A DNA stretch of 64,000 nucleotides, taken from the NCBI RefSeq assembly GCF_001719125.1, contig NZ_CP017006.1, positions 310,001-374,000 on the forward strand, written 5' to 3'. Each line of letters opens with the position of its first letter. Position 1 is the stretch's first letter. Below the pieces are notes generated by a model. It was given only the letters and a program-made list of their open reading frames with translations, had not been told where the DNA came from and made no database searches. Below, piece after piece: positions 1 through 64,000 of the stretch. Both the position numbers and the translations under genes were made by a program. Source of the stretch: Sulfolobus sp. A20. GTDB lineage: Archaea; Thermoproteota; Thermoprotei_A; Sulfolobales; Sulfolobaceae.

Positions 1-2
1 CT

Positions 3-686
3 ATGGATCCAAAGGAAGTTTTAACAGAATATAGTATAAAGTATGTGAAGGATATTAACATAATTGGATTAGGTACAGGTAAGACTATCAGAAAGCTAAT
101 AGAAGTCATGAGCAAGCACGAGGATTTAAAGAAAGATAAATTATTCGTTGCTAGCTCCATCGATACTGAAATAGAATTGTCTAAAAACAATTTTAATGTA
201 ATTACGCTCTTCTCTGGAATAAGACCCCAAGTATATATTGATAGCTTCGATACAATAACGCAAGATGGAATCTTAATTAAAGGTGGAGGAGGAGCACTAT
301 TTAGGGAGAAACTTCTCACTTATTTTTCACAAAAGAGAATTTTTATTGGAGATTCGAATAAAATGAAAAGGAATAAATTATATGAAGTACCAGTGGAAGT
401 TATTAGCGTGAGTATAAATTATATTATGAAATACTTAGAAGATAACGGATACGCCGTTAAGTATAGAGAAGGCTCTGGAAAGATTGGTCCGGTAATAAGC
501 GACAACGGAAACGCAATATTAGATGTTGTAGTAAAAGCCGAAGAGTTATGTAAATTTAATGAAATAATTAAAAAGATACCGGGTATAGTTGAAACTGGAG
601 TGTTTTGTAAAGACTTATACGATAAAGTAATAATAGCTGATGAAAATGGAAGAATAGAAGAAATAGTAAGGAGTTCAGACCTTTAA
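3..686 (+). CDS. rpiA: ribose-5-phosphate isomerase A
   Basis: The 227-residue protein interconverts ribose 5-phosphate and ribulose 5-phosphate in the cytoplasm, feeding nucleotide and aromatic amino acid synthesis. Seen: a phosphate-binding GLGTGKT loop at residues 22-28, the GGGGALFREK block at about 94-103 and a GNAILDV segment near 170, all in family order. The length is normal for RpiA. The ATG lies two bases inside the window edge and the N-terminus aligns with the family, so the gene looks complete, although a slightly earlier start cannot be excluded. It is followed by about 760 bases without an intact gene. Confidence 0.93.
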   Translation: MDPKEVLTEYSIKYVKDINIIGLGTGKTIRKLIEVMSKHEDLKKDKLFVASSIDTEIELSKNNFNVITLFSGIRPQVYIDSFDTITQDGILIKGGGGALFREKLLTYFSQKRIFIGDSNKMKRNKLYEVPVEVISVSINYIMKYLEDNGYAVKYREGSGKIGPVISDNGNAILDVVVKAEELCKFNEIIKKIPGIVETGVFCKDLYDKVIIADENGRIEEIVRSSDL

Positions 687-1445
687 CCCACTTAATCCCC
701 CAATACCAAATCACCTCTAAATAGTTCAGCCATCTTGTTATTCAAAAATCTAATATAAATTTCACTTTAGATTTCTTTACATTTATTATTAATATAAAAA
801 TTATTCATGAGCTAGAATCAATTTTATATTAAATTGGAAACCCATCTCCTCAATTCTTCAACAATTTCATGTGAACGGCAATTTAATTATCTTTTTGATA
901 TAATCATAAATATAATGTATCTTCAAGAATGGGTTTATCTAGATCTAGGATAAGGCCCATTTATATATAGCCTTAAGAACCTCTGGGGCAACCTCAACAT
1001 ATAGCGAGTATAAGATATTCTAAGATGATAATAGCAGTAAATAAGGATAAGAGCTCATACATCGCTGATTCTTGATAATGCAGATTACAAAAGTGAGGAA
1101 AGCTTAATCCTTAATGACGGGAATGGAAAAATTCTTGAAGCCAATTCTATATGCAGACGAGAGGGATTCTCTGAGCCTCTCGACTGCCCCTCACATGAGA
1201 GATGTAATTCCGAATCAATAAGGGAACCAATGAGACGCGCTAAGGGAATCACCACCCTTTAGGGCAGGGAGGAAGTCAGTTAATAGATAGTAGGTGATAC
1301 AGTAAAACTCTGTGAAGTAATGGGAAAAATTAAAAAGATTTTAGTATAAATACAATATTTATGATATCTGATATAAAAACTGATTTAGGAATATAAAGGT
1401 TTCGTAGGATACACATATTACAATAGTAATCGGCATTATTAATTG
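687..1445. other. gene-poor, decayed intergenic stretch
   Basis: No convincing reading frame was found here; the 63-codon frame on the minus strand at 1330-1521 runs antisense into the carbonic anhydrase remnant. Seen: an inverted pair AAACCCAT (838-845) and ATGGGTTT (929-936) about 90 bases apart, a 7-bp stem-loop at 1158-1182, and a second hairpin ending in a GGAGGAAGTCAG-like sequence near 1270. I infer decayed mobile or gene DNA, with no identifiable function. Confidence 0.5.
1150..1281 (+). mobile_element. possible IS200/IS605 right-end remnant
   Basis: Seen: a stem-loop with 7-bp arms CGAGAGG (1158-1164) and CCTCTCG (1176-1182), then a run of AAGGGAATC followed by a hairpin around CCCTTTAGGG (near 1255-1264) and GGAGGAAGTCAG (about 1269-1280). 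Right ends of archaeal IS200/IS605-type elements typically finish with such a CCCTTTAGGG hairpin and a nearby TCAG-like cleavage site, and they overlap the TnpB guide RNA. No transposase or TnpB reading frame is present, so at most this is a solitary end. The assignment rests on remembered resemblance only. Confidence 0.3.
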
Positions 1446-2048
1446 ATGGTATCTGAATATATAGAACTGGAATTAGAGAGACTTGAAGGCCATGCGTTAA
1501 GAAGAGTGAAAGGCATTCCAAATAATAGAAGATTATGGGTATTAACGTGCATGGATGAAAAGTTCATATAGAACAAGCTTTAGGCATACAGCCTGATAAT
1601 ACACATATCTTCAGAAACGCTGGTGGAATAGTAACTGATGACGCTATAAGATCTGTCACGTTAACTACAAATTTCTTCGGAACTAAGGAGATAATTGTAG
1701 TAACGCATACTGATTGTGGAATGTTTAGGTTTACTGGAAAAGAGGGCGATTGAATACTTTAAAGGAAAAGGAATAAAGCCCACAGAGATTCAATTAGACC
1801 CCTTATTACCTGCGTTTCGACTCTCTTCAGAAGAAGATTTCATAAAATGGTTTAAATTCTATCAGGATTTAGGTGTAAACTCTCCTGACGAAATGGCGAT
1901 TAAAAACGTGGGAATCCTAAGAAATCATCCTCTAATAACTATGGATGTTAAAATATCGGGTTATGTATATGAGGTAAAAACGCATAGGCTAAGGAAGCCT
2001 AATCGGTTAGTATGTGCTGAAACACCAGATTTCAACACGGTATTGTAA
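1446..2048 (+). pseudogene. beta-carbonic anhydrase, two frameshifts
   Basis: Read across two shifts, this encodes a protein of about 200 residues of the beta (prokaryotic cab-type) carbonic anhydrase family, which hydrates CO2 using zinc. Seen: the zinc motif CMDE at 1548-1559, then in the next frame the HTDCGM segment (about 1708-1725), which supplies the His and Cys zinc ligands, and the C-terminal VKTHRL region. The first shift is at the A run near 1557-1560 (one A too few); the second is at GGG near 1746-1748 (one G too many). Their sum is zero, so the ends are in one frame. Either the gene is broken or the read has two homopolymer errors. Only the last 110 codons stay open. Confidence 0.85.
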
Positions 2049-2080
2049 CAAAAACTTAGAAATACCATGTTCATAAAGGT

Positions 2081-2178
2081 GCGGGGGACGGGATTTGAAC
2101 CCGCGTAGGCCTTCGCCAGCGGATCTCTTACATAAGGGTCTTGAGTCCGCCCCCTTTGACCAGCTCGGGCACCCCCGC
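2081..2178 (-). tRNA. tRNA-Leu (CAA) with intron
   Basis: On the minus strand a complete class II tRNA folds: acceptor GCGGGGG pairing with CCCCCGC, a D arm, an anticodon stem GCGGA/TCCGC, a long variable arm and a T arm with GGTTCAAATCC. The anticodon CAA (plus-strand 2141-2143) reads the UUG leucine codon. A 15-base insertion at 2125-2139 separates position 37 from 38, the usual archaeal intron site, and would be removed by the splicing endonuclease and joined by RtcB, whose gene is in this window. CCA is not encoded. It is convergent with the carbonic anhydrase remnant. Confidence 0.95.
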
Positions 2179-2212
2179 AATAAAAATCTTAGTTTTCAAG
2201 CCTTAAAAGATT

Positions 2213-3598
2213 TTACATCTTTTTAAGCACTAGAGAAGTTAAAGTTGACCTAACACCCTTAACTGCTCTTATACTCTCGATTATTTGGTTCAATTCGTTT
2301 GAATCTCTAGCCTCCACTTTTACTATAATATCGTAATCGCCAGAGATTTCCATAACTTCTTTTACACCATGAATAACTGATATACGTCTAGTTACTGCAG
2401 TGGTATAAACGTTTGAATCACACTTAACTGAAATCATAGCTTCTATATGTTCCGGTGGTCTAGGCTTTAGTACTCTCCCAGTCACTTCCTCAGCTAATTC
2501 TAACAAGTCTACATCTCTGTAAAATCTTATGGTTGGATTAGATTTGATTTTAGCTAATATCTGATCTAATTCGATCTCACTTAGTTTTACTCCTAGTTTG
2601 TCGTATTTGTCTCTTAAAGCGTGTTTACCAGTATATTTATCTATGGTGTAGTCTCTTGACCTGCCAAAAGTCTCTGGTGGCATAAACTCGTACGTCTTTG
2701 GATCGCTTAAAACTCCAGCTACGTGAACTCCAGCTTTATGCACAAAAGCATAATCCCCAGTTATTGGATAGTTTGGTGGCATAGGAATTCCGCTATATTT
2801 CTCGACTATACTAGATACATATTGCAATTTATCTAATTTTACTACCTCTATATTGAAATGATACTTTATTGCAGCTGCAATCTGTTGTAGGGGAGTTATG
2901 CCTACTCTTTCCCCCAACCCGTTAACGGTTGTGTGAATTATTGTAGCCCCGCCCTCTATTGCAGCCAACGAATTGGCTACTGCTAGTCCTAAATCGTTAT
3001 GAGCATGTATATCAAACTCTAAGTTTTTGACTTCTCTTGCTAGATAGCTAAATAATTCTTTAGTTTTTGAAGGATATAAGATACCTACCGTATCCGCTAT
3101 GCTTACCCTATCTGCTCCAGAGTCTCTTGCCGTCTTACATACTATCGTCAAGAAGTTTAGATCCGTTCTAGAACCATCTTCTGCTGTAAATCTTACCTTT
3201 ACCCCATGAGATTTAGCATAACTTATCGTCTCTGCTATAACGTTTAACGCTTCTTCTCTAGACGCCTTATGTTTTGCTTTCAAATGAATATCACTAACCC
3301 CATAAAATATTGCTATCCTATCAACCTCCAATTCAGCAGCAATTTCTATATCCCTTTTAACCGCCCTACTATGACCAACTATTTCAGATGTTATTATACC
3401 CTCTTTTTTCATTTTTACTATTCTCTTTATCCCTTCATGAATATCTGGAGAGACTGCAGGATGTCCTGCTTCTATCATAGAAACTCCTAAATCAGATAAA
3501 GCCTTAGCTATTTCGACTCTTTGATCAATATTAAATACAACACCAGGAGTTTGTTCACCTTCTCTAAGAGTTGAATCTAATATACCAACTTTTATCAT
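2213..3598 (-). CDS. lysS: homocitrate synthase with C-terminal RAM domain
   Basis: The 461-residue enzyme condenses 2-oxoglutarate with acetyl-CoA to homocitrate, the first step of alpha-aminoadipate lysine synthesis used by Sulfolobales. Seen: the DSTLREGEQTPGV metal and substrate motif at residues 8-20, the FDIHAHND metal ligands near 197-204, the GLGERVG motif, and a C-terminal domain of about 75 residues (from about 385) resembling the Lrp/AsnC RAM ligand-binding fold, which in this family mediates lysine feedback. A sister family, isopropylmalate synthase, is possible, but the RAM tail and SDIHLKAKH segment favour homocitrate synthase. The symbol must not be confused with lysyl-tRNA synthetase. 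It has its own promoter. Confidence 0.92.
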   Translation of the reverse strand: MIKVGILDSTLREGEQTPGVVFNIDQRVEIAKALSDLGVSMIEAGHPAVSPDIHEGIKRIVKMKKEGIITSEIVGHSRAVKRDIEIAAELEVDRIAIFYGVSDIHLKAKHKASREEALNVIAETISYAKSHGVKVRFTAEDGSRTDLNFLTIVCKTARDSGADRVSIADTVGILYPSKTKELFSYLAREVKNLEFDIHAHNDLGLAVANSLAAIEGGATIIHTTVNGLGERVGITPLQQIAAAIKYHFNIEVVKLDKLQYVSSIVEKYSGIPMPPNYPITGDYAFVHKAGVHVAGVLSDPKTYEFMPPETFGRSRDYTIDKYTGKHALRDKYDKLGVKLSEIELDQILAKIKSNPTIRFYRDVDLLELAEEVTGRVLKPRPPEHIEAMISVKCDSNVYTTAVTRRISVIHGVKEVMEISGDYDIIVKVEARDSNELNQIIESIRAVKGVRSTLTSLVLKKM

Positions 3599-3619
3599 TG
3601 GAAAAAGAGATTAAGTAAA

Positions 3620-3634
3620 GGATATATAATAAAT
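3620..3634 (-). promoter_or_regulatory. TATA box for homocitrate synthase
   Basis: On the minus strand TTTATTATATAT is centred about 28 bases upstream of the ATG at 3598. That spacing predicts transcription starting at or next to the start codon, i.e. a leaderless mRNA, which is common in Sulfolobales. No operator was recognised. Confidence 0.6.
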
Positions 3635-3661
3635 TCGGTAAAGAGGGGTTCGAAATTAGAA

Positions 3662-4837
<1,176 letters not shown>

Positions 4838-4867
4838 ATTCTATCTATAGTAATGTTATAGGACTAA

Positions 4868-4878
4868 TTTTATAAACC
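4868..4878 (-). promoter_or_regulatory. TATA box for cren7
   Basis: Minus-strand GGTTTATAAAA is centred about 35 bases before the cren7 ATG, predicting a transcript start near 4846 and a leader of roughly ten bases. The match to the Sulfolobus TTTATA consensus is good. Confidence 0.65.
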
Positions 4879-4948
4879 TTTCCATGACTTATGTGAGGTA
4901 TAATACCTTCAGTCCTTCAAGGGTAATATTAAAGATTTCCATTAGCTT

Positions 4949-5746
4949 TCAAACTGATCTAGTTATCCCACCATCGATCAATATATAGGAACCGTTAACA
5001 TAACTTCCATAATCTGACGAGAGATAAATTAGCAGAGATCCTAACTCATTCTTAATATCTCCAGATCTACGTAGAGGTATTTGAGATAAAACCTCTTTTT
5101 CCCATACCACTTCCACAGGTTGACCTACCTTTTCAGCGTATTTCTTTAACGATCTTCTAGCGCCTTCAGTATCGAAGCTACCCATCAGAATAACATTAGT
5201 TGTTATATTGAATTGACTTAGCTCTCTACTTAGGAGCTTAGCCATTTGAATTAATGGAGCTCTAGTTATATCAGCTAAAGAAAACAATCTTTGAGGTTCC
5301 TTTACTGTCCACGACGATAAGAAAAATATCCTACCCCATCTTTGTTCTCTCATATATGGATAAACTAAATTTACAAGTTTTATCGCACTAAGCAAGTATA
5401 ATCTTATTGAATATTCCCAATCTTGCATTGAGTTTTCAAAGAAAAAAGAAGGTTCTTTTGGAGGATTTCCAGAATTAACTACGAGCACGTCAATTCCTTT
5501 CATCACCTCAACTGCTTTCATAACGAGTTCTTCTAAAGTACTTTCAACAGTTAGATCTGATATGAAGCCCCATATAGACGGACTGATTTGCCTTAAGTCC
5601 GCTAATGCCTTATTAAGTTTTTGTTCACTCCTAGATGATATTACAACATTACAACCCTCACGCAAAAAGGCTTCAGCAACCCCCCTACCTATACCTTCTG
5701 TGGAGGCTGTAATTAGAACCCTTTTACCTGAAATGTTTATATTCAT
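4949..5746 (-). CDS. SDR-family oxidoreductase
   Basis: This 265-residue protein is a classical-type short-chain dehydrogenase/reductase using NAD(P)H; its substrate cannot be told. Seen: the Rossmann glycine motif as TASTEGIGRGVA at about residues 13-24, VVNSGNP in place of the usual NNAG, and IDGG near the C-terminus. At the active site the usual Ser-Tyr-x3-Lys is not clear: after FLSSW the sequence runs LADITRAPLIQMAKLL, so the catalytic Tyr seems replaced, as in some 3-oxoacyl reductase-like divergent members. It starts six bases after the upstream dehydrogenase gene and is probably co-transcribed with it. Confidence 0.8.
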   Translation of the reverse strand: MNINISGKRVLITASTEGIGRGVAEAFLREGCNVVISSRSEQKLNKALADLRQISPSIWGFISDLTVESTLEELVMKAVEVMKGIDVLVVNSGNPPKEPSFFFENSMQDWEYSIRLYLLSAIKLVNLVYPYMREQRWGRIFFLSSWTVKEPQRLFSLADITRAPLIQMAKLLSRELSQFNITTNVILMGSFDTEGARRSLKKYAEKVGQPVEVVWEKEVLSQIPLRRSGDIKNELGSLLIYLSSDYGSYVNGSYILIDGGITRSV

Positions 5747-5752
5747 AGTTTA

Positions 5753-6619
5753 CTATTTGGGAGAAAGGCTTTTGAAGACTTCTACTACAGATATGAAATC
5801 TTTTTCAGAGAGGCCTAAAGCTTCAGCCATTCTATACAGCTGCAATGAAATTGAGGAAAGCGGAGTAATTGCTTTCAAATTTTGAGACTCTCTAATAATA
5901 ATTTCTAGATCCTTTCTCATATGTTTTGTAGCAAATTGAACTAAGTAGTCTTCATTAACTAACTTAGGTGCCTTTAATTCAGTAGTAGGTGATCTAGCAC
6001 TACTTAAATTAGTTAGTATATTTGAGATTTGCTTAGGATCTAATCCAGCTTTTAACCCAAAATTATATGCTTCAGCAATCGCTACCACGTAGGAGGCTAA
6101 TAGTAAGTTATTAACAAGTTTAGCATATAGACCCATTCCATTGTTACCCATATAAACTACTGCCGAAGAGGTCTCCTTCAGTATATCATGAACTATATCA
6201 AATTTATCCTTAGGACCGCCTACTAACACTACTAACTTCTTCTGTTCAACAAACGTTGAAGTCCCTATTACTGGTGAATCAAACATAACTCCATTATTTT
6301 CAGATATTCTCTTAGCCAATTCTATACTAAGCGTAGGGCTTATAGTACTCATATCAACAAGTATTTTACCCTTCATAAGCGGAATTATTGGCTCAACTAC
6401 AGAGCTCACAGCTTTATCATCAGCTAACATGGTGAGGATTACATCAGATTTTTTCACCAATTCTTCGATACTAGAAGCTTTAGCTACCCCATAATCTTTT
6501 GAGAACTTATCCGCAACTTGTTGAGTTCTATTATATACTAAATCTAATTTAGATGCTTTAGCTAGATTTGCCCCTATTCTATATCCCATTACACCTAGTC
6601 CGATAAGACCTATTTTCAT
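5753..6619 (-). CDS. beta-hydroxyacid dehydrogenase (3-hydroxyisobutyrate dehydrogenase family)
   Basis: The 288-residue protein is an NAD(P)-dependent oxidoreductase of the 3-hydroxyisobutyrate/6-phosphogluconate dehydrogenase superfamily. Seen: the Rossmann GLGVMGYRIGANL loop at residues 7-19, the substrate-binding DSPVIGTSTFVEQKKL block near 114-130 (family consensus DAPVSGG), and the catalytic Lys in KLVNNLLLASYV near 168. The family includes glyoxylate, succinic semialdehyde and tartronate semialdehyde reductases, and I cannot choose between them. It follows the Pus10-like gene by 18 bases and precedes the SDR gene by six, suggesting a metabolic tail on the aIF5A-SRP54 operon. Confidence 0.85.
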   Translation of the reverse strand: MKIGLIGLGVMGYRIGANLAKASKLDLVYNRTQQVADKFSKDYGVAKASSIEELVKKSDVILTMLADDKAVSSVVEPIIPLMKGKILVDMSTISPTLSIELAKRISENNGVMFDSPVIGTSTFVEQKKLVVLVGGPKDKFDIVHDILKETSSAVVYMGNNGMGLYAKLVNNLLLASYVVAIAEAYNFGLKAGLDPKQISNILTNLSSARSPTTELKAPKLVNEDYLVQFATKHMRKDLEIIIRESQNLKAITPLSSISLQLYRMAEALGLSEKDFISVVEVFKSLSPK

Positions 6620-6637
6620 AACTTTATATCTTAAATC

Positions 6638-7735
6638 CTACTTAATGTATGTTTCTACTAAATTATTAATCCTACCTTCCACATCTATCAAATCTATTGA
6701 TAGTACTATCATGTTACTTTCAAGTTTCATCTTATCTAATTTCTCTTTTAATTCATTAAAAGATTTGCAGTCAATAAAAATATCGTAAATATTATCGAAC
6801 AGTTTAAAAGAATCTGGAGGGTTAGTTTGAGAATATACTGTCACTCTATATTTTTTCCTTGATGGCTTCAGATTTGAAATACTCTCAATCTCCTTCTTTC
6901 CAACGCTCATCATTTTTACAATATTATAACCATTAATGTTTATCTTTTCCCTTTCCTCATCTTCTATAATTAATGGATATTCTGTAATTATCCTTACATC
7001 CGATGGTTCAGAAAAAGCTAATATTATTTTCTTACCTAGTAGATTATCTAAACCCTCTTTATCTTTAGAGAACCACGAGGAAATAGGTAAATTTCTTGTT
7101 AGGCGATTATAAACATATAGAGTTTTAATGTGTTTCTCCAATATTTTAACCTCTTTCGTAGAAATTGTATATATTAGCTCTATATCTGGATTATCGATAT
7201 CCGGAGGAAAACCAAGTTGAGTTAACCTCTTCCCGACATCCCTTTTTATTTCATTTTTAATACTTTCCATATAAAATAGATTGAATTTATTCATTATTTC
7301 GTTCTCTTTCATCTTAATTTCTTCATCTAATTCTACCCCAAGCACATACTTTCTTTGTTTACTTTTAATTATCTGTAGAGATTTATCCAGAAAATCTGTT
7401 TTATATTCCTCAATCTTATTAGCACAAATATAACATTTCTTAGTTTGAAATTCATCAGATGAAAAATATAAATTGAACCAATTTTTAGATAATTCCCCCA
7501 TGTTCTGAGAAATCTCCTTTACTATAGAAAGATCCTCAATTTCGTGATTCTTTATTTTATGATCAAGATATAAAATAAGAAACGTCTTTATTGCTTTTCC
7601 TCTTTCCTTGTTATCCAACCCATAACCTAATTTAGCAAAACACCTACCTAAGCAGTTATCACATAATGGATACTCGGATAAGATTTTAATAACTGTATCT
7701 ATTATACTAGATCTTTCCCTTGAAGAACTTCTCAA
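6638..7735 (-). CDS. pus10: Pus10-like tRNA pseudouridine synthase, shortened catalytic half
   Basis: Family Pus10 makes pseudouridine 54/55 in archaeal tRNA. Seen: an N-terminal YPLCDNCLGRCFAKLG zinc motif with partner cysteines KCYICANKIEE near residue 135, and a THUMP-like middle with NPDIELIYTI. The C-terminal half is divergent: where the family has GREDxDVR with the catalytic Asp, I read SEPSDVRI, and the RTPxRVxHRR and GTYIKE blocks are absent, the protein stopping at ETYIK. At 365 residues it is somewhat short. The start is TTG, overlapping the srp54 3' end by 29 bases; no ATG precedes the zinc motif. It may be a catalytically altered paralogue. Confidence 0.7.
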   Translation of the reverse strand: MRSSSRERSSIIDTVIKILSEYPLCDNCLGRCFAKLGYGLDNKERGKAIKTFLILYLDHKIKNHEIEDLSIVKEISQNMGELSKNWFNLYFSSDEFQTKKCYICANKIEEYKTDFLDKSLQIIKSKQRKYVLGVELDEEIKMKENEIMNKFNLFYMESIKNEIKRDVGKRLTQLGFPPDIDNPDIELIYTISTKEVKILEKHIKTLYVYNRLTRNLPISSWFSKDKEGLDNLLGKKIILAFSEPSDVRIITEYPLIIEDEEREKININGYNIVKMMSVGKKEIESISNLKPSRKKYRVTVYSQTNPPDSFKLFDNIYDIFIDCKSFNELKEKLDKMKLESNMIVLSIDLIDVEGRINNLVETYIK

Positions 7736-9044
7736 AATCTCCCCTCTTTCTCTTCACCATCTTTAGCAACTTGTTCATATTATTATACCATTCTAAAAGC
7801 TCTTTTACATCTTCTATCTCTAACCCTGAACCTTCAGCAATTCTTCTCATCCTAGATTTATCAATTATATTTGGATTCTCTAACTCCTTGTATGTCATAG
7901 AATTAAGTGCCGAGATCCACTTCTTCATCTTCTCTTCACCTATCTTTAACTGAGTTTCATCTGGCATAGGTAACATGACGCCTAGACCCGGTATATGCTG
8001 AAGAACCTTAGACAATGGTCCCATTTTTCTTAGTGCTATCAGCTGATCATAAACATCTTTCAAAGTTAATTTAGATTTTCCTGTCATGACATCTTCCATC
8101 TTCTTCTGGACCTTCTCATATTCTTCCATACCCTTAATTTTATCTAGGATTGTCTCTATATCTCCCATCCCAAGAATTCGTGAAACGTATCTCTTTGGAT
8201 TGAATACTTCAAGCTCATCTACTTTTTCTCCAGTACCGATAAATTTTATTGTGGCTCCAGTAGCAGCTACCGCAGATAAAGCTCCACCACCTTTAGCAGT
8301 ACCGTCCATTTTAGTAATTATAATTGACCCAATTGGACTCGCTTGATGAAATCTTGAGGCTAGATCATATGCTTTTTGCCCTATTGATGCATCTATAACT
8401 AATATTACATCATCTGGCTTAATAGCCTCATATATCTCTTTCATCTCTTCTAATAGCTTATTCTCTTCTCCATACCCGTGTCTACCCGCAGTATCAACTA
8501 TTATTATATCCATATTATCTTTGAACTTTGAGATACCATTTTTAGCTATTTCAACAGCATTTTTATTATCCCTTTCTCCATAAACTGGAACATTAATTTG
8601 TTGGCCTAACTGCACTAATTGATCTAATGCAGCAGGTCTATATGTATCAGCAGCTACTAACCCCACTTTATATCCCTTCTTCTTGTAGAAATATGCTATC
8701 TTTGCGGCAGTAGTAGTTTTTCCGCTTCCTTGAACTCCAACTAACATTATTATATAGGGGTTCTTTGTAGGGTTAACAGAAGGCTCCTTATCTCCTCCAA
8801 ATAACTTAGATAATTCGTCATACACTATAGATATAAACCACTCCTTTCTCTCTAAAATAGATGGAGGTTTTTCTTTAATCAATCTTTCTTTAATCCGCGA
8901 AGTTAATGAAAAAACTAACTTAACATTAACATCAGCTGAAATAAGAGCCTTTTGAAGATCCTTTATGAATTCATCTACTGCTTTCTCATAGGGTGTAGAA
9001 CCAGTGAGAAATTTTCTAACCGCGTCCCTTAAATTCTCTAACAT
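7707..9044 (-). CDS. srp54: signal recognition particle 54 kDa protein
   Basis: SRP54 is the GTPase that binds signal sequences and 7S RNA and targets ribosomes to the membrane with FtsY. Seen: a helical N domain (1-90), the P-loop GVQGSGKTTTAAK at 103-115, DTAGRHGYG, TKMDGTAKGGG, and a C-terminal M domain (about 300-445) with a basic RMRRIAEGSG RNA-binding helix and a Lys-rich end. The length of 445 is normal. It begins two bases after the aIF5A stop and overlaps the Pus10-like gene, so these are one operon of translation and targeting functions. Confidence 0.97.
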   Translation of the reverse strand: MLENLRDAVRKFLTGSTPYEKAVDEFIKDLQKALISADVNVKLVFSLTSRIKERLIKEKPPSILERKEWFISIVYDELSKLFGGDKEPSVNPTKNPYIIMLVGVQGSGKTTTAAKIAYFYKKKGYKVGLVAADTYRPAALDQLVQLGQQINVPVYGERDNKNAVEIAKNGISKFKDNMDIIIVDTAGRHGYGEENKLLEEMKEIYEAIKPDDVILVIDASIGQKAYDLASRFHQASPIGSIIITKMDGTAKGGGALSAVAATGATIKFIGTGEKVDELEVFNPKRYVSRILGMGDIETILDKIKGMEEYEKVQKKMEDVMTGKSKLTLKDVYDQLIALRKMGPLSKVLQHIPGLGVMLPMPDETQLKIGEEKMKKWISALNSMTYKELENPNIIDKSRMRRIAEGSGLEIEDVKELLEWYNNMNKLLKMVKRKRGDFEKFFKGKI

Positions 9045-9046
9045 TA

Positions 9047-9442
9047 TTACTTGACCCTAACAATTTTTCTCCTTCCCATAATCTCCCAATATTCTATTTC
9101 TGCGTTTGGTCTTATTTTTGATGCTAGTTCGTCCTCATTTGGCTTCTCCATTTCGAACGTCTCATAAGACTCTAGATCCATAATTTGTATTTTGTCCCCC
9201 ATATCTGCAATTATTTGTCCAACGTGCTTCTCTATGATTGGAACCTCTACTTGTTGGTCCACTGGAGCCATTAAGGTTTTTTTAGCGCCACTAAAAACAC
9301 CAATTGCAACTACGTTAGCCTTAGCACTGCCATGTTTACCAGTCTTAGCTTTAGTTATTTCGACAACTCTACAAGGTTCGCCATCTATTACTACGTAACT
9401 ACCTTCTTTTAACTCACCAACTGTCGTGTAAGTTATGCTCAT
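9047..9442 (-). CDS. eif5A: translation initiation factor 5A (aIF5A)
   Basis: The 131-residue factor binds the ribosome and promotes peptide bond formation at difficult sequences. Seen: an SH3-like N-domain with the loop [11 protein letters not shown], whose Lys36 is the expected deoxyhypusine/hypusine site, and an OB-fold C-domain ending in [13 protein letters not shown]. The modifying enzyme, deoxyhypusine synthase, is encoded 3 kb away at 12565-13506. It heads the operon with srp54, in which the next gene starts two bases after its stop. Confidence 0.97.
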
Positions 9443-9489
9443 TTTTAACCCTTAATGATATAAAACAGTTGAACTTTAAACTCTTACGC

Positions 9490-9537
9490 TCCGAGCTTTG
9501 GCCCTTCATCACACTTCAGCCCTAGCTAGGTCTTCAC
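9490..9537 (-). ncRNA. candidate C/D box guide sRNA
   Basis: Read on the minus strand: C box GTGAAGA (9531-9537), 11-base guide CCTAGCTAGGG, D' box CTGA (9516-9519), 3-base spacer, C' box GTGATGA (9506-9512), 12-base guide AGGGCCAAAGCT, D-like box CGGA (9490-9493). The GC-rich segment stands out in an AT-rich intergenic region. This 48-base geometry is typical of Sulfolobus methylation guides acting with Nop5, fibrillarin and L7Ae. Under the D+5 rule the second guide would direct 2'-O-methylation of the fifth base of AGCUUUGGCCCU. The C and D boxes each carry one mismatch. Confidence 0.5.
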
Positions 9538-9546
9538 AGCAATTTT

Positions 9547-9556
9547 ATTTTATACT
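9547..9556 (+). promoter_or_regulatory. TATA box for the small zinc-ribbon gene
   Basis: ATTTTATACT (9546-9555 region) lies about 24 bases upstream of the ATG at 9574, the spacing expected for a leaderless transcript. Confidence 0.5.
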
Positions 9557-9573
9557 GATCCCATTATTAAACT

Positions 9574-9720
9574 ATGCCATGGAAGGTAAGGTGTACAAAC
9601 TGCAATACGGAAAGACTACTTAATATCAGTTTTGACATAAGTTCTCAAAAAAGCATATATATCTATTGCAACACATGCAAGAGAAACACTTTTAATGAAA
9701 TATTAGGTTATATCGAATAA
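9574..9720 (+). CDS. 48-residue zinc-ribbon protein
   Basis: A short gene encoding a protein that begins MPWKVRCTNCNTERLL and carries a second pair CNTC near residue 32, making a Cys4 zinc ribbon with 21 residues between the knuckles. Such mini zinc ribbons are frequent in Sulfolobales and often bind RNA, DNA or larger machines; the role of this one is unknown. A TATA box is correctly placed for a leaderless start. It lies between two candidate C/D box RNAs, one divergent upstream and one immediately downstream, beginning two bases after its stop codon, so mRNA and sRNA may share a transcript. Confidence 0.7.
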   Translation: MPWKVRCTNCNTERLLNISFDISSQKSIYIYCNTCKRNTFNEILGYIE

Positions 9721-9722
9721 TA

Positions 9723-9773
9723 ATGATGAGAGAGCTATTTTGACAAAAAGATGAAATAACCTGTCTCGGCTGA
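9723..9773 (+). ncRNA. candidate C/D box guide sRNA
   Basis: Plus strand: C box ATGATGA (9723-9729), 10-base guide, D'-like TTGA (9740-9743), 4-base spacer, C'-like AAGATGA (9748-9754), 15-base guide AATAACCTGTCTCGG, perfect D box CTGA (9770-9773). The flanks AAT (9719-9721) and ATT (after the D box) could pair as the terminal stem. It starts just after the zinc-ribbon stop codon and ends one base before the top6A stop codon, filling the gap completely. The terminal C and D boxes match the consensus exactly; the internal boxes are weaker. Confidence 0.5.
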
Positions 9774-9774
9774 A

Positions 9775-10944
9775 TTAACTAATATAATCACTACTCTTTA
9801 TCTTCTCTGGCAGGTACTGAAAAGCTAAGAACTTTAGACCCTTACTAGCCATAGCCTCTATTTCCAATTTTGACTTCTTTTGGAGGAAAGTATTAATTTC
9901 TTCCTGCCATGCCTTAGTCTTAAACCATTGATAATTCTTAATCTCTTCAGCCCTCTTAATATCTGCATCCTTAGCTCTGATTATGTAATTCCTCCTCTCA
10001 ACATCACTAAGATATGGTTTCTTCTTAGAACTTCCGAAAATATCACTCATGGAAACACCTAAAAATCTGGCTTCTGGTGTAGCTAGTCTCTCACTCTCAT
10101 AAGATAACGTTATTGAGCCTATCCTAAATACGCTAAATATATACCATCCATAAGGATCAGCATCGGTGAGAATATACACTGGGAGTTTCAATTCTTCATT
10201 TAGTCTTCTAACGAACCTTCTAGTAGCCCTATCTGGTTGTCCGGCACTGGTTATTAAAATGGACTTATATTGCTTCCAAAATCCTGCTCTATGCAATTGT
10301 TGAAATACCGCATCCTTCTCCACGACTAGAACAAATTCTGCATCAATGTCTATGAAATCTATCAAATCCGGAGTAGGTTCAATAGCATACGCACCATGAC
10401 CTGTTTTGCTGAGATCTATAATATCATTACCACTTCTTATTCTTAAATTCCCTACCACTTTACCCTTCTCTTTGCTTAATATTAACATCTCTTCTCTCAA
10501 TAGAGAAGTGAACACTTCTATATCAGCTATTACACTGTCTGACTCCTTTTGCTCATCCCACGTATTCTCCTCCGATACTATTTTGTTATCATTGATAGAT
10601 TTTAATAAAAGTGAATGCTTACCTCTGTAGTATAAATCACGTATAGTTGGATACTCATCATTAATTAGAGCTTCATAAATTATTGAGGACATTAATAAAG
10701 TTTGCATAAATCTCCTTGCTTCGTTTAGGTCAAGGAAATTTCGCTTAAGCTTCTTCTCACCTAGTAATAATAACTTCCTTTTTTCATCGTAAATTGTATT
10801 AGATAATGTTCGCATAGGTATTTCCATAACTAATGGTTCTCCTTTCTTAACTTGCTCTAAAACATTCAAAATTCTTCCCTTTAAAACGTTAGCAGCTTTC
10901 CTTCTAGCTTCTTTATCTACTTTTGATGTTAATTCTGAGCTCAT
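9775..10944 (-). CDS. top6A: DNA topoisomerase VI subunit A
   Basis: Subunit A, the Spo11 relative, cuts both strands of DNA so another duplex can pass, relaxing and decatenating DNA. Seen: the catalytic tyrosine in TIRDLYYRGKH (Tyr105 or Tyr106), and the TOPRIM metal site formed by VVEKDAVFQQL near 207 and the DADPYGWYI motif near 259. Length 389 is typical. The ATG overlaps the top6B stop by four bases, so the A2B2 subunits are translationally coupled. Confidence 0.97.
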   Translation of the reverse strand: MSSELTSKVDKEARRKAANVLKGRILNVLEQVKKGEPLVMEIPMRTLSNTIYDEKRKLLLLGEKKLKRNFLDLNEARRFMQTLLMSSIIYEALINDEYPTIRDLYYRGKHSLLLKSINDNKIVSEENTWDEQKESDSVIADIEVFTSLLREEMLILSKEKGKVVGNLRIRSGNDIIDLSKTGHGAYAIEPTPDLIDFIDIDAEFVLVVEKDAVFQQLHRAGFWKQYKSILITSAGQPDRATRRFVRRLNEELKLPVYILTDADPYGWYIFSVFRIGSITLSYESERLATPEARFLGVSMSDIFGSSKKKPYLSDVERRNYIIRAKDADIKRAEEIKNYQWFKTKAWQEEINTFLQKKSKLEIEAMASKGLKFLAFQYLPEKIKSSDYIS

Positions 10945-12536
10945 TCACTATCTACCCTATACAATTTTCTATATTCTTCAATGTTAATTAAATTTAGCTT
11001 CCTTGAGATAAGCTTAAACAGCTCATTCTCCAACTCATTTTGAATTTTTAAAGCTGCCTCCCTATTACCATCTGACATAAATATGGAGAAAGATCTACTC
11101 ACTTCAGGAATATATTTAAGATAAGTTAATAATTTCTTTTTCTCTTCCTCTTCCTTTCTTTTCTCAGTTAAGAATTGCTTCATTTTTCTTGCTGCTTCCA
11201 TCAAAGCGTTCCTTATTTCTTTCTCTATATCTTCTACTTCTGCTATACTCTCCTTTCCAGCACTCTTATAAGGTATCTTAGTGCTGCATAAATGAACCAT
11301 GACGACCATTTGATATTGCTCTCCCTCAATTCCGTATCTTTTCCAATCCATTTCCTCTACTACCTTCCATATAACATCAGACTTCTCATCATATATCAAT
11401 GGGATTTTATTAGCATATCTTAATACGATAGGCTCTTCGCTAGCTTGAATATTTCCGCCATATGCTATCCCTACCTCTACAACGAAAGGATGACCTTGAT
11501 AAGACTTAGGTCTCCTAGTAACAGCAACTGCGAATTCGGGGTTATAGATTTTCTTAAGGCCTAACTCAATTAAATCACTCCCTATTACAGACAAGGAATC
11601 AGCACTAGGCGGTCTAAGATCTTCAAATTTCTTGAAAGCCTCTACTAACCTAGTTATCTCTTCTTCAGTTAATGACTTGACCTTCTTATTACCTCTTAGC
11701 CCTGCTAACTCTAATATTTTATCAGCAGTTATCTCACCTACACTCTGGAATTCATTTATGAGAAATTCTTTAATTGTATAGTCCTTTTTTAGGTTATTGG
11801 CAATTATTTTAATCTCTTCCCTATCAACACCGTATGGATGGGGTTTAACTTCTTGTGGAGGTTTTGGTATTTTATTAGTTAGCCTAGGGAAATAATTCAC
11901 GTTACCTTCTGGATCCTTAAATATAAACTCAGCATAAGGTGTTATTAAATAGGTTCTCCTTATATACTCATATACCCTAGACTTAGCCTTCGTCCAATCC
12001 CCTGGTATGTATATTGCTACTGAAGTGCCATGAAAATCCTTATCATTAATTACAGATCCTCTTTCTACTATTATTGGTTCATTTTTGTTTATATCAATTT
12101 TCAGTTTAAAAACATAAATTCTTTTTGAGTTAATTGGCGAAGTCTCTATCTCTATTGGCCTATCTTGATGCATTTGACTATACAGAACCGCAGCTTTTAC
12201 ACCTAGCCCATACATACCTCTGGTTTGCCTATTGACATACTTAGAACTGTAGAGAACTTTTCCAAACGCGTTAGGAACCTCATGAGGTGGTATTCCTATA
12301 CCATTATCTGCTACATTAACTTTGTATATTTGCGTGTTGGCATCAATTAAATCTATACTTATCTTAATATTAGGCAAAATTCCATGAACATCAGTCGCAT
12401 CCAAAGCATTTTCAACTAGCTCTCTAACAGTCTGATAGAGAGCTCTAGCCGTATTAGGGAATCCTGCTAATTCCGGATTCCTCTTAAAGAATTCTGCCGG
12501 TGATAAGCTGGTAAATTTTTCCTTACTAGCCGACAT
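10941..12536 (-). CDS. top6B: DNA topoisomerase VI subunit B
   Basis: Subunit B binds ATP and drives strand passage. Seen: the GHKL Bergerat fold with ELVENALDATD near residue 38 (metal Asn), DNGIGIPPHEV near 76 and GLGVKAAVLYSQM near 110; then a helix-two-turn-helix stretch and a transducer domain ending in a charged helix with many Glu and Lys. Length 531 is normal. It follows deoxyhypusine synthase by 28 bases and overlaps top6A by four, placing topoisomerase VI at the end of an rtcB-dys-top6B-top6A operon. Confidence 0.97.
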   Translation of the reverse strand: MSASKEKFTSLSPAEFFKRNPELAGFPNTARALYQTVRELVENALDATDVHGILPNIKISIDLIDANTQIYKVNVADNGIGIPPHEVPNAFGKVLYSSKYVNRQTRGMYGLGVKAAVLYSQMHQDRPIEIETSPINSKRIYVFKLKIDINKNEPIIVERGSVINDKDFHGTSVAIYIPGDWTKAKSRVYEYIRRTYLITPYAEFIFKDPEGNVNYFPRLTNKIPKPPQEVKPHPYGVDREEIKIIANNLKKDYTIKEFLINEFQSVGEITADKILELAGLRGNKKVKSLTEEEITRLVEAFKKFEDLRPPSADSLSVIGSDLIELGLKKIYNPEFAVAVTRRPKSYQGHPFVVEVGIAYGGNIQASEEPIVLRYANKIPLIYDEKSDVIWKVVEEMDWKRYGIEGEQYQMVVMVHLCSTKIPYKSAGKESIAEVEDIEKEIRNALMEAARKMKQFLTEKRKEEEEKKKLLTYLKYIPEVSRSFSIFMSDGNREAALKIQNELENELFKLISRKLNLINIEEYRKLYRVDSE

Positions 12537-12564
12537 AAGTGTTACACCTTATATATAGAACAGT

Positions 12565-14951
<2,387 letters not shown>

Positions 14952-15088
14952 TTCGATCCATCCATAATTACGTCGTAAAATAAATAAATTTATACCTAAT
15001 AATGTTCGGAGATAATGGAGGAAAAATACAGAAATTTAATTTACTAGTAATCTAAAATAGATATTCCAATTAAAGTCAATTTATATTT

Positions 15089-15328
15089 TTAAATTTTCTT
15101 TTGCGCCTTCTTTGCCTTATCTTCAAGAATTTCTTTATATTTTCTTTGTATATTCTTTACTGATGAGCCTATACAATCTGAATCTGAGTTCAAGATTACC
15201 TCTTTTAGAAACTTATATGCACAAGACTTACTATGAAAATATAACTTTTCTCCTACAATTTCAATTTTTATACCTTGCCCTTCAGGAAAAGTTCTACCAC
15301 AAATACTACAGATATATTTATTATCCAT
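15089..15328 (-). CDS. small TRASH-like zinc-binding protein
   Basis: The 79-residue protein starts MDNKYICSICGRTF and carries a further Cys in FHSKSCAYKFL about 25 residues later, followed by a basic coiled helix ending AKKAQKK. The CxxC plus downstream SxxC-A pattern resembles the TRASH or treble-clef metal-binding fold found in archaeal metal sensors and ribosome-associated proteins. No DNA-binding domain is seen. It is divergent from the Lhr-like helicase gene, with a 74-base shared upstream region. Confidence 0.65.
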   Translation of the reverse strand: MDNKYICSICGRTFPEGQGIKIEIVGEKLYFHSKSCAYKFLKEVILNSDSDCIGSSVKNIQRKYKEILEDKAKKAQKKI

Positions 15329-15402
15329 AGATTGAACGTTGATTTTATATTTTTAAAAATAGCGGTAAATGTTGCTATCCAACAATTTTGGTGTGATAAT
15401 TA

Positions 15403-18198
15403 ATGCCAGATCAACTAGATCAGCGATTAAAGCATCTGATTAGGGAAAAACAATGGAGTGGCTTAAATAAAATTCAAGAAATGTCCTTCAAACCAATTGA
15501 TGAAGGAAAAAACACCCTAATTATAGCTCCAACCGGTTATGGAAAAACAGAGGCTGCCTTATTACCTATCTTAAATAAAATGATAAGCGAAAACGCAAAA
15601 CCAGTTAGTCTAATCTATATTACGCCACTAAAGGCTCTAATTAATGATTTACTATATAGAATTGAATGGTGGTCTTCAAGATTAGGATTCCTAGTAAATA
15701 GAAAACATGGTGAAGTACCTCAGAAGGAGAAAAATCAGAGATTAAAGAAGATTCCCCATATAATAGTTACTACTCCAGAAGGATTAGAAATAGATTTAGA
15801 TTGGGCTAGTAGATTTAGAGAACACTACAAGAACGTTAAATGGATAATAATAGATGAAGTTCATGAATTAATTAGTTCTAAAAGAGGAACCCAACTATCA
15901 GTTCTGCTAGAAAGGTTAAAGTACTTCATAGAATACGACTTCCAGCGAATAGGCTTATCCGCAACCATTAGTGATCCAGAAAAGGTAGCTAATTTCCTCT
16001 TTGGCTCATCAAAGAGGCCATCTGCAATTGTTAAATTAGATGAAGCTAGAAAATTCGAAATAAACATACATAAAGTCGATAGTGACCAAATGCTATGGAA
16101 GAAGGCTGCAGAAAAGATTAACCAATTAATAGAAAAGCCTAGTTTAATTTTCACAAACTCTAGGTTTTCAACAGAGAGATTGCATGAAGAGCTGGAGAAG
16201 TTAGGCAACACAGAAATTTACGTCCATCACTCTTCTGTATCTCGAGATTTAAAGAATTTGGCTGAAGATGGGCTAAGAAGTGGGAACGCTAAAGCAGTAG
16301 TTTGCACAAAAACTTTAGAGTTAGGAATACATGTTGGAGATATAAAAAAAGTTATAATGCTGAGGCCTCCTACGTCAGTAGCTTCTTTCTTGCAGAGATT
16401 AGGTAGAAGTGGCCATATAGTTAAAGGTACTCCTAAAGGTGATATCATATGTTACTATGATTATGATGTAATAGAAGGTCTAGCTCTATATGAAGCAGCT
16501 AGAAGAGGAATAATTGAAAGACCATTAATAGATAATGGCCTTGATATAGTCGCAAGGGAATTACTGGGAATGCTATTGCAATATCAAAAAATCAACTTAC
16601 AAATAGCATATAACATTATACATGGAGCTTTCGCTTATAATAATCTAACTTATTCCGAATTTTTACAGTTAATAAACTACTTAGTAAAGAATAATATAAT
16701 AAAGATAGAAGGGGATGAATTGAAAATAGGCGCAAATTTCTTTAAAATATGGAGATTTAATAAAGATTCTAAGATAGCATGGGGTAAAGACTTTGCTGAA
16801 TTTTTCTCTCTGATAAATAATAATGATACATTTTCTCTTAAATACAACGGAAATACTATAGGTGAAATTGACTCAATCTATGTTTTCAAGCATGTTAGGT
16901 CTAATGATGTCATAAGAATTAGTGGCAAGTTCTGGAAGGTAGTTAAAATAAATATGAATAAAGCTACAATAGACGTTATACCCGCAAATGAGGTAGAAGG
17001 AGAAATACCTATTTGGAAGGGAGAAAGTACATCTAAATCACCAATTATAGTTAAATTTATAAGAAAATTATTCAATAATATTGAAAAATATAATTCTCTA
17101 ATAGATGAAATCCTTGATGAGGAATCTAGGAAAGCACTATTTAGAATAATTAACGATTACGCTACGCAAGGAATTGAAATACCAATTAAAAATACCATAA
17201 TAGTGGAAAAAAGGGATAACGAATGGATATATAGCACCCTAATCGATGAAAAAGTGTCTAACACCTTAGCCCATTTACTTTTATATTTGGTGATAAAGAA
17301 GTATACATTAAACGCTTACGCTAGAAGCTCTATATATGGGTTCGCGATAAGAGGTTCTCCCACGGATTTACTTAAGGAGATTTCAACTATAGAAGAGGAT
17401 AAGATTAAGAAAATGATAGTTAGATCTATAAGGAGATCACCTTTCTTTATAGCGACATTAAAAGAGATTGGAGCAAGTTTTGGAAAAATTTCAAAAATTG
17501 ATATAAAGGAAGATAAATTCCTTATCAAGGAGGCGCTAAGGCAAACGCTAAATAAATACTTTAACATTAGAAGAACGTTAAAGTTTATTGATAAGGTCAA
17601 AAGAGGCGAGATAAAAATTGTTTACATAGATAAACCAACTCCATTTGCAAATGCTGTTTCATCACATGTTCAGATAAGGCCGTGGCTACTTGACCTAAAC
17701 GTAACCATATATCACGCGTTAAAAGGTGGAGCATATACGATTAATGAATTAGCTGAAGTTTTAGGCATTCCTAATAAGAGCCTTGAGAATAAGCTTAAAC
17801 AAATGAGAAAAAGCGGAAACAAGTACAGAGTTACTTACTTTATTGACGTTGATTGCAGGGAAACTAGATGGTGTTTATATGAGGATTTTGTTAATATAGT
17901 TAATTCAGAAGAATATTATTCGTCATTTGCACCTTTAAACTTAAATGAAATATTCTTGGCTACACTAAGATCTGGTGATAATCAGATAGAAATATTATTT
18001 AAGCCAAAAGATTTGTTGAATAGTTCAGACGAGATATTAAGAAAAATACCATTCAATGACGTGGATGAGATTAAGATTAAAGAAGCTATAGATACTTCAT
18101 ATCAAGTTTACCAAAAATATTATAACGTTAAGAAGGATATAATAATATACTTAATGTTAAACGCAGTAGCATATCTACAAAACTTAAAATACTCCTAG
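15403..18198 (+). CDS. Lhr-like superfamily 2 ATP-dependent helicase
   Basis: A 931-residue helicase. Seen: motif I APTGYGKTEAALLP near residue 43, motif Ia YITPLKALINDL, DEVHEL (motif II) near 151, LSATI (III), TNSRFSTERL (IV) and QRLGRSGH (VI) near 332, then a winged-helix region and the long C-terminal domain of the archaeal Lhr group. Archaeal Lhr proteins unwind and remodel DNA or RNA hybrids in repair and recombination, or translation-linked RNA work in the aLhr2 group; I cannot assign a subgroup. A GGTG ribosome-binding motif lies ten bases before the ATG. It is followed by a candidate sRNA and alba2. Confidence 0.9.
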   Translation: MPDQLDQRLKHLIREKQWSGLNKIQEMSFKPIDEGKNTLIIAPTGYGKTEAALLPILNKMISENAKPVSLIYITPLKALINDLLYRIEWWSSRLGFLVNRKHGEVPQKEKNQRLKKIPHIIVTTPEGLEIDLDWASRFREHYKNVKWIIIDEVHELISSKRGTQLSVLLERLKYFIEYDFQRIGLSATISDPEKVANFLFGSSKRPSAIVKLDEARKFEINIHKVDSDQMLWKKAAEKINQLIEKPSLIFTNSRFSTERLHEELEKLGNTEIYVHHSSVSRDLKNLAEDGLRSGNAKAVVCTKTLELGIHVGDIKKVIMLRPPTSVASFLQRLGRSGHIVKGTPKGDIICYYDYDVIEGLALYEAARRGIIERPLIDNGLDIVARELLGMLLQYQKINLQIAYNIIHGAFAYNNLTYSEFLQLINYLVKNNIIKIEGDELKIGANFFKIWRFNKDSKIAWGKDFAEFFSLINNNDTFSLKYNGNTIGEIDSIYVFKHVRSNDVIRISGKFWKVVKINMNKATIDVIPANEVEGEIPIWKGESTSKSPIIVKFIRKLFNNIEKYNSLIDEILDEESRKALFRIINDYATQGIEIPIKNTIIVEKRDNEWIYSTLIDEKVSNTLAHLLLYLVIKKYTLNAYARSSIYGFAIRGSPTDLLKEISTIEEDKIKKMIVRSIRRSPFFIATLKEIGASFGKISKIDIKEDKFLIKEALRQTLNKYFNIRRTLKFIDKVKRGEIKIVYIDKPTPFANAVSSHVQIRPWLLDLNVTIYHALKGGAYTINELAEVLGIPNKSLENKLKQMRKSGNKYRVTYFIDVDCRETRWCLYEDFVNIVNSEEYYSSFAPLNLNEIFLATLRSGDNQIEILFKPKDLLNSSDEILRKIPFNDVDEIKIKEAIDTSYQVYQKYYNVKKDIIIYLMLNAVAYLQNLKYS

Positions 18199-18217
18199 TA
18201 ATTACTTTTAGAAATGA

Positions 18218-18265
18218 GTGATGAAGCCCTTCCATTTGATCTGTGATAAAGGCCCGTGTTACTGA
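18218..18265 (+). ncRNA. candidate C/D box guide sRNA
   Basis: Plus strand: consensus C box GTGATGA (18218-18224), 11-base guide AGCCCTTCCAT, D'-like TTGA (18236-18239), 3-base spacer, C' box GTGATAA (18243-18249), 12-base guide AGGCCCGTGTTA, consensus D box CTGA (18262-18265). The element spacings (7-11-4-3-7-12-4) are identical to those of the candidate at 9490-9537, which greatly lowers the chance of coincidence. It lies 19 bases after the helicase stop codon and about 90 bases upstream of alba2. Expected target of the second guide: UAACACGGGCCU, methylated at the fifth base. Confidence 0.65.
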
Positions 18266-18357
18266 TAATAGAATAAGAAAAACTACCTTTCTTATCATAA
18301 CTTATAATATGGGTTAGATTTATTTTTATAAACCTATTTTGGTCTCGTGAGAATAAA

Positions 18358-18627
18358 ATGTCAGAGAAAATAAATGAAGTAATAGTTAGAAGATCTAAAA
18401 GTGTAGAAGACCATGTTTTAGATATAATAGTAATGTTCAATCAAGGTCTGAATGAAATCAAACTTAAGGGAGTAGGTAAAGAAATTTCAAAGGCAGTCGA
18501 CATTTACAATACATTAAAGGATAGATTAGGAGAGGGAGTACAATTATTAGGAGTAGAGACTGGAAGTGAAGTTAAAGATAGGAGAAGAATCTCATACATC
18601 TTGCTCAAGCTTAAGAGAGTTTACTGA
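18358..18627 (+). CDS. albA2: DNA/RNA-binding protein Alba2
   Basis: The 89-residue protein belongs to the Alba family of dimeric nucleic-acid-binding chromatin proteins; Alba2 heterodimerises with Alba1 and alters DNA bridging. Seen: the [21 protein letters not shown] helix-strand segment, the [15 protein letters not shown] loop-helix with the conserved basic site near residue 40, and the [10 protein letters not shown]-terminal strand. It lacks the N-terminal Alba1 lysine pair. A TATA-like TTTATTTTTATAAACC at about 18318-18333 precedes it. Its last 36 bases overlap the end of the convergent reverse gyrase gene. Confidence 0.95.
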
Positions 18628-21600
18628 AGATAATATCTCACTATAAACATCAATTAGCACATTAGAAGCATTGATTCTGCCTAATGATATATCGTCTAGT
18701 ATACTCATCAGCTTTGAAGTACGCTCCTCTGATATGAGATGAGGGAATTTAGAGCTGAGGTACTGATAAACATTAATTCCTCTTCGGGTTGCTATCAGAT
18801 AGGATCTTTTCTTGCTAGAGATAACATATCCGTGCCTTAATAAGTTCTCGATAGTCTTAGCGTATGTGCTAGGTCTTCCTATACCCTTGGATTTCATTAA
18901 CGATATTATATCGGAATACGTAGGCAATTGCTCACTAGACCCTCTGCTTAGCGTTATTCTTGGGTTTATTTCACCTATTGGCAAGTTATGCGTTTTTATA
19001 TCATATATTTTTGCAAAACCACCAATAGTACTGGATATAAGTTCTGCTTCAATATAATCATTTTCATTCATTATAATTTTATATTTAGTCTTAATTCCAA
19101 TAGAGTGCTTCATCTGACTAGCTATAAATCGCCTAAATATTAGATCATACAGCATGAAATGATATTTGGTAAACCTTATTGGATATCTAAAGGGGTTTTC
19201 CTCGATTTCTTGAACCAACTCATTAACGTCGATTGCTCTGGTAGGTCTTATTCCTTCATGTGCCCCTTCCTCATCAGAGCTCCAATTTCTAGGTATGAAA
19301 TCTAAGGATAATCCGTGCTTTTCTAAGTACTCTTTAGCAATAGCTACTCCCACTGAAGATATATGAGTACTATCAGTTCTATGATATGTTATTAAACCAG
19401 CCTCGAACAGTTCTTGAGCGATCTTCATAGTTAAATTGGCGGTAAACTTAAATCTCGAGTTAGCCTCTATCAGTAAACTGTCAGTGGTAAATGGGGGTAA
19501 TGGAGATAGAAGGATCTTTTGTTCATTGACCTTCTCTATACTAATTTTTTCTACACTTTTCAAATACTCTTCAGCAGATTTTCTATCCTTAAAATATTTT
19601 TTAATAATATAGCCATTGATATCTATATAAACGATGTAACCTAGATTACTCTTGTAATTCATAGTTCTGTTAACTATCCAACCTAGGACCGGCGTTTGAA
19701 CTCTGCCCGCCCCTTGATTAAAGTCGTTAAACTTATTCTTTAGTATTTTACTCAGCTCAAACCCTATCCATCTATCTTCTACTCTTCTAGCAACTTGGCT
19801 CATTACCAGATTTACGTCCACCTTTTGAGGATTCCTTAACGCATTAAGAATAGCGTTCTTAGTTATCTCATGATACTTAACCCTATATACTTCAGAGTTA
19901 TACGGAGAAATCAGTGAAGACACATCAAAAGCTATCTTTTCGCCTTCTGCATCCGGATCACTGGCTATATAAATTTTTTCAACAAATAGTGAAAAATGCC
20001 TGAGCAAGTCGATAATAGCTTTTGAAGAATAAACGTTCTCTGATCCACAATATGGACATTTGTCATAATTAGTTGAGGAGAAAATCTTATTGCAATCTAA
20101 ACAGCGTGATAAAGGTACATAATAAGGTATTATATCACTATCATCTACCTTTACTCCGTAATAGCCTAATTTATCAGTAGTTAAATCGGTTATATGACCT
20201 TTAGTAGCTACAATATTCATTACGTATATGTTTTTACCATCTACTATAATCGTCTCATAGACGGGAATACGATTATATAGTTTAATTGACGGTCTTCCAA
20301 ACAATTTAGCAATTGTCCTAGCTTTCGTCGGAGATTCTACAACCAGCAATCCAGTAGTTATACTAAATTGCGTCCTCTCTCCTTCGTCTCTTCTTGAAGA
20401 ATCTAACTGCTGCTTAACCATATCTAGATTCAATTCTGATAATTCCTTAAATGCTATCTCAGGTAACATCCTTTGTAACCTTCTCTTCAAAATTTCAAAT
20501 ATTAATTTATTATCAATTAAAACAATTGATAGACCTAAAGTGAGACCACCGTTATATAGTCTACTTGATCTCCCCGAACCTTGAAGATAAGTTATAACAT
20601 CAGGATAGGTCATATAATAACTTGAATTTTCATAACTTATTACAAAATTATCAGATATTATTGTACTACTATTTATATCTTTTAATTTATCTTTTATTAA
20701 CGATATATATTCTAATAGATTACTCTTAATTCTTTGTAATTTCTCATTATTTATATCTTCATTATTCAGTATAGAGTATCTTATAAGCTGTGCCTCAGAA
20801 TAGTTAAGAAATAGAACATCATTCTGTATCCTTGACACATCGAGTCCTAAAACCTTAGCTACTCTAAGTAGGGTAAATGGATTAGATATGGCGTTATATA
20901 ACTTAATTCTTGTCTTAGGAACTCCATAAAATACCACATACTTTAATTTCTTAGGTTCATCAATCCCCCTTACAGCTACACCATAATATGAAGCTGAACC
21001 GATTAAGACATCTACTTTACCACTAGAGAACTCATCCAAGAACCTCCTACCACTTATCGCTAGCTTTGTCTCTAAACCAAATTCTTGTATTTCATCCTTT
21101 ATTTTCTTCATCATATCTCTTCCTAATTCTTTGGAAACTAGAATTAAACCGCCGCTTCCCAATTTTTGGATAATCGATAAATCCAGATTTTCCTCATATG
21201 AATCTATGATATTTCTGGCATAGAGTTGAACAGAAGCCGGTTCGAATCCAGTTAACAATCGTAATGCTTTCTGTTTTATGCCTTTGGGTCTTATAGTCGC
21301 GCTTGCTACAACCAATTGAGATATTTTTTCATTAAAACTTGCTATCTTTAGTTCTAAATCCCTTATTCTCTCCTTAATCTCATCATTATCGCTATTAAGT
21401 AGAAACTTTTGTTTTAGTCTAGTCAGCTGGATCGCACTATTGTACACTTCTCTTGGTACGCCAAGCAACGAAACTAGTCTATCTGTAGTTTTACCGCTTT
21501 TCACTACTGCATCGGCATCATCTATAATAACTAGTTTAGGCTTAACAGTGATAGTATCGGAGTTCTTATTCAAGTAGCTTACAGTAATTACATTTAACTT

Positions 21601-22086
21601 ATGATCTTCAACTTTACCACATGAAACCTCTCCCCCTAATTTTCTTAGTCTTTCGCATACCTGATCCACTAATGATTTAGTAGGTACAATGTAAACTACG
21701 TCTTCATTTAAGTATGTTGAATATACCATTAATGTCGTGGTTTTTCCTAACCCCGTTGGGGCTGACAATGTAAAACTTTGATTATCTACGAGCCTCTTTA
21801 ACCATAATTTCTGTAGTGACCAAGGCTGATAGCCCGTTTTTCTCCTAAAATACTCAAATACCTTTTCGTATAGTGAAACATTATAGTATAAACTCCAATA
21901 GTTTATAATTTTTCCATTATTAATTAATATTTCATATATGGTTTTTATTTTTGTTAATTGATCTTGTATATCAATATGGTTAACATCTTGCAAACAATTA
22001 TCACAAGGTAGTCCTTTGATTAATCTGCTGGAGGATATTTCATTACCACAGTTAGGACAAGCGTTAAGATACTTTATATTAATCAT
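18592..22086 (-). CDS. rgy: reverse gyrase
   Basis: Reverse gyrase introduces positive supercoils and is the hallmark enzyme of hyperthermophiles. Seen: N-terminal zinc finger CPNCG-x(15)-CDNC, helicase domain with [12 protein letters not shown] and IIDDADAV, then a TOPRIM domain starting [20 protein letters not shown], a second zinc finger [14 protein letters not shown] and the topoisomerase IA catalytic Tyr in [15 protein letters not shown] choose the ATG at 22086 ([14 protein letters not shown], 1164 residues), because a longer frame would run into alba1. Sulfolobales have two reverse gyrases; this is the copy next to alba1, and I do not assign a paralogue number. It is divergent from alba1 and convergent with alba2. 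Confidence 0.97.
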
Positions 22087-22205
22087 AGCTAAAAGAATAA
22101 TTAGACTGGTAAGATCTTTTAAAATAGTTATCAGAGTGTTACTATTTTCGGTTAACTTTTTTAGCTTCATATTAATGTGTATTTGAGACCAAATAGGTGG
22201 AAAAG

Positions 22206-22499
22206 ATGAGCAGCGCAACTCCAACTCCAAGTAATGTAGTGTTAATAGGAAAGAAACCAGTAATGAATTATGTATTAGCAGCTTTAACTCTGCTAAACCA
22301 AGGTGTTAGCGAAATAGTAATAAAAGCTAGAGGAAGAGCTATTAGTAAAGCTGTTGATACAGTAGAGATAGTAAGGAACAGATTCTTACCAGACAAGATC
22401 GAAATTAAGGAAATAAGAATTGGCAGCCAAGTAGTAACAAGCCAAGATGGCAAACAATCAAGAGTTTCTACAATCGAAATAGCAATAAGGAAAAAGTAA
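22206..22499 (+). CDS. albA: DNA/RNA-binding protein Alba1 (Sso10b type)
   Basis: The 97-residue Alba1 is an abundant dimeric chromatin and RNA-binding protein regulated by lysine acetylation. Seen: the N-terminal [19 protein letters not shown] with the Lys-Lys acetylation site, [19 protein letters not shown] and the [17 protein letters not shown] beta-hairpin. The start is the ATG at 22206, preceded by an AGGTGG ribosome-binding site; a GTG at 22197 is in frame but not family-like. The reverse gyrase start is 119 bases away in the opposite direction, so the two genes share a divergent promoter region. Confidence 0.97.
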
Positions 22500-22572
22500 C
22501 GATAATATAATTTTTTAGATCTTTCTTTTGCCATCCACTACTTTTAATAAGGCATTCGTAGTATATTATTAT

Positions 22573-22893
22573 ATGGCACAGCCTAATGTTAAAGTAGAAT
22601 TCGAAGGAAAAGCAAAAATAGGAGAGCTTATGGGAAACTTTAAAGCAATACAGTTAAGACCAGAGGATTTTTCGAGTCCCTTAGCATTGCAAATGGCTTT
22701 ATCAAGAATTTATTCTGAGCTAATGAACATGCTAAATCAAAGACAAGAAATACATTATGTAGCTGATGTTAAATTCACTGACTCAATGGGGAATCCGATA
22801 AGCGTAGGAGTAGATTTCGGTGATAAAATACCACCGCTTTCTAAAAAGGAGGTTAAAGTAAAAATTACTATTGAGTTTTACGACGAAGAGTAA
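22573..22893 (+). CDS. conserved crenarchaeal protein of unknown function
   Basis: The 106-residue protein begins MAQPNVKVEFEGKAKIGEL and ends KVKITIEFYDEE. It looks like a compact alternating alpha/beta fold without cysteines, membrane segments or a known motif. The ATG at 22573 follows ATATTATTAT, and the codons upstream (CCATCCACTAC) do not resemble coding sequence, so I reject the longer frame beginning at 22528. It follows alba1 by 73 bases on the same strand; its 3' end overlaps the convergent small gene by 26 bases. I do not recognise a function. Confidence 0.75.
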   Translation: MAQPNVKVEFEGKAKIGELMGNFKAIQLRPEDFSSPLALQMALSRIYSELMNMLNQRQEIHYVADVKFTDSMGNPISVGVDFGDKIPPLSKKEVKVKITIEFYDEE

Positions 22894-23146
22894 GTCTCCT
22901 ATCTAGATAACTCTTGCCTAAAAAAATCAGAACAAAGTCCTCAAAAGGATTTAGCTTATACTCGAAACTACCTAACTTAGTTATTAAACCTATTTTACTC
23001 ATGTAACTTATACTATTATAAGATACTTTCTTTGAAAAATAAGGCTTTAAAACGTCTAAAGCTTCGCCGAGGTTAAACTTATCATATTTGAATTTCTTAA
23101 ATAGTAGGAAATAGATTATGACCTCTCTCTTCTTTAACCATCTCAT
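22868..23146 (-). CDS. small winged-helix-like protein
   Basis: The 92-residue protein starts MRWLKKREVIIYFLLFK and has a helix-turn-helix-like middle (VSYNSISYMSKIGLITKLGS) followed by a possible wing with FEYKLNPFEDF and a basic C-terminus. This suggests a nucleic-acid-binding winged helix, by inference only. It converges on the preceding gene with a 26-base 3' overlap. It is divergent from the gene at 23238, with a 91-base intergenic region that also holds a weak C/D box candidate. Confidence 0.6.
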   Translation of the reverse strand: MRWLKKREVIIYFLLFKKFKYDKFNLGEALDVLKPYFSKKVSYNSISYMSKIGLITKLGSFEYKLNPFEDFVLIFLGKSYLDRRLTLRRKTQ

Positions 23147-23156
23147 CTATACTACC

Positions 23157-23208
23157 TCATTAGCCTGGTTACTCATCAGAGATCAGACCTTACAAGTGCA
23201 TTCATCTT
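23157..23208 (-). ncRNA. weak C/D box sRNA candidate
   Basis: Minus strand: AAGATGA (23202-23208), 15-base guide, CTGA (23183-23186), 3-base spacer, CTGATGA (23173-23179), 12-base guide GTAACCAGGCTA, ATGA (23157-23160). The central D'-spacer-C' module is good, but the outer boxes each deviate and the region also carries the promoter of the divergent gene, so this is only a possibility. Confidence 0.25.
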
Positions 23209-23237
23209 TAATATATGTTTAACATAGGTTAGTTTAT

Positions 23238-23747
23238 ATGACTTACGTTGATGAGAATAGCAGAATTTGCAGACCTAATGAAGTAAAAAATATAGCAAAA
23301 GGAGATATAATAGTTACACAGCCAGCAACGTTAAATATCGATGGAAGAATACTTACTTTTCCTCCACTTTCGTTAATAAGTGAAAAATGTAAACACATAA
23401 TAAGAACCTTAACATGGGTAGAAGGAATAAGAATTGATGATGAGCTTATTAATAAAGTGATTTATTTAGACCCGAAAGAGGATATTGAGTTTAATGACAT
23501 TGAAATTTTAGAGCCCCAAGTAGCCTCAGCGTATACACTTAAGAGCCTTCTGGGGCAAAAGTTGAGAAAGGCTAAGATTATAAAAGCGGAAGGTGTTCCA
23601 ATAATAAATGTAAATAAAATACCCATAGTTGGTATAAGGAATGGTTTAGTATACATCGGAATAAGACTATTAGGCGATGAAGATATTCTGTTTAGATTAT
23701 TTGGTTACTCCTTATTGTACTACATGTCATCCAGTTCATCTGATTGA
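23238..23747 (+). CDS. conserved Sulfolobales protein of unknown function
   Basis: The 169-residue protein begins [18 protein letters not shown] and has mixed alpha/beta character with a hydrophobic C-terminal segment ([13 protein letters not shown]) and a terminal Ser run. I see no catalytic motif. A TTTAATATATG element about 25 bases before the ATG predicts a leaderless transcript. Its last 28 bases overlap the 3' end of the XPB-like helicase gene on the other strand. Composition and codon use match its neighbours. Confidence 0.7.
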
Positions 23748-25327
23748 TCAAAGCTCAAAATTTCAGTCTCCTTCCTTCTCCTTGCTTGATACTCTTCTGA
23801 AGTTCCACTAACGATTATCTCATATAACTTAGCTCGTTTACCATCATAAGGTCGTAATATCCTCCCTAGTCTTTGAATGAATTGCCTCCTTGAACCCGTA
23901 CCAGTAACAATTATCCCTACGTTAGCATCTGGTATATCTATTCCTTCATCCCCTACAGTGGTTAATACTAAAATTCCACTGCTCATATTCTTAAAAGTAT
24001 TCAAAACTCTTTTTCTCTCTTCCTTACTCATCTTTCCAGTTAACAGTAACGTATTGAACTTCTTCGCAATCTCTTCCGCCTGGTCGACGTACTGCGTAAA
24101 TATTAATATTTTTCCCTTTTCATTTTTAAGTATTTCTTCCAATTCCTTAATTTTTCCTGAAGCAAAGTTAACTACTTTCTTAATTTCATTATAAATTTTC
24201 ATTGCCTCTATCGCAGTTCCGTTACCTTGCTTAGCCAGAGTAATTAATTCGCTAACTTTCCTGCCATTAGACAGTTTCTTAAACTTATTTAATAAATCTA
24301 GATATTTTTTCCTCTCATCAATGGTTAACTTCACTTTTCTTTGAATTATGTCATACGAAGCTAAATACCCTTGCTTCACTAACTCGTAAGTTGACTTGAA
24401 GTAAACTACTCCACCTATTATCTTAAATAATTCTTCATGTTTTCCATCATCTCTGTAGGGAGTAGCTGATAAACCCATTCTAGCAGGTGCTACGATATTT
24501 TCAGCGATGACTTTAAACTTATCCGCAGGTAAATGATGTGCCTCATCGATTATAAGTAAATAGAATTTATCCTTCAATTCAGAAATGTGTCTATAAGCCG
24601 TGTGATACGTAGTAATAGTGATCGGTCTTATCTTTTTCTCCTCAGAATAATATAAGCCTATTTCTGGCCTATTTTTAGTAAACCTAATTATAGCTTCTCG
24701 CCATTGAAACATCTGCTCCTTAGTAAATGTAACTATAATTGAATTTTTTCTAACTAACTCTAAGGCTTTAACGCCTATAATAGTTTTTCCCGCTCCAGTA
24801 GGCAGTGCTATTACTCCCCGATAGTTATTCTCAACCCAACTTTTGATTGCTTCTTCTTGATAATACCTTAAATTACCGGTGAATTCAATATCAAAATCTT
24901 GGAATGCCAGATTTAATCCCATCACTTCTAATCCATTCTCTTTCAATTTTTTTAGAATATCGAAATAGTCCATAGGTCTTATAATAAACCTCTTATTAGC
25001 TTTGTCATACTTTACTACAAAATTTTTTAAAATATCGGCTAAATATACATATGGCTTTAATACTATTTTATCCCCGACTATTTCAAATCTAGCATCAATT
25101 AAATTATCTTTTAATTTATTTAAATCTTCTTGTGAAAGTTTTACATTCAAACTTTCCAATGTTTCCACAATATCATCAAGTTTTATCCTATTTCTCTTAG
25201 CCCTTTCTAAATCAATCATGAATTGAGATCCATTAGTATCTCTTCCCAAATAACGAGAAAACAATAACAATCTTTTAAAATCCTCTTCATCTATCCATTG
25301 CTTGATGTAGAAAGTCCTCGAGTACAT
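23720..25327 (-). CDS. XPB-like DNA helicase
   Basis: A 535-residue superfamily 2 helicase of the archaeal XPB group, linked to nucleotide excision repair or transcription-coupled DNA opening. Seen: an N-terminal damage-recognition-like part, [11 protein letters not shown] (Q-motif region), [15 protein letters not shown] (motif I), [11 protein letters not shown] (II, DEAH), [17 protein letters not shown] (III) and [12 protein letters not shown] (VI). Sulfolobus has two XPB proteins, one paired with the nuclease Bax1; the adjacent gene here is much shorter than Bax1, so this looks like the unpaired form. Its proposed ATG overlaps the upstream gene by 41 bases, so the start is uncertain. Confidence 0.9.
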
Positions 25328-25667
25328 CCTTAATCACTTCAACGTACTCAACCCTAACATTTGCACCAAATGTATTTATAAGCTCTGAAGGATTATCTAT
25401 TTCGTAAATAAAAAAGGTATTACCATCGAATCTAGTGAAATTACCTATCAATCTCAAATTATATTTTGCTTTACTCATCATGAATATTTGGTATATATTT
25501 GCATTATAAGGATTAATATACAATATTAATCCATCTCCATTATCTAAAGTGAGACCTAAAAGATCTTTACCAAGTGTCTCCGCCTCTGAAATACCATATT
25601 CTAAGGCTTCTCTCAACCCGTACCAGGGTAAACTTTTTATGAGAGTATCAATATTCACACTTAACAT
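25287..25667 (-). CDS. small protein of unknown function upstream of the XPB-like helicase
   Basis: The 126-residue protein (from ATG 25667; a TTG at 25682 would add five residues) starts [20 protein letters not shown] and is alpha/beta without cysteines or membrane segments. It overlaps the helicase gene, implying co-translation and perhaps partnership, but it is far smaller than the XPB partner Bax1 and shows no nuclease motif. A TATA-like GATATAAATT at about 25681-25690 is close to the ATG, favouring the later start. I do not recognise the family. Confidence 0.65.
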
Positions 25668-26086
25668 ATATTTAGAACCCAATTTATATCATCTACGCTA
25701 TAACTAGAACCAACACGGGAAGATAAATCACGTAGTTTAGCTCTTTTAGTTAGATTCTAATAACTACGAATTACAATTTAACAGTTAACAGCCGAAATCG
25801 AATTATATTTGTATTAATCGTTTTTATATAATATTTATCTAAACGTTAATTTAAATTTGTCAAATAAGAGAGAAAAAGTTAAAAATATTTACAATCATTC
25901 ACGAACAAGTAAGAGTATCTAGACGTAAATTTTTCCATACTCAGAAATATATCTTAATATATTAGGTGTGCTAATTGATTTTTTAACAAAACACTGATAA
26001 TGATATAAAACTGTCTATTAGCAGAATACTATGGATTTTAGGATAGAGTGAATAATATAAGCTATGACTCTCTATGTGTTATAAAG
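25668..26086. other. AT-rich intergenic region upstream of gatC
   Basis: About 400 bases without a supported gene. It contains several TATA-like runs, among them GATATAAA near 26000 and AATATAAG at about 26055, the latter about 30 bases before the gatC ATG and so its probable promoter. I saw no hairpin terminator, repeat or guide-RNA box pattern good enough to call. Confidence 0.5.
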
Positions 26087-26380
26087 ATGAAGATAGAAGT
26101 TAATGATAAGCTAATTAAACATTTAGAAGATTTATCTTTAATTCAACTAACATCAGATGAAGAGAAAATAATAAAGGAGAGTATACAATCAATACTGAAT
26201 TTTTTTGACAAAATTAATGAGCTAGACTTAAGCAATGTTGAACCATTGTTCCATCCCCTTTCTCAAGGTAAATTAAGAAAAGATGTGCCTAGAGAACCTT
26301 TAAGCAATGATGACGCTCTGAGCAATGTAAAGAGAAAGGAAAAAGGATATATCGTTGGTCCAAAAACGTATGGTGATTAG
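26087..26380 (+). CDS. gatC: Asp/Glu-tRNA amidotransferase subunit C
   Basis: The 97-residue subunit wraps GatA and GatB and stabilises the complex that amidates mischarged Asp-tRNA(Asn) or Glu-tRNA(Gln). Seen: [35 protein letters not shown] and the FHPL segment with downstream KDVPREP, all standard. I choose the ATG at 26087, because a GTG at 26048 would add 13 residues with no family counterpart and would sit on the promoter. The next gene, gatA, begins two bases after its stop. gatB is not in the window. Confidence 0.92.
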
Positions 26381-26381
26381 A

Positions 26382-27809
26382 ATGATTAAAGACCTAGTAA
26401 ACAGTCTAAGAAGCGGTAATTTAGATCCTACTGAATATGTTGAAAAAACATTTGAAAAAATTTACAGGCTAGAGAAAAAGGTTAATGCATTCATAACTAT
26501 TAGAAACAAAGATGAAGTTTTGTACGAAGTAAAAGAAAAATTAAAGAATAATAATGGGAGACTATCTGGAATATTAATAGCTATAAAGGACAATATATCT
26601 ACTAAGGGCATCAGAACTACCTGTGCTTCAAAGATGTTAGAAGACTACATACCCCCTTATGATGCAACAGTAGTAGAGAGACTAAAAATGGAAGGTGCAG
26701 TAATAATAGGCAAAACTAACATGGATGAATTTGCTATGGGATCAACAACAGAGACAAGTTATTTTGGACCAACAAGGAATCCATGGGATTTAGATAGAAC
26801 CCCCGGCGGATCATCTGGAGGAAGTGGGGCGGCACTGGCTGCTGGCTACGTCGATTTAGCATTAGGAAGCGATACGGGAGGATCTATAAGAGCACCTGCA
26901 GCTTATACAGCTAGTTTTGGCTTAAAGCCTTCATATGGAACAGTCAGTAGGTACGGTTTAGTGGCTTATGCGAACAGCCTGGAACAGATAGGGCCTATGG
27001 CTAAAAACGCTGAAGATTTAGGAATACTCTATTCTATAATAGCCGGGCCAGATGATAAAGATTCTACTACCATAGAGTTTAATCCTTTAAATACTTTTGA
27101 TGAAAAGAACATCAAAAAACTGAAAATAGGTGTGCTAAGTGATATTGTAGAAGCTTCTGATAAGGTTATTGTCTCAGCCATAAAAGATATTTTAAACAAA
27201 ATGAGTGATGAAGGCGCTATAGTAGAGGATACTAAGCTTGGTTATGCTGAATACGCCTTGCCAGCGTACTACATTATAGCAATGTCAGAGGCTAGTTCTA
27301 ATTTAGCTAGATATGATGGTGTAAGGTATGGATTTAGTAAGTATATGGAAGGTACATGGAAAGAAGTCTATGCTAAAAATAGAGGTGAGGGATTTGGCCT
27401 CGAGGTCAAGAGAAGAATATTGTTAGGTAGTTTCATACTTAGTGCGGGTTATTATGAGGAATTTTATATTAAAGCTTTAAAAGTAAGAAATTTAATCAAA
27501 AAGAGTATTGATAGTCTTTTTGAAAAATATGACATTTTAATATCGCCTACAATGCCCATCCTCCCTCCAAAGATAGGTGAGGTAATAAATGACCCAGTGA
27601 AAATGTATGCTATGGATATTAATACAGTGATAGCTAATTTATCGGCCATACCGGCATTATCGATGCCAGCTGGATTCTACAATAACCTACCTATAGGGTT
27701 GCAAATTATGGGAAAATATTTATCTGATTTAGAGATAATTGAGATAGCGTCTTATATAGAGAAGAACGTAACAAAACTATATGACTTAACCGCGACTATA
27801 AGTGCTTAA
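26382..27809 (+). CDS. gatA: Asp/Glu-tRNA amidotransferase subunit A
   Basis: The 475-residue amidase releases ammonia from glutamine or asparagine for transamidation. Seen: the Lys of the Ser-cisSer-Lys triad in AIKDNIST near residue 70, [15 protein letters not shown] (cis-Ser region) near 145-159, and [13 protein letters not shown] with the nucleophilic Ser near 168. The start is the ATG at 26382, two bases after gatC. Together with GatDE later in the window, the organism has both amidotransferase types; in archaea GatCAB serves mainly Asn-tRNA when asparagine synthesis needs it, and GatDE serves Gln-tRNA. Confidence 0.95.
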
Positions 27810-27849
27810 ATTTTTAATCTTAACATGGTTAAGTAAACTGATATTAGCA

Positions 27850-28926
27850 ATGCAAAGCAATATTAGAATTGACACCCTAAGCGAAATTTACAAGGAGTTG
27901 AAGAAAGAGAAATACCACATAGTCGGGACGCATAGTGCATATAAAAAATGCCATTGGACTCATGAATCACTAGTAACGAATAGGTCCTGCTATAAGGGAA
28001 AGTTTTACGGGATAGAAAGTCACAGATGTGTACAAATGACACCTACAGCTGCATGGTGCTGGTTTAGGTGTATCCATTGTTGGAGACTAGAACCAGAGGA
28101 TATAGGATTAGAATGGGACGATACTAAAATGCCAGCATATGATGATCCGGAATACATAGTTGAGAGAAGTATTGAGGAACATAAGAGGGCAGTTTCTGGT
28201 TATTTTGGGAGGGAAGGTGTTAAGCTAGAAAAAGTTAAAGATGCGATGAAACCGGCTCACGTAGCAATCAGCTTGACTGGAGAGCCAACTTTATATGAGA
28301 AATTAGGTGAGTTAATTAGGGAATACCATAAGAGAGGACTAACTACATTTTTAGTGACAAGCGGAATAAGACCAGATATCTTAGCTAGCCTTGAGGAAGA
28401 ACCTACTCAGCTTTTCGTATCTCTACAAGCTCCAAATGAGATCAAGCATAAAATGATAAATAGGCCAGTCGTAGCTAATTCTTGGCAATTGTTGATGAAA
28501 ACCCTAGAGATACTGCCAAGTTTTAGTTCTCCAACTGTGATTAGGCTTACAATGATAAAGGGGTATAATATGAGTGATGAAGACGCTAAAGAGTTTGCAA
28601 AACTTTTCCAAATAGCTATGCCAACCTATATTGAAGTTAAAGCTTATATGCATGTTGGACCTTCCACGTATAGGTTAAGTAAGGATGCGATGCCTAGACA
28701 TAATGAGATAAGAGAATTTGCAAAACTTCTCTCAAACTATACTGGCTATAAAATACTTTCAGAACACGTACCTAGTAGAATAGTGTTATTAAGTAAGTTA
28801 GATGAGCCAATTAAGATAGGAAACGCATGGAATGAAAGATGGGATTGGAGAACCGTTGACATAGAAGATGATATAAACGGAGAATATAAGGAAGCAGAAC
28901 TAGGATGTACTGAGGGATCAACTTGA
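27850..28926 (+). CDS. taw1: tRNA 4-demethylwyosine synthase (radical SAM)
   Basis: Taw1 builds the tricyclic base of wyosine derivatives at position 37 of tRNA-Phe from 1-methylguanosine and pyruvate. Seen: the radical SAM CX3CX2C motif in [11 protein letters not shown] near residue 70, further N-terminal cysteines ([22 protein letters not shown]) that form the second 4Fe-4S cluster, SLTGEPTLY and [10 protein letters not shown] choose the ATG at 27850 (358 residues), because earlier codons are hydrophobic and unlike the family. It directly precedes the riboflavin kinase gene. Confidence 0.94.
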
Positions 28927-28930
28927 AAAG

Positions 28931-29586
28931 ATGAGTCAAACGTTTGTATTTTAGCCAAAATATTAGCCTTTTCGAAGCAAAAATCCTACATTACGCAGTC
29001 TGAATTAGCAAGGATATTAAACCTTTCTCAGCAAACTGTCTCGAGAAAACTTAGGGAATTGGAAGAAGATAAATTAATAGTTAGGATAATTTCTAAAGAA
29101 GGAGAAATAATTCGGCTTAGTGAAGAGGGAGAAAAGATCTTAAATTCTTGCTTAAGTGATTTAAAAGAAGCGATATTAACATTGCATACCATACAAATCA
29201 AAGGTAAAATCATTTCGGGATTAGGGGAAGGAAGAATATTTCTATCGATGGAATATTATAAAACTCAGATAAGTAAATTACTTGGCTTCGAACCATATCC
29301 CGGAACGTTAAACGTAGTAATTTATGACAGGCAGTCTATAGAAAACAGATTAATGCTTGAATCATCTCCTCCATTACTGGTACCAGAATATAAATACAAG
29401 GATAGAGTGTTAGGGGCAGTCAAATTATATCCTGCATCCGTAAATTCTCTAAAACCAGCAGCGGTAGTTATCCCACAAAGGACTACACATCCAAAAAGTG
29501 TAGTTGAAATAATATCACCGTATTATCTTAGAGAGAAACTTAATCTTAAAGATGGCGACGAAATAGTAATAGAAGCATATGTCTAA
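28931..29586 (+). CDS. ribK: CTP-dependent riboflavin kinase with N-terminal winged helix (frameshifted)
   Basis: Archaeal RibK phosphorylates riboflavin to FMN with CTP. Seen: a complete helix-turn-helix ([20 protein letters not shown]) encoded from about 28970, then the kinase domain with [27 protein letters not shown] and [13 protein letters not shown]. The wHTH frame has no ATG, GTG or TTG before 29059, while an ATG at 28931 (MSQ) runs to a stop at 28954 in the adjacent frame. One extra A in the AAA at 28938-28940 would join them as MSQNVCILAK. So either a one-base deletion has truncated the gene or this is a sequence error. The 175-residue kinase portion alone stays open from a TTG at 29059. 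Confidence 0.85.
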
Positions 29587-29594
29587 CCTATTAT

Positions 29595-30275
29595 TTATGA
29601 ATTACAATATCTTTTTTTAATCTCGTTTATAATATCTGTAGTACTTGAGTGGTTCCATTTCTTAATTCTTTCTCTTAACCTTATTATCTCCGGAGAAAGA
29701 CCTCTTTTCTTAAGCTCTTCTGATAACTTCTTCTCATCTACGTTTTGATCAGGTCCTAAGAAGATTATATCAGGGTTTACTCTTTCAACGCTTTTTAAGA
29801 AATCTTCCTTATCACCTAATATTGCGTCATAAACATACCTTATACTTTTTATCACTTCTAATCTAACATTTTCATCATTTATTGGCTTCCTACCTTTAAT
29901 TCTCTCGGAATTAGAATCCCTAGCTACCACCACATAGACCCTCCCATACTTAGATGCCTCTTTCAAAAATTCAATATGTCCAGGATGAACTATATCAAAA
30001 GTTCCAGCTACAAAAACTTTCTTGGAAACATCTGATTTGAACTCCTTTTCGTTAATAATGTTAATTGAGTCAAAAAGACCTTCAGCGTATACTATATCAA
30101 CTAAAGCAGTAATATAATCACCTTTCCCCAAATAATATTTGGAATCTTCAGTATAAAGCTTAGCTAACTCTATTACCTTAGAATATTTTTCGTCATTAAT
30201 ATTTATATTCTTTAATCTTTCTTCCATACCCTTGATATATTTTTCTATACGAGTTCTCAAGTCATTAGCATCCAT
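29595..30275 (-). CDS. ribL: DUF357-cytidylyltransferase fusion, probable FAD synthase
   Basis: The 226-residue protein has an N-terminal helical DUF357-like domain (about 1-80) and a C-terminal nucleotidyltransferase (about 87-226). Seen: [19 protein letters not shown] with the HxGH motif, [18 protein letters not shown] and a terminal [10 protein letters not shown]. Archaeal FAD synthase RibL is a nucleotidyltransferase of this type joining FMN to AMP, and the gene is convergent with riboflavin kinase just nine bases away, so FAD synthesis is the best inference. Other cytidylyltransferases of lipid or solute pathways remain possible. Its start overlaps the dphB end by 19 bases. Confidence 0.75.
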
Positions 30276-31027
30276 TTTATAGCATCAGCCTCCATATAAT
30301 GAAGAGTCCCCGGGATTATTATAATATGAGGAGTATCGCCAAAATCATAATTAAGGGCCTCTTCCACCGTCATCGCTATAACTTTTTCGTTTTCACATCC
30401 TAATCTAGCACCTACAATAACAATATTTGACTTAGATATCACGTTCATCCTATGTTTATCCTCCATCGATAACAATATATTTAATGCATCATTTGCTGTC
30501 ATAGCTTTACCATCTTTTAAATCAAGGTAAATAATTGTATGTAGTCCACGTTCTTTATTATCCCTAATAACATGATAAGGACCATAATCTATGAAATTAT
30601 CGTACGGAAATGTCACTGTAACCGATTTCCCAAACTTATATGAAGATAAGAATGACTTAGATACAATATAGCAATGAACTGATACTGCGGGTATAACATT
30701 AACTATATGACCCCTCTTCCTCGCATCTAAAGCTAAAGATACATGAGTAGTGGCTATTAAAGCGTCTCCTATTGTTGCGATACTTACTTTATAATTATTA
30801 TCTAAGTAATTAAGCATGATTTTGGAATTATTTTCTAATAAATCTCTATTAGCCTCAATGACATCTTTGCCGTTTAGTATCTCTTTCAATGAATCTGTAT
30901 TTATATCACAAGACTTAGAAGTATATCTATCGAAAAATATAAAATCAGAATTCAATAGAGCATCCACTGCACTTTTCGTAATAAACTTCTTGGCTAGACC
31001 TAAACCAACTAAATTCAACACTCCCAT
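30257..31027 (-). CDS. dphB: diphthine synthase
   Basis: DphB methylates the aminocarboxypropyl group on a histidine of elongation factor 2, the second step of diphthamide synthesis. Seen: the SAM-dependent tetrapyrrole-methylase fold with [16 protein letters not shown] at the N-terminus, [21 protein letters not shown] near residue 85, [11 protein letters not shown] and [16 protein letters not shown]. The start is taken at ATG 31027 ([10 protein letters not shown], 256 residues), matching the family; an upstream frame adds 11 residues of no similarity. It is divergent from the phosphoesterase gene, with 35 bases between starts. Confidence 0.94.
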
Positions 31028-31062
31028 AAAAAATAATATATGCCATAATCCATTTAACATTA

Positions 31063-31818
31063 GTGTTAGAGATAGTTAAAGATGTTTATATAGCAGAAGA
31101 TTTACCGGTAATATACATTAAAGGAATTAACAGTATAGTAATGTCAGACATTCATATAGGTTATGAAGAAGAAATGGCAAAGAAGGGAATATATATACCT
31201 AGAATACAGAAGAAGAGATTTTTGAATATTCTAAATAGAGCGATATCTACGTTTAAAGCGAGAAACCTTATAATAAATGGAGATTTTAAGCATACATTCG
31301 AAAGGCTAACTAGACAAGAGAGAGATGAATTAACTGAAATTCTAACTTATTTAAAGGAAAATGAAATTAATGTGAGAATAGTCAAAGGTAATCATGATAA
31401 TTACATAAGCCTTATCACAGAGAAGTTTGATAATGTTGACTTAGTTGAAGATATAGATTTAGGAGAAATCTTTATCACACATGGTCATAAGCAGATAGAA
31501 CCAAGGGAGGAAACTACGTATATTATAGGTCATGAACATCCTAGAATATCTATTAGAGATAAGTTAGGCTTTGCTAGAAAGTTTCAGTCCTTCTTAGTGA
31601 TGCCAATAAAAGAAAAAGTCAATTCTAAAATCCTAGTTTTACCAGCGATTGGGATTTATCAAGCTGGAAATGATATATCACTAATACATTCTAATTATTT
31701 AAGTAATTTGGTAAAAGAGCACGGGATATTAGAAAAAGCAAAACCTTACGTAATAATAGAAGGAGAAGGCATAATGGAATTCCCTGAATTAGGGCTTCTC
31801 AAGAACATACTTATTTAA
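31063..31818 (+). CDS. calcineurin-like metallophosphoesterase
   Basis: The 251-residue protein is a two-metal phosphoesterase. Seen in order: [11 protein letters not shown] (Asp, His) near 26, NGDFKHTF near 66, KGNHD near 107 and FITHGHKQ plus IIGHEHP near 140-160, the full metal-ligand set. Related archaeal enzymes act as phosphodiesterases, and some are linked to DNA repair; the substrate here is unknown. The start is GTG at 31063. A 39-base gap carrying a TATA box separates it from the TBP gene. Confidence 0.9.
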
Positions 31819-31826
31819 AAGAGGGA

Positions 31827-31833
31827 TTTATAA
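31827..31833 (+). promoter_or_regulatory. TATA box for the TBP gene
   Basis: TTTATAA at 31827-31833, preceded by a purine-rich GAGGGA that could serve as BRE. Its centre lies 28 bases upstream of the GTG at 31858, which therefore is the probable leaderless start. This supports the longer TBP reading that needs a one-base correction. Confidence 0.65.
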
Positions 31834-31857
31834 GTTTAGAATAAAAAAGTTTTTAAG

Positions 31858-32461
31858 GTGATTCCATATCTCAAACTCATCGCCTAGCTATAAGCCTATC
31901 GTCAATATTGAAAATATTGTAGCCACGGTGACATTGGAACAAAATCTAGACCTATACGCCATGGAAAGAAGCATTCCAAATATAGAATACGATCCGGATC
32001 AATTTCCTGGATTAATTTTCAGACTTGAACAACCTAAAGTAACTGCGTTAATATTTAAGTCAGGGAAAATGGTAGTTACTGGAGCCAAGAGTACAGAGGA
32101 GTTAATAAAAGCTGTAAAAAGAATTATAAAAACTCTCAAGAAATATGGTATAAAAATTATAGGTAAGCCTAAGATACAAATACAAAATATCGTAGCCTCA
32201 GCTAACTTACATGTTCACGTAAACCTAGATAAAGCTGCCTATTTGCTAGAGAACAATATGTATGAACCAGAACAATTCCCCGGTTTAATATTCAGAATGG
32301 ATGAACCCAGAGTTGTTCTATTAATATTCAGTAGCGGTAAGATGGTAATTACAGGGGCTAAGAGAGAAGACGAAGTATCCAAGGCTGTAAAAAGAATCTT
32401 CGACAGATTAAGTGAACTTGACTGTATAAAACCGGTAGAGGAAGAAGAATTAGAGCTTTAG
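31858..32461 (+). CDS. tbp: TATA-box-binding protein (frameshift near the N-terminus)
   Basis: TBP nucleates transcription by bending promoter DNA. Seen: two direct repeats, each with the [17 protein letters not shown] or [17 protein letters not shown] segment and an [13 protein letters not shown] or [13 protein letters not shown] segment, and an acidic tail EEEELEL. The uninterrupted frame from GTG 31928 lacks the first strand. Just upstream, [13 protein letters not shown] is in frame but reaches a TGA (31859) with no start. Removing one A from AAA at 31873-31875 joins GTG 31858 to this frame, giving [20 protein letters not shown] and about 200 residues. TBP is essential, so sequence error is likelier than decay. 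Its 3' end overlaps the kinase gene. Confidence 0.93.
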
Positions 32462-33292
32462 TAGGTTAATTAAACCGTTTACTACATTTTTGCTCTTAAC
32501 CCCCTTTATACCTCTTTTTTCAACTTCTCTAGTGAAGAATGAAGTATAAATTTCTGAATTAAACATCCCGCCGAAATAATATACAGTGTTTGAATGAACA
32601 GAATTACAAACTACTCTAACAATACTAGACAGTGATGATATACAACTACTTAGTATATTGATAGCCTTTCTATTATTATTCTCTACAGCTTTTAGTAGAT
32701 TATTTGAAAAATTAGCTATTTTTGCCTGATCACAAGAGTTCTCGTACAGAAATCTGACCAACTCCTCCTCATTTTTGAAGTTAGAGTAAGGAATTAAACT
32801 TCTACGTGATAGTCCTTGAAATTCGTTCAGAACGTATCTTAGGAACTCTCTACCTAACCAGAATCCTGAGCAGATATCACCTACTAACCAACCTCTATCT
32901 CCTTTTATTATCTTCTTCTTCCCATCATATCCATAAACTATGCTTCCAGTTCCAGAGATAACTATACAGCCAGTTGGAGCATTAGATAATAGAACTACAT
33001 GGGCATCATGTTCTATTATTACTTTGTCTGAATAATCTGATAAGTTCCTGTATAGAATTCCTTTAACTTGTCTGGCTATAGTATTGGTATCTATGCCTGC
33101 CAATGAGATGGCAATTCCATCAAATTTTCTATTAAATGAAGATATTATATTAGTAAGTCGTGAAACGGAATTATGAATACCTACTGTTGCTACGCTCGCT
33201 GGAGGGAACCTATGTTCTTTACTTATTTCTTTTCCATCATAAAAATATACTTTAGTTGACGTACCACCTGCATCTATTAGAAGATACTCCAT
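32450..33292 (-). CDS. BadF/BadG-type sugar kinase (glucokinase or N-acetylglucosamine kinase-like)
   Basis: The 280-residue protein has the ASKHA kinase fold. Seen: [17 protein letters not shown] phosphate-1 motif at the N-terminus, [35 protein letters not shown] around residues 95-125 (phosphate-2) and GGMFNSEIY near 255. A Sulfolobus broad-specificity ATP hexokinase is of this group and of similar length, so hexose or aminosugar phosphorylation is likely. I use the ATG at 33292; an upstream frame adds eight hydrophobic residues. It is convergent with TBP, with a 12-base overlap. Confidence 0.82.
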
Positions 33293-33336
33293 AAATAATA
33301 TAAGGGAATAATTCACATAAAAATTGGTGCAATACG

Positions 33337-33543
33337 ATGCTAAAGCATGGAAAGTATATTTATGTAGACCTAGGAAATAAATACTTGAAGGTTAGAGTGC
33401 TTAAGAGCAGAGATGAGAACTCACCAGATAGATATGTTTTAACCAGATTCGTTACGAAATATAGACCAAGAAACGTAGAAATAGTTAAACTGGATAATTT
33501 GCCCATTGAAGTTAGAGATAAAATAACTAATTATTTTTTATAA
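33337..33543 (+). CDS. small basic protein, DUF5622-like
   Basis: The 68-residue protein starts MLKHGKYIYVDLGNKYLKVRVL and continues with a Lys/Arg-rich centre (FVTKYRPRNVEIVKL). It looks like a small beta-rich fold. The pattern fits a Sulfolobales domain of unknown function that I recall as DUF5622, with modest certainty. A GGTG-like ribosome-binding sequence lies about ten bases before the ATG. Its 3' end overlaps the convergent DUF373 gene by 17 bases. Confidence 0.65.
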   Translation: MLKHGKYIYVDLGNKYLKVRVLKSRDENSPDRYVLTRFVTKYRPRNVEIVKLDNLPIEVRDKITNYFL

Positions 33544-34594
33544 CTCTTTCTAAAATTCCGTGTCTTTCTAACGTATTAAGCGTTATATATACCGATATTA
33601 TTCCAATTGATGCTATTATGAGCGTATAAAGAGACTGTGTAATTAAGTAATACTTATCATTTATTATGCTGTTAATTACTTTAAACAATACAAAATATAT
33701 AAATATTATATTTATGATCCTAATTATATCATGCCATACTTTAATATCTCTTTCTAAAGCCTTAGAAATAGCCTTACCTCCAAATAAGACTATAGCAGAA
33801 AATGTTACGTAAGGTAATAGTTGCAGTATTATGAATGCTGCCTCAATCACTGGGAGGGAAAACTTGTTAAATTGTAATTGAAAATATAGATTTATAAAGC
33901 CTATTAAAATTCCTACTATAGAAATAGTGGCACTAATTACCATTATGGTAGAATTTTCCCACCAATTCTCTATCGCTTCATCAATTTTCAAGCCTTTTAA
34001 TACCATAGCTGCTCCTAAAATAATCAAAACAGCAGGTTCTATATAAACGGAGAGATTTAATGCTGACAATATTCCAGCTAATGCTAATATTACACCGGGT
34101 ACTCCTAGGAAGATTCTTGCATAACGTTCTTCAGTTAATGCCTTCTTTATATACTTACTTAGTAATGCATAAGTCTCTTCAACCCCCCTGTATTGCTCTA
34201 CTATAACCTGCTGAGTAGCTAAGATCTTAAGTCTAGATTGAATTATTGGTATAACACTAGCATCTTCAGGGCTATCGTAAACGACCACTGCATTCTGAGG
34301 CATAAGCTCGGAGATTATTTCGTCTAATTTTCTAGAAAATTCAATTTGAGCCTCCAAACCACCTTGCTTAGAGCCAGTTATAAAAACTATCTCTGCATCT
34401 TCACCTTTATTTTTCAGGCTTTTATATACATTATAAGCCACTACCATGGAATTAAAATCCGAATCAGTAGGAATCATAGTAGATGCTTTATCTATTACGA
34501 CCTTACATTTCTCTTCTCCTATAACTGGAGTAGAGAAACCTAATTCTCCTATATCATCATCTATATCAATGTAAATCACTATTGTCCTTACCAT
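33527..34594 (-). CDS. DUF373 family membrane protein
   Basis: The 355-residue protein has a cytoplasmic N-terminal domain (1-150) with YIDIDDDIGELG and VFITGSKQGGLEAQ, followed by about six hydrophobic segments (residues 160-345), e.g. FLGVPGVILALAGILSALNL and a stretch rich in Ile near 215-235. This matches the archaeal DUF373 family of predicted multipass membrane proteins, whose function is unknown. Its start overlaps the 3' end of the coiled-coil gene by 29 bases, so they are probably co-expressed. Confidence 0.85.
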   Translation of the reverse strand: MVRTIVIYIDIDDDIGELGFSTPVIGEEKCKVVIDKASTMIPTDSDFNSMVVAYNVYKSLKNKGEDAEIVFITGSKQGGLEAQIEFSRKLDEIISELMPQNAVVVYDSPEDASVIPIIQSRLKILATQQVIVEQYRGVEETYALLSKYIKKALTEERYARIFLGVPGVILALAGILSALNLSVYIEPAVLIILGAAMVLKGLKIDEAIENWWENSTIMVISATISIVGILIGFINLYFQLQFNKFSLPVIEAAFIILQLLPYVTFSAIVLFGGKAISKALERDIKVWHDIIRIINIIFIYFVLFKVINSIINDKYYLITQSLYTLIIASIGIISVYITLNTLERHGILERVIKNN

Positions 34595-35471
34595 CTGTAT
34601 TATCTATTTCCCCGTAAAGTATATAAAATTCTTCAAACGATAATCTCTTCTTCTGTTTAAGCTTCTCTTCAGCTTCTTTCTTCTTCTTCTCTAGAATCTC
34701 CTTATTAGGTAACTTAGGTAAGAGTCCCTCTTTCATGCTCTTCAGTTGTTGATTTAATTTATCACGTTCATTTCTAGCCTGGGTTATCTTAGCCTTTATA
34801 TCTTCTATTTGGTTAGAAATCTCCTCTATTTCTTTATTTATAGAATTAACTTCCTCTATTAGTCTTTTTCTCTCCTGAGATAAAGAACTGATAAGCTTCC
34901 TCTTCTCTCCTATTTCATTAAGGAGAGTCTTAATTCTATCACTTATACTACTTAATTCCACTCTTTTTGCTAGTAATTCAGCTCTATTCTCAGCTTCCTT
35001 CTCCTTCACTTTTAGGAACTTCTTAGCAATCTGTAACTTTTTTTCAAGCTCGGCTATCTGTTGAACTATCCTCTTTTCATCTTCTAAAGTAATCCTCTCA
35101 TCAGTCTGAAGCTTCCACTCTAATTCCTTTATCTTCTTCTCTATAGCATTGGGATTACGAAGGTTCTGAGAAGAGATATTTTTAACCTCTTCGAATTCCT
35201 TCCTTATCTGTTGTATAATTTCAATAAGATGTTTTTTCTTTTCCTTTAACTGATTAAACTCCTCTAATTTCATCTTATACTCCTGCCTAAGATTATTTAC
35301 TTGTTCCCTTAGCTCTTTTAGCCTCTTTATTTTCTCTGCTCTCTTCTCCCTTAGCCTCTTTATTTTCTCGATCAGATCTAACTTATCTTGATTAAGCTTA
35401 TTTATGAGGTCTCTTACCTCAGCCAATTTTTGATATAAATATGCTTCATCTTCAGCAGTTTCTGAAGACAT
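34566..35471 (-). CDS. long coiled-coil protein (COG1340-like)
   Basis: The 301-residue protein is almost entirely heptad-like coiled coil rich in Lys, Glu, Leu and Arg from residue 15 to 270, with no ATPase motif, and ends in a short non-coiled part (FEEFYILYGEIDNTDG). Archaeal proteins of the COG1340 type look like this and are of unknown role; resemblance to SMC arms is compositional only. Downstream and overlapping is the DUF373 membrane protein, so a membrane-associated scaffold is conceivable but unproven. Confidence 0.8.
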   Translation of the reverse strand: MSSETAEDEAYLYQKLAEVRDLINKLNQDKLDLIEKIKRLREKRAEKIKRLKELREQVNNLRQEYKMKLEEFNQLKEKKKHLIEIIQQIRKEFEEVKNISSQNLRNPNAIEKKIKELEWKLQTDERITLEDEKRIVQQIAELEKKLQIAKKFLKVKEKEAENRAELLAKRVELSSISDRIKTLLNEIGEKRKLISSLSQERKRLIEEVNSINKEIEEISNQIEDIKAKITQARNERDKLNQQLKSMKEGLLPKLPNKEILEKKKKEAEEKLKQKKRLSFEEFYILYGEIDNTDGKDNSDLH

Positions 35472-35647
35472 GCTTGCTTACAATAATGTTGCAAACATTT
35501 AAATAACTATTTCCGACATAATAACCGTGAACTATGACACATTTTTAAAATTGAAACCACAAAAATCAACGTTTAACATATCAGAATTCGCAATTGGTAT
35601 TATAATCAATTATTAATATACGTTTATTTGTCTAATTTATCTCTGTG

Positions 35648-35914
35648 ATGAAAAACAACCTTACGGAGATTGGAGAATTTATCAAACCTATACTTAAAAA
35701 TAAGGCTCTAATTAAACTAAGAAAAGATATTAATTATGTAGATATTAATATAATAGGAAAAATTGCATACGATTCAAATGGAGCAGAAATAGGGAGGATT
35801 TTAGACGTAATAGGAAACGTTGAACAACCATATGCTTTAGTAAATATTAATTACGAAATTTCTCACCTTGGTAAAATATTTGTCAGTTTTAAGCAAAGGA
35901 GGAGAAAGAGATGA
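35648..35914 (+). CDS. gar1: H/ACA ribonucleoprotein subunit Gar1
   Basis: Gar1 is part of the H/ACA guide complex with Cbf5, Nop10 and L7Ae that pseudouridylates rRNA. Seen: the Gar1/Naf1 beta-barrel signature [20 protein letters not shown] followed by [12 protein letters not shown], and a basic tail KQRRRKR. The length of 88 residues is normal. The ATG at 35648 is preferred, though a GTG sits just before it. The stop overlaps the TFB start by four bases (ATGA), a pairing found across archaea. Confidence 0.93.
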
Positions 35915-36792
35915 AATGTCCCAATTGTGGATTAGAAAATGTAATAACACAAGATCATAAGGAAGGTATATTAGTTTGCACTAATTGCGGATACGTGATA
36001 GAGGAGAACATAATAGATTTAGGACCAGATTGGAGAGCGTATAATTCTAAGGATAGAAATGAGAGAGAAAGAGTCGGGAGCCCATCAACTCCGAAGGTTC
36101 ACGATTGGGGGTTTCATACTATAATCGGTTTCGGGAGAGCTAAAGACAGAATAAAAACAATTAAAATGCAAAGAATTCAAAATAAGATCAGAGTATCTCA
36201 AAAAGACAAAAAATTAGTAACATTACTATCAATACTAAATGATGAAAGTGCAAAGCTAGAACTGCCTGAACACGTCAAAGAAACAGCGTCACTGATATTA
36301 AGGAAAATGGTAGAGAATGGATTAACTAAAAGGATAGATCAGTACGTCCTAGTGATAGCGTCATTATACTATTCATGTCAAGTAAATAACATACCTAGAC
36401 ACTTACAAGAGTTCAAATCAAGGTACTCAATTTCATCTAGCGAATTATGGAAGGCTTTAGAAAGAGTTCAAAGCGCAGCAAAATCGATACCAGAGTTTAG
36501 ACCTAAATTGAGACCAACTGAGTATATACCAAAGATAATTGATAGACTGAGATTACCTCCAATAATAGGAACAAAGGCATCAGAGCTTGTAGACTATATG
36601 TACAAACAAGGACTAACGAGCGGAAAAGGTTATCTATCCCTTAGCGCAGCATCTGTATATCTCATCTCTGCTTTAATGGACATTAAGAAAACACAAAAGG
36701 AAGTAGCTGAGGCTTTAGACATAACAGAAGTAACTATAAGAAACAGATATAAGGAAATAATAGATAGTTTTGACATTACAGTAATGCTTTAG
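35911..36792 (+). CDS. tfb: transcription initiation factor TFB (TFB2-like)
   Basis: TFB bridges TBP, promoter BRE and RNA polymerase. Seen: an N-terminal zinc ribbon CPNCG/CTNCG (residues 3-26), the B-reader/linker [22 protein letters not shown], and two cyclin repeats (about 95-190 and 195-290), the second ending in [19 protein letters not shown]. At 293 residues with a divergent B-finger ([11 protein letters not shown]), it resembles the second TFB of Sulfolobus rather than the main TFB1, an inference from memory. It is translationally coupled to gar1. Confidence 0.92.
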
Positions 36793-36980
36793 ATTTTAAT
36801 TTTCAGTTTAGATTAAACCTAATATATTGTATCTAACTATATTGTATAATTATTCTTAGTTTGACAAGAAGAACTAAAAACTTATCAATTTTTAGTACCT
36901 TAGCTTAACGTTAGATAAAAACAGTAAAGTAAATAAGTGTGGCATACATATATAATATTTAGCCAACACGGGTGTAACAG

Positions 36981-37355
36981 ATGGATACAGATTCAATAAA
37001 TTATGAGGAGTTAATTCATAAAAAAATAAGGGAAATGGGAGAAAAAGGGATTTCTCAACAAGAACTTGCGAAAAGTATGGGTATACCAATTAGGGAAGTT
37101 AGTATAATTGTTAAAAAACTCGTCGAAAAGAAACTTATTGCTAAAAAAGCTGTAAAAGAAAACGGTAAAAACGTAGTTAAACTGTTCCCAATAAATAATA
37201 CTTATGACTTAAATATATACATTAAATTAGAAAGTATACAAGATATTCCTTGCCTCAATTGTAAAAGCTTAACTAAATGTGGAAATGGGGCTCACGTTAG
37301 TCCTCAGTCATGTGGGAAATTATCCAATTGGATATTAGATAGATTAGCTGCTTAA
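36981..37355 (+). CDS. transcription factor TFE beta subunit
   Basis: The 124-residue protein has an N-terminal winged helix (residues 8-70; [20 protein letters not shown]) and a C-terminal four-cysteine cluster, [10 protein letters not shown] plus the later SPQSCGK, which in crenarchaeal TFE-beta binds a cubane 4Fe-4S cluster. TFE-beta pairs with TFE-alpha to help open promoters and is the archaeal relative of human RPC39. A TATA-like ATATATAATATT and a GGGTG ribosome-binding motif precede the ATG. It lies 190 bases after TFB. An unrelated wHTH Fe-S regulator is the alternative. Confidence 0.85.
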
Positions 37356-38489
37356 CTTTTTCATACAATTAATTACTTCTTCATATTCTTTATTAGTTTT
37401 AATTCCAACTGAATCAAAATGAGTTCTAACTCCATCGCCTAAACATTCTAGAATTTTATTAATTTGTGGTATATTTTTAATCTTATTCTTAGAAGCAATC
37501 TTGTCAAGTTTATAATACACAGAATCGTAAATACACTCATCCTTAATGACACTGACAAGCTTTTCTAACTTACTAAACGTACTAACATATTCGAACTTTT
37601 CCATAGAACTTTCAATCATTTGAATGAACTCTTTATCATTGATAGAACCATAATATAGTGGACCTATTACAGTCATCTCTCCTCCACATCTAGGGCATTT
37701 GATCTTATTACATCTTTCGTCTAAGAATTGTTGGAAACCGCATTTCTGGCATTCTCCAAAATATTTAAGAGTTTGAATAGCCTTGTCTGCTTTCTTAGCA
37801 CCTTTATCGACCCTAAGAAATAATCGATAATAGTAGTCAGAATAAAAAGAGAATAGAGGATATACAGTCTTCTCCATTATGGATGCTTCTCTTATAACTT
37901 TGCCTATTAAAACTCTTATTCCCAATTCTTTCGACGACGATAGTTTTGAGTTAATAACATCATATTTTCTCCTAGCAGATAAAACGGAAGAACCAGTTAA
38001 TGCTGATAGATCAGTAGCTGTAATTGCTACCACTCCTTTCCTTATGGTAGCATTTATTGAGGATAATATAAATGGAGCTGGAGTTCCAAAAGGATCTATA
38101 TCCACATAATCAGCCTTTATTTCATAAAGTAGTGAGTTAGCATCTCTGTTATACACTTTAGTTACGTTATCATCAATTCCATTGAGCTTCAGGTTTTGTT
38201 TGATCAGATTTACAGCTTCTGTATTCTTATCGTTGAATATTAAATTCTCACTTCTCCAAGATTCTAGAAAATATCTTATGCCCCTTATACCTGTAGCGCT
38301 CAAAGTATCTACTACTATCTTTGGCCTTAGTGTACTTACAACTATTACACTTATATCTCTATTAAGTACCATTTTAGGATTATAGAATACGGGAGCCCAA
38401 GATGGATCAAATTTACCTTCTTTTGTATATTCAGAAGGATCTGGTATGAGTATTTTAGCTTTTCCCTCCACTATCTCCTTTAATTTCAT
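37344..38489 (-). CDS. trm1: tRNA (guanine-26-N2)-dimethyltransferase
   Basis: Trm1 dimethylates G26 of tRNA. Seen: the N-terminal [23 protein letters not shown], the SAM-binding [14 protein letters not shown] near 58-71, the catalytic-type [11 protein letters not shown] near residue 131, [11 protein letters not shown], and a C-terminal zinc-binding [19 protein letters not shown] part. Length 381 is normal. It overlaps the upstream HTH gene by 35 bases, ending the Nop5-fibrillarin operon. Its last 12 bases overlap the 3' end of the TFE-beta gene. Confidence 0.95.
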
Positions 38490-39399
38490 CTATTAAAGAG
38501 TGTATACTATTCTCCTCATAAGTTTTATATCCTAAACTTTCACACTCTCTCATGACTCTTGAACTTCTTGAAACGACTAATAGCTCTGAGTTGGTATATG
38601 AGGCAATTTTCTTAGCTTCATTAAACTTCTTTAACGATTTAGCGTAATCCTTGCCTTCTATCACAATCATATATTTCTCGTTTTTATCACCGGAAGGTTT
38701 GACTATTAAATCTACAGCAGTAAGTTTAAGAGAAAGTACCTTTAATCCTTCTTCTTTTAGAATATGTATTAACTTGACTTTAAAATTCTCTACCGAGGTA
38801 TCAGAAACTTCATCCTCTTCTTCTAGGTCTCTTTTAACTTTTACTGAATCTCTTATTATATCTCCTATTATTTCATCTCCAAACAAATCTATTAATCTCT
38901 CCGCTATTTCTAAGGAAACATCAGAATCTCCTCTTTCATAATCGTATATAGCCTTTCTGGAAACTCCCAGAAGCTTAGCCAAATCGCCTATACTATATCC
39001 TATCATCTCTCTTCTAGTCTTCAACACATCATGTCTTATTTTTATAAATATACCTCCCCTAGTCCTATATAAGAAGATTTTCTCGCCGTTCAGTACTCTC
39101 ATAAGACCTTCGGGAGATATTGCGAAAACGTTATCAGCCTTAATTGATACTATATCATCTTGTTCCTCATTAGTGATTATCAAAGATGCTTTATTGCTCG
39201 AAACAGCTAACTTTTTTAGATCAGCTATCTCGTCTTTACTAACTTTTTCATTTGCTGAAAACTTAACTATTGCCGGTTCTCTCGAATTTATTATTAAGTC
39301 AACTGATTTCCTACTATGTTCTGGGTATTTAATTAAAGTGTAACTGTACTTTTTTAATTCAAGCGTATCCAATATTTCATCGATAATCTTTGTATTCAT
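38455..39399 (-). CDS. HTH transcriptional regulator (COG1395 type)
   Basis: The 314-residue protein has an N-terminal nuclease-like or sensor domain (1-115), a central Cro/XRE helix-turn-helix at about 128-185 ([20 protein letters not shown] with [20 protein letters not shown] after it), and a C-terminal region resembling a restriction-endonuclease-like fold ([16 protein letters not shown]). Archaeal proteins of this layout are annotated as putative HTH regulators; targets are unknown. It follows the DUF61 gene by three bases and overlaps trm1. Confidence 0.85.
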
Positions 39400-39402
39400 T
39401 TT

Positions 39403-39813
39403 TTACATCTCACTTGATTCTGATTCCATAAATAGTGTAGGACTCAAAATTATAAATATTAATGAAGGATACTCCTTTAATAGTCTTTCTACATCAGTAG
39501 TTAATATTACATTGCCTATCTCTTTATGCAATAAAACTGAAACTAATTTCCTTTCCCATTCCCCGCCGTTAATATGAAATTCACCTAGCTCAGTGGACTT
39601 AGTAAACAATAAAGGAATCTTAACTAATGACCAAAGATATATTGGAACTCTTTTTGAAAGATTATCAATCTCATCTTCCTTTAATTCATGATAAAAACCA
39701 TTATTCAATTTAATGACACGCTTTCCCTCCAATGCCTCTTTTAACGTAATATATTCTGCAGGCGTAGAGGAGAATAAATCTTTAAGTCCAATTTCAAATA
39801 TCTTATCTATCAA
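39403..39813 (-). CDS. DUF61 / UPF0216-like protein
   Basis: The 136-residue protein begins MIDKIFEIGLKDLFSSTPAE and contains RVIKLNNGFYHELKEDEID followed by RVPIYLWSLVKIPLLF, the layout of the archaeal DUF61 family (a basic loop, a short His-containing strand and a leucine-rich helix). Function is unknown. It sits four bases from the fibrillarin gene and three from the HTH gene, inside the C/D box RNP operon, which hints at an RNA-linked role. Confidence 0.65.
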   Translation of the reverse strand: MIDKIFEIGLKDLFSSTPAEYITLKEALEGKRVIKLNNGFYHELKEDEIDNLSKRVPIYLWSLVKIPLLFTKSTELGEFHINGGEWERKLVSVLLHKEIGNVILTTDVERLLKEYPSLIFIILSPTLFMESESSEM

Positions 39814-39817
39814 AATC

Positions 39818-40519
39818 CTACCCTTTATACCTACTTAAAACAATTGCATGATCCCTATCATAAGGATCTAAGTTTATGATTTGGATAGTCTCAAATCCAG
39901 CGTTCTCCATTTTCTCTACTTCAGATTTATAAATCTCTTTAGGATCTTTAGTTACATCAATGCTTCTAGCCTTTATAACCAAAAACATATAACCGTCTTT
40001 CTTTAAGAAGAATTGAGCGTTGTAAATTGCAATATCTGTCTGATCTGGCTGAGCTATATCCACATAAATTACGTTAACGTCTTCTACTATTGTCCTATAG
40101 TTTTGTGGAAATCTAGCATCAGCTAATATTGGAAACACATTAGGCCTCTTTTGGGCTACAAGTAATAATTCTCTCACAACCCTAGGCGAAAACTCTACAC
40201 TATACACCTTTCCTCGAAGCTCAACAATATCAGAAACGTGGCTGACCGTGGTACCAGAAGCTGCGCCTAAATACAACACTTTTTCATCCTTCTTAATAGG
40301 ATTATACTTTAAACCCTTCAAGATAGCACCCGCTAGCTTGCTTCTAAACGCGTTCCACTCCCTATATTCCACTCCCTCATACTTGATTAATCTTTCTCCA
40401 TAAACATTATACCCTGGAGCTAAATTCTTAGTACACAGTTTAGTAGTATTATCGTTAAATTCGCATTCATATACGTTCTCAAGGTTCTCTATCGGTCTAA
40501 CCTTAATTACTTCCGACAT
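39818..40519 (-). CDS. flpA: fibrillarin-like rRNA/tRNA 2'-O-methyltransferase
   Basis: FlpA is the SAM-dependent methylase of C/D box guide complexes. Seen: [20 protein letters not shown] (SAM motif I) near residues 82-101, [25 protein letters not shown] and [11 protein letters not shown], then the C-terminal [12 protein letters not shown] with the conserved Asp-His. Length 233 is typical. The gene is six bases after nop5, the partner that holds it on the sRNA. Candidate guide RNAs occur elsewhere in this window. Confidence 0.97.
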
Positions 40520-40525
40520 CTAACT

Positions 40526-41758
40526 TCACTTCCTCTTATTCTTTCTCTTTCCACCTTTTTTACCTTTTTCCTCTCTTTTAGGCTTTTGAGGTTGCTGTTG
40601 TGGTTTTCTTGGTGGAGGTTGAGCGTATTTCTCTTTAATTTCTTCAATCCGCTTTTTCAATTGTTCATTTAACTGATCGCCAATAAATCTACCACTAAAA
40701 GCGTCAACTCTGGCAGCTATAGCTAATTTAGCTGCTAACGCTCTAGCTATCTTGCCTCTTTGCCATCTGGGAGAAGTGTGTATCGCTGGGTATTGGAATA
40801 TAACACCATGTTTAGGAGGTCTACCTCCACCTCTTAACGCTCTAAATAACGCTTTTTCTGCCCCTAAAACTTGAATAGTACTTGCTGGCATTTTAGCCAA
40901 TTCCTCTAAACTACCAGCTAAACTTAATAATCTAGCACCTAGCGTTGGTCCAACTATAGCTGTAACATTAGGTGCTACTTCTTTCATAACACTTTCTAAA
41001 TAATTAGTCAAATTCTTTCTTATGTCATATAACTGAATTATAGTATCTGATATCATCCTCATAGATGTTAAATCGTCTTCTGAGATATCAGCACCTATAC
41101 TTTTCTTAGCAGCGTCAATAATCCTATTTATTTTGGTATCATTTGAAACTATTTCGCTCAAATCCTCTTTATTTATACTATTTCTATCACCAAACTTAGA
41201 AACTATACTAGCATATTCTCGATGGTCCTCTATTAATTTATCTAATTCTGGGAAATGAATACTATACCATTCCCTTAACCTTTCTGAGAACAGATTTATA
41301 GTCTTATCAATATCGTCTATTGCTCTTACTGCCTGAATCGCCAAAAGATCCCTTCTTTGCGAGGCTGATCTCAACTTCCTCCTTGTATATTCTAATGATA
41401 ACTCATAGAGAAAATTATAATAATCTTCTTCATCCTTAGCAAACTTACTCTCTACTGCAATCTTCTGTACATTATCTCTAAATATTCTTGATACTTTATT
41501 ATGAGGTTCATATATTGCCTTATATCCAAGCTCTTGTAATTTCGGAATCTCAGCTTCATTTTCCGTTACAACTTCATCTATCTTTAGTTTTTTCAGTAGC
41601 TCAATTGTTGAAGAGAATGGGACTCCCTTTTCATTATTTATCAGCTCTTCGGTTAGCTTACCCAATTCCCTCTGGTTAATTACACTGTCTATTAGTTTAC
41701 CATCTTGATCGTAAGCAAAGGATCCAATTACGTGTTCAATCAAATATATTTTCATCAC
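40526..41758 (-). CDS. nop5: C/D box RNP scaffold Nop5
   Basis: Nop5 (Nop56/58) dimerises through a coiled coil and links fibrillarin to L7Ae-bound guide RNA. Seen: an N-terminal fibrillarin-binding domain (1-110), a coiled-coil helix pair (115-255), the NOP domain with [20 protein letters not shown] near residue 260 and [20 protein letters not shown] near 312, and a strongly basic Lys-rich tail after about 375. Length 410 is normal. It is the first gene of the nop5-flpA-DUF61-HTH-trm1 operon and diverges from the S30e gene. Confidence 0.97.
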
Positions 41759-41825
41759 TTATCACTACAAAACCTATCTGGCAAATTTTTAAGTTTAAAT
41801 GTGTTATTTATATTTTGATCTCTAT

Positions 41826-41990
41826 ATGCCATCCCACGGATCGTTAACAAAAGCTGGAAAAGTAAGAAGTCAAACACCTAAAATTCAGCCGAAGGAGAAA
41901 CATAAAGAAGTACCAAGAGTAAGAAACAAGAAAGAATATGAGAAGAGAATATTAAAGGCTAAACCAGAAGAGCGTGCAGTTGCTAGATAA
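41826..41990 (+). CDS. rps30e: small ribosomal subunit protein eS30
   Basis: The 54-residue basic protein begins [20 protein letters not shown], the highly conserved S30e start, and continues with a charged middle and RAVAR end. I choose the ATG at 41826, which matches the family; a longer frame beginning at 41799 lies over the promoter, where TTATTTATATTT (about 41804-41816) serves as a TATA region, giving a near-leaderless transcript. It precedes gatD by 37 bases on the same strand. Confidence 0.94.
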
Positions 41991-42027
41991 CAAATTTTTT
42001 TGTTTAAACTTATCTATCTTTTCTTAA

Positions 42028-43362
42028 ATGTTAGAAGGATATAGAGGAAAAGCTTATGAACTATTGAAGAACATTAATGCAGATATCGGAGACTTATTAG
42101 AAATTATAAGTAAGGGTATAAGGATAGAAGGTATCCTAATGCCTAGTTATTCAAAAGATGAAAAAATAATAGTAATAAAGATGGATAATGGTTATAATAT
42201 AGGTTTATCTTTAGACAATATAAGCGAAATAAAATTATTAAATAAGTTAAGAACTGGAAAACAAGTAGCTGAGGAAATACACATTAATGAAAAGAAGAGT
42301 AGTGAGATAAAGATAATTAGTACTGGAGGAACAATTGTAAGCAAGGTAGAGTATGAGACTGGAGCAGTGAGACCAGCATTAAAGACTGAGGAAATCTTAC
42401 AATTTTTGCCAGAAATTTCAGATATAACGAGTATTGATGCAGAAATATTATTCTCGATTCTTAGTGAGAATATGAAACCAGAATATTGGGTAAAAATAGC
42501 AGAGAAAACCAAGGAAGCCTTTGATTCAGGCAACAAAGGAGTTGTAATCGCTCATGGAACTGATACTATGAGTTACACTGCATCTGCATTAGCTTTCTCC
42601 TTACAATCATTGAAGGGACCAGTGGTATTAGTAGGTTCCCAAAGAAGTAGTGATAGACCAAGCAGCGATTCGTCGATAAACCTGCTATCATCTATCTTAC
42701 TAGCAAAGAACGCTCCATTCGGCGAAGTTGTAATAAACATGCACGGTGAAAGCTCAGACACATATACACTGGCACACAGGGGAGTTAAAGTTAGAAAAAT
42801 GCATAGTAGCAGACGTGATGCATTTCAATCAATAAATGATAAACCACTAGCTAAAGTTTTTTGGAGAGAGAAAAGAGTAGAGATGCTTAGGAAGGATTAT
42901 ATAGAAAAGAAGGATGAGACTATATTAGATGCTAAATTTGATGATAGAGCATTTTTATTATACTACTATCCAGGCTTAAGAACTGAGATAATAGATTCGC
43001 TCATCTCTTACTCAAAAGTGAGAGGAATAATAATAGCTGGAACTGGATTAGGTCATACTTCTTCGGATTACGTGGAACTCTTCAGAAAGGCTGTAAAAGA
43101 TGGAATATTTATTGGGATGACCACTCAATGTTTATTTGGAAGAGTTAACATGAACGTTTATACTACTGGTAGGCAATTATTGGATGCTGGAGTTGTGCCG
43201 TTAGAAGATATGCTACCAGAAGTAGCGTTAGTTAAACTCATGTGGACACTAGCACATTATCAAGACGTAGAAAGCATAGGAAAGATTATGAGAACAAATC
43301 TAGTTGGAGAAATTAATCCCAGACATACGATGGATCTATACCCTAGGTGGTCTCATGAGTGA
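42028..43362 (+). CDS. gatD: Glu-tRNA(Gln) amidotransferase subunit D
   Basis: GatD is the asparaginase-like subunit that frees ammonia for GatE. Seen: an N-terminal Tudor-like domain (1-85) and an L-asparaginase fold with [20 protein letters not shown] near residue 97 (first nucleophilic Thr), [14 protein letters not shown] near 175 (second Thr and Asp) and a Lys-bearing [11 protein letters not shown] near 205. Length 444 is typical. Its stop overlaps the gatE ATG by eight bases, so the heterodimer subunits are made together. The complex is specific to archaea. Confidence 0.96.
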
Positions 43363-45256
43363 GATAGATTATGAAAAAATAGGATTAAAAGTAGGTTTAG
43401 AGATACATCAGCAACTAAATACTCAAAACAAATTATTTTGTAATTGTAAAACTAATTTAGATGAGGAATATAAAGGAGTCTTAGAAAGGTATTTAAGGCC
43501 ATCAATAAGCGAACTAGGAGAAGTGGATATAGCTGCATTATTTGAGTGGAAAAGGGGTAGGAAATATATTTACAGATTATCATCAAACTCGAGCTGTAAT
43601 GTTGAGGCAGACGAAGAACCTCCTCACCCTATAAATGATGAAGCATTGAAGACAACCTTGGCAATAGCATTAGCCCTAAAAAGCAAAATTGTTGACGAAG
43701 TTTACGTGATGAGAAAAATCGTAATTGATGGATCTAATACCACAGGATTTCAGAGAACTGCTATAGTAGCCATAGGAGGTAAACTTGAAGAGGAAAACGT
43801 GACAATACAGACAATAGCTCTTGAGGAAGACGCAGCTAGAAAGGTAGAAGAAAACAATAATGAAGTCACATACTCTCTTGACAGATTAGGAGTTCCGCTA
43901 ATAGAAATATCAACTGGTCCAGATATAAAAACACCAGAACAAGCGGAAAGAGTAGCTTTAAAAATAGGCCAATTGCTCAGAATGACTGGAAGAGTAAAAA
44001 GAGGAATAGGTACTATTAGACAAGACTTAAACGTGTCAATTAAAGGAGGAGTTAAGATAGAGATAAAGGGAGTTCAAAGACTTGAATTGATTCCATTAAT
44101 AATAAAAAATGAAGCAATGAGGCAGTTCAATCTCTTGAAAATAAAGGAAGAGCTCGAGAAAAGAGGTGTAACTAAAGATCTAATATTATCTTATATGCAA
44201 GTAAAAGATCTAAGTGAATTATTTAAAAATACTAAAAGTAAAATAATTAAAAATGCCTTAGATAAGGGAGAATTGATTTATGGATTAAGATTACCGAAGT
44301 TTAAAGGGATATTAGGTTGGGAGTTATCCCCTAAGAGAAGGTTTGGAACAGAATTAGCTGATTACGTTAGAGCGTTAGCTGCACTAGGGGGATTGATGCA
44401 CTCTGATGAATTACCAAACTACGGAATAACCGCTGAGGAAGTAAATGAGGTAAAAAGGGCATTAAACGTGTCAGAAGATGATGGATTTATAATTATAACC
44501 GGACCTAAGGAGAAGTTAGAAAGGGCCATAGAGACAATTAGAGATAGAGTAATTCAAGCTTTGAATGGCGTTCCTAAGGAGACTAGAGGTGCCTTAGAAG
44601 ATGGTAATACTAAATTCTTAAGACCACAACCTGGCTCAGCAAGAATGTACCCAGAAACTGATATTCCGCCAAGAAGAGTAGATGAGGAATTACTTGAAGA
44701 GGCAAAAAAATTAGTTCCAGAACCACCAGAAGTTAAACTGAAAAAGTACGTTAAATTAGGATTAAGTGAGGAGCTAGCTAAAGAAATTCTAAGAGATCCA
44801 AAACTAGATTTATTTGAAGAGTTAGTCTCAAAATATTCAGAAAGAGTTCAGCCATCAATAATAGCAACACTAATTACTAATACGCTGAAATACGTTAAAT
44901 CAAAGGGCGGAGATATCTCTAAGATCAGCGAGGAGGATATTGAGGAAATAGTTAAGGGAATTTATGAAAATAGAATAAGTAAGGACTCAATTCAGGAAAT
45001 ACTATTGGAATATACCAGTAGCAAAAGTTCAGTAAGTCTATCTGAAGTGATGAAGAAATATGAAATAATTCCCGTAGAAGAATTAGAGAAGATTGTTGAA
45101 GATGCAATAAAATCTAACATAGATGAGATAAATAAAAGAAAAGAGAAAGCGATAAATATTGTTATGTCAAAAGTTATGAGTAGAGTTAAAGGAAGAGCAG
45201 ACGGTAAGTTAGTGCTAGAGTTAATTAAGGCAAAATTAAAGGATTTAATAGGATGA
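43355..45256 (+). CDS. gatE: Glu-tRNA(Gln) amidotransferase subunit E
   Basis: GatE activates Glu-tRNA(Gln) with ATP and transfers ammonia to form Gln-tRNA. Seen: the GatB/E cradle with [20 protein letters not shown] at the start, zinc cysteines CNCKTN and [12 protein letters not shown], the insertion domain (about 270-400) found in GatE and Asp[15 protein letters not shown] near 428, and a helical YqeY-like tail. The ATG at 43355 gives 633 residues; an earlier frame is rejected as it lies inside gatD. The terminal bases AGGATGA may double as the C box of a candidate sRNA. Confidence 0.96.
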
Positions 45257-45306
45257 AGAATTACCCTCGGACTGATAAGTGAAATGAAGAGAAGGCATTT
45301 GTCGGA
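45250..45306 (+). ncRNA. possible C/D box sRNA overlapping the gatE stop
   Basis: Plus strand: C-like AGGATGA (45250-45256, containing the gatE stop), 15-base guide, D' CTGA (45272-45275), 8-base spacer, C'-like ATGAAGA (45284-45290), 12-base guide GAAGGCATTTGT, D-like CGGA (45303-45306). The D-like CGGA and the xTGAAGA box are the same variants as in the 9490-9537 candidate. Three boxes deviate by one base, so this remains tentative. Confidence 0.35.
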
Positions 45307-45330
45307 TAAAAATGATGAGCTTGACCGCTT

Positions 45331-46377
45331 ATGAAAATCGATGATATATTAAAGGTAGCCTCTGATTATCCATCTGGAAAACTTGAAAGTCAAGTAATTA
45401 AATTAGAAGACGAGCTTTTACATCTTGAACAATTGCCTCAGATATTAAATTTATTGGATGCAAAAAAGGTTGAGTGGAGGTACAATGCAACGATCGTAGG
45501 ACCAGATCTATCCATAGTGAATACCGAAGGAGGTACTAATGAAAAAAAGTTAATTGTAAGAACACCTATAAATAAGGTATCTATACCCTGGAAATTCCAT
45601 AGGATAGAGGAAAAGAATTTCATAAAACTAATTAATTATCTCATACCTTGTAAGGAAGGCAAGTCCATATTTAACCCATCCCCTTGGGAAAGATATTATT
45701 TTAACGGAAATAGAAAAATACTACTGCGTGAAGGAGAAATAGGCGAAGGGTTAACATCGTCAAACACTCAAATCGATTTTAGGTTAGAAGAAAATAACGT
45801 CAAGTTAGAAACTAATTTTCTAAATCCATATTTCTATTACATTAATCCATATTACTTAGAGAAGGATGAAAAGCCGATTAATCAAACTTTTGCCATTAGC
45901 TTGGAATTAACTGAATCATATTCAATAATAAGTAATTCTAAACTAAACTTGAAATTTAATTTGGGGGAAATTAAGGCTGAAAGTGATAAGAAGATAATGA
46001 TAGTGAAATCTAAAAGCACAAAGGAGGCAAAAATTCACAGACTTTTATGGGATATGGAAAATGAGGTTATAGAACTAGATTGTAAACCACCTTTTCCTCT
46101 ATCTCTTTATCGACTTGAACCAGCTTCAGTTGTTCCATTGCATTTTTCGTTTAGTGAAAAAAGCAATGTTTTAGACATAATATTAGAGAACTTTGAAGAT
46201 AAACCGGTAATTGCTACTTTATATTTAAGCGCTAGAATATCAAAAGTAATTGAACCGTTAAATATAAGTTCGGAATATGATAGAATAAAAATACCTATTA
46301 GGAGATGGGGAATAGCAAAAATATCAATTGAAGTAAAGAAACTGCCAGAAATATTTCTAAAAAGAAAAGCTATATGA
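45331..46377 (+). CDS. protein of unknown function, beta-rich C-terminus
   Basis: The 348-residue protein starts MKIDDILKVASDYPSGKLES. Visible features: a helical N-terminus, a Trp/Phe-rich central part (PSPWERYYFNGNRKI), and a beta-sandwich-like C-terminal half with alternating hydrophobics (SVVPLHFSFSEKSNVLDI). That half faintly recalls the C-terminal domain of alpha-mannosidase-type glycosidases, but no catalytic part is present. No signal peptide or membrane segment is seen. It is convergent with the small regulator, the stops being two bases apart. I do not assign a function. Confidence 0.7.
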   Translation: MKIDDILKVASDYPSGKLESQVIKLEDELLHLEQLPQILNLLDAKKVEWRYNATIVGPDLSIVNTEGGTNEKKLIVRTPINKVSIPWKFHRIEEKNFIKLINYLIPCKEGKSIFNPSPWERYYFNGNRKILLREGEIGEGLTSSNTQIDFRLEENNVKLETNFLNPYFYYINPYYLEKDEKPINQTFAISLELTESYSIISNSKLNLKFNLGEIKAESDKKIMIVKSKSTKEAKIHRLLWDMENEVIELDCKPPFPLSLYRLEPASVVPLHFSFSEKSNVLDIILENFEDKPVIATLYLSARISKVIEPLNISSEYDRIKIPIRRWGIAKISIEVKKLPEIFLKRKAI

Positions 46378-46378
46378 C

Positions 46379-46735
46379 TTAAACACTCTCATAATAGCAA
46401 GGAGCTAGATTATATCCATTTTTATTCAAAACTTTTTTGCCCTCGGAACATAAAATACAATAATAACCAGCCAAACTAGCATTATTAGATGCAATCCTAT
46501 CTACAACTTCTGATAATAATTTCATAAACTTAGGGTCTTTCTCTAGAACATATCTTAAACCGCTTCCTCTTTTACTCTTAATGTAATTAGATACAGCAGC
46601 TGGCGTTAAACCCATTATACTAGCTACTTTATATTCAGACATATTCCTCTCTTTTACTAATTTTTCAGCTACAATAGACCTAACTGCAGGCAAAATCTCT
46701 TTTACTGAAACTTCACAAGGTAACTGTAATGACAT
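46379..46735 (-). CDS. Cys-containing HTH regulator (COG2522-like)
   Basis: The 118-residue protein has a helix-turn-helix at about 33-60 (MSEYKVASIMGLTPAAVSNY) and a C-terminal cysteine cluster, YYCILCSEGKK and APCYYES, which may bind a metal or Fe-S cluster and sense redox state. This is the layout of small archaeal regulators grouped in COG2522. It lies 48 bases downstream of the ribonucleotide reductase gene on the same strand, so a role in its control is possible but not shown. Confidence 0.75.
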   Translation of the reverse strand: MSLQLPCEVSVKEILPAVRSIVAEKLVKERNMSEYKVASIMGLTPAAVSNYIKSKRGSGLRYVLEKDPKFMKLLSEVVDRIASNNASLAGYYCILCSEGKKVLNKNGYNLAPCYYESV

Positions 46736-46782
46736 ATACTCACTACATTATACTATCTTAATGAAAAAATAAAAATGTTTTT

Positions 46783-49299
46783 TTATAATTCACAAGTCTT
46801 ACATCCGCCAGCATACGTCTCTGATACTTCCACAAATTTTTTCTCTAATCTAAGTGAGGATGGAACTAGTTTGCTACTACCCCCCTCTTCCCCCTTCTTC
46901 TTCTCATACTCCTCTCTTTCTTTCTTCACTCCAAAGTAGATCACTTGCTGTGATTTACTCTTATCTCTATATACAGTAATTCCCTTTATCCCTAATTTCC
47001 ACGCTAATAGGTAAACGTTAGCAACTGTATCAACAGGCTCCTCGCTCCTCAAGTTTATAGTCTTTGAAGTCCCTGAATCATTCCACTGTTGCCAAACCGC
47101 TTGATGTAAGACGTGATAGATCGGTTGAACCTCATGAGCAGTTCTGAATAGTCTCCTCAATGATTTAGGCATGAATATATTTTCACCTATCATCCCAGTT
47201 TCCGCAATCCTCTGAATAACTTCTGGATCATCTAGCTCGTACTTCCTTAAATATTCTAAGAATAATGGATCTATTTCTATGAACTTTCCTACAGCAACAT
47301 TCCTGACGAAAGCCAACGCAAATAATGGCTCTATAGAGGAAGAAGTGCCAGCAATTATAGATATAGTGCCAGTAGGTGCCACAGAAACAACGGTAGAATT
47401 CCTCAAACCATATTTTATCCTCTCTTCCTTTAATAAGGAGAAGTCTAATTTATCCACGTTCTCTGTAAGTTTTTTAACATAATCACTCACTTTATCATTA
47501 ACCCTAACTATTCTTAGGATTTCATTAAATTCTAGTGCACTTTCCCATACATCCCTATATAGCTTAGGATCATAAGCTGGAAATGAACCTTTCTCTTTAG
47601 CTATCTCAATTGACGTCTTAAGTGCATAATAGTATATGAACTTAGCTAGCTGGTAAGATAAGTATATAGCATCTACGCTATCATAAGGTATGCCTAATTT
47701 GATAAACATCCTAGCTAATCCCATAACACCTAATCCAACCTTTCTAGTCCTCTTTGTAGCCTCCTCAATCTGCTTTAATGGATAGCGGTTTGCATCAATC
47801 ACGTTGTCAAGAAATCTTACCGCATATTGAATAGTCTCAGCTAAACCATTCCAATCAATTGCAGCCTTTCCGTCTCTCTCTATTACAAACTTCTCCAAGT
47901 TAATTGAACCTAGATTACAACTCTCCCATGGCAACAAAGGCTCTTCTCCACATGGATTAGTAGCATTTATCTTACCTAAATACCAAACTGGATGTCTCCT
48001 ATTAATAGTATCAATAAATAGTAAACCAGGATCACCACTGTCCCACGCACCTTTTACAATTTCGTCAAATAACGACTTAGCATTGACGTACTTAGTTATA
48101 GCTCCCTCTTTTTCCGCAATAACAAGAGCTTCATCAATAGTAATAATCTTCGAATCGTCTAGATACACACTTCCTCCTTTCTCTTCTAGCTCACCTAATA
48201 TGACGTCTTGAATCCACTCCTCATTCATATAACCTCTAGCTTTAGTGATATAATAATCGTGATCTGTTCCCACGATCTTAGTCTTCCTAGGATTAATCAA
48301 AGGCACACTTTCTCCTCTTTCCACTGCTTCCATGAAATAGTCATAAACCCCTACAGAGATGTTAAAGTTCTGTAATTGAACGTCCTTAAGCTCACCAGTC
48401 TTAGCCTTTATAAAATCATTAATATCAGCATGCCATACATGCATAACTCCCATATTAGCTCCTCTTCTTTTACCCCCCTGCTTAATAACATCGGTTGATG
48501 CATCGAAAACTTTCATAAATGATACCGGTCCAGATGCTACGCCTGCAGTCGAAGCCACTACATCCCCTTTCGGTCTTAGCTCAGAGAAATCAAATCCAGT
48601 CCCTCCTCCTTGTTGATGAACTAAAGCTGTTGCCCTCAAAGCATCATAAATCCCGTCACCTTGAGGAGTAGTCATTGCATCTTTTACTGGTATTACGAAA
48701 CAAGCTGAAAGAATCCCTAGTCTTGTGTCACTATTCATTAATGTAGGAGAATTTGGCATGAACTTCAAATTACTTATGATATCATAGAACTTCTCCTCTA
48801 GATTCTTTACCTCAACTTCACTTTTCTTATAAATCTTACCTTCCACACTCGCTAAAAATCTGGCGACCCTCCTGAACAACATCTGTGGAGTTTCAATATA
48901 TCTAAGAGTATTGGGATCCTTTAGTAGGTATCTAGCCTCTAAAACCTTCAAGGCATTATAGGAGAGAAGAAGATCTTTTTCATCAAATTTTGACCAGTTT
49001 CCCTTACCGTAAACATGATTATAAATTCTAGCTAAAACATATCTCTTTGCTAATTCCATTAGCTCTGGATATTTTAATGAGTTTTCTATCAGATTCCTTT
49101 CCACTATATCAGCTATTGTCCTAGTATCAATGCTATTATCCTTAATAGCATTCTGAATATCCTTTATAATACCGTCTACAACATCATCTGATATAGTCAA
49201 TTTAGATAGTATCTTCTCTAGCCTAAATTCATCAAGCTTACCATTTCTCTTCACTACCTTGACCTTACGCAATGACGTAGCGTATATTAGCTTCTCCAT
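46783..49299 (-). CDS. nrdJ: adenosylcobalamin-dependent ribonucleotide reductase (class II)
   Basis: The 838-residue enzyme reduces ribonucleoside diphosphates to deoxy forms. Seen: an N-terminal ATP-cone ([16 protein letters not shown], residues 16-100), [11 protein letters not shown] near 193, the active-site [20 protein letters not shown] near 455, [25 protein letters not shown] and a C-terminal redox pair GGCKTCEL. The ATP cone suggests dATP-type allosteric control. No intein is present. A TATA-like AAATATATCC lies about 34 bases upstream of the ATG. It requires vitamin B12 but no oxygen. Confidence 0.95.
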
Positions 49300-49856
49300 T
49301 AGAAGTCAATTATATAATATTGAAAGCGAGGATATATTTTTCTTTCTTTTTATTCTTGGTATTACCATGAACACTCGCAGTAAATAGTAAGCTCAATCAT
49401 ATATTTGAGTAAAAATTATATTTCCTTTATTCTTATTTCTAATTTATTTATCAATATAGATAAATACCGATATTTTAAAAGTTTTAATAAATTAGCTAAG
49501 TCTTGATAGAATATGAGAGGCAAACAAGATGCCAGCTAAAGCAGCTAAATAATCAAAAACGAAATACTAATGGAAATAAAATATAATTACCGATATTTAA
49601 TTTAGGGGCAGAATAACACTTTTCGATCGTTACTGAGATAATACATATAAATAATTAATCACAAAAATCCTCATACCTTAAATAAAAATCACAAAAATAT
49701 GAAAACATCAATGTACCAATAGCACGAGAAAATTAGGAGTTGAGTTAAAGACTCTAGAAATCTTGAAATGATCTTTTATTTACGCTAATTTTTACTGCGA
49801 TGTTCAACTTTAACTAGTTGCTTAATGAGAAAAACTTTTAAATAATTACAAATGTG
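49300..49856. other. 557-base intergenic region with an 11-base direct repeat
   Basis: No supported gene. Seen: two copies of TACCGATATTT at 49465-49475 and 49588-49598, 123 bases apart; a TTTTAAAAGTTTTAAT promoter-like run just after the first; and tiny frames at 49514 (eight codons) and 49530 (seven codons, MPAKAAK) between the repeats that I do not consider genes. The left part carries the ribonucleotide reductase promoter and the right part adjoins the tRNA-Arg 3' end. No duplicated tRNA end was found, so there is no sign of an integrated element. Confidence 0.5.
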
Positions 49857-49931
49857 CGGACCCGCCGGGACTTGAACCCGGGACCTAGGGCTCCGAAGGC
49901 CCTCGCTCTATCCTAGCTGAGCTACGGGTCC
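49857..49931 (-). tRNA. tRNA-Arg (TCG)
   Basis: The minus strand folds as a standard tRNA: acceptor GGACCCG/CGGGTCC, D arm GCTC/GAGC, anticodon arm AGGGC-CTTCGGA-GCCCT with anticodon TCG reading CGA arginine codons, and T arm CCGGG-TTCAAGT-CCCGG, discriminator G. No intron and no encoded CCA. Its first base directly follows the TGA stop codon of argS with no spacer, so the tRNA is very probably processed out of the argS transcript. Confidence 0.96.
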
Positions 49932-51809
49932 TCACATTCTACTTAATACTTTTATTCCTAAAACTTTTAGCCCATTCTTTAGTACTGTAGCAACGCCTTT
50001 AACTAAATATAGTCTTGCTATTCTTCTGCCTAAATTATTCTCTTGCAGAACTCTTTCCTTATCATACCAGCTATTAAACGTATCAGCCAATTCTCTTAAG
50101 AACGAAACTAGGTCCTCCAATCTCATCTCGTCAACAGATTTCTTAAACACTTCGGGAAACTTAACAATATGAACAAGAATTTTTCTCTTCTCATCAATTA
50201 TGTCAGTGAAATCTACTTTATCTATTGAAAGTGTATCAGTCGACTTTTGCAAAATATTGAAAGCCCTAGCGTATGTATATTGTAAATAAGGACCACTATT
50301 CTGTTCAAAATTAACTATTCTATTCAAATCAAAAGATAATGGTTTATTCGCAGAGACTGATAATATAGCATACCTCAGTGCAGCATTAGCTATCTCATCT
50401 GCGTTATCCATTACCCCTCCCTTTTCCTTAAGCTTCATTTTAACTATATCTAATAGTCTCTCATATATCTCGTCTATGGTTAAGATTCTACCCAATCTAC
50501 CACTTAATCTAAATCCTTGAATGTTAACCATGCCATAAGAGTAGTGGACTAAATTTTCAGCTAGATTTGAATACCCTAAAAGGTGAAGAGCACCTCTCAA
50601 CTGAATCTGGGGAATATATTGTTCTTCTGCTATCACGTTTATTACGATATCTGCATTAAATTGATTAAACTTATACAAACTATACGCAATATCCCTAACG
50701 GTGTAAAGAGTAGTACCATCTGACCTAGTTAGCACTAAAGGAGGTATTTCTAGACCTTTAGGTATTCTCAGCCTTTCTCTAACATCACTGTCCAGAGAGT
50801 TTTGTAAATCTATTGCTGGAACTCCCTTATAATTTATCCTAGAAGGCAAAACGATTAGTTTATCTAAAACTTCATTTACCTTGTTCTCCCATAATAAATC
50901 ACTTTCAAAATCGAAGTTATCAAAGCTTATATTAAGCTTACTAAGAGTTTCCATAAAGCCATCTAGAGCTACCTTGACATATTTCCTAATGATACTCTTT
51001 AGCTCTGTCTCACCTTTCTCATATTCTTTAATGATTTTACCAATTTCTGTTTCAACGTCGTCTATCTTATTTATCTCATCTATTAACTTATCAAATAATG
51101 CTTGGTTTCTATTTCTTAACTCATTTGCTACAGTAACCATTTCGTCTAACTGTCTAATCTTCTCCTTGTACTCAACTTCTGAAACTTTTTTTATTTCTTC
51201 TCTAAGCTTCTTTATCTCTATAATAACATTAGTCATTGCGTATATCAAGCCCAACCAGAGATCCTTCTTTAAGTTAGGGTCTGGTTCAGGAAAGCCTAAT
51301 AATTTCAAACCAAGAATCAATACCGCAACTTGTCTCCCAGTGTCATTAACGTAAAACCTAACGTTAACCTCATGTCCTCTAAACTTCAAAGCTCTACTCA
51401 GGGAATCACCCAATATTGTATTTCTTAGGTGTCCTATGTGTAGTGGATGGATTGGATTAGCACTAGTATGCTCTACAATTATTCTCTTCTTTTTATCTAT
51501 TTTCTCAAATCCATACTCTTCGTCAAAATTAGTGAAAAGTTTAATGAACAGATTCTTCACGTTTAGAGTAGAATTTAGATAAATATTTACCACATTAGTA
51601 GAGCTTATTAGATCTCCAGCATAACCTTCTAGTATTTTAGCCTTCTCTTTTATATTGCCTTTTATTATTGATGGGAGTGGTATTGATAGGTCTCCAAAGT
51701 CCTCTCTGGGAGGATAGGTAATATTTTTTAAAACTTCACTCATATCCACGTTTAGTTGTTTACTTACGAACTTAGCTATCTCAATCTTAGCTTCTCCTAT
51801 TAGATCCAC
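49932..51809 (-). CDS. argS: arginyl-tRNA synthetase
   Basis: The 625-residue class I synthetase charges tRNA-Arg. Seen: an N-terminal additional domain (1-105), the HIGH motif in TSANPIHPLHIGHLRNTILG near 115, NVRFYVNDTGRQ, LTRSDGTTLYTVRDIAY, the SGRLGR segment standing in for KMSKS, and a helical anticodon-binding domain with GPYLQYTYARA near 520. The coding sequence ends with TGA at 49932-49934, immediately followed by a tRNA-Arg gene, a direct genetic link between enzyme and substrate. Confidence 0.96.
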   Translation of the reverse strand: MDLIGEAKIEIAKFVSKQLNVDMSEVLKNITYPPREDFGDLSIPLPSIIKGNIKEKAKILEGYAGDLISSTNVVNIYLNSTLNVKNLFIKLFTNFDEEYGFEKIDKKKRIIVEHTSANPIHPLHIGHLRNTILGDSLSRALKFRGHEVNVRFYVNDTGRQVAVLILGLKLLGFPEPDPNLKKDLWLGLIYAMTNVIIEIKKLREEIKKVSEVEYKEKIRQLDEMVTVANELRNRNQALFDKLIDEINKIDDVETEIGKIIKEYEKGETELKSIIRKYVKVALDGFMETLSKLNISFDNFDFESDLLWENKVNEVLDKLIVLPSRINYKGVPAIDLQNSLDSDVRERLRIPKGLEIPPLVLTRSDGTTLYTVRDIAYSLYKFNQFNADIVINVIAEEQYIPQIQLRGALHLLGYSNLAENLVHYSYGMVNIQGFRLSGRLGRILTIDEIYERLLDIVKMKLKEKGGVMDNADEIANAALRYAILSVSANKPLSFDLNRIVNFEQNSGPYLQYTYARAFNILQKSTDTLSIDKVDFTDIIDEKRKILVHIVKFPEVFKKSVDEMRLEDLVSFLRELADTFNSWYDKERVLQENNLGRRIARLYLVKGVATVLKNGLKVLGIKVLSRM

Positions 51810-51863
51810 AACTCGTTTTATGCCTTTAACCTTTTAATATTTACTTGAAATTAGCATATAGTT

Positions 51864-52064
51864 ATGAGGAAGAGAGTAGAAATTTTAATAGTAGAGGATT
51901 ATAGTGGAAATCCAAAAATTGATGAAGTTAGTTCATCACTTAAGGAATTATTAAAGGATGAAAACGTAGTGATAACTAGGCTTCATTTGCCTCAGTGGAC
52001 TGATAATGAGGAAGAAGACGTTACAGGTGTTCACGTGATTGTGAGGGAAGTTGCAGAAACATAA
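51864..52064 (+). CDS. small conserved protein of unknown function
   Basis: The 66-residue protein begins MRKRVEILIVEDYSGNPKID and ends VHVIVREVAET; predicted alternating strands and one helix suggest a small alpha/beta domain. There are no cysteines or catalytic motifs. It diverges from argS with 54 bases between starts, and its end overlaps the next Cys-rich gene by 14 bases, so the two are probably co-translated. Confidence 0.65.
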   Translation: MRKRVEILIVEDYSGNPKIDEVSSSLKELLKDENVVITRLHLPQWTDNEEEDVTGVHVIVREVAET

Positions 52065-52434
52065 CATTTGTAAATATTACAAAAATGGATATTGCACATC
52101 TCCTGCTCTGGAGAAACCTACTGATGTCGTAGTCTCGAGTTCGAGATGCTTCGGGAATTTTAGAGCTTGCAGATATTTTTTAGACGAATCTAAGGAAGGA
52201 TTAGAGAAATATGATGAGGATAAGAGTATAGAACAGGAAATTAAGTTTTATCCCAAAATAAACGTTTTAGAAAATGTAATTGATAGTGCGTGTGAAAATT
52301 ACCAGCTCATAAAGAGCGAGAAAGGATTCATCGCATATTGTAAAGCAATAAGCAGAGTTTTAGTAACTCAACAAGCTACGCTTTGCAATAAGGAGTATCA
52401 AAAATGTCCATATAGATTTTTATTCAGCACCTAA
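52051..52434 (+). CDS. small Cys-rich protein, possible Fe-S or zinc binding
   Basis: The 127-residue protein has seven to eight cysteines: CKYYKNGYCTSPA at the start, SRCFGNFRACRYF near residue 33-46, then SACENYQL, YCKAIS and CNKEYQKCPYRF near the end. The pattern of C-x(6)-C, C-x(5)-C and C-x(5)-C pairs suggests a bound metal or iron-sulfur cluster. The start is TTG at 52051, overlapping the upstream gene. Its 3' end overlaps the convergent wHTH gene by 15 bases. A smaller gene at 56573 has a comparable layout. Function unknown. Confidence 0.65.
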   Translation: MQKHNICKYYKNGYCTSPALEKPTDVVVSSSRCFGNFRACRYFLDESKEGLEKYDEDKSIEQEIKFYPKINVLENVIDSACENYQLIKSEKGFIAYCKAISRVLVTQQATLCNKEYQKCPYRFLFST

Positions 52435-52731
52435 TTTAACGTATTTCCCGTCTTCTAATAGATTAATTTTACCTTTTTCCACTAGATCAGCTAACGCTCT
52501 TCTTATCTTATCTTCACTAGCAATTCCGGATAACATACTATGTAACTCCTTTAAATTCATGGGTTTCTCATTTAATAAGTCTAATAATATCTGTTTCAAC
52601 TCATCTTCGTTAGGTGCAGTCATAACAATTACGTCTTTATCAGAGTAAACTACTTTAAGCTTGTTTTCAACATTAGAAGTGGATTTCTTACTTTTCTTTT
52701 TGCTTTCATTACTCATACTATCCACACTCAC
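52420..52731 (-). CDS. winged-helix protein with basic N-terminus
   Basis: The 103-residue protein has a Ser/Lys-rich flexible start (SNESKKKSKKSTSN) and a C-terminal winged helix from about residue 40 (MNLKELHSMLSGIASEDKIR, then a wing with KGKINLLEDGKYVKL). This predicts nucleic-acid binding. An ATG five codons in (MSNESK) is an alternative start. Stop codons of this gene and the Cys-rich gene overlap tail to tail. No target is apparent. Confidence 0.7.
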   Translation of the reverse strand: MSVDSMSNESKKKSKKSTSNVENKLKVVYSDKDVIVMTAPNEDELKQILLDLLNEKPMNLKELHSMLSGIASEDKIRRALADLVEKGKINLLEDGKYVKLGAE

Positions 52732-52913
52732 GTTTACCTCTCATTTCTAACTTTTAAGCATTATGCGTATTATGAAAACACAATCGGTGATCAATAATAA
52801 CAACGTTATGTATGAATAATGAGTAATAATTTCTAAAATTATTAATTATGTAAGGTGAGTCGAATGAATACATCTTTATATTGCAGAATTTAGATTATCA
52901 TAATTAGGCGACA

Positions 52914-53279
52914 ATGGTGAAAGAGCCAGACTTCCTGAGGCATGTTGTAAGTAAAGTGTTGTCTCCAAATATAATTGATTCTAAGAGGCTAGATGAAGCC
53001 AGAAGAATACTTGGAGAAGCAGAAGTAAAGTATAACTTTTCCTCTTATGGAGGGGATCCTAAGAAAATAATAGACTTTCTACTTAGTCCAGATTTTACAG
53101 AACTCAGTTTAATTCTAGGTATGGATATAACTAAGAAATTATTAAATGCAATTAAGGATAATTATAAGGACGAAGATATAATCAAAACAGCCGAAAAAAT
53201 ACTAAAAGAGATTGACGGATATTTAGAAGATATAAACGAATCTAATATAACATTAACAGTTAATAAAAAATATTTCTAA
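52914..53279 (+). CDS. helical protein of unknown function
   Basis: The 121-residue protein begins [20 protein letters not shown] and is almost wholly helical and charged, with no cysteines or membrane segments. It is convergent with the thermosome gene, with a four-base overlap of stops. The upstream 180 bases carry TATA-like runs such as CTTTATATTG near 52875. I do not recognise the family; a Sulfolobales-specific protein is likely. Confidence 0.65.
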
Positions 53280-54946
53280 TCAAAGGATGGTGTACTTGAT
53301 CCTTCGCCAGACTCCTTACCTTTTTCCTCTCCTTTCTTCTCGCTCTTTAGTGGAGAAGCAGCTATTAGATCATCAATCTTTAATATCGCAGTAGCTGCTT
53401 CAGTGGCACTCTTTATAACCTGAGCCTTAACTCTAATGGGCTCTATAATGTTTAAAGCATGTACATCATCAATTATTCTACCGCCTAATACGTCAACACC
53501 TGAATTAGTTAGACCCTTAGCATGTCTTGCTCTTAAATCCATTAAAGCAGATATGGGCTCCATGCCTGCAGTTTCTGCTAAGATCATTGGTATTTCTTCT
53601 AAAGCATCAGCGTATGCTTCAATTGCTAACTGTTCCTTTCCACCTACTGTTCTAGCATATTCTCTTAATTTCTTTGCTATCTCTAACTCTACTGCACCAC
53701 CGCCTGGCAATATATAAGGCTCTAGTAGAACATTTCTCAATGCATGTAATGCATCATTTATACTTCTTTCAGCTTCGTCTAATGCCATATCATTAGATCC
53801 TCTAAGTAAGATGTTAACGGCTCTTGGGTTCCTAGCTCCTTCAATGAATACCATTTTATCGTTTCCTACTTTTCTTTCCTCAACTAACTCAGCATAACCT
53901 AAATCATCGGGCGTAGCGTCTTTAATACTACTGATTATCTTCGCTCCTAAAGCCTTTTCCAACTTCTCTATATCACTCCTCTTCACTCTCCTCACAGCTA
54001 ATATACCCTTCTTAGCTAAGAAGTGCTGGGCTACATCATCAATACCCTTCTGACAGATTACTACATTAGCTCCAATAGAAGCCAGCTTGTCTACCATATC
54101 CTTTAAGTACTTAGCCTCCTCATCCAAGAAAGCTTTTATCTGTTCCGGTGATGTTATACTTATCTTAGCTGATATTTCAGGCTTTTCTACCTCCAATGCA
54201 GCGTCTAATACAGCTATCTTTGCCTTAGTCACCCTTCTAGGCATTCCAGGGTGAACCACTTCTTTGTCTAATACTAAACCTTTTACTAACATACTATCTT
54301 CTATACTTCCGCCCTTCTTCTTATCTATCTTTATTAAATCTAAACTTACATTATATCCTCCATTGGGTAAAGGCTCAGCTACATTAGTTACTGCATCTAA
54401 TACTATATCAATTATTTTGTCTAATTCTTTACCTTCAGCAAGGAACTTACTAGCTAATGTAGTAAAGGCTATCTTCTTGAGATTAGCCCTAGTAGAAGCG
54501 TCATTAAGATTCTTTACATCAATTTTTACCCCTAGTTGCGGAAGAATTTCCAATATTTTAGCTGCTGCTTTTTTATATCCTTCAATAATTATAGTTGGAT
54601 GAACGTTCTGATCTAATAAGTTCTCCGCTTTTTCTAATAACGTGCCTGCTAATACTACTGCACTAGTAGTTCCATCACCTACCTCTGCGTCTTGAGCCTT
54701 AGCTGCTTCAACCAATAACTTAGCTGCTGGATGTTGAATCTCAAGATCTTTTACTACAGTAGCACCGTCATTCGTAATGGTTACGTCTCCAAAACTATCA
54801 ATTAACATCTTATCAAGTCCCTTTGGCCCTAGGCTAGTTCTCAGCATTTCAGCTAGAGTTCTAGCTGCTAATATGTTGTTTCTTAACGCATCTCTACCAG
54901 TAGTTCTATTTGTACCCTCCTTAAAGAGTAAGACTGGAGCAGCCAT
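53276..54946 (-). CDS. thsA: thermosome (group II chaperonin) alpha subunit
   Basis: A 556-residue subunit of the double-ring ATP-driven chaperonin that refolds proteins under heat. Seen: [25 protein letters not shown] region near residues 38-62, the ATPase motif [12 protein letters not shown] near 90-101, the apical domain with a helical protrusion (about 215-360), [19 protein letters not shown] near 404, and a Gly/Ser/Glu-rich tail. The [20 protein letters not shown] start matches remembered alpha (TF55-alpha) subunits rather than beta. It has a strong promoter and a GGTG ribosome-binding site. Confidence 0.95.
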
Positions 54947-54980
54947 ATCTTACACCGTTCCGTGAGAACATTAGTATCGC

Positions 54981-54995
54981 TTATATAAAAGTTTT
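54981..54995 (-). promoter_or_regulatory. strong promoter of thsA
   Basis: On the minus strand AAACTTTTATATAAG combines a BRE-like A-run with a near-consensus TATA box. Its centre is about 40 bases before the ATG, predicting a leader of roughly 15-20 bases that includes GGTGT, a Shine-Dalgarno match about eight bases ahead of the ATG, unlike the leaderless neighbours. Confidence 0.65.
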
Positions 54996-55051
54996 TCCTT
55001 TCAATAAAAACACAGAAAATTATTTAAGGGATAGCAGAAGCCTCAGCTATT

Positions 55052-55783
55052 ATGCTCTGTGAGCGATGTAATAAAAGAGATATAGTAACTACTATAGGGG
55101 GGAGAAAGCTATGTTCCGTTTGCGCTAAAGACGAGATTATGAAGAGAATTAAAAGAGAGTTTTATCCTAGGAAAGCCTTAGTAGAAAACGATAAGATTAT
55201 AATTGCATATCCTGCTTATCTAAAACCGTTATCTGAACTATTAATCAATATAATCAGTAGACTCTATAGAAAATTTAATGTAGGATATTTGAGTCTTGAG
55301 ATTGAGCCTGCAAATAATATTAATGATGAGATATGGAAACTCATATCAGAATCTAAATGCGTTGCAGAGAAAGGTGGAATCAAGAAAATAATCTTACCTT
55401 ACACTTCAGACTTCTTGATGGCATATTTAATATATGCTACTGCTAAAGGTGATTATACGTACGTTAACCTCATGAATTTCGAATATAAAGTAAATGATAT
55501 TTTATACTTATTGCCATTCTACAATACCTCTCTAATGGAGCTGAACGGATTTGAGAACGTTAATGAATATAAAATCATCACAATGGACGAGGTTTTTAAT
55601 GATATTTTAGAGTGGGAGAAAAGCCTCTTAAAAGACAATTACGAATTGTTTCATGCCTTTCAAAACTCTAGGAGGATATTTGAAGAAAAAAGCTATAGAT
55701 GTGAAGAATGTGGAGGAATAATTAACTCCCCGGTAAAACGCTGCGTGAGATGCTCTCTAATTTCTGCTTCTCTTCCTTGTTAA
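55052..55783 (+). CDS. TtuA/Ncs6-like protein lacking the PP-loop
   Basis: The 243-residue protein has the frame of tRNA 2-thiouridine synthetases: N-terminal zinc pairs CERC (3-6) and CSVC (21-24), a basic helix KRIKREFYPRK, then a strand KIIIAY at 48-53, and C-terminal CEECGG...CVRC (about 217-234). Where TtuA and Ncs6 have the ATP pyrophosphatase loop SGGKDS, this protein has YPAYLKP (about 53-59), and the GHNLDD-type segment is replaced by LPYTSDFLMAYL. It therefore probably cannot activate tRNA with ATP. It may be a structural partner or a repurposed RNA binder. A TATA at about 55018-55028 implies a leaderless start. Confidence 0.7.
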   Translation: MLCERCNKRDIVTTIGGRKLCSVCAKDEIMKRIKREFYPRKALVENDKIIIAYPAYLKPLSELLINIISRLYRKFNVGYLSLEIEPANNINDEIWKLISESKCVAEKGGIKKIILPYTSDFLMAYLIYATAKGDYTYVNLMNFEYKVNDILYLLPFYNTSLMELNGFENVNEYKIITMDEVFNDILEWEKSLLKDNYELFHAFQNSRRIFEEKSYRCEECGGIINSPVKRCVRCSLISASLPC

Positions 55784-56537
55784 GGATAACTTCGTAATAT
55801 ATTAAACCTTGAACAGGCTTAAACTTAGAAGGTGGTATAGGCCCTTCTGAAGTATAATAAAAAAATCCGGACTTCAGAATCTCGCTAAAACCCTCTTTAT
55901 CAAATTTAATATAGTCTTGTAAGGTAGACATCACATTTATAGTGTTCTTCAACTCCCTCATACTTAAAGTATAACCACACACTTTACAAGATAAATCGGG
56001 CATTACAGACTCAAATCCGCATCTGGGGCACTTTATAGGAGAACGAAACCCATTTGAGTAAAGTGTCCAATTATTCCTTAATATGTCTATCAAATCTTTC
56101 TTATTTCTTCTAATTAACTCTCTATATAATCTATCAGCTAGCTGAACTATACCTTGTCTAGTGTAGTTTGTTACAAATTCAAGTTGATCATCAGAAAGTT
56201 TCTCAAGATCCTTAATACGAAGTATTTTGTAAGCTATTAATTCCATCAAATTATCCCCCATAGCACGCAAGCGATTTAAAATTGTTGATAATTTTGGCTT
56301 AGACTTAACTTCGCCAACTGCAGATGCAAAAGGCTCCTTTAAAATTTCTTTGTATTCTTCTCTTGAAAAGTTAAGATAGGACAATCCTAATAAATTTACT
56401 AATTCGTCCAGGTATTCATCTAGTAGTTTGTCTGGATCAACATATTTTTCATTCTTCTTTTTATTAGAAGATTTTTTAGGTTTTTTCTCTTCAGAACTCT
56501 TATTTTCTTCAGATTCATCCTTCTTTCTTTTAGGCAA
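55722..56537 (-). CDS. zinc-ribbon protein with Lys-rich N-terminal tail
   Basis: The 271-residue protein starts with about 40 residues of Lys, Glu and Ser (DESEENKSSEEKKPKKSSNK), continues with a helical body (50-165) and has a central zinc ribbon CPRCGFESVMPDLSCKVCG near 170-188, followed by an alpha/beta tail. The unstructured basic tail and zinc ribbon suggest nucleic-acid or ribosome contact; I do not recognise the family. Its 3' end overlaps the TtuA-like gene by 62 bases on the opposite strand, the longest such overlap in the window. Confidence 0.7.
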   Translation of the reverse strand: MPKRKKDESEENKSSEEKKPKKSSNKKKNEKYVDPDKLLDEYLDELVNLLGLSYLNFSREEYKEILKEPFASAVGEVKSKPKLSTILNRLRAMGDNLMELIAYKILRIKDLEKLSDDQLEFVTNYTRQGIVQLADRLYRELIRRNKKDLIDILRNNWTLYSNGFRSPIKCPRCGFESVMPDLSCKVCGYTLSMRELKNTINVMSTLQDYIKFDKEGFSEILKSGFFYYTSEGPIPPSKFKPVQGLIYYEVILNKEEKQKLESISRSVLPGS

Positions 56538-56572
56538 TCTGTTATTATTTAGAAGTCAGTTTTTATAAAGCT

Positions 56573-56899
56573 TTAAACCATAAGTGCCAAATCTTGAAAG
56601 TCCATTGGTAACATTTTCTTCTTTTCAATAATCTCTTGATATTTGTTATCTAGAAACCCTATGAATATAGGACAAGTTTCATACTTTCCTTCACGCTGGC
56701 ATTTTTCACCTAATGTAAGGAAACATTTACCATTTTTCTTGTCATAATATGGACATAACTTATAATACGTCTTTGCACTTTTTATCATTCTCTCTATCCA
56801 CTGTTTCTTATGATCTTTCTTTTCGGCTTCTTTCTCTGCTTTGGCTAATACTTTATTTATCTCGTCTTCGGACATTTTCACTGACTTATTAGCTGACAT
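56573..56899 (-). CDS. small Cys-rich protein, possible Fe-S or zinc binding
   Basis: The 108-residue protein (ATG 56899, MSANKSVKMSEDEINKVLAK) has a helical charged N-terminus and four cysteines in the second half: KLCPYYDKKNGKCF and GEKCQREGKYETCPIF, giving C-x(8)-C and C-x(8)-C spacing. This suggests one metal or Fe-S site. An upstream extension in the same frame is basic and unlikely. The gene precedes the dyad-rich region next to whiP, on the same strand, and may be transcribed from within that region. Function unknown. Confidence 0.7.
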   Translation of the reverse strand: MSANKSVKMSEDEINKVLAKAEKEAEKKDHKKQWIERMIKSAKTYYKLCPYYDKKNGKCFLTLGEKCQREGKYETCPIFIGFLDNKYQEIIEKKKMLPMDFQDLALMV

Positions 56900-56947
56900 A
56901 CTTCTCCTCCTCTTGCTTATTAGTTTGGATAAATAGATTAAATACAT

Positions 56948-57069
56948 TACTACTACTACAACAAGCCCAGTAAGTCTATTATCTTCCTTTAGTATGTTTG
57001 TATAATTATTTTAAAATAATTTTCTCCCAACAAAGGAATTCAGTTAACTGAGAATCTATAGTAGTAGTA
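56948..57069. other. candidate replication origin (oriC3-like) with nested dyads
   Basis: A symmetric non-coding element next to the WhiP-like gene. Seen: perfect 11-base inverted repeats TACTACTACTA (56948-56958) and TAGTAGTAGTA (57059-57069); near the centre an 18-base perfect palindrome AATTATTTTAAAATAATT (57004-57021); and a 12-base palindrome TCAGTTAACTGA (57040-57051). The outer repeats are centred at 57008, four bases from the centre of the AT palindrome, which could be a melting element. In Sulfolobus one of three origins, oriC3, lies beside whiP and is specified by WhiP. No classical ORB box was recognised. The origin assignment is inference. Confidence 0.5.
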
Positions 57070-57120
57070 TATATTAAAATCAAGAACACAGAAGTAGAAC
57101 GTATATTCATGCGACTTATC

Positions 57121-57861
57121 TTAACATTCTGAAATTAGTTTCCTTAACTGTTGAGATAGACCTATCCTTATTCCCATCCTAGGATCCTGGTAAATATAAA
57201 TAAGCCTCTTAGTCTGTAATCCTCTTAACACTTTAAAGATCCAATTAGTGTCAGCTCTAATTTCTTCTTGAAGTTGATCCAGATAGATGTATGTTGTGCC
57301 CCATTCTTTATATTTATTAAGTAAATTTATTAATATTTCTTTTTCGTCTTCCTCTAATTTTTCTAGAATCTCCTTTATACAATCCGTTATTTCTTGTTTT
57401 TGTCCTTTTTTGTTTACTTTACTAGTTTGGTTATCAATAAACCACAAAACTTTTTGATTTTTGTTGTCCGATTTTTTCTCCTCTTTGTAGTTCATTGTCT
57501 GTTTAACTTGTTCTTTTCTATCCAGTATCTGTTTAGCAAGAACTAGCATTTCTTTGAACTTAGAATTAGTATATGAATCTAGTATCTCTTTTGCTAATTC
57601 CTCACCTTTTCTACTCAAATGCCATCTGCCTCCTTCTTGATAAACTAACCCTTTCTTCTTCCAGTAGCTGAGATAGCTACTAACGTATTTAGTTTCATAA
57701 CCTAAATTGCTCGCTATTTCTGAAGTTCTTAAAGGTCTAGCATATAATAGTATAATAACTGCTTCGACGAGTTTTGATCTAGGACTGCCGTTGAACTTCT
57801 CATCATTTGTAAGTTGCTGGATTACTTCTTCCATGTCATTGTCTTCATAGTCGCCAGTCAT
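57121..57861 (-). CDS. whiP: WhiP-like replication initiator (two winged helices)
   Basis: The 246-residue protein has two winged-helix domains: the first at about 27-95 ([20 protein letters not shown], wing GGRWHLS), the second at about 165-246 ([20 protein letters not shown], wing [12 protein letters not shown]), joined by a Lys/Gln-rich linker. This is the layout of WhiP, the Cdt1-like winged-helix initiator protein that specifies oriC3 in Sulfolobus, and I recall WhiP lying close to the alpha thermosome gene, as here. A plain transcription regulator is the alternative. The stop codon lies 52 bases from the adjacent symmetric dyad region. Confidence 0.72.
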
Positions 57862-57946
57862 TTTACTAATATTTGTAGTTTCTGCTTAAATCTGAAGCTA
57901 AGAATAACTTTGGAATTATTTTGGCATTTTTTATCCTAAGTAGTAC

Positions 57947-59026
57947 TTAGTAACAAGTTTTTATTGCATAGAATTTATTATATCCAACTATAATATTATA
58001 TATTCCAGAAAGTTTTTCATCTATAAATTTATCGCCAGTATCAATTCTTAAACAATCAATGGTATATACTTTTTTCAAAGGAGATATTATAATTATATCG
58101 GTTTTGTTTATTTTCTGAAGAAGTTTAGGACCAATTTCTTGATTACCTCTCCCTAATATAAATCCTTGTTTACCTATAGGTGTTAAAATAATCTTTAACT
58201 CCCCGGTTAAATCTAATAAATCGAAATAATTTGCATTACTCTTTATTAGTTGTTTGTTTTTAACAATGTCCACACTAAGAAAATTGGTATTATAAATCCC
58301 TAGCTTTTTTTCTATATACTTAACAGTACTTCCTGGACCTAAAATGTAAAATATGTCATTTTTCAAGTTTTCTATCACATAATCAGCTATTTCTTCGAGT
58401 TCGGCTTCCTCATAGCTTATCTCATCTTTACTAGGAGCTAATAAATTATCGCTAGCTACAGTTAATGTTATATAGTATAGTTTTACTACATATCTTCCTT
58501 TTCTATATTCCTCCTCATCCACATCAAGAATTTCCCCCTCTACGATTTTCGCCTCACCTTTAAGGAATTTAGACAGCAGTAATGCTCCAGCTTCTGGTGT
58601 CGAGGCAAAGACGCCACTATGCATTTTTACTCCAGCTGGAATTCCTAAAATAGGAATCTTCTCATTACCTTTAAGTCCTTCATATACGTCTCTAGCTGTA
58701 CCGTCTCCTCCTACGAAAACTATAATATCCACATTATTTCTGATGAACTCTCTCACTGATAGTATCGTATCATTTCTAGTAGTTATCGCTGAGTCGCCTA
58801 CGTCAATTGTTGAGTATTTAAATGTTAGGTTGCTTTTTTTAAAATATAACTCTCCCATTTTAAATTTTGGAATAATATACTCAGCTTCAAATGGTGCATT
58901 CTTTAAAAATCTTAGTACCCTATCTCTTATCTCAGGGTTTTCTACATGCAGATCATCGCTTCCCTTATTTCCTATTCTTCCACCTGAACCCGCGTAGGGG
59001 TTTACCAAGAACCCGATTCTTTGCAT
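57947..59026 (-). CDS. ATP-NAD kinase-like protein (COG3199)
   Basis: The 359-residue protein has the NAD kinase/diacylglycerol kinase fold. Seen: [20 protein letters not shown] at the N-terminus, the diagnostic [17 protein letters not shown] near residue 97-113, [15 protein letters not shown] near 123 and a beta-rich C-terminal domain with [16 protein letters not shown] near 285. Members of COG3199 are annotated as predicted NAD kinases; the true substrate is not established. Its start overlaps the end of the HTH gene by 25 bases, indicating one transcript. Confidence 0.85.
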
Positions 59027-59640
59027 ATCTCTAACTTTTGAATTAGTTGAGCTAAGATTAAAAATGCTAAATGTTGATCATTAGGTGTAATAAAAGTTAT
59101 CAAGTCTCCTTCTCTACAATCGTTACAATTTTCCCTTATCTCTTCTATTAACCCCTTGAGTGACATTTCATCGGTCTTAGGTGGTATCTCTATTTTTCCA
59201 TCTCGAGCAATAATACATATAAGTGCTTTATCTGCACCTAGTCTTATCATCTCATCTCTAAGATAGAGCACTGAGAAGTTATTGAGAAGCTTTGATCCTT
59301 CATGTAAGACTATCATGTAAGATTTCCAATTCAAGGATTTTAGTTCAGACTCCTTTATCATTGAATTATTTTGAATGCAAGACACTAATCTTTCTCCTTT
59401 TTCGGTAAGTGTATTTCCCCCTACAGGATCCGTGTGGATTAACTCTAACTCTCTAAGTCTTTTTAACATTGTTTTCATTGAAGCTTCAGTCAGACCTAAG
59501 TTTTTCATTAATATTATTCTCCCTACTGGCTGCATTTGTTTAATTTGCAGGAGTGCCATTATAATATGTCCTTCATCGAATTTTGGCTTATTTCCTTGTT
59601 TAGCTTCTATGAGTTTCGTTAAGATCATCTGGATATCCAT
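59002..59640 (-). CDS. HTH regulator with DUF4443-like C-terminus
   Basis: The 212-residue protein has an N-terminal winged helix (about 18-90; [20 protein letters not shown], then [16 protein letters not shown]) and a C-terminal domain (95-212) containing [16 protein letters not shown] and [12 protein letters not shown], consistent with an archaeal DUF4443-type regulator. Ligand and targets are unknown. It is co-transcribed with the NAD kinase-like gene and diverges from argF with only 31 bases between starts, so it could regulate argF. Confidence 0.75.
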
Positions 59641-59671
59641 ATTTAAATATTGGTAAAGGTAGTATTAAATT

Positions 59672-60595
59672 ATGTTCAAAGGTAGAAGTTTGTTATGCCT
59701 ATTGGATTTCGAAGCTCATGAGATAGAGAAGATGTTAGATGTCTCTTTTATGATGAAAAACTTCGTTTACTCGAGTAGTGTACCTAAGTCTTTAGAGGGG
59801 AAGAAAGTTGCGTTACTCTTTGAAAAACCCAGTACTAGGACTAGGGTCAGCAGCGAATTAGCAATATCGATGCTAGGTGGTATACCAATAGTTCTCAATA
59901 AGCAGGATATACAACTATCTAGAGGGGAACCAGTAGAAGATACTGCTAGGGTTTTAGGCAAGATGGTTAATGGGATAGGTGCTAGGGTTTTAAAACATGA
60001 AACTCTAATAAAGCTTAAAGAGTTTTCTAAAGTACCAATATTCAATTTATTGAGTGATTTATCTCATCCTTTGCAAGCATTAGCTGATATTATGACTATA
60101 AGGGAGAAATTCGGTAAAGGCTACGTTAAGATAGCTTTTGTAGGTGATGGCGGAGATAATGTATTATTAAGTTTAATGTCAGCAGTAGCTAAACTTGGGT
60201 TAGAGTTACATGTGGCAAGCCCTAAGGAGTTAAGACCTAGAGAAGACTATTATAAATTGATAGAGGAGATAAGTGAGATAACTGGTGCTATAATTGAATT
60301 TCATGAAGATCCTTATGAAGCAGTAAGAGGTGCACACGTAGTTTATACTGACGTTTGGGTCAGCATGGGTCAAGAGGAAATAGCTGAAAGAAAGAAGAAA
60401 TTATTAGGCAACTACAAGGTTACTTCAGACTTAATGAAATACACTGCTAGGGACTCAATATTTATGCATTGCTTACCGGCCAATAGGGGCGAGGAAGTAG
60501 ATCAAGATGTAATAGATGGCCCAAGGAGTGTAGTCTGGGATCAAGCTGAGAATAGATTATATACTGCCATGTCAGTATTTTCCCTATTTATTTAA
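59672..60595 (+). CDS. argF: ornithine carbamoyltransferase
   Basis: ArgF makes citrulline from ornithine and carbamoyl phosphate in arginine synthesis. Seen: the carbamoyl-phosphate motif [14 protein letters not shown] near residue 50-63, [14 protein letters not shown] near 128-141 (HPxQ), [13 protein letters not shown] near 153 and the ornithine loop [14 protein letters not shown] near 268, which contains the HCLP signature that separates OTCs from aspartate carbamoyltransferases. Length 307 is normal. It is divergent from an HTH regulator and convergent with nreA (eight-base overlap). Confidence 0.96.
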
Positions 60596-61814
60596 AGAAC
60601 TCGTCAATTTTTCTTTGTTTTAAGATCTTCCTAATACTATTTAACTCAAGTAAATCAATTTTAGCTTTAAGCCTATTGTTTACGAAAAGTATAGCTTCTA
60701 ATGTACTTTCAAATTTTCCCAATCTATTTTCCATAGCTCTTCTAACTGTTTCCCTTATGTGCCAATTTCCTACTGGTGCATAATACTCGCTAGTTATCTC
60801 CCTAATAATTATTATCCCAGCTTGCCTCTTAATTTTCTCTAAATACTCTAACACACCTAATCTAGCAGCTAAATATCCTCCATCCATATAATCATACTCT
60901 CCCCAATAATTTTCAGATAGTTCAGACACCAATAATTCAGTAGACCAAAGACTTAATGGATGCCAAATTTCGATCCATGTAGACGTATATTTCGATGGGT
61001 ACAAGATGATATGAAAGTAGTTCCCTAAATACGAAGAATAATATACTTCTACTTGGTTTAATTCATTATATTCACTAATTTTTTCTTGTAACTCCTTCCC
61101 TATCATACTATCAACTGCAGTTATAGCCCATCTCGTTGGAACCAATTTTCTCCTTTTTCTTTGTCCGAGGAGACCAAAGGACAATGCGTTAATTATTTTA
61201 TAATAATCTATGTTATGTTTATATAATTCATAAATAGCCTCTTGAGCTTTTACATCATCAAAGATTAATTTGTCCAATTTAGCTGGAATTTTGGGATTAT
61301 CAGTTACTTTAAACTCTTCAGCGGGTCCACCTGGACCCCTTGGAAGAACTCTGCCATCAAATTTTAACTTAGCTTCCAGTTTTTTTAACTTAGCTTCAGA
61401 GTCTACTGGGTTTTCAGATATTACTGTGAGTGGTATTTCAGTGTTGTATAGGTCTAATGCTTTGCTAGCGTCAGTTTTAAGCATAGCAGATATGAGAGAG
61501 GACCTAAGTTTTATTATCTCTCCTAAACTCACCTTACCCCACCAATTTAACGGATTTTCATAATTTCTAGCTTCTTCCCCATGTATAGAAGGAGGCAGAT
61601 TTAGAATAAGTGTAACCTTAGGATATCCCCTTTCTCCTACTATTGCACTAGGCGGAGTAGACCCATCAACTAGCTTGGACTCTTGATTGATTTTTACTTT
61701 TTGTAAACTATTAACTATACTTCTAAATCGTTCCATTAACGGGCAATATGGTAAGCCACAAAGATATTTGTGGCCTTTACATTTCACGCATAATTCCGCC
61801 GGTATTGCGCGCAA
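60588..61814 (-). CDS. nreA: DNA repair protein NreA with C-terminal PIP box
   Basis: NreA proteins protect against DNA damage and bind the sliding clamp PCNA. Seen: an N-terminal zinc motif [18 protein letters not shown] (residues 9-26), the family core [20 protein letters not shown] and [10 protein letters not shown], and a terminal PCNA-interaction box QRKIDEFFK. Length 408 is typical. The start is TTG at 61814; no ATG precedes the zinc cysteines. It overlaps the PHP-domain gene by 38 bases, suggesting coupled synthesis. Confidence 0.92.
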
Positions 61815-62436
61815 ATCCTAACTTCCTCTGAATATACCATTCTGCAATAGATAATTTAGCTCTAAATGATAATCCTCTAATAATATTTCTAATTTTACCT
61901 TTCAGTAGGTTATCCAGAATTTCATCCGTATTAAATTCTGTTATATCATAGAGTTCATTATATGCTGAACCTATTGCTCTCATTACATGTGCATCACTAT
62001 TTGCTAAACCCGGTAATCCTAATTGTTCTGATACTTCTTTTGCCTTATTATTAGCGAAACTAGGTGCCTTTGAATTATATACTTCTATTAGATTAAATCT
62101 ATATCTATATACGTTTTCTCCTATACCTTTTCTGAATATATCAAATGGATGAGATGGGAAAACTACACAAGAGTTTTCCCTAGCATATTCTAATAACTCT
62201 GTTATTACACTGGGTGGGGAGGGTATGAAACTACATAGTATCACTACATGTCCATATTGTGTAGTAACCTCTTGTCCTGGTATTACCTTCTCTTCTTTCA
62301 CACTTTCCAAACCTCGTGAAGTATCATGGTCAGTGAGAGCGATATAAATGTTCAATTTTTTAGCATATCTTATTAGATCCTTAGGAGAACTCTTTCCATC
62401 ACTATAAAAAGAATGTACATGAAAATCAAAAAACAT
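61777..62436 (-). CDS. PHP-domain phosphoesterase
   Basis: The 219-residue protein is a polymerase-and-histidinol-phosphatase fold metal hydrolase. Seen: [13 protein letters not shown] at the N-terminus (HxH motif), [13 protein letters not shown] near 33 (DHD), [15 protein letters not shown] near 54 and [17 protein letters not shown] near 137, supplying the metal ligands. Related proteins include nucleoside and histidinol phosphatases and PHP nucleases; the substrate is unknown. It overlaps nreA and shares a TAATG stop/start junction with asd, so it may serve DNA repair or amino acid metabolism. Confidence 0.85.
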
Positions 62437-63488
62437 TATACATAACCTAATTCTTTCATTACCTCTAAAGTTAAGATCGTGATTCCAGCAGCCCCTCTTA
62501 CGAGATTGTCTCCTAAGACAATTAAGCGTAATAATCCTTCCTCTGCTCTTACTCTACCTACAGCTACTGACATACCATTATAATACTGTAAATCTCTCAT
62601 TGGCTGTGGCCTATCTTCTTCATCTAGAACCATTATTGGAACTTTAGGTGCTGTAGGCAGGTTCTTCTCTTGAGGTAGGGATCTGAATTCTCTTAAGCTC
62701 TTCTTAATTTCTTCCTCATTTACCTTCCCTTCAGTTACTATATTTATTACGCCCATATGCCCTATTTTTACTGGAACCCTTGTGGTAGTAGCATAAATCT
62801 GTAGGCCAGCTTGGCTGATGCTATTATTGATTAGTTTACCTAGCATCTTGTTGATTTCTCTCGGTATCTTATCTTCTTCTCCTTTTATCCACGGTATAAC
62901 GTTTCCTTCAATTGCCATGAACGGTAAGCCACTGTATCCAGCTCCACTTACAGCTTGTAGAGTGGTTACATAAATACCTTTAGCTTTAACTAATCTCTCT
63001 AGTGGTTTCAAAGGCATTGAAAGAATAGCTGCCGTACAATTCGGGTTCTTAATTAATAATCCTTTCCAATTTTTATTTAGTTTTTGCCTTTTAAGCAATT
63101 CTAAGTGATCCCAGTTGATTTCAGGATTTATTAATGGTACATCGGGGTCCATTCTGAACGGAGAAGCATTAGAAACTACAATTTTGCCTTCTTTAACTAG
63201 TTTTAATTCAACATCCTCAGCAAGCTCATTAGGTAATGCTGAGAGTACTACATCAACGTCCTTATGATCTTCAATATCAGTGGATACCATAGGCAAGTCA
63301 GCTACTTTTTCCGGTATTTCGTCAGGCTCTATCCACTTCACCGCTTCTCTATACTTCTTACCAATTTTAGATGGTGATGCACTAACTTTTACCAACTCAA
63401 TGTAGGGGTGATTTGCTAACATTCTTACCATTTTTTGTCCTACCATTCCGGTGGAGCCTAATAATGAAACTCGTATTTTGTCAACCAC
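62436..63488 (-). CDS. asd: aspartate-semialdehyde dehydrogenase
   Basis: Asd reduces aspartyl phosphate to the semialdehyde for threonine, methionine and related amino acids. Seen: the NADP loop [20 protein letters not shown] at residues 8-27, the catalytic Cys in [16 protein letters not shown] near 147, the SGAGYSGLP segment near 182 and the active-site His in [12 protein letters not shown] near 240. Length 350 is normal for the archaeal/fungal type. The GTG start overlaps the aspartate kinase end by eight bases, so the first two steps of the aspartate pathway are coupled. Confidence 0.96.
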
Positions 63489-64000
63489 TTACTATCACCT
63501 CATGTAACTCCTTTGATAATCTATCTCCTTCTCCCTTATTAACTATAAAGGTTAAACTAACATTAGATATACCTCTTGAAATTGACAAGGGATCGTATTT
63601 AGCTGCTATGGATAATACTTTAGTCGAAATCTCCTTCTTTCTTATTCCACACCCTATTATTCCTACTACATCAATGTCTTTAACTTCGACGTTCTTTACT
63701 AGTGAACCCTTTAATTCCTCTAACCTATTTAATAATCTACTGGCTGATGTTGAGTCTACTGCTAACTGAATTGTCGTTTCACTTGCGGGTTGAGAAATAG
63801 ATATTATATTGACTCCAGTTTCCTTTGCCTCAGTAGTTATCTTAGCAGCTGAACCGATTTTACCTACAATTTTAGTGCTCTCAACAGTTATTAACTTTAA
63901 ATTATCTAATAACGAAATCCCTTTTAGTCCATCATTGCTGTCACATTTTCCGTCAATTATCGTAAATCCGTCTTCATATAAAGATTCTACGAAAACTTTT
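63481..64000 (-). CDS. aspartate kinase, C-terminal part (cut by window edge)
   Basis: Reading on the minus strand, the frame is open from the window end to a TGA at 63481-63483 (172 codons). It encodes two tandem ACT-like domains: [18 protein letters not shown]...[20 protein letters not shown] and [19 protein letters not shown]...[14 protein letters not shown]. This is the regulatory half of aspartate kinase, which phosphorylates aspartate and is normally inhibited by lysine or threonine through these domains. The catalytic half lies beyond the window. It overlaps asd by eight bases. Confidence 0.88.

Follow-up and report, generated by a model that had tools for sequence, protein, structure and literature searches.

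In Sulfolobus, the replication origin oriC3 adjoins the whiP gene, needs the WhiP protein and gives a WhiP ChIP signal. WhiP initiates chromosomal replication but does not belong to the Orc1/Cdc6 family; its origin is described in the open literature only in terms such as 'lacks ORBs' or 'repeats unclear'. Which DNA letters, then, does WhiP read? The question is posed here for the DNA beside whiP in Sulfolobus sp. A20, in a window of 64 kb (the whole stretch of DNA that was analysed; coordinates refer to it unless given as genomic).

The stretch 3′ of the whiP stop codon (56900–57120) very probably has the anatomy of oriC3, the third replication start site of a Sulfolobus-type archaeon. We consider it highly likely that positions 56936–57070 are the core of this WhiP-dependent origin, with inverted GTA-triplet boxes acting as WhiP sites, an ucm between them bound by UBP, and MCM recruited to the DNA between. 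The position of oriC3 beside whiP, its ucm, the absence of ORBs and the dependence on WhiP were already known; new, at least relative to the open literature, are the inverted GTA-box code, spelled out here, its preservation in several families, and the indication that the S. acidiphilus origin may lie 3′ of whiP.

The whiP downstream region and its sequence elements

The features of the locus, from whiP to the next gene downstream, are as follows.

57121–57861, minus strand: whiP, coding for a tandem winged-helix initiator protein of 246 aa (ORF; homologue in genome G013 at the position reported for S. acidiphilus whiP; AlphaFold2 model)
57058–57069, minus strand: whiP-proximal arm TACTACTACTAT, a GTA-triplet box pointing to whiP, kept in Sulfolobaceae and most other whiP-bearing families
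57040–57051, no strand: 12 bp palindrome TCAGTTAACTGA, not conserved (palindrome search)
57004–57021, no strand: 18 bp AT palindrome AATTATTTTAAAATAATT, abutting ucm and species-specific (repeat search; missing in six congeners)
56996–57006, minus strand: ucm ATTATACAAAC, the UBP-binding motif (11/11 against the ucm oligonucleotide of PMC12141716; same 11-mer at oriC1)
56948–56959, minus strand: whiP-distal arm GTAGTAGTAGTA, inverted relative to the proximal arm (repeat search and comparison with relatives)
56936–56947, minus strand: outward extension of the distal arm ATGTATTTAATC (conserved alignment columns)
56573–56899, minus strand: downstream gene for a Cys-containing protein of 108 aa (ORF; start ATG at 56897–56899 behind AGGAGGAG)

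The gene adjoining the element, previously described as WhiP-like, can be identified as WhiP because its homologue in G013 (1,016,611–1,017,306) lies right behind the interval 1,016,172–1,016,607, which according to PMC6647314 lies directly upstream of Sulfodiicoccus acidiphilus whiP. WhiP homologues are present in 42 of 60 relatives. Comparison with Pfam gave winged-helix matches, all below threshold, while the AlphaFold2 model has two confident winged-helix domains (residues 30–82 and 171–235) with a disordered linker between them. The best of the solved folds matching the model were MarR-type regulators, weakly, and Sso10a was also found. A plasmid or virus as the source of the origin was rejected, as WhiP had no match in PLSDB or IMG/VR.

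The start of the downstream gene is better placed at ATG 56897–56899 because an MSANK/MSTNK start is conserved in the genus, and the intergenic region is therefore 56900–57120; an earlier ATG, at 56947, adjoins the distal arm. The 108 aa protein has a conserved Cys pattern and occurs in 57 of 60 relatives, including some without whiP. It matched no Pfam family above the cut-off.

The perfect 11-base inverted repeats noticed in the first-pass annotation are present as TACTACTACTA (56948–56958) and TAGTAGTAGTA (57059–57069), 100 nt apart. An 11 bp inverted pair at a distance of 80–130 nt arose in 4 of 1000 dinucleotide shuffles of 56900–57120. The two arms form an inverted pair because both, from inside to outside, read GTWGTAGTA and then an AT-rich extension. 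Their placement around the AT palindrome, described earlier as symmetric, is approximately so (arm midpoint 57008.5, palindrome centre 57012.5).

Both palindromes of the first-pass annotation exist. The perfect 18 bp one was matched in 0 of 1000 dinucleotide shuffles of 56900–57120 and is the sole palindrome of that length in the window. It is private to this genome and absent from relatives, so the proposal that it is the melting site is unsupported; it may aid melting, at most by adding A+T beside ucm, and forms no conserved part. The 12 bp palindrome is ordinary, since 11% of 1000 dinucleotide shuffles contained one of at least 12 bp. Neither is kept in relatives, and palindromes were rejected as parts of the core.

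The conserved centre is instead the ucm at 56996–57006, giving a core of three parts in which ucm is flanked by two GTA-triplet arms in inverted orientation. The earlier reading of this region as the core of oriC3 thus overlooked its centre, but the region itself stands as the best oriC3 candidate. At oriC1, ucm is required for activity and is bound by UBP (PMC12141716); its 11 bp form was derived from the comparison of wild-type and control oligonucleotides in the methods of that paper. The match is 11/11 here and also at oriC1 of this genome, where ucm lies between two ORB-like sites. No ORB or mini-ORB flanking ucm was apparent on inspection of 56900–57120, in agreement with the first reading of the sequence. 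The ucm core alone (TTATACAAAC) was rejected as evidence; it has 12 copies in the genome, the same number as the reversed control, so only the combination of arm and ucm is informative. The UBP gene of this genome (670,068–670,385, genomic) was found through its homologue in genome G020, which matches PDB 9EFD, 9EFE and 9EFF, the accessions of the UBP paper.

The surroundings of orc1-3 in this genome (L061, 1,905,500–1,910,500) lack a ucm even when one mismatch is allowed, and five relatives have a perfect ucm near orc1-3. In this species oriC2 may have moved or degenerated.

Strand composition also switches near the element. Over 400 kb around the site, the cumulative disparity of A+C versus G+T rises to a maximum at genomic position 366,281 (56,281 of the window) and then drops, placing the maximum 0.7–0.8 kb from the element (366,936–367,070). 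Block permutation gave modest support, an equally large slope change being seen in 3 of 300 permutations. The break in a two-slope fit falls at 362 kb, which is 5 kb away from the core. GC skew alone was less sharp than the A+C versus G+T disparity and was not decisive.

Conservation of the arms and ucm beside whiP

Relatives in much of the order keep the same sequence elements at whiP. The first-pass annotation had named loss of the repeats where whiP is kept as evidence against it; the comparison found the triplet arms conserved with whiP, which speaks in its favour. An alignment of seven congeners shows three conserved blocks 3′ of whiP (TACTACWACTAT, TTATACAAAC and GTAGTAGTAGTAATCTATTTAATC) in a diverged background, and the same three blocks are present in other Sulfolobaceae genera. 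An arm is weak or missing at L008, L009, L017, L028 and L030, and at several Pyrodictium-type loci.

A strict arm–ucm–arm pattern (TACTAC-N30-60-TTATACAAAC-N30-60-GTAGTA) was scanned in 61 genomes. It was found in 18 of them, every match lying just 3′ of whiP, and is single-copy in the genome studied here; the reversed control pattern gave no matches in the scan. Other families were examined with a matrix trained on Sulfolobaceae and scored on held-out loci at p ≤ 0.05 against shuffles. The arm–ucm–arm triple was detected in the downstream stretches of 47 of 51 such whiP genes, compared with 6 of 51 upstream stretches of the same genes, in a set of loci that are related to each other, with arms of low complexity and with shuffles that preserved dinucleotides only and so leave triplet repeats unmodelled.

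The distance between the proximal arm and ucm in Sulfolobaceae is 51–54, 62–64 or 75 bp, that is, in steps of about 10 bp (vector length 0.85 at 10.5). The distance from ucm to the distal arm is looser, with a vector length of 0.41. Helical phasing of box and ucm is only a suggestive hypothesis, because the latter distance is unclustered and shared ancestry inflates clustering.

On balance, it is probable that the inverted boxes, with their AT-rich extensions, are WhiP sites and that the ORB-free box–ucm–box plan beside whiP predates the split of Sulfolobaceae, Acidilobaceae, Pyrodictiaceae and Ignisphaera, possibly with a spacing in helical turns. The simplest reading is that the two GTA arms would be the recognition sites of WhiP. 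The layout suggests, short of proof, which DNA letters WhiP reads.

Comparison with known origins

The oriC3 of Sulfolobus and Saccharolobus (S. islandicus, S. solfataricus, S. acidocaldarius) resembles the present locus in having whiP adjacent, a central ucm and no classical ORB. The same arm–ucm–arm element lies at whiP in G020, which we take to be S. acidocaldarius (1,197,382–1,197,498), close to the position of about 1,200 kb published for oriC3 of that species. In Sulfolobus sp. A20, unlike at these origins, the interval from proximal arm to ucm has about 10 extra bp and contains the 18 bp AT palindrome. Genome G055, presumably A. pernix, likewise has a TAC arm 3′ of whiP, but its central motif (TTTTGTATCATT) and its distal arm (GGTTGTGGTTGTA) have diverged. 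One origin of A. pernix is of WhiP type and has been equated with Sulfolobus oriC3.

In Sulfodiicoccus, oriC-2 was placed upstream of whiP (PMC6647314). The corresponding locus of G013 (L028) has a conserved arm pair downstream of whiP, with a degenerate ucm (ATTAGACAAAC), an indication from the sequence that the origin of S. acidiphilus may lie 3′ of whiP, contrary to the 5′ position proposed before.

The plan also resembles that of oriC1 (ORB3–DUE/ucm–ORB2, served by Orc1-1), where two inverted initiator sites, with a total span of about 130 bp, flank a central ucm. Here, GTA-triplet boxes replace the ORBs, and WhiP is a tandem winged-helix initiator without an AAA+ ATPase. This suggests one plan common to origins with unrelated initiators, in which an inverted pair of initiator sites flanks a UBP site. 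By analogy, WhiP on the two GTA boxes would recruit MCM to the intervening DNA, melting would occur in the A+T-rich stretch next to ucm, UBP on ucm would help MCM to leave, and forks would then run both ways. What we infer from this arrangement is that WhiP binds the arms, that MCM is loaded here and that the site fires in this species. A defined box pair around ucm, kept in several families, provides a precise sequence for testing how WhiP marks origins and loads MCM.

The region could be oriC3 and yet have its arms bound by Orc1/Cdc6 or another factor, for example at 'nORB'-type sites, with WhiP binding elsewhere. PMC3718332, a 2013 study of ten S. islandicus strains and S. solfataricus P2, describes three ORB-like 'nORB' sites around the ucm of oriC3; those of S. 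islandicus LAL14/1 are conserved repeats on both sides of ucm, as here, although there are three of them, and they may be the GTA arms. The arms might also not be WhiP's alone, because a review reports footprints of Orc1/Cdc6 proteins at S. solfataricus oriC3. However, the arms are unlike the ORBs of oriC1 in this genome, the arm–ucm–arm pattern occurs away from whiP in 0 of 61 genomes, and oriC3 of S. islandicus depends on WhiP. Binding of the arms by a factor in place of WhiP is therefore unlikely, and WhiP remains the preferred candidate for their recognition.

Possible transcriptional roles of the arms and variation at other whiP loci

The arms might instead serve the downstream 108 aa gene as operator or promoter elements. 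The start codon of that gene lies about 45 bp downstream of the distal arm and its AT extension, and the extension, which is well conserved in Sulfolobaceae, probably doubles there as the TATA region. In 20 genomes the 108 aa gene is not beside whiP, and its upstream region has neither GTA arm nor ucm; whiP loci of other families, on the other hand, keep the arm–ucm–arm triple despite different downstream DNA. The element therefore tracks whiP and not the 108 aa gene, and a purely promoter function, rejected on the basis of these 20 genomes, is highly improbable, while dual use of the extension of the distal arm is possible. Autoregulation, in which WhiP would use the arms as operators for local transcription and the origin would be at another place near whiP, is barely credible: MarR-like winged-helix proteins often bind inverted repeats, but the element is 3′ of whiP and away from its promoter, the upstream control stretches mostly lack it, and it contains ucm, which is essential at oriC1.

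Two further features were seen at whiP loci outside the Sulfolobaceae. Several carry an inverted repeat, GTTAACC-N4-GGTTAAC (mostly GTTAACCGGGGGGTTAAC), about 20–30 bp past the distal GTA arm. Its offsets from the whiP stop codon are listed by locus.

L115: 179
L122: 189
L131: 192
L145: 190
L153: 167
L157: 168

This repeat has 7 copies in G045 and 15 in G088, and is absent from the genome of Sulfolobus sp. A20. Many Acidilobaceae-type loci (L117, L118, L121, L124, L129 and L153) have a ucm-like centre in the opposite orientation relative to whiP (TTTGTATAA).
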